Shown here piece by piece: positions 1-11,913 of a DNA stretch of 11,913 nucleotides. Each line of letters opens with the position of its first letter. The first letter of the stretch is position 1. Origin of the DNA: Candidatus Latescibacterota bacterium. Lineage in GTDB: Bacteria; Latescibacterota; UBA2968; GCA-2709665. The stretch is taken from positions 1 to 11,913 of the forward strand of contig JASLMQ010000539.1 of the NCBI GenBank assembly GCA_030746455.1, in the 5' to 3' direction. The notes under the pieces were generated by a model that was not told the origin of the DNA, searched no databases, and saw nothing but the letters and a program-made list of their open reading frames with translations. Position numbers and translations under genes: made by a program.

Positions 1-1212
1 CATCACGCCCTCTGCAAGGACGTCGCCGAGGCCCTCGCGGCGGGCGATCATGTCGAGCAGCCTGAGCGCCGCTTCCTGGTTGCCGAAGCTGAGCTCGAGT
101 CCGCCGGTGTCTTCCACCGTGAGGATGCCTTCTTCGTAGCACTCCATGGCAAAGGCGATGGCGGCTCCCGTCGAGATCGAGTCCAGGACGTACTGGGCCA
201 GCATCTTGTTGGCCTTGGCGATGTGGTGTAGGTCGCCGATGCCCTGGAGGGACCCGACGGCAGCGATGGTCTCGTACTCCGGGCCGCCGTACTCGGCCTT
301 CACGTCGGTGCCCTCGATCTCCACCTCGCGCTTGCACGCCACGGCGCACGCGAAGCAGGTGCCCCGATTCGCCAGGATGGTGTCGCGCATCACCTGGCCC
401 GTGATCTCCGATGCCTTCTCGAAGGAGCCCTCCCGAAAGTTGCGCGTGGGGAGGATGCCGTCGGCGTCGAGGGCGCCCACGCCGCGCGAGGTCCCCATGT
501 CGTGCAGCCCATCGGCGGCCTGGTTGTAGGTCTTGCGCCACCAGTCGAGTACCCCGGTGAAGCCCTCCCTCGATGCGGATTCGATGCGGCCCTTGCCCCG
601 GCAAGCGATGGCCTTGAGCTTCTTGGACCCCATAACCGCACCGAGGCCGCTCCGGCCGTGGAAATGGCGCTGCTGGTTGACCAGGGCCGCGTATCGGACG
701 CCGTTCTCGCCGGCGATCCCCGTCTGCAAGACCCGGACTCTGGAATCGCCGATCTCCTCCTCGAGTCCGTGCTGGACCTCGTCGGCCAGCTTGCCCCAGT
801 ACTCCGAGGCGTCCCGGATCTCACATGCACCGTCGTGCACAAAGAGGTAGACGGGTGAATCGGCAGCCCCCTCGACGATGATGCCGTCGAAGCCGGCCGT
901 CTTGAGCTCCGGACCCCAGTAGCCGCCCGCCTCGGACTCCCCGAAGGTGCCGGTGAGCGGGGACTTGGCGGCAGCCGTGTAGCGATTGGCGCCGGACAGG
1001 GGCATGCCGTTGATGACGCTGGTCATGAGAATCAGCTTGTTCTCCGGGCCGAGGGGGTCGACCCCGGGCGCGAGCTCCTTGAGGAGGTAATAGCAGGCGA
1101 GCCCCCCTCCGCCCAGGTAGCGACGGTAGATCGCCTCGCCGGGCTCCTCGACGGAGACCTCGCGACTCGTCAGATCGACTCTCAGGATCTTGCCGGTGTA
1201 TCCGTGCGGCAT
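1..1212 (-). CDS. Aldehyde:ferredoxin oxidoreductase (tungsten/molybdopterin), N-terminal 404 residues, truncated by the window edge
   Basis: Family members oxidise aldehydes to carboxylates in the cytoplasm and pass electrons to ferredoxin, using a tungsten or molybdenum bis-pterin centre and a [4Fe-4S] cluster. The frame is open from ATG at 1212 to base 1. The N-terminus (GYTGKILRVDLTSREV) and the segment PLTGTFGESEAGGYWGPELK (residues 85-104) are typical of the AOR N-terminal domain. The pterin-binding stretch AGEN (167-170) to GRSGLGAVMGSKKLKAI (186-202) follows. Cluster ligands are C286-x2-C289-x3-C293, then GGPEYET near 309-315, a conserved acidic motif. The fourth cluster cysteine and the C-terminal domain lie outside the window (full length is about 600). 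An AAGGAGGA ribosome binding site at 1217-1224 supports the start. The family is certain. The substrate, and W versus Mo, cannot be told from this part. Confidence 0.95.
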   Translation of the reverse strand, partial: MPHGYTGKILRVDLTSREVSVEEPGEAIYRRYLGGGGLACYYLLKELAPGVDPLGPENKLILMTSVINGMPLSGANRYTAAAKSPLTGTFGESEAGGYWGPELKTAGFDGIIVEGAADSPVYLFVHDGACEIRDASEYWGKLADEVQHGLEEEIGDSRVRVLQTGIAGENGVRYAALVNQQRHFHGRSGLGAVMGSKKLKAIACRGKGRIESASREGFTGVLDWWRKTYNQAADGLHDMGTSRGVGALDADGILPTRNFREGSFEKASEITGQVMRDTILANRGTCFACAVACKREVEIEGTDVKAEYGGPEYETIAAVGSLQGIGDLHHIAKANKMLAQYVLDSISTGAAIAFAMECYEEGILTVEDTGGLELSFGNQEAALRLLDMIARREGLGDVLAEGVM

Positions 1213-1256
1213 ATCATCCTCCTTCACGATGTATCACAGAGCAGAGGTCCATACGG

Positions 1257-1305
1257 GGCTGTCGGCAGCCATCGTCGGGATTCCAGGACCGGAGAGACGG
1301 TCCTG
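1257..1305 (-). promoter_or_regulatory. Two hairpins in the AOR leader
   Basis: A perfect 8-bp inverted repeat, CAGGACCG at 1284-1291 and CGGTCCTG at 1298-1305 with a 6-nt loop, lies 72 bases upstream of the AOR start. A second, shorter hairpin lies closer to the gene (GGCTG 1257-1261, CAGCC 1266-1270). Both would fall inside the transcript if it starts near 1318-1320. This could be a structured leader or an operator. Molybdenum and tungsten enzyme genes are sometimes controlled by Moco/Tuco riboswitches, but I cannot show that this is one. Confidence 0.4.
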
Positions 1306-1324
1306 CCCTGCAGCGGCGCGGATT

Positions 1325-1353
1325 AAGATGACCCAGGATGGCCGCGATGTCAA
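1325..1353 (-). promoter_or_regulatory. Candidate promoter of the AOR gene
   Basis: On the minus strand a perfect -35 box TTGACA (1353-1348) is followed after 17 bases by CATCTT (1330-1325), a poor -10 match. A better -10 candidate, CTTAAT (1327-1322), would need a 20-base spacer. The position, about 110 bases upstream of the AOR start, is reasonable. Confidence 0.3.
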
Positions 1354-1477
1354 CCCGGAAATGGGACATATTCGCCCTGATCCGAGCGTTCCCTTCCCGA
1401 GGAGCAGGGCAGAGGGCGAGTCCGCTCCGGGGGTGGGGGCCGATCTATGTTTCGGCACGACGGGCCGGGGATTTTCC

Positions 1478-1506
1478 TTGACATCGAGGCGTGCCGGATG
1501 CATCAA
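1478..1506 (+). promoter_or_regulatory. Candidate promoter of ctaA-ctaB
   Basis: TTGACA at 1478-1483 is followed after 17 bases by CATCAA (1501-1506), a weak -10. The element resembles the divergent one at 1325-1353: both read TTGACATCG, then one variable base, then GG, and both have CATC 17 bases after TTGACA. Transcription from here would give a leader of about 160 bases before ctaA. The rest of 1213-1674 shows no convincing gene. Confidence 0.3.
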
Positions 1507-1674
1507 TACACCCCGCTAAATCGAGACCTAGCGGACGGGGAACGCGTCTACGGGAACTCGACGTCATTCGCTCTCAATCCGCACTGGAGTAGATCGCCGG
1601 CGAGGTGCCGCCACCGCAAGATCGCCAAGCACATGCTCGCCGTTGCCCTCCCCTAGTGACGAGGTGATCGTCAG

Positions 1675-2655
1675 ATGGAATCCGCACTAACGAGGACGTC
1701 GGTATGGCTTCACCGGTACGCGATCTTCACGGCCGGGGCCACCCTGCTGTTGATCCTGGCCGGTGGGCTGGTCACCAGTACCGGTTCCGGGCTCGCGGTG
1801 CCCGACTGGCCCTTGGCGTTCGGTATGGTGTTTCCTCCCATGGTGGGCGGGGTCCTCTTTGAGCACGGGCATCGGATGATCGCCACTTTCGTGGGCATGC
1901 TCACCGTTGTGCTGGCGGTCTGGATCTGGAAGTCGGAGGGCCGAAGGTGGCTTCGCTACCTCGGTCTCGCGGCGCTGGCCGCCGTTGTGGTCCAGGGGCT
2001 TCTCGGCGGAATCACGGTGCTCTACCTGCTTCCCACCGCCGTTTCGGTAACGCACGCATGCCTGGCCCAGATCTTCTTCTGCCTGACCGTGTCGATCGCC
2101 CTCTTCACGTCTCGGGGGTGGCAGGATCCCGCTTCACTTGTTGAAGACGGCGGCAGCGTCCCCCTCAGAGGGCTCACGATCCTCGCGTCGGCCACGGTCT
2201 TCCTTCAGCTTTTGCTGGGCGCGATCATGCGGCATATGGGCGCAGGGCTTGCCATTCCCGATTTCCCTCTCAGCTTCGGGCACATCTTTCCGCCACTGGA
2301 CGGCCTCCCCCTGGGACCGGAAGAGGGAGCTCTTGTGACGCGCAGCCAGGTTCTCGTGCACTTCGCGCACCGGTCCTGGTCGGTCATCGTGCTGGCGGCG
2401 ATCGTCTGGGTGGTCTCCCAGATCTCTCGCAGGCACCCGGGTCGGCGGACGGTGGCTGGTCCCGCGCGCCTTCTGCTGGGCCTGGTGATTGCGCAGGTGG
2501 CCGTGGGGGCCCACGTCATCTGGTCCGGGAAGGCGGTCGTGGTGACGACGGTTCATGTCGCCACCGGCGCATCGATTCTGGCGACGAGTGTGGTGCTGTG
2601 CCTTCAGACATGGCGTCTCCTCGTTCCCCCATCGCTCGGCGGTGACGGCCGATGA
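1675..2655 (+). CDS. ctaA: Haem A synthase (CtaA/COX15 family)
   Basis: This integral membrane monooxygenase oxidises the C8 methyl of haem O to a formyl group, giving haem A for aa3-type oxidases. The 326-residue protein has about eight membrane segments in two homologous halves. The duplication is visible in TGSGLAVPDWPLAFG (36-50) against MGAGLAIPDFPLSFG (188-202). Expected haem-ligand histidines are present: H64/H66 in FEHGHR, H127 in SVTHA, H229/H232 in HFAHRSW, and H294 in TTVHVATG. The catalytic-type glutamate E63 precedes H64. The paired extracytoplasmic cysteines of Bacillus CtaA are absent, as in the cysteine-free class. GAGGTG at 1661-1666 lies 8 bases before the ATG and fixes the start. 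The stop overlaps the ctaB start. The product serves the oxidase encoded convergently in this window. Confidence 0.95.
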   Translation: MESALTRTSVWLHRYAIFTAGATLLLILAGGLVTSTGSGLAVPDWPLAFGMVFPPMVGGVLFEHGHRMIATFVGMLTVVLAVWIWKSEGRRWLRYLGLAALAAVVVQGLLGGITVLYLLPTAVSVTHACLAQIFFCLTVSIALFTSRGWQDPASLVEDGGSVPLRGLTILASATVFLQLLLGAIMRHMGAGLAIPDFPLSFGHIFPPLDGLPLGPEEGALVTRSQVLVHFAHRSWSVIVLAAIVWVVSQISRRHPGRRTVAGPARLLLGLVIAQVAVGAHVIWSGKAVVVTTVHVATGASILATSVVLCLQTWRLLVPPSLGGDGR

Positions 2656-3560
2656 AGCCAGATGCTGGTATGGTGAGCCAGTGGCCGGCGGTGATTCGCT
2701 CCCGGGTGCTGGATTACGTCTCGCTGATGAAGCCCGGCATCACGGTCTTCGTGGCGCTCAGCAGCGCCGCGGGCTTCATTCTGGGTTCGTCCGAGATCGG
2801 GCTCGATCCCTTCCTGCTATGCGACGTCGCACTGGCCACGGTGGCGGTTGCGGCCGGCGCGATCGTACTGAACCAGTATGTCGAGCGCGATCTCGATGCG
2901 AAGATGGCGCGGACGGCCAACCGGCCGATTCCATCTGGACGGCTGGATCCCGCGGAGGCCTACGGGATCGGGGTGCTGCTCTCGGCTCTGGGCGTCACCT
3001 ACTTCCTCGTGCGGCTCAACTGGCTTGCAGGCCTTCTGGCGGCCCTGGCCTGGGGCATCTATCTGTTCCTCTACACGCCGCTGAAGCGGAAGTCTTCCCT
3101 CCACACGACCCTGGGTGCCGTGGCCGGAGCCCTGCCTCCCGTGGGGGGATGGGCTGCGGCGCGAGGGGAATTCGCACCCGAGGCGTGGGTGTTGTTTCTG
3201 ATCGCGTTCTTCTGGCAGTATCCCCATTTCCTGACCATTGCGTGGATCCACAGGGAGGATCTCCCCCGTGAATCCTATTGTTGGCCGGCTGTACAGGATG
3301 CGGATGGGCCCCGCCTGCCTCGACAGGTCGTCCTCTGGACCCTTGCGCTTCTTGCAGGCAGCCTCCTGCCTGTCGCACTTGGCATGAGTGGATATGTCTA
3401 CCTCGTGGTCGCGTTTCTGCTGGGATCCTGTCTGCTCGCCCTGGGCCTGTCCTTCACCAGACAACGGACACAGGCCAATGCCCGGCGCCTTCTTTGGGCC
3501 AGTCTGTTCTATCTGCCCTTGCTCTGGACCGCGATGGTCCTGGGGGAGGTGACCCTTTGA
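2652..3560 (+). CDS. ctaB: Protohaem IX farnesyltransferase (haem O synthase, CtaB/COX10)
   Basis: This UbiA-family membrane prenyltransferase adds a farnesyl group to haem B, giving haem O for CtaA. The 302-residue protein has about eight to nine membrane segments. The first prenyl-diphosphate/Mg motif is N74-QYVERD-L-D82-AKMARTANRP, with E78 where E. coli CyoE has Asp and with D80 and D82 kept. The haem O synthase signature YTPLKRKSSLHTTLGAVAGA (141-160) and PPVGGW (162-167) follow. The second acidic region is WQYPHF (188-193) with RED (201-203). The ATG at 2652 overlaps the ctaA TGA in an ATGA, which indicates translational coupling. A second in-frame ATG at residue 7 is possible, but the overlap favours the first. 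The length is normal. Confidence 0.95.
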   Translation: MKPDAGMVSQWPAVIRSRVLDYVSLMKPGITVFVALSSAAGFILGSSEIGLDPFLLCDVALATVAVAAGAIVLNQYVERDLDAKMARTANRPIPSGRLDPAEAYGIGVLLSALGVTYFLVRLNWLAGLLAALAWGIYLFLYTPLKRKSSLHTTLGAVAGALPPVGGWAAARGEFAPEAWVLFLIAFFWQYPHFLTIAWIHREDLPRESYCWPAVQDADGPRLPRQVVLWTLALLAGSLLPVALGMSGYVYLVVAFLLGSCLLALGLSFTRQRTQANARRLLWASLFYLPLLWTAMVLGEVTL

Positions 3561-3701
3561 ACGACCCAATGCCCTTCTAGTCGTCGAGGCGACCGAAGAC
3601 CCGCCCTTGTAGACATCGATTGTGCCACGGCGTTTGTATTCGTTCTCGAACCGAGTGGTATGTCCCGGACCGTGAGGCCCTTTGTCCAGACCAGGACGCA
3701 A

Positions 3702-3740
3702 CGGTGTTCACGGACTAAAAAACGAACATCGGACCCTTTT
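3702..3740 (+). terminator. Candidate terminator in the ctaB / oxidase-operon convergent gap
   Basis: An 8-pair stem including one G-U, CGGTGTTC (3702-3709) with GAACATCG (3724-3731), has a long 14-nt loop. A TTTT at 3737-3740 and a T-rich stretch follow. It sits about 140 bases past the ctaB stop in an unusually AT-rich spot. The stem is not GC-rich and the loop is long, so this is only a candidate. The remainder of 3561-3788 holds no gene that I can support. Confidence 0.3.
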
Positions 3741-3788
3741 ATCTCTTAATATGTCAAGAAGTAACCCTCAATCCAGCGAAATTCTTCC

Positions 3789-4196
3789 TTACCCTGAGAT
3801 CGTTCCCAGAGTTGGGCCGCCTGCGCCTTGTCCAGTCCTCTCACTCACGTTCACGCCCGCTTTGTCCCACCGGAGACCAGCCGAGAGGTCCGCCTGTGGC
3901 CGCTTGGGTCCGCACGATCCTTGGCCGGAACGGCCTGTGGACTCGACCGTCGACCTCTGCAGTGCGCCTCGGCGACGCGCTCGCCAGATCCAGAACAGGG
4001 CCACACTTGCGATCCAGACAAGCACCGCACCGACAACGGCCAGAAGGATCAGGATGCCCGCCTTCGCCCCCTGCGTAGCGGCGGAACCGGGGTCGCCGAA
4101 GCAGACGGCACACCCCAACGCCGGCCGTGAACTGGAAAGGATCGCGGCCCAGGCCAGAAGGGCCGAAGAGAGGTAGCGACAACCCGAGGCCTTCAT
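3789..4196 (-). CDS. Small single-span membrane protein with a CAVCFGDP motif, unknown function, last gene of the oxidase operon
   Basis: I know no named function. The 135-residue protein starts with a signal-like hydrophobic segment (residues about 8-28). A CxxC motif, C29-AV-C32-FGDP, follows at the predicted outer face, then a membrane helix (about 45-72) closed by RARRR. The last 55 residues are hydrophilic and rich in Gly, Ser and Arg, without recognisable structure. The ATG at 4194-4196 overlaps the stop of the preceding 68-residue gene, so the two are probably translated together. A longer reading from 4412 is unlikely because it would run through that gene and lose the N-terminal signal. 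Position and the exposed CxxC suggest a role in assembly or copper handling for the oxidase, but that is inference only. Confidence 0.75.
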   Translation of the reverse strand: MKASGCRYLSSALLAWAAILSSSRPALGCAVCFGDPGSAATQGAKAGILILLAVVGAVLVWIASVALFWIWRARRRGALQRSTVESTGRSGQGSCGPKRPQADLSAGLRWDKAGVNVSERTGQGAGGPTLGTISG

Positions 4197-4399
4197 AGGT
4201 AGCTCACGCCCCTGAGTTTGCGCAGAATCCAGGCCCCATACGATACCAACACCGCGCTCCCCACGAACGCCCCCACGCCCAGGGCCAGGTCTGCGCCGTC
4301 CCCGGAATGCAGATAGAGGCGCAGGCTCCAGAACCCGAAACCGACGGACAGGAGCGTCGAGATGCCCACGAAAAAGATGTGAAACGCCTTGAGGGACAT
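4193..4399 (-). CDS. Small two-helix membrane protein of the oxidase operon, unknown function
   Basis: The 68-residue protein is almost entirely two hydrophobic helices (about 4-26 and 37-59), separated by a short loop with HSGDGAD and ending in RKLRGVSYL. By the positive-inside rule the C-terminus, and hence both ends, should be cytoplasmic. GGGGGA upstream of the ATG at 4399 is a plausible ribosome binding site. The gene begins 19 bases after the stop of subunit IV and its own stop overlaps the next start. Hydrophobic composition, tight spacing and coupling argue for a real gene and for a small accessory or assembly subunit of the oxidase. I recognise no named family. Confidence 0.75.
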   Translation of the reverse strand: MSLKAFHIFFVGISTLLSVGFGFWSLRLYLHSGDGADLALGVGAFVGSAVLVSYGAWILRKLRGVSYL

Positions 4400-4418
4400 C
4401 GTTATCCCCCACCAGGTT

Positions 4419-4715
4419 CTATGCCGACTCGATCTCGGTGAAGATGGGAAGCAGAATCAGAGCGCCGAACACCACCACGGTGACGATCAACAGCCCATAG
4501 ATGACTCGTTTCTCCGAGATCAGGTGCATGAAGTACCCAGCCACCAGCGACCCCTTCACCGTTGCGATGGCCAGAGCGACCAGCACGGCGAGCCCGGCGG
4601 ACAGGTGGAGATAGGAGACCGCCACCGTCAGCACCGTCAATGCGGCGAGTGCGACGAAGACCGTCAGATACACCCTGACGTGCTTGCTGACTTCCGCGGC
4701 GCTTGCTGTGCTCAT
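4419..4715 (-). CDS. ctaF: Cytochrome c oxidase subunit IV, prokaryotic COX4_pro type
   Basis: This 98-residue protein with three membrane segments (about 14-35, 39-62, 69-90) matches the bacterial subunit IV family, related to CyoD of bo3 oxidases. These subunits stabilise the binuclear centre during assembly and are not catalytic. The diagnostic centre is ALAIATVKGSLVAGYFMHL (47-65), whose FMHL with a preceding lysine is typical of the family, followed by SEKR at the membrane edge. AGGGGG at 4726-4721 lies 5 bases before the ATG at 4715. The gene follows subunit III after a gap of only 9 bases and precedes the two small membrane proteins. Length and topology are normal. Confidence 0.92.
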   Translation of the reverse strand: MSTASAAEVSKHVRVYLTVFVALAALTVLTVAVSYLHLSAGLAVLVALAIATVKGSLVAGYFMHLISEKRVIYGLLIVTVVVFGALILLPIFTEIESA

Positions 4716-4724
4716 TGAGGCCCC

Positions 4725-5321
4725 CTACAGGAGATAGAGAGTTGGAAAGAGGAAGATCCAGACCAGATCCACGAAGTGCCAGTAGAGCCCGGCGCACTCG
4801 ACCCGGTTGGTCAGCCGCTCGGGCTCCGTGCTCCACATGGCGCTTCCTGGAAAGAGCAGGTATAGAATCACCAGCACGCCGCCCAGTACGTGGAGGCCGT
4901 GGAGGCCGGTCAGGGTGAAATAGATCGCATAGAATGTGCTGGTAGACGGAAATATCTGGTGTTCGAATTTTTCCCCGTACTCGTAGAACTTGATCGCCAG
5001 GAAGACGAGGGCCAGGAGGACCGTGCCTCCCAGGTAGAGGCGATATCTGCCGAAACGCTGCATCTTGAGAGACGCCCAGGACATCACCATCGTCATGCTG
5101 GAGGCGATCAGCACGAGGGTGTTCAGGGTCGCCAGTGGGACGTTCAGTTCCTTCGAGCCGAGGGGCCAGGCCTCAGCGCCCACCCGCAGGAGCACGTACG
5201 ACGAGAAGAGCGCTCCGAACAGCATCACCTCCGAAGCTAGAAACAGCCAGGTCCCGAATTTCGCATTGTAGATTCCGGTCACAGGATGCGGTTTGACGAT
5301 GTACGGGATTTCGGCAGACAC
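4725..5321 (-). CDS. ctaE: Cytochrome c oxidase subunit III
   Basis: Subunit III of A-family oxidases binds no metal but supports proton uptake at the D-channel and stability of the active site. The 198-residue form has five main helices, the short bacterial version. Family marks are WLFLASEVMLFGALFSSYV (25-43) with the conserved E31, KFYEYGEKFEH (111-121), TGLHGLHV (138-145), and the C-terminal YWHFVDLVWIFLFPTLYL (180-197). I chose GTG at 5319-5321 because AGGGGG (5336-5331) lies 9 bases upstream. A GTG at 5327 is only 3 bases from that site. An upstream in-frame ATG at 5519 would overlap the subunit I gene by more than 130 bases and encode unrelated sequence. The start is less certain than the family. 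Confidence 0.93.
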   Translation of the reverse strand: MSAEIPYIVKPHPVTGIYNAKFGTWLFLASEVMLFGALFSSYVLLRVGAEAWPLGSKELNVPLATLNTLVLIASSMTMVMSWASLKMQRFGRYRLYLGGTVLLALVFLAIKFYEYGEKFEHQIFPSTSTFYAIYFTLTGLHGLHVLGGVLVILYLLFPGSAMWSTEPERLTNRVECAGLYWHFVDLVWIFLFPTLYLL

Positions 5322-5382
5322 CTTCACTGTCCCCCTGACACAATGTGTGAACCGACCCCGGGCGGATGCAGCCGCCCATCCC

Positions 5383-7197
5383 TCAGTCGGCGAGCTGCCT
5401 CTCTGGAGCGACGGGCCCATCCTCCGGCAGGTGTTGTGGCCAGTAGTCCGTCGGCCTTCCGGGCACGCTGTACTCGTAGGGCCCCCGGTAGACGCGGGGC
5501 GGTGTGGGAAAATTTCCATGGGGCGGCGGCGTGGACGTGGCCCACTCGAGGGTCGTGGCCTCCCACGGGTTGTCCGACGTTGCCTTCTCGCCCTTCCGAA
5601 TACTCAGGAAAAAGTTGACAATGAACGGAATCTGTGCGAGGGCCAACAGCCACGCGCCCCAGGAACTCACCTCCGTGAGCCCCTGGACCTCCGCCCCGAA
5701 GGCGTACTGGGTCTGGTCGTAGAGCCTCCTTGAGACCCCCGCCATTCCGATGAAGAACATCGGCATAAAGACGACATTCATGAAGGTCAGTGACAGCCAG
5801 AAGTGGAGCTTCCCCAACCACACGCTCATCGTCCTCCCCGTCACCTTTGGGAACCAGTGGTAGATCCCTGCGAACAAGGCGAAGATCGTGCCGGGGGCCA
5901 CCACGTAATGGAAGTGTCCGATCACATAATAGGTGTCGTGCAGGTGCAGGTCGGAAGCGGTCAGCCCCAGAGGCAATCCCGTTAGCCCCCCGATGGCAAA
6001 CATTGGGATGAACGCCAGGGCAAAGAGCATTGGCACCGTGAACCGGATAGAACCCCCGTGGAGGCTGAGCGCCAAAGCCGTCAAGACGATCACGGAAGGG
6101 ATGGAGATGATCATCGTCGTGGCCTGGAAGAAGGCGCTCAAGGTCGTCCCCATCCCGGTCATGAACATATGGTGCGCCCAGACGATGAAGGACATGAAAC
6201 CCAAGAAGAGGATCGAGTACACCATCGCCCGGTATCCCCACAGAGGCTTGCGGGTGTTGTTGGCGATCACCTCGGCCACGATCCCCATTGCCGGCAGAAT
6301 CAGCACGTAGACTTCGGGGTGCGCCAGGAACCAGAACAGGTGCTGCCAGAGCAGGGGGTTCCCCCCTCCGCTCACGTGGAGCACTTCTCCCGTCACCACG
6401 AGCCCGCTGGGCAGGAAGAAGCTTGTGCCCGCCACCCGGTCCATCAGTTGCAGCACGCCGGCGGCCTCCAGCGGAGGAAACGCCAGAAGCAGCAGGAAGG
6501 CCGTCACGAACTGTGTCCAGACGAAGAACGGCAGCCTGAAAAAGGAAAGTCCTTCGACCCTTAGCTGCACCGTCGTCACGATGAAGTTGATCGACCCCAA
6601 AAGCGACGACGTGATCAGCAGGACCATGCCCAGAAGCCAGATAGTCTGGCCCACTGGTGCAATGTCGGCGAGCGGGGGGTACGAGGTCCACCCGGACTGG
6701 GCCGCCCCGCCGGGAACAAAGAAGCTGACGAACATGACCAGGCCGCCCAGAAAATAGACCCAATAGCTCGCCATGTTGATCCTGGGAAACGCCATGTCCG
6801 ACGCCCCGATCTGCAGGGGCAACACATAGTTTCCGAATCCCCCCACCGCCAGCGGCACCACGCCAAGAAAGACCATGATGGTCCCGTGCATCGCCCCTAG
6901 CTGGTTGTAGAACTCGGGGACCATCGCCCCTTCGGGCATGTTGGCCTCTCCGAAAAGCCTGCCGAGAATCGGGAGCGGCTGGCCGGGGTAGGCGAGCTGC
7001 CACCGCATCAGCATCACCAGGCCGAATCCAAAGAGGAGGAACAGCAAGCCGGTCACGGCGTACTGGATCCCGATGACCTTGTGGTCTGTGGAAAAGACGT
7101 ATCCTCGCCAGAACCCCAGCTCATCGTGATGCTGCCCTTCCGGCCCTCCGGACCCATCACCTGTACCGTGGTTCTTCCTTTCAGGGTCTTCGCCCAT
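5383..7197 (-). CDS. ctaD: Cytochrome c oxidase subunit I (A-family haem-copper oxidase) lacking the K-channel lysine
   Basis: This is the catalytic subunit that reduces O2 to water at haem a3-CuB and pumps protons. It has 604 residues and twelve helices. H104 and H430 bind low-spin haem a and H428 binds haem a3. CuB ligands are H293, H342 and H343, with Y297 as the cross-linking tyrosine in HPEVY. E295 in that motif places it in the A1 subclass. D-channel residues D134, N123 and N141 are kept, while Q211 replaces the usual Asn. H420, D421, R490 and R491 are also kept. From helix VI onward, numbering is offset +9 from Rhodobacter sphaeroides without gaps, which puts V371 at the K-channel lysine (K362). 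The C-terminal tail NPWEATTLEWATSTPPPH is typical. GGGGAG 8 bases before the ATG supports the start. Confidence 0.97.
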   Translation of the reverse strand: MGEDPERKNHGTGDGSGGPEGQHHDELGFWRGYVFSTDHKVIGIQYAVTGLLFLLFGFGLVMLMRWQLAYPGQPLPILGRLFGEANMPEGAMVPEFYNQLGAMHGTIMVFLGVVPLAVGGFGNYVLPLQIGASDMAFPRINMASYWVYFLGGLVMFVSFFVPGGAAQSGWTSYPPLADIAPVGQTIWLLGMVLLITSSLLGSINFIVTTVQLRVEGLSFFRLPFFVWTQFVTAFLLLLAFPPLEAAGVLQLMDRVAGTSFFLPSGLVVTGEVLHVSGGGNPLLWQHLFWFLAHPEVYVLILPAMGIVAEVIANNTRKPLWGYRAMVYSILFLGFMSFIVWAHHMFMTGMGTTLSAFFQATTMIISIPSVIVLTALALSLHGGSIRFTVPMLFALAFIPMFAIGGLTGLPLGLTASDLHLHDTYYVIGHFHYVVAPGTIFALFAGIYHWFPKVTGRTMSVWLGKLHFWLSLTFMNVVFMPMFFIGMAGVSRRLYDQTQYAFGAEVQGLTEVSSWGAWLLALAQIPFIVNFFLSIRKGEKATSDNPWEATTLEWATSTPPPHGNFPTPPRVYRGPYEYSVPGRPTDYWPQHLPEDGPVAPERQLAD

Positions 7198-7257
7198 GAA
7201 TAACGCTCCCCAGAGACTCTTCCGGACTGCACTTCTCCACTTCCACTGAGCCCTCTC

Positions 7258-8022
7258 TCAAAATGCGGATTCGTCCTCTTCGGCTTCGGCGTACTCTTCC
7301 TGCAGCCACTCGTTGAACTGCTCGGGGGTATCCACACTCACCGTCCCCCTCATCCGATAATGGCCTAGCCCGCAGAGCTGGGCGCAGGCCAGGTCGAACT
7401 GTCCCGTTCTGGTAGCCTGAAACCAGATCCGCGAGGTCGTCCCGGGGATCGCATCCTGGGTCAGCCTCATCACCGGGATCTTGAAACTGTGAACGACGTC
7501 CTTGGACGTGAGGTGCACGATCACGGGCGTGTTCACGGGAACGTGCATCTGGTTCACGGAATTGAGATCGTCCTGGCCGTCGGGATCATCCGGGTCGAGT
7601 CCCAACAGGTTAACATTGGTCACGAACTCGGGCCTCGTTCTCCCGAACTTCGCGTCCTTTCCGGCATAGTGGATATTCCAGGCGAACTGCTCGGCCACCA
7701 CGCGCAGCACCAGGGCCTTCGATTCGGGCGGGAAGTCGTGCTTGAAGTGCGCCCACAGGGGCATGGAAAGCCCAACGAGGAGGATCGCCTCCACCACCAC
7801 GACGCCGGCCTCTACATATTTCGAGACCCTTCCCTTGATCAGCTCATAGCTGGCTTTGGGGTTCGCGCCTTGACGGAAGCGAACCAGGCAGTAGACGAAA
7901 TAGATCCCCCACCCGACGAACAGCGCACCCATAAACCAGTGGAGCACCGTCAGGATCCGATCGACCTCTCCACCGTGCGTGGACACGTTCACCGGGAGCC
8001 AGTATCCGTAAAACTTCTCCAT
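7258..8022 (-). CDS. ctaC: Cytochrome c oxidase subunit II with CuA domain
   Basis: This subunit accepts electrons from cytochrome c at the binuclear CuA centre and passes them to haem a. The 254-residue protein has two helices (about 25-47 and 70-92) and an outer cupredoxin domain. CuA ligands are H178 (VVHSF), C213 and C217 (CAQLC), H221 and M224 (GHYRM). The glutamate usual in CAELC is Q215. QDAIPG (189-194) is typical, as is the aromatic QFAWNIHY (112-119) that links CuA to the electron donor site. No CXXCH is present, so no cytochrome c is fused. There is no lipobox. AGGAGG at 8036-8031, 8 bases before the ATG at 8022, decides the start. The frame stays open to an ATG at 8202, but that extension is hydrophilic and unrelated. 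This is the first gene of the operon. Confidence 0.95.
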   Translation of the reverse strand: MEKFYGYWLPVNVSTHGGEVDRILTVLHWFMGALFVGWGIYFVYCLVRFRQGANPKASYELIKGRVSKYVEAGVVVVEAILLVGLSMPLWAHFKHDFPPESKALVLRVVAEQFAWNIHYAGKDAKFGRTRPEFVTNVNLLGLDPDDPDGQDDLNSVNQMHVPVNTPVIVHLTSKDVVHSFKIPVMRLTQDAIPGTTSRIWFQATRTGQFDLACAQLCGLGHYRMRGTVSVDTPEQFNEWLQEEYAEAEEDESAF

Positions 8023-8075
8023 AGAGACATCCTCCTGAGAGCGCGCCGCCGCCCCTGTCGCCTCTTCTTCCTCTA

Positions 8076-8096
8076 GGGTTTCACCTCGTGAATCCC
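8076..8096. repeat. 21-bp inverted repeat in the leader of the oxidase operon
   Basis: GGGTTTCAC (8076-8084), a CTC spacer and GTGAATCCC (8088-8096) form a palindrome matching at 8 of 9 positions. It lies 54 bases upstream of the ctaC start and downstream of the candidate promoter. It could be a repressor operator or, in the transcript, a hairpin with one A-A mismatch. No T-run follows in the transcript direction, so it is not an intrinsic terminator. Confidence 0.45.
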
Positions 8097-8248
8097 AAGC
8101 CATGCCACGATCGCGATATCTGCCCTGCTTGCTGACGGGTAGGTGAGCCGATGGACGACTCCTGACCAGAATGGCTCTTGAAAAGTGGTCCTCCCCTGTC
8201 ATGATGTGGCATAAGATACGCTATATTGTCTCCTTGAATCACCTGACC

Positions 8249-8276
8249 AACATATAGGAATACCGGATTATGTCAA
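8249..8276 (-). promoter_or_regulatory. Candidate promoter of the oxidase operon
   Basis: On the minus strand TTGACA (8276-8271) is followed after 16 bases by TATGTT (8254-8249), a 4 of 6 match. An overlapping TATATG (8256-8251) would leave only 14 bases. This is the most AT-rich part of the 554-base divergent gap and lies about 230 bases before ctaC. The leader would contain the inverted repeat at 8076-8096. The spacer holds AATCCGGTATT, an imperfect palindrome that could bind a regulator. Confidence 0.4.
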
Positions 8277-8482
8277 GACCTATGTTCGCCTTTTCTGGGG
8301 CAGGTGGGGGACTCTTGGATGGCCCGTAACCTGTTCAGGAGCTACACTGTGGCCGAGGCAGACCCCACCCTGAGGGGGATCTCGAGTTTGCGCCCAAACC
8401 ACAAGTCTATCGTCCCGCGCCTACTTCAGGAGCGAGCGATTGGATTACCACTCTGGAATGCGGTCGGGTTGCGATCTTTGGT

Positions 8483-8511
8483 TTGACGGGGCGGCCGCCA
8501 TTGCCGTTATT
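8483..8511 (+). promoter_or_regulatory. Weak candidate promoter of the aminotransferase operon
   Basis: TTGACG (8483-8488) and GTTATT (8506-8511) are spaced by 17 bases, about 65 bases before the aminotransferase start. The -35 is good and the -10 matches only 3 of 6. I see no gene in 8290-8576. The short open frames there have no family resemblance or convincing ribosome binding site. Confidence 0.25.
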
Positions 8512-8576
8512 GATCGCAGTCGATCCTACGGAAGGAACACCTTGCGCGGAGATTCGCCGGTACGGGGATAGGCAGT

Positions 8577-9926
8577 GTGACGACAATGCAGCCCATTCTG
8601 CTGTCGGGGTACGGCCATGCGTCGACGGTTCCATCGCCCGTGAATCGGATGATGTCGGCCTTCGCGGACGACTTCCGGCCCGAGGCTGACATCAACCTGG
8701 GGGTCGGCTACGTCAACGAAGAGACGATCCCTCGGGAACGGATCCTCGAGGCGATGCGAACCGTGCTGGATCATCCCCAGCGCTATCCCACCGCACTCAA
8801 CTACGGCGGGTCGAGGGGGTCGCGGAACCTGATATCGGCGATTCGGGGTTTCCTCGTGGCCAACGCCGTGGGAGGCCTGACGACCGATGTCCTGGATCGC
8901 AGGGAGATCGTCATTGGGCCCAACGGGGCCACAAGCCTCCTGGAGAGCGCGGCGCTCACCCTCGAGCCAGGAATCGTGCTGACGTCGGATCCGATGTACT
9001 ACATCTACTGCGAATTCCTGGCCAGACGCGGGTTTCAGGTGGTCGCCGTTTCGGAGGATGGGGAGGGGATACGGATCGACCTGCTGGAACGGAGGCTGGT
9101 GGACCTGGGGGAGAGGCGGCGCGATATCCGCTTCCTCTATGTGGTGACCGTGAACAACCCGACGGGGACCATCCTGTCCAACGATCGGAGGGAGGCGTTG
9201 GTCCGGATCGCGGGCGACCTGTCCCGGCAACTGGGACGCCAGGTTCCGCTGATCCTCGACAGGGCGTATGAGGATCTGGTCCACGACCCGGGCGTGCCTC
9301 CCCTGGTGTCCGGGCTGATTGGCGACGGTGACGGATTGGTGTATGAGGTGGGAACGCTGTCCAAGATCCTCGCGCCTGCGCTTCGGATCGGGTATCTGAT
9401 CGGGAGTCCGGGCCCGTTCCTGGACGCGGTCGTCCAGAGGACGAGCGATTCGGGGTTCAGTGCACCCCTGATCAACCAGGAGATCGCGGCCCACCTGCTG
9501 GAGCATCACGTGAGTGACCAGATCCGGAAGGTCAACACGGGATACAGGGAAAAGGCCCGCGCGATACAGGAATGGATCGACCGCGATCTGGGGAACAGGG
9601 TATGCGAACAGACCGGCGGCGGCGCGGGCTTCTATATCTACCTGACCCTTCGGGATGTGGAGACGACCGAAGACTCGCGCTTCTTCACGTACCTGGCGCG
9701 GACAACGGGTGACCCGGAGATCGACGGGACGGCGAACGATCCACATCCCAGGGTGATCTACCTGCCCGGATCGTTCTGCGTCCATCCCGAGGGGGATCTG
9801 GTGGGAGTGGGACGTCGGCAGCTGAGGCTGTCCTATGGATTCGAGGAGCTTCCCCGGATCGAGCAGGCGATCGGGATGATGAAGCGGGCCGCGGACTACG
9901 CACAAGAGGGGAGTGTGGGGCCATGA
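8577..9926 (+). CDS. PLP-dependent aminotransferase, fold type I (class I/II)
   Basis: Enzymes of this group transfer an amino group between an amino acid and a 2-oxo acid in the cytoplasm through pyridoxal phosphate. The 449-residue protein has the full set of marks: a phosphate-contact loop near GPNGATS (114-120), NNPTG (193-197), the Asp/Tyr pair in ILDRAYED (226-233; D228 contacts the pyridine nitrogen), the Schiff-base lysine K263 in TLSKILAPALRIGY, and an Arg in LRLSYG (R417) that would hold the substrate carboxylate. There is no N-terminal GntR helix-turn-helix, so it is not a full MocR regulator. General similarity is to the 2-aminoadipate/aromatic transaminase group, and the substrate is unknown. 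I take GTG at 8577 after GGGGAT (8564-8569). ATG at 8586 is the alternative. The stop overlaps the next gene. Confidence 0.9.
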   Translation: MTTMQPILLSGYGHASTVPSPVNRMMSAFADDFRPEADINLGVGYVNEETIPRERILEAMRTVLDHPQRYPTALNYGGSRGSRNLISAIRGFLVANAVGGLTTDVLDRREIVIGPNGATSLLESAALTLEPGIVLTSDPMYYIYCEFLARRGFQVVAVSEDGEGIRIDLLERRLVDLGERRRDIRFLYVVTVNNPTGTILSNDRREALVRIAGDLSRQLGRQVPLILDRAYEDLVHDPGVPPLVSGLIGDGDGLVYEVGTLSKILAPALRIGYLIGSPGPFLDAVVQRTSDSGFSAPLINQEIAAHLLEHHVSDQIRKVNTGYREKARAIQEWIDRDLGNRVCEQTGGGAGFYIYLTLRDVETTEDSRFFTYLARTTGDPEIDGTANDPHPRVIYLPGSFCVHPEGDLVGVGRRQLRLSYGFEELPRIEQAIGMMKRAADYAQEGSVGP

Positions 9927-10987
9927 CGTCACGCGAACGGGTTGCCAGACTGCTCCGGTTCCAGGAGGCCGACCGGATCGGGATCGCCGAGTCGCTGTTC
10001 TGGGGATCGACCGTGAAGGGGTGGCTGGAACAGGGCCTTGACGTGGAGGGCAACATCTACCACACGTTCGATCTGGACGTACATCGGGTTCGGGCCGAGC
10101 TCCATCTGGGATTGCCCATCGAGACCGTGGAGGAAACCGAGGACTACGTGCTCTACCGGTCGGCTGACGGGGTCCTGGAGAAGAAGTTCAGGGTGAACCC
10201 GGAGGAGAGGGGTGTCCAGCACCTCGACTATCTGATCAAGACACCGGACGACTGGTTCCGCGAGAAACACCGGATGACGCCCGACGGACGCGTGGACGAT
10301 CGGTATGTCGCAGAGTGGCGAGAGTACTACAGCCGAGATCGGTTCGTGTTCTTCTACCTGCGCGGCCCGTTCTGGTCGGCGTGCAACAAGATGGACTTCG
10401 CACAGTTCAACTACTGGATGTTCGATCACGAAGACGTGGTCAGGGACATACTGGAGACGGAGACCGACTTGATTCTGGGCATCTGGGAGGAGGCAGCGCG
10501 GCTCGGGCTGAGGTTCGACGGCGCCTACATCCTGGACGTGATGGGGATGAAGGAGGCGACGTACATCTCACCCGCTCTGTACCGATCTCTGGTGATGCCC
10601 TTCCACGAACGGATCTGCGCGTTCTTCCGGGACAGGGGATTTCCCGTGATGCTGCACAGCGACGGGAACGTGAAGGATCTGCTTCCCCATCTGATCGATG
10701 CGGGATTCACGGCGCTGACTCCTGTGGAGAGTCGAGCGGGAATGGACCTGATCGAGCTCAAGGAGGCCTACGGGGACCGGCTTGCGTTCATGGGCGGGAT
10801 CGACGCGGATGTCCTGAGCACGGGGGACAGGGGTGCGGTCGAGCGCGAAGTGGTGACCAAGACGCAGGCCGCCAAGCAGGGGGGCGGTTTCATCTACCAC
10901 TCGGATGGATCCATCCCCCCCACGGTTTCTCTCGACGCCTACCGGTACGCGCTGGACCTGGCGATCGAGCATGGGACCTACCCATAG
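9923..10987 (+). CDS. Uroporphyrinogen decarboxylase-like (URO-D superfamily) protein
   Basis: The 354-residue protein has the TIM-barrel layout of the URO-D superfamily, which includes haem-pathway decarboxylase and cobamide-dependent methyltransferases. It starts with RERVARLLRFQEADRI, the usual N-terminal helix. Later marks are FDGAYILDVMGMK (198-210), MLHSDGN (243-249), a GFTALTPVES strand (261-270), GGID (291-294) and the C-terminal SDGSIPPTVS (327-336). The HxC...C zinc site of MtaA/CmuA methyltransferases is missing, since HSDG replaces HxCG. The true HemE N-terminal arginine motif is not seen either. It is therefore probably neither HemE nor a CoM methyltransferase, but one of the many uncharacterised URO-D-like enzymes. 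The ATGA overlap with the aminotransferase gene suggests a shared, probably catabolic, pathway of unknown substrate. Confidence 0.88.
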   Translation: MTSRERVARLLRFQEADRIGIAESLFWGSTVKGWLEQGLDVEGNIYHTFDLDVHRVRAELHLGLPIETVEETEDYVLYRSADGVLEKKFRVNPEERGVQHLDYLIKTPDDWFREKHRMTPDGRVDDRYVAEWREYYSRDRFVFFYLRGPFWSACNKMDFAQFNYWMFDHEDVVRDILETETDLILGIWEEAARLGLRFDGAYILDVMGMKEATYISPALYRSLVMPFHERICAFFRDRGFPVMLHSDGNVKDLLPHLIDAGFTALTPVESRAGMDLIELKEAYGDRLAFMGGIDADVLSTGDRGAVEREVVTKTQAAKQGGGFIYHSDGSIPPTVSLDAYRYALDLAIEHGTYP

Positions 10988-11047
10988 CCTGGACCGGGTA
11001 GACCAGGGCGACGAAACACGCAGGCCACGACGGAAGGGGAGAGCGGG

Positions 11048-11830
11048 ATGTGGGGTAGGCATGCTGTCCGCGAACTTCGTGTTGTCCTCGGTTTTCTGGT
11101 GTTCGTCGGGGTCCTGGGATGCGATCCCGACCGCACCGTCTATGTTACTGCAAGGGCGCTGAACCTCCGCGAGATGCCGAATACGCGGGCCCCCGTCCTG
11201 GCGCGGCTGGAGCGCGGAGACGAATTGATCGTTCGGTCGGAGCACGAGGCATGGCTCAAGGTGAAGACCGGCAAGGGTGTGCTCGGGTGGGTGCACGGAA
11301 ACTACGTAGGTGATCCCGAGGCGGTCCAGGCTGCGGCGCAACGGTCCCGAACTCGTCACAGGAAGGGGTCCAGTGGTGCCGCGCTGTCGGGAGGGCCAGC
11401 GATATCAGAAGAGGACCGGCGGTTGGACCTGACGATGGATCAGCTTCTCGCAGGCTTCCCGGACAGCCTGGTGATCGAGGAGCGGGATCCGCTCGACGGC
11501 GAGTTGAGACACGTGGGTGCGGTTGGGAAGGGGAAGGCCCTCGCCCTATGGGGAGAGCCGGAAAACCTGACCCGCGCTTCCCTCGTGATTCCGGTGGTGG
11601 ACGTCCCGGATTCGTTGCTGCTAGTCGGGGCCACCCTTGCCGTGCGGTTCGTGCGAAACGCGGTGCCCCGGTGGCGGCGCACGCCGGAATGGATGGCTGA
11701 CAGCATGCGTCGGATCAGCAGCAAGGATAAGGGCCAGGCCGGATTCGACGCGGACGGGAAGGCCGTGCGCTTCGAGTTCATCAAGCCTCTTGGTGCGGTA
11801 CGCGTGATTATTCGGCCCGAGGACGCGTAG
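11048..11830 (+). CDS. Predicted lipoprotein with a bacterial SH3 domain
   Basis: The 260-residue protein begins with a charged n-region and a hydrophobic core (about 11-24) that ends in the lipobox-like VLGC, with C25 as the lipidation site. D26 and P27 follow, and in Enterobacteria an Asp at +2 retains lipoproteins in the inner membrane. Residues about 31-88 form a bacterial SH3 (SH3b) domain: LNLREMPNTRAPVLARLERG (40-59) and GVLGWVHGNYV are typical of domains that bind peptidoglycan or periplasmic partners. A basic, Ser-rich linker (about 93-113) leads to a C-terminal region (about 125-260) that I cannot assign. GAAGGGGAG lies about 5 bases before the ATG. The gene starts 60 bases after the URO-D-like gene and may be co-transcribed. 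Confidence 0.82.
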   Translation: MWGRHAVRELRVVLGFLVFVGVLGCDPDRTVYVTARALNLREMPNTRAPVLARLERGDELIVRSEHEAWLKVKTGKGVLGWVHGNYVGDPEAVQAAAQRSRTRHRKGSSGAALSGGPAISEEDRRLDLTMDQLLAGFPDSLVIEERDPLDGELRHVGAVGKGKALALWGEPENLTRASLVIPVVDVPDSLLLVGATLAVRFVRNAVPRWRRTPEWMADSMRRISSKDKGQAGFDADGKAVRFEFIKPLGAVRVIIRPEDA

Positions 11831-11870
11831 CTGAGAACGAAGGTTTCGGTCTACGCCGAAGAACTCTCAG
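11831..11870 (+). repeat. Imperfect hairpin after the SH3 lipoprotein gene
   Basis: Outer arms CTGAGA (11831-11836) and TCTCAG (11865-11870) enclose inner arms TTCGG (11845-11849) and CCGAA (11856-11860). They begin directly after the stop codon. The internal loop is asymmetric and no T-run follows, so it may be a transcript-end structure or chance. Confidence 0.4.
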
Positions 11871-11890
11871 AATGCAACACGACGAAGGGC

Positions 11891-11913
11891 GGAGGCAGCC
11901 ATCGGCTGCCTCC
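11891..11913. terminator. Strong hairpin at the window end, probable terminator arm pair
   Basis: GGAGGCAGCC (11891-11900), loop ATC, and GGCTGCCTCC (11904-11913) form a perfect 10-bp GC-rich stem with a 3-nt loop, about 60 bases after the lipoprotein stop. This is the usual shape of an intrinsic terminator stem. The window ends at the last stem base, so the diagnostic T-tract cannot be seen. Confidence 0.6.

Follow-up and report, generated by a model that had tools for sequence, protein, structure and literature searches.

A bacterial clade of A-family cytochrome c oxidases without the K-channel lysine and with an invariant glutamate in helix 2 of subunit II

A cytochrome oxidase locus of a Candidatus Latescibacterota bacterium (contig JASLMQ010000539.1) encodes a haem-copper oxidase subunit I with valine at the site of Lys362 of Rhodobacter sphaeroides. 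We found that this protein belongs to a bacterial clade in which every member read has lost the K-channel lysine, and in which subunit II carries an additional glutamate in its second helix. K362 is the textbook residue of the channel, and its change nearly stops model enzymes. We interpret the protein as an A-family aa3-type O2 reductase whose lysine was lost ancestrally, which would pump via the D channel, and in which the reductive-phase proton would be rerouted through subunit II; taken as a whole, this account falls just short of an even balance between right and wrong.

The window, by which we mean the whole stretch of 11,913 nucleotides that was analyzed, holds an aa3-type cytochrome c oxidase locus, coxB-A-C-D with ctaA and ctaB. 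On the reverse strand lie coxA (positions 5383 to 7197; 604 amino acids, A-family by fold; COX1 Pfam E value, 4.8e-132), coxB for the CuA subunit II (open frame at 7258 to 8202), coxC for subunit III (4725 to 5519), and coxD for the prokaryotic subunit IV (4419 to 4715; caa3_sub_IV, above the NCBIfam cut-off). The forward strand carries ctaA, of the COX15/CtaA haem A synthase family (1675 to 2655), and ctaB for haem O synthase (2652 to 3560; above the NCBIfam cut-off). The open frame of coxC overlaps coxA; translation of coxC probably begins farther downstream than the first codon of that frame. The start of coxB is likely the ATG at 8022 to 8020, because the resulting protein, at 254 amino acids, is as long as a database entry with 100% identity (P0121). 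Neighbors with no evident link to the oxidase are an aldehyde ferredoxin oxidoreductase (Pfam; 1 to 1227, reverse strand) and, on the forward strand, a PLP-dependent aminotransferase-like protein with weak NCBIfam matches (8577 to 9926), a URO-D-fold protein (9923 to 10987), and an SH3-domain protein (11048 to 11830).

In a phmmer comparison with the PDB, residues 20 to 568 of the query aligned to residues 7 to 556 of R. sphaeroides subunit I (E value, 1.6e-121). The stretch from 293 to 490 is gapless at a constant offset of +9, and the anchors on either side of Val371 are invariant metal ligands. The pairs at this offset (R. sphaeroides/query) are H284/H293, E286/E295, Y288/Y297, H333-334/H342-343, T352/T361, T359/S368, K362/V371, H411/H420, H419/H428, H421/H430, and R481/R490; the D132/D134 pair sits at an offset of +2. 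The initial annotation had read the replacement of K362 by V371 (codon GTC at 6085 to 6087, reverse strand, read 6087 to 6085) from a gapless +9 alignment between H293 and R490, and had described Y297, the metal ligands, D134, and E295 as intact and T361 and S368 as standing for T352 and T359; the alignment bears out all of these points. The motif HPEVY (6307 to 6321, reverse strand) contains the CuB ligand His293, Glu295 (E286), and the cross-linking Tyr297 (Y288). S299, a further K-channel position, is also gone (A308). We looked for a better alignment that would supply a lysine, but residues 317 to 451 of the query contain none, and therefore no shift of the alignment can provide an equivalent of K362.

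Under the scheme set out in the accessible sections of PMC3084760, the haem and CuB histidine ligands and the cross-linking tyrosine of A-type enzymes are present (H104, H293, Y297, H342, H343, H428, and H430), as are the D-channel residues D134, N141, N123, N204, S144, S198, and Y46. The glutamate of type A1 at the end of the D channel (Glu286; Glu278 in Paracoccus denitrificans) is E295. The K-channel Lys/Thr/Ser set (K354, T351, and S291 in P. denitrificans) is not retained; the query has V371 and A308, with a hydroxyl only at S368, the Thr position. Because the equivalents of the K-channel lysine and of Ser291 are absent, the query is an A-family relative without a canonical K channel and not a canonical A1 enzyme. 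Nor does it have the B-type pattern (an alternative K channel of Thr/Ser/Tyr and no D channel), since it has Val at the Thr position and a D channel. It is A-family by descent and fold: in our trees it is nested among lysine-bearing COX1 rows, and its best solved relatives are A-family. A structure model made from the alignment had a pLDDT of 83.5 and a pTM of 0.87; the single-sequence model had a pLDDT of 44.2.

The change is common to the relatives of the query, which had been named in advance as the mark of a real subfamily. At the K362 column the query and the best 120 of 7998 homologues have I in 114 sequences, V in 6, L in 1, and K in none, so that close relatives carrying lysine, also looked for, were not found in this set. 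Among the genome loci (best 80 of 595), the same column has I in 39, K in 28, L in 8, V in 3, F in 1, and M in 1. Forty-eight of these loci form the main clade (I 38, L 8, V 2); they were picked as nonlysine loci minus four lysine-less outliers (L059, L062, L073, and L080), and their clade status was taken separately from the trees. Their labels name seven phyla: Verrucomicrobiota (23 loci), Acidobacteriota (7), Planctomycetota (5), Fidelibacterota (5), Omnitrophota (4), Myxococcota (2), and Hydrogenedentota (1), with 1 locus unlabelled; Latescibacteria and Gemmatimonadota are also named among the best-listed database homologues. Because the loci are the best 80 of 595, the size of the clade is a lower bound. 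Within the stretches fetched, the 48 loci contain coxB in 41 cases, coxC in 43, coxD in 34, ctaB in 18, ctaA in 16, and a Sco-like gene in 12.

The 169 clade sequences (the query, the best 120 of 7998 scored homologues, and the 48 loci chosen as nonlysine) all keep E286, Y288, and the histidine ligands, while D132 is kept in 168 and N139 in 167. S368 and T361 are invariant (169/169), and the S299 position is mostly Ala or Gly. The main clade was recovered in the tree as 57 rows with a support of 100 (starred) and, when the K-channel columns were removed, as 61 rows with a support of 99 (starred); no lysine row fell inside it in either tree, and it was nested among lysine-bearing COX1 rows. The trees were rooted on R. 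sphaeroides, and their rows were all without the B, C, and NOR families; L046 (short) was dropped from both trees and L105 from the tree without K-channel columns. The claim that this is not a dead gene thus agrees with both the intact catalytic residues and the recovered clade. The loss of the lysine can be read directly from the sequences, and it most likely had already occurred in the ancestor of the clade.

We also sampled 59 genomes from the phylum of Rubritalea. Matches were present in 18 (25 rows), of which one row (L148, with 14 in-frame stops) gave no protein; the 24 readable rows comprise 7 without the lysine (from 5 genomes), 16 with Lys, and 1 with Thr. One named strain, Rubritalea marina DSM 17716, has a clade member, as do methanotroph genomes resembling Methylacidiphilum. 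Several close relatives of the query carry the public label "cbb3-type cytochrome c oxidase subunit I" despite their homology to the aa3-type query.

Lysine-less proteins were also found outside the main clade. A sister group, consisting of L059, L080, L089, and the homologues P0241 to P0360 (the best 120 of 7999 scored), was read in 123 sequences. Its K362 site holds I in 46, L in 45, and M in 32; 121 of the sequences have Phe for T359 and 112 have Leu for S299, so the K path is apparently plugged. E286 and Y288 are kept in all 123 of these sequences, Glu stands at the S197 position in 123 and at position 232 in 97, and D412 is Gly in 113; several members carry Binatota-type titles. Main clade and sister group together had a support of 96 (starred) with the K-channel columns and 91 (unstarred) without them, and because of this drop either one or two lysine losses are possible for the pair. 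On the tree without K-channel columns, the fewest state changes at the lysine site number 3. Two further lysine-less COX1 proteins are L062 (8001 to 9668; Val, with D132 replaced by Glu), which lies inside a lysine-bearing group with a support of 98 (starred), and L073 (8001 to 9716; Phe), on a long branch outside the main clade. A Neomarinimicrobiota genome also carries another COX1 copy (G003:C1:638720-640077), which is frame-broken and has Phe in place of the lysine.

Subunit II holds the most informative change. Helix 2 begins E-x-x-W-T, with P or T at +7, in R. sphaeroides and in most of the lysine-bearing partners that were read, and its first Glu (E101 in R. sphaeroides) is the entrance of the K channel. 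The helix in the clade is E-x6-E, as in the window (YVEAGVVVVEAILL). Glu131 (Glu71 in the 254-amino-acid form; 7810 to 7812, reverse strand) is the equivalent of E101, and Glu138 (Glu78; 7789 to 7791, reverse strand) is an extra transmembrane glutamate two turns above it. Of the 121 close sequences of subunit II (the window and the best 120 of 6751, taken irrespective of their coxA partners), all have the +7 Glu and 119 have the entrance Glu. Beside lysine-less coxA genes, the +7 Glu was found in 44/44 subunit II genes, 43 by alignment and L050 by spacing (the window, 40 of the 48 main-clade loci, L167, L168, and L169); 10 of 84 loci yielded no subunit II. Four loci without the entrance Glu still keep the +7 Glu. 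The partners of lysine-bearing subunits I (27 loci and R. sphaeroides) have P, T, or V at +7 in 28/28 cases and never Glu, and neither do the lysine-less rows outside the main clade (L059 and L080, P; L062, T; L073, L). On the rows read, then, the +7 Glu occurs nowhere but in the main clade, and for this reason it seems to have been gained once, without independent replicates of a link to lysine loss; since the sister group, L062, and L073 are lysine-less without it, it is not obligatory for that loss.

The CuA site of subunit II is present (H238, C273, C277, H281, and M284, conserved in 120 or 121 of the 121 close sequences). A second subunit II difference is Gln275 in CAQLC (7378 to 7380, reverse strand); its counterpart in R. 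sphaeroides is the Glu of C-S-E-L-C, a Mg ligand. The Glu position of C-x-E-x-C is Gln in 121 of the 121 close sequences (window and best 120 of 6751) and in 43/43 readable clade genes; the 28 lysine-bearing partners have Glu in 22, Lys in 5, and Gln in 1.

The accessible sections of a simulation study of R. sphaeroides (PMC9687966) give side-chain distances of ∼22 Å for E101-Y288 and ∼8 to 13 Å for K362-Y288, which place K362 roughly 9 to 14 Å closer to the active site than E101. Seven residues of helix correspond to a rise of 10.5 Å and a turn of 700 degrees, returning to the same face. Because this rise matches the height gap between the lysine and E101, Glu138 should stand roughly level with the lost lysine, on the face where E101 looks into the channel; its pointing into the old channel would follow from helix geometry. 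Against the P. denitrificans chain, HMMER aligns helix 2 in another register than against that of R. sphaeroides. The invariance of Glu138 was observed; where it stands with respect to the lysine, and what it does, is inferred.

In model A-family enzymes the K319M change (bovine numbering) essentially blocks haem a3 reduction with the D path intact, and most other protons use the D path (accessible text of PMC12901375). In the clade, O2 reduction is most likely still coupled to proton translocation via the intact D channel. The reductive-phase proton or protons, ordinarily carried via K362, would enter by a path that uses Glu138 in helix 2 of subunit II, ∼10.5 Å of helix above the entrance Glu131, and from Glu138 would pass S368 and T361 to Tyr297. 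The clade would need a source for this proton, and Glu138 with S368/T361 seems best placed to provide it. The role of the lysine would in this way have shifted from subunit I to subunit II. More specifically, we suggest, with rather less than even confidence, that a widespread A-family clade moved its second proton input across the subunit boundary, from a subunit I lysine to the transmembrane Glu that is invariant in subunit II and would now carry the reductive-phase proton. The initial annotation had raised the idea that protons use another path, for which there is now a concrete candidate. Against this account, the old K channel may be dry, because S299 is mostly Ala or Gly in the clade. 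Also counting against it is Glu244 of subunit I (helix V; Ala247 in R. sphaeroides; 6466 to 6468, reverse strand), a second clade-specific acid (163/169; I or V in the sister group) that needs its own explanation.

In the main alternative, the K pathway was given up, so that every proton, the reductive-phase ones among them, would move through the D channel and Glu295 and the subunit II Glu would be structural, with new polar residues on helices IV and V (Glu244, Gln229, and Thr196) perhaps helping. We regard this as doubtful, though well within the range of the plausible. D-channel residues are kept in nearly all 169 clade sequences. Moreover, a D-channel-only enzyme appears possible because a K path seems to be missing altogether from the sister group: with the K362, T359, and S299 sites filled as described above, it keeps E286 and Y288 and gains the two glutamates at S197 and 232. 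L059, L062, L073, and L080 likewise do without the subunit II Glu. Against this reading, S368 and T361 are invariant in the main clade, an invariant Glu stands near the old entrance, and the K319M block in model enzymes (PMC12901375, accessible text) occurs despite an intact D path. A slow or nonpumping oxidase, in which loss of the lysine tunes turnover or stoichiometry with no replacement path, would fit the strong impairment of K-path mutants of model enzymes (same source); the clade-wide constraint speaks for normal function, as does the fact that several draft genomes apparently rely on the enzyme alone, and the invariant new Glu suggests compensation, which make this reading improbable. 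Sequencing error, misalignment, or a pseudogene, to which we assign a negligible probability, was ruled out: the change is common to the best 120 of 7998 relatives from several sources, which refutes an error or isolated change, the frame is open, and the catalytic residues are conserved.

The initial annotation had also suggested tuning for a substrate such as NO. Without the K path, normal turnover of O2 might be slower, but nothing direct favors NO, and we consider this reading, or a NO reductase, very unlikely. The residues at 293 to 297 (HPEVY) do not match H-X-Arom-X-E, the first of the NOR motifs given in PMC3084760 (accessible sections); the cross-linking Tyr, Glu295, and the D channel are kept; and the operon includes genes for a CuA subunit II and for haem A synthesis. 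We also surveyed 17 genomes with a clade member, mostly drafts, for haem-copper matches over the Pfam cut-off. In 5 of the 17 (G006, G011, G013, G016, and G017) the clade member is the only intact terminal-oxidase candidate found, with no other ligand-bearing haem-copper candidate and no bd oxidase, although because most of the genomes are drafts such absence is weak evidence. G006 has one further haem-copper match, below the cut-off, and G003 has besides its clade member only the frame-broken lysine-less copy and one match below the cut-off. Lysine-bearing A-type genes occur in 2/17 genomes (G009 and G014), the remainder hold other haem-copper proteins, and bd oxidase matches were found in 4/17. 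Two other genomes, G059 and G071, look like Methylacidiphilum and have three pmoA-type matches each; Methylacidiphilum has three pmoCAB operons (accessible text of PMC8498564). Both A-type oxidases of each lack the lysine, but because B-type genes are also present, these genomes do not show that the lysine-less enzyme suffices. The residues and the gene set together point to an O2 reductase, an aa3-type cytochrome c oxidase, and not a NO reductase.

A CcoN-like protein is encoded upstream of the lysine-less coxA in 12/48 clade loci (for example, L047:4857-6317 and L167:6859-8304). Genes like those of alternative complex III (ACIII) lie upstream in 10/48, all with Verrucomicrobiota titles, and 10 of the 12 CcoN-like genes are accompanied by them. 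The Act and Cco names of the Rubritalea genes used as queries are our assumption; only the CcoN-like query was matched by a family search (PF00115). Of 10 CcoN-like proteins compared (9 from the 17-genome set and 1 from G059), 9 lack at least four of six aligned haem/CuB histidines, and that of G007 keeps all six. The accessible text of PMC8498564 places a "cbb3-type" oxidase next to ACIII in verrucomicrobial methanotrophs. As the Methylacidiphilum-like genome G059 has no other C-type candidate among its haem-copper matches, this oxidase may lack an active site, with the lysine-less COX1 as its catalytic subunit.

A natural, diversified clade without K362 suggests that a haem-copper oxidase can dispense with the lysine. 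The clade is a natural experiment on the reason for two proton inputs, and the sister group is a second one, on a D-channel-only enzyme; the invariant subunit II Glu gives one specific target for mutagenesis. Our literature search, mostly outside subscription papers, found no report on this bacterial lysine-less clade or on a subunit II acid replacing K362. K-channel loss within family A has been discussed before for archaeal lineages, with seven losses in family A counted if its ancestor was archaeal (Degli Esposti et al. 2021, PMC8239418). The tree in that paper is archaeal, and its accessible text mentions neither this bacterial clade nor compensation in subunit II; these, the bacterial clade and the subunit II Glu, are what appears to be new here.

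B-family (ba3) enzymes, with their alternative K channel, are likewise without lysine at 362. The putative B-type rows in our data (L157 to L160 and L163) have Thr there, whereas the clade has a hydrophobic residue and keeps its D channel. Among the aa3 oxidases of verrucomicrobial methanotrophs, for which the accessible text of PMC8498564 describes no absence of the K channel, the Methylacidiphilum-like genomes G059 and G071 carry two lysine-less members each, and one locus read from each (L167 and L168) has E-x6-E in subunit II. Compared with the A1 aa3 oxidases of R. sphaeroides, P. denitrificans, and mitochondria, the enzyme described here has lost K362 and S299 from subunit I, has E-x6-E in helix 2 of subunit II where those enzymes have E-x2-W-T-x2-P, and has Gln for the Glu of the subunit II C-S-E-L-C.
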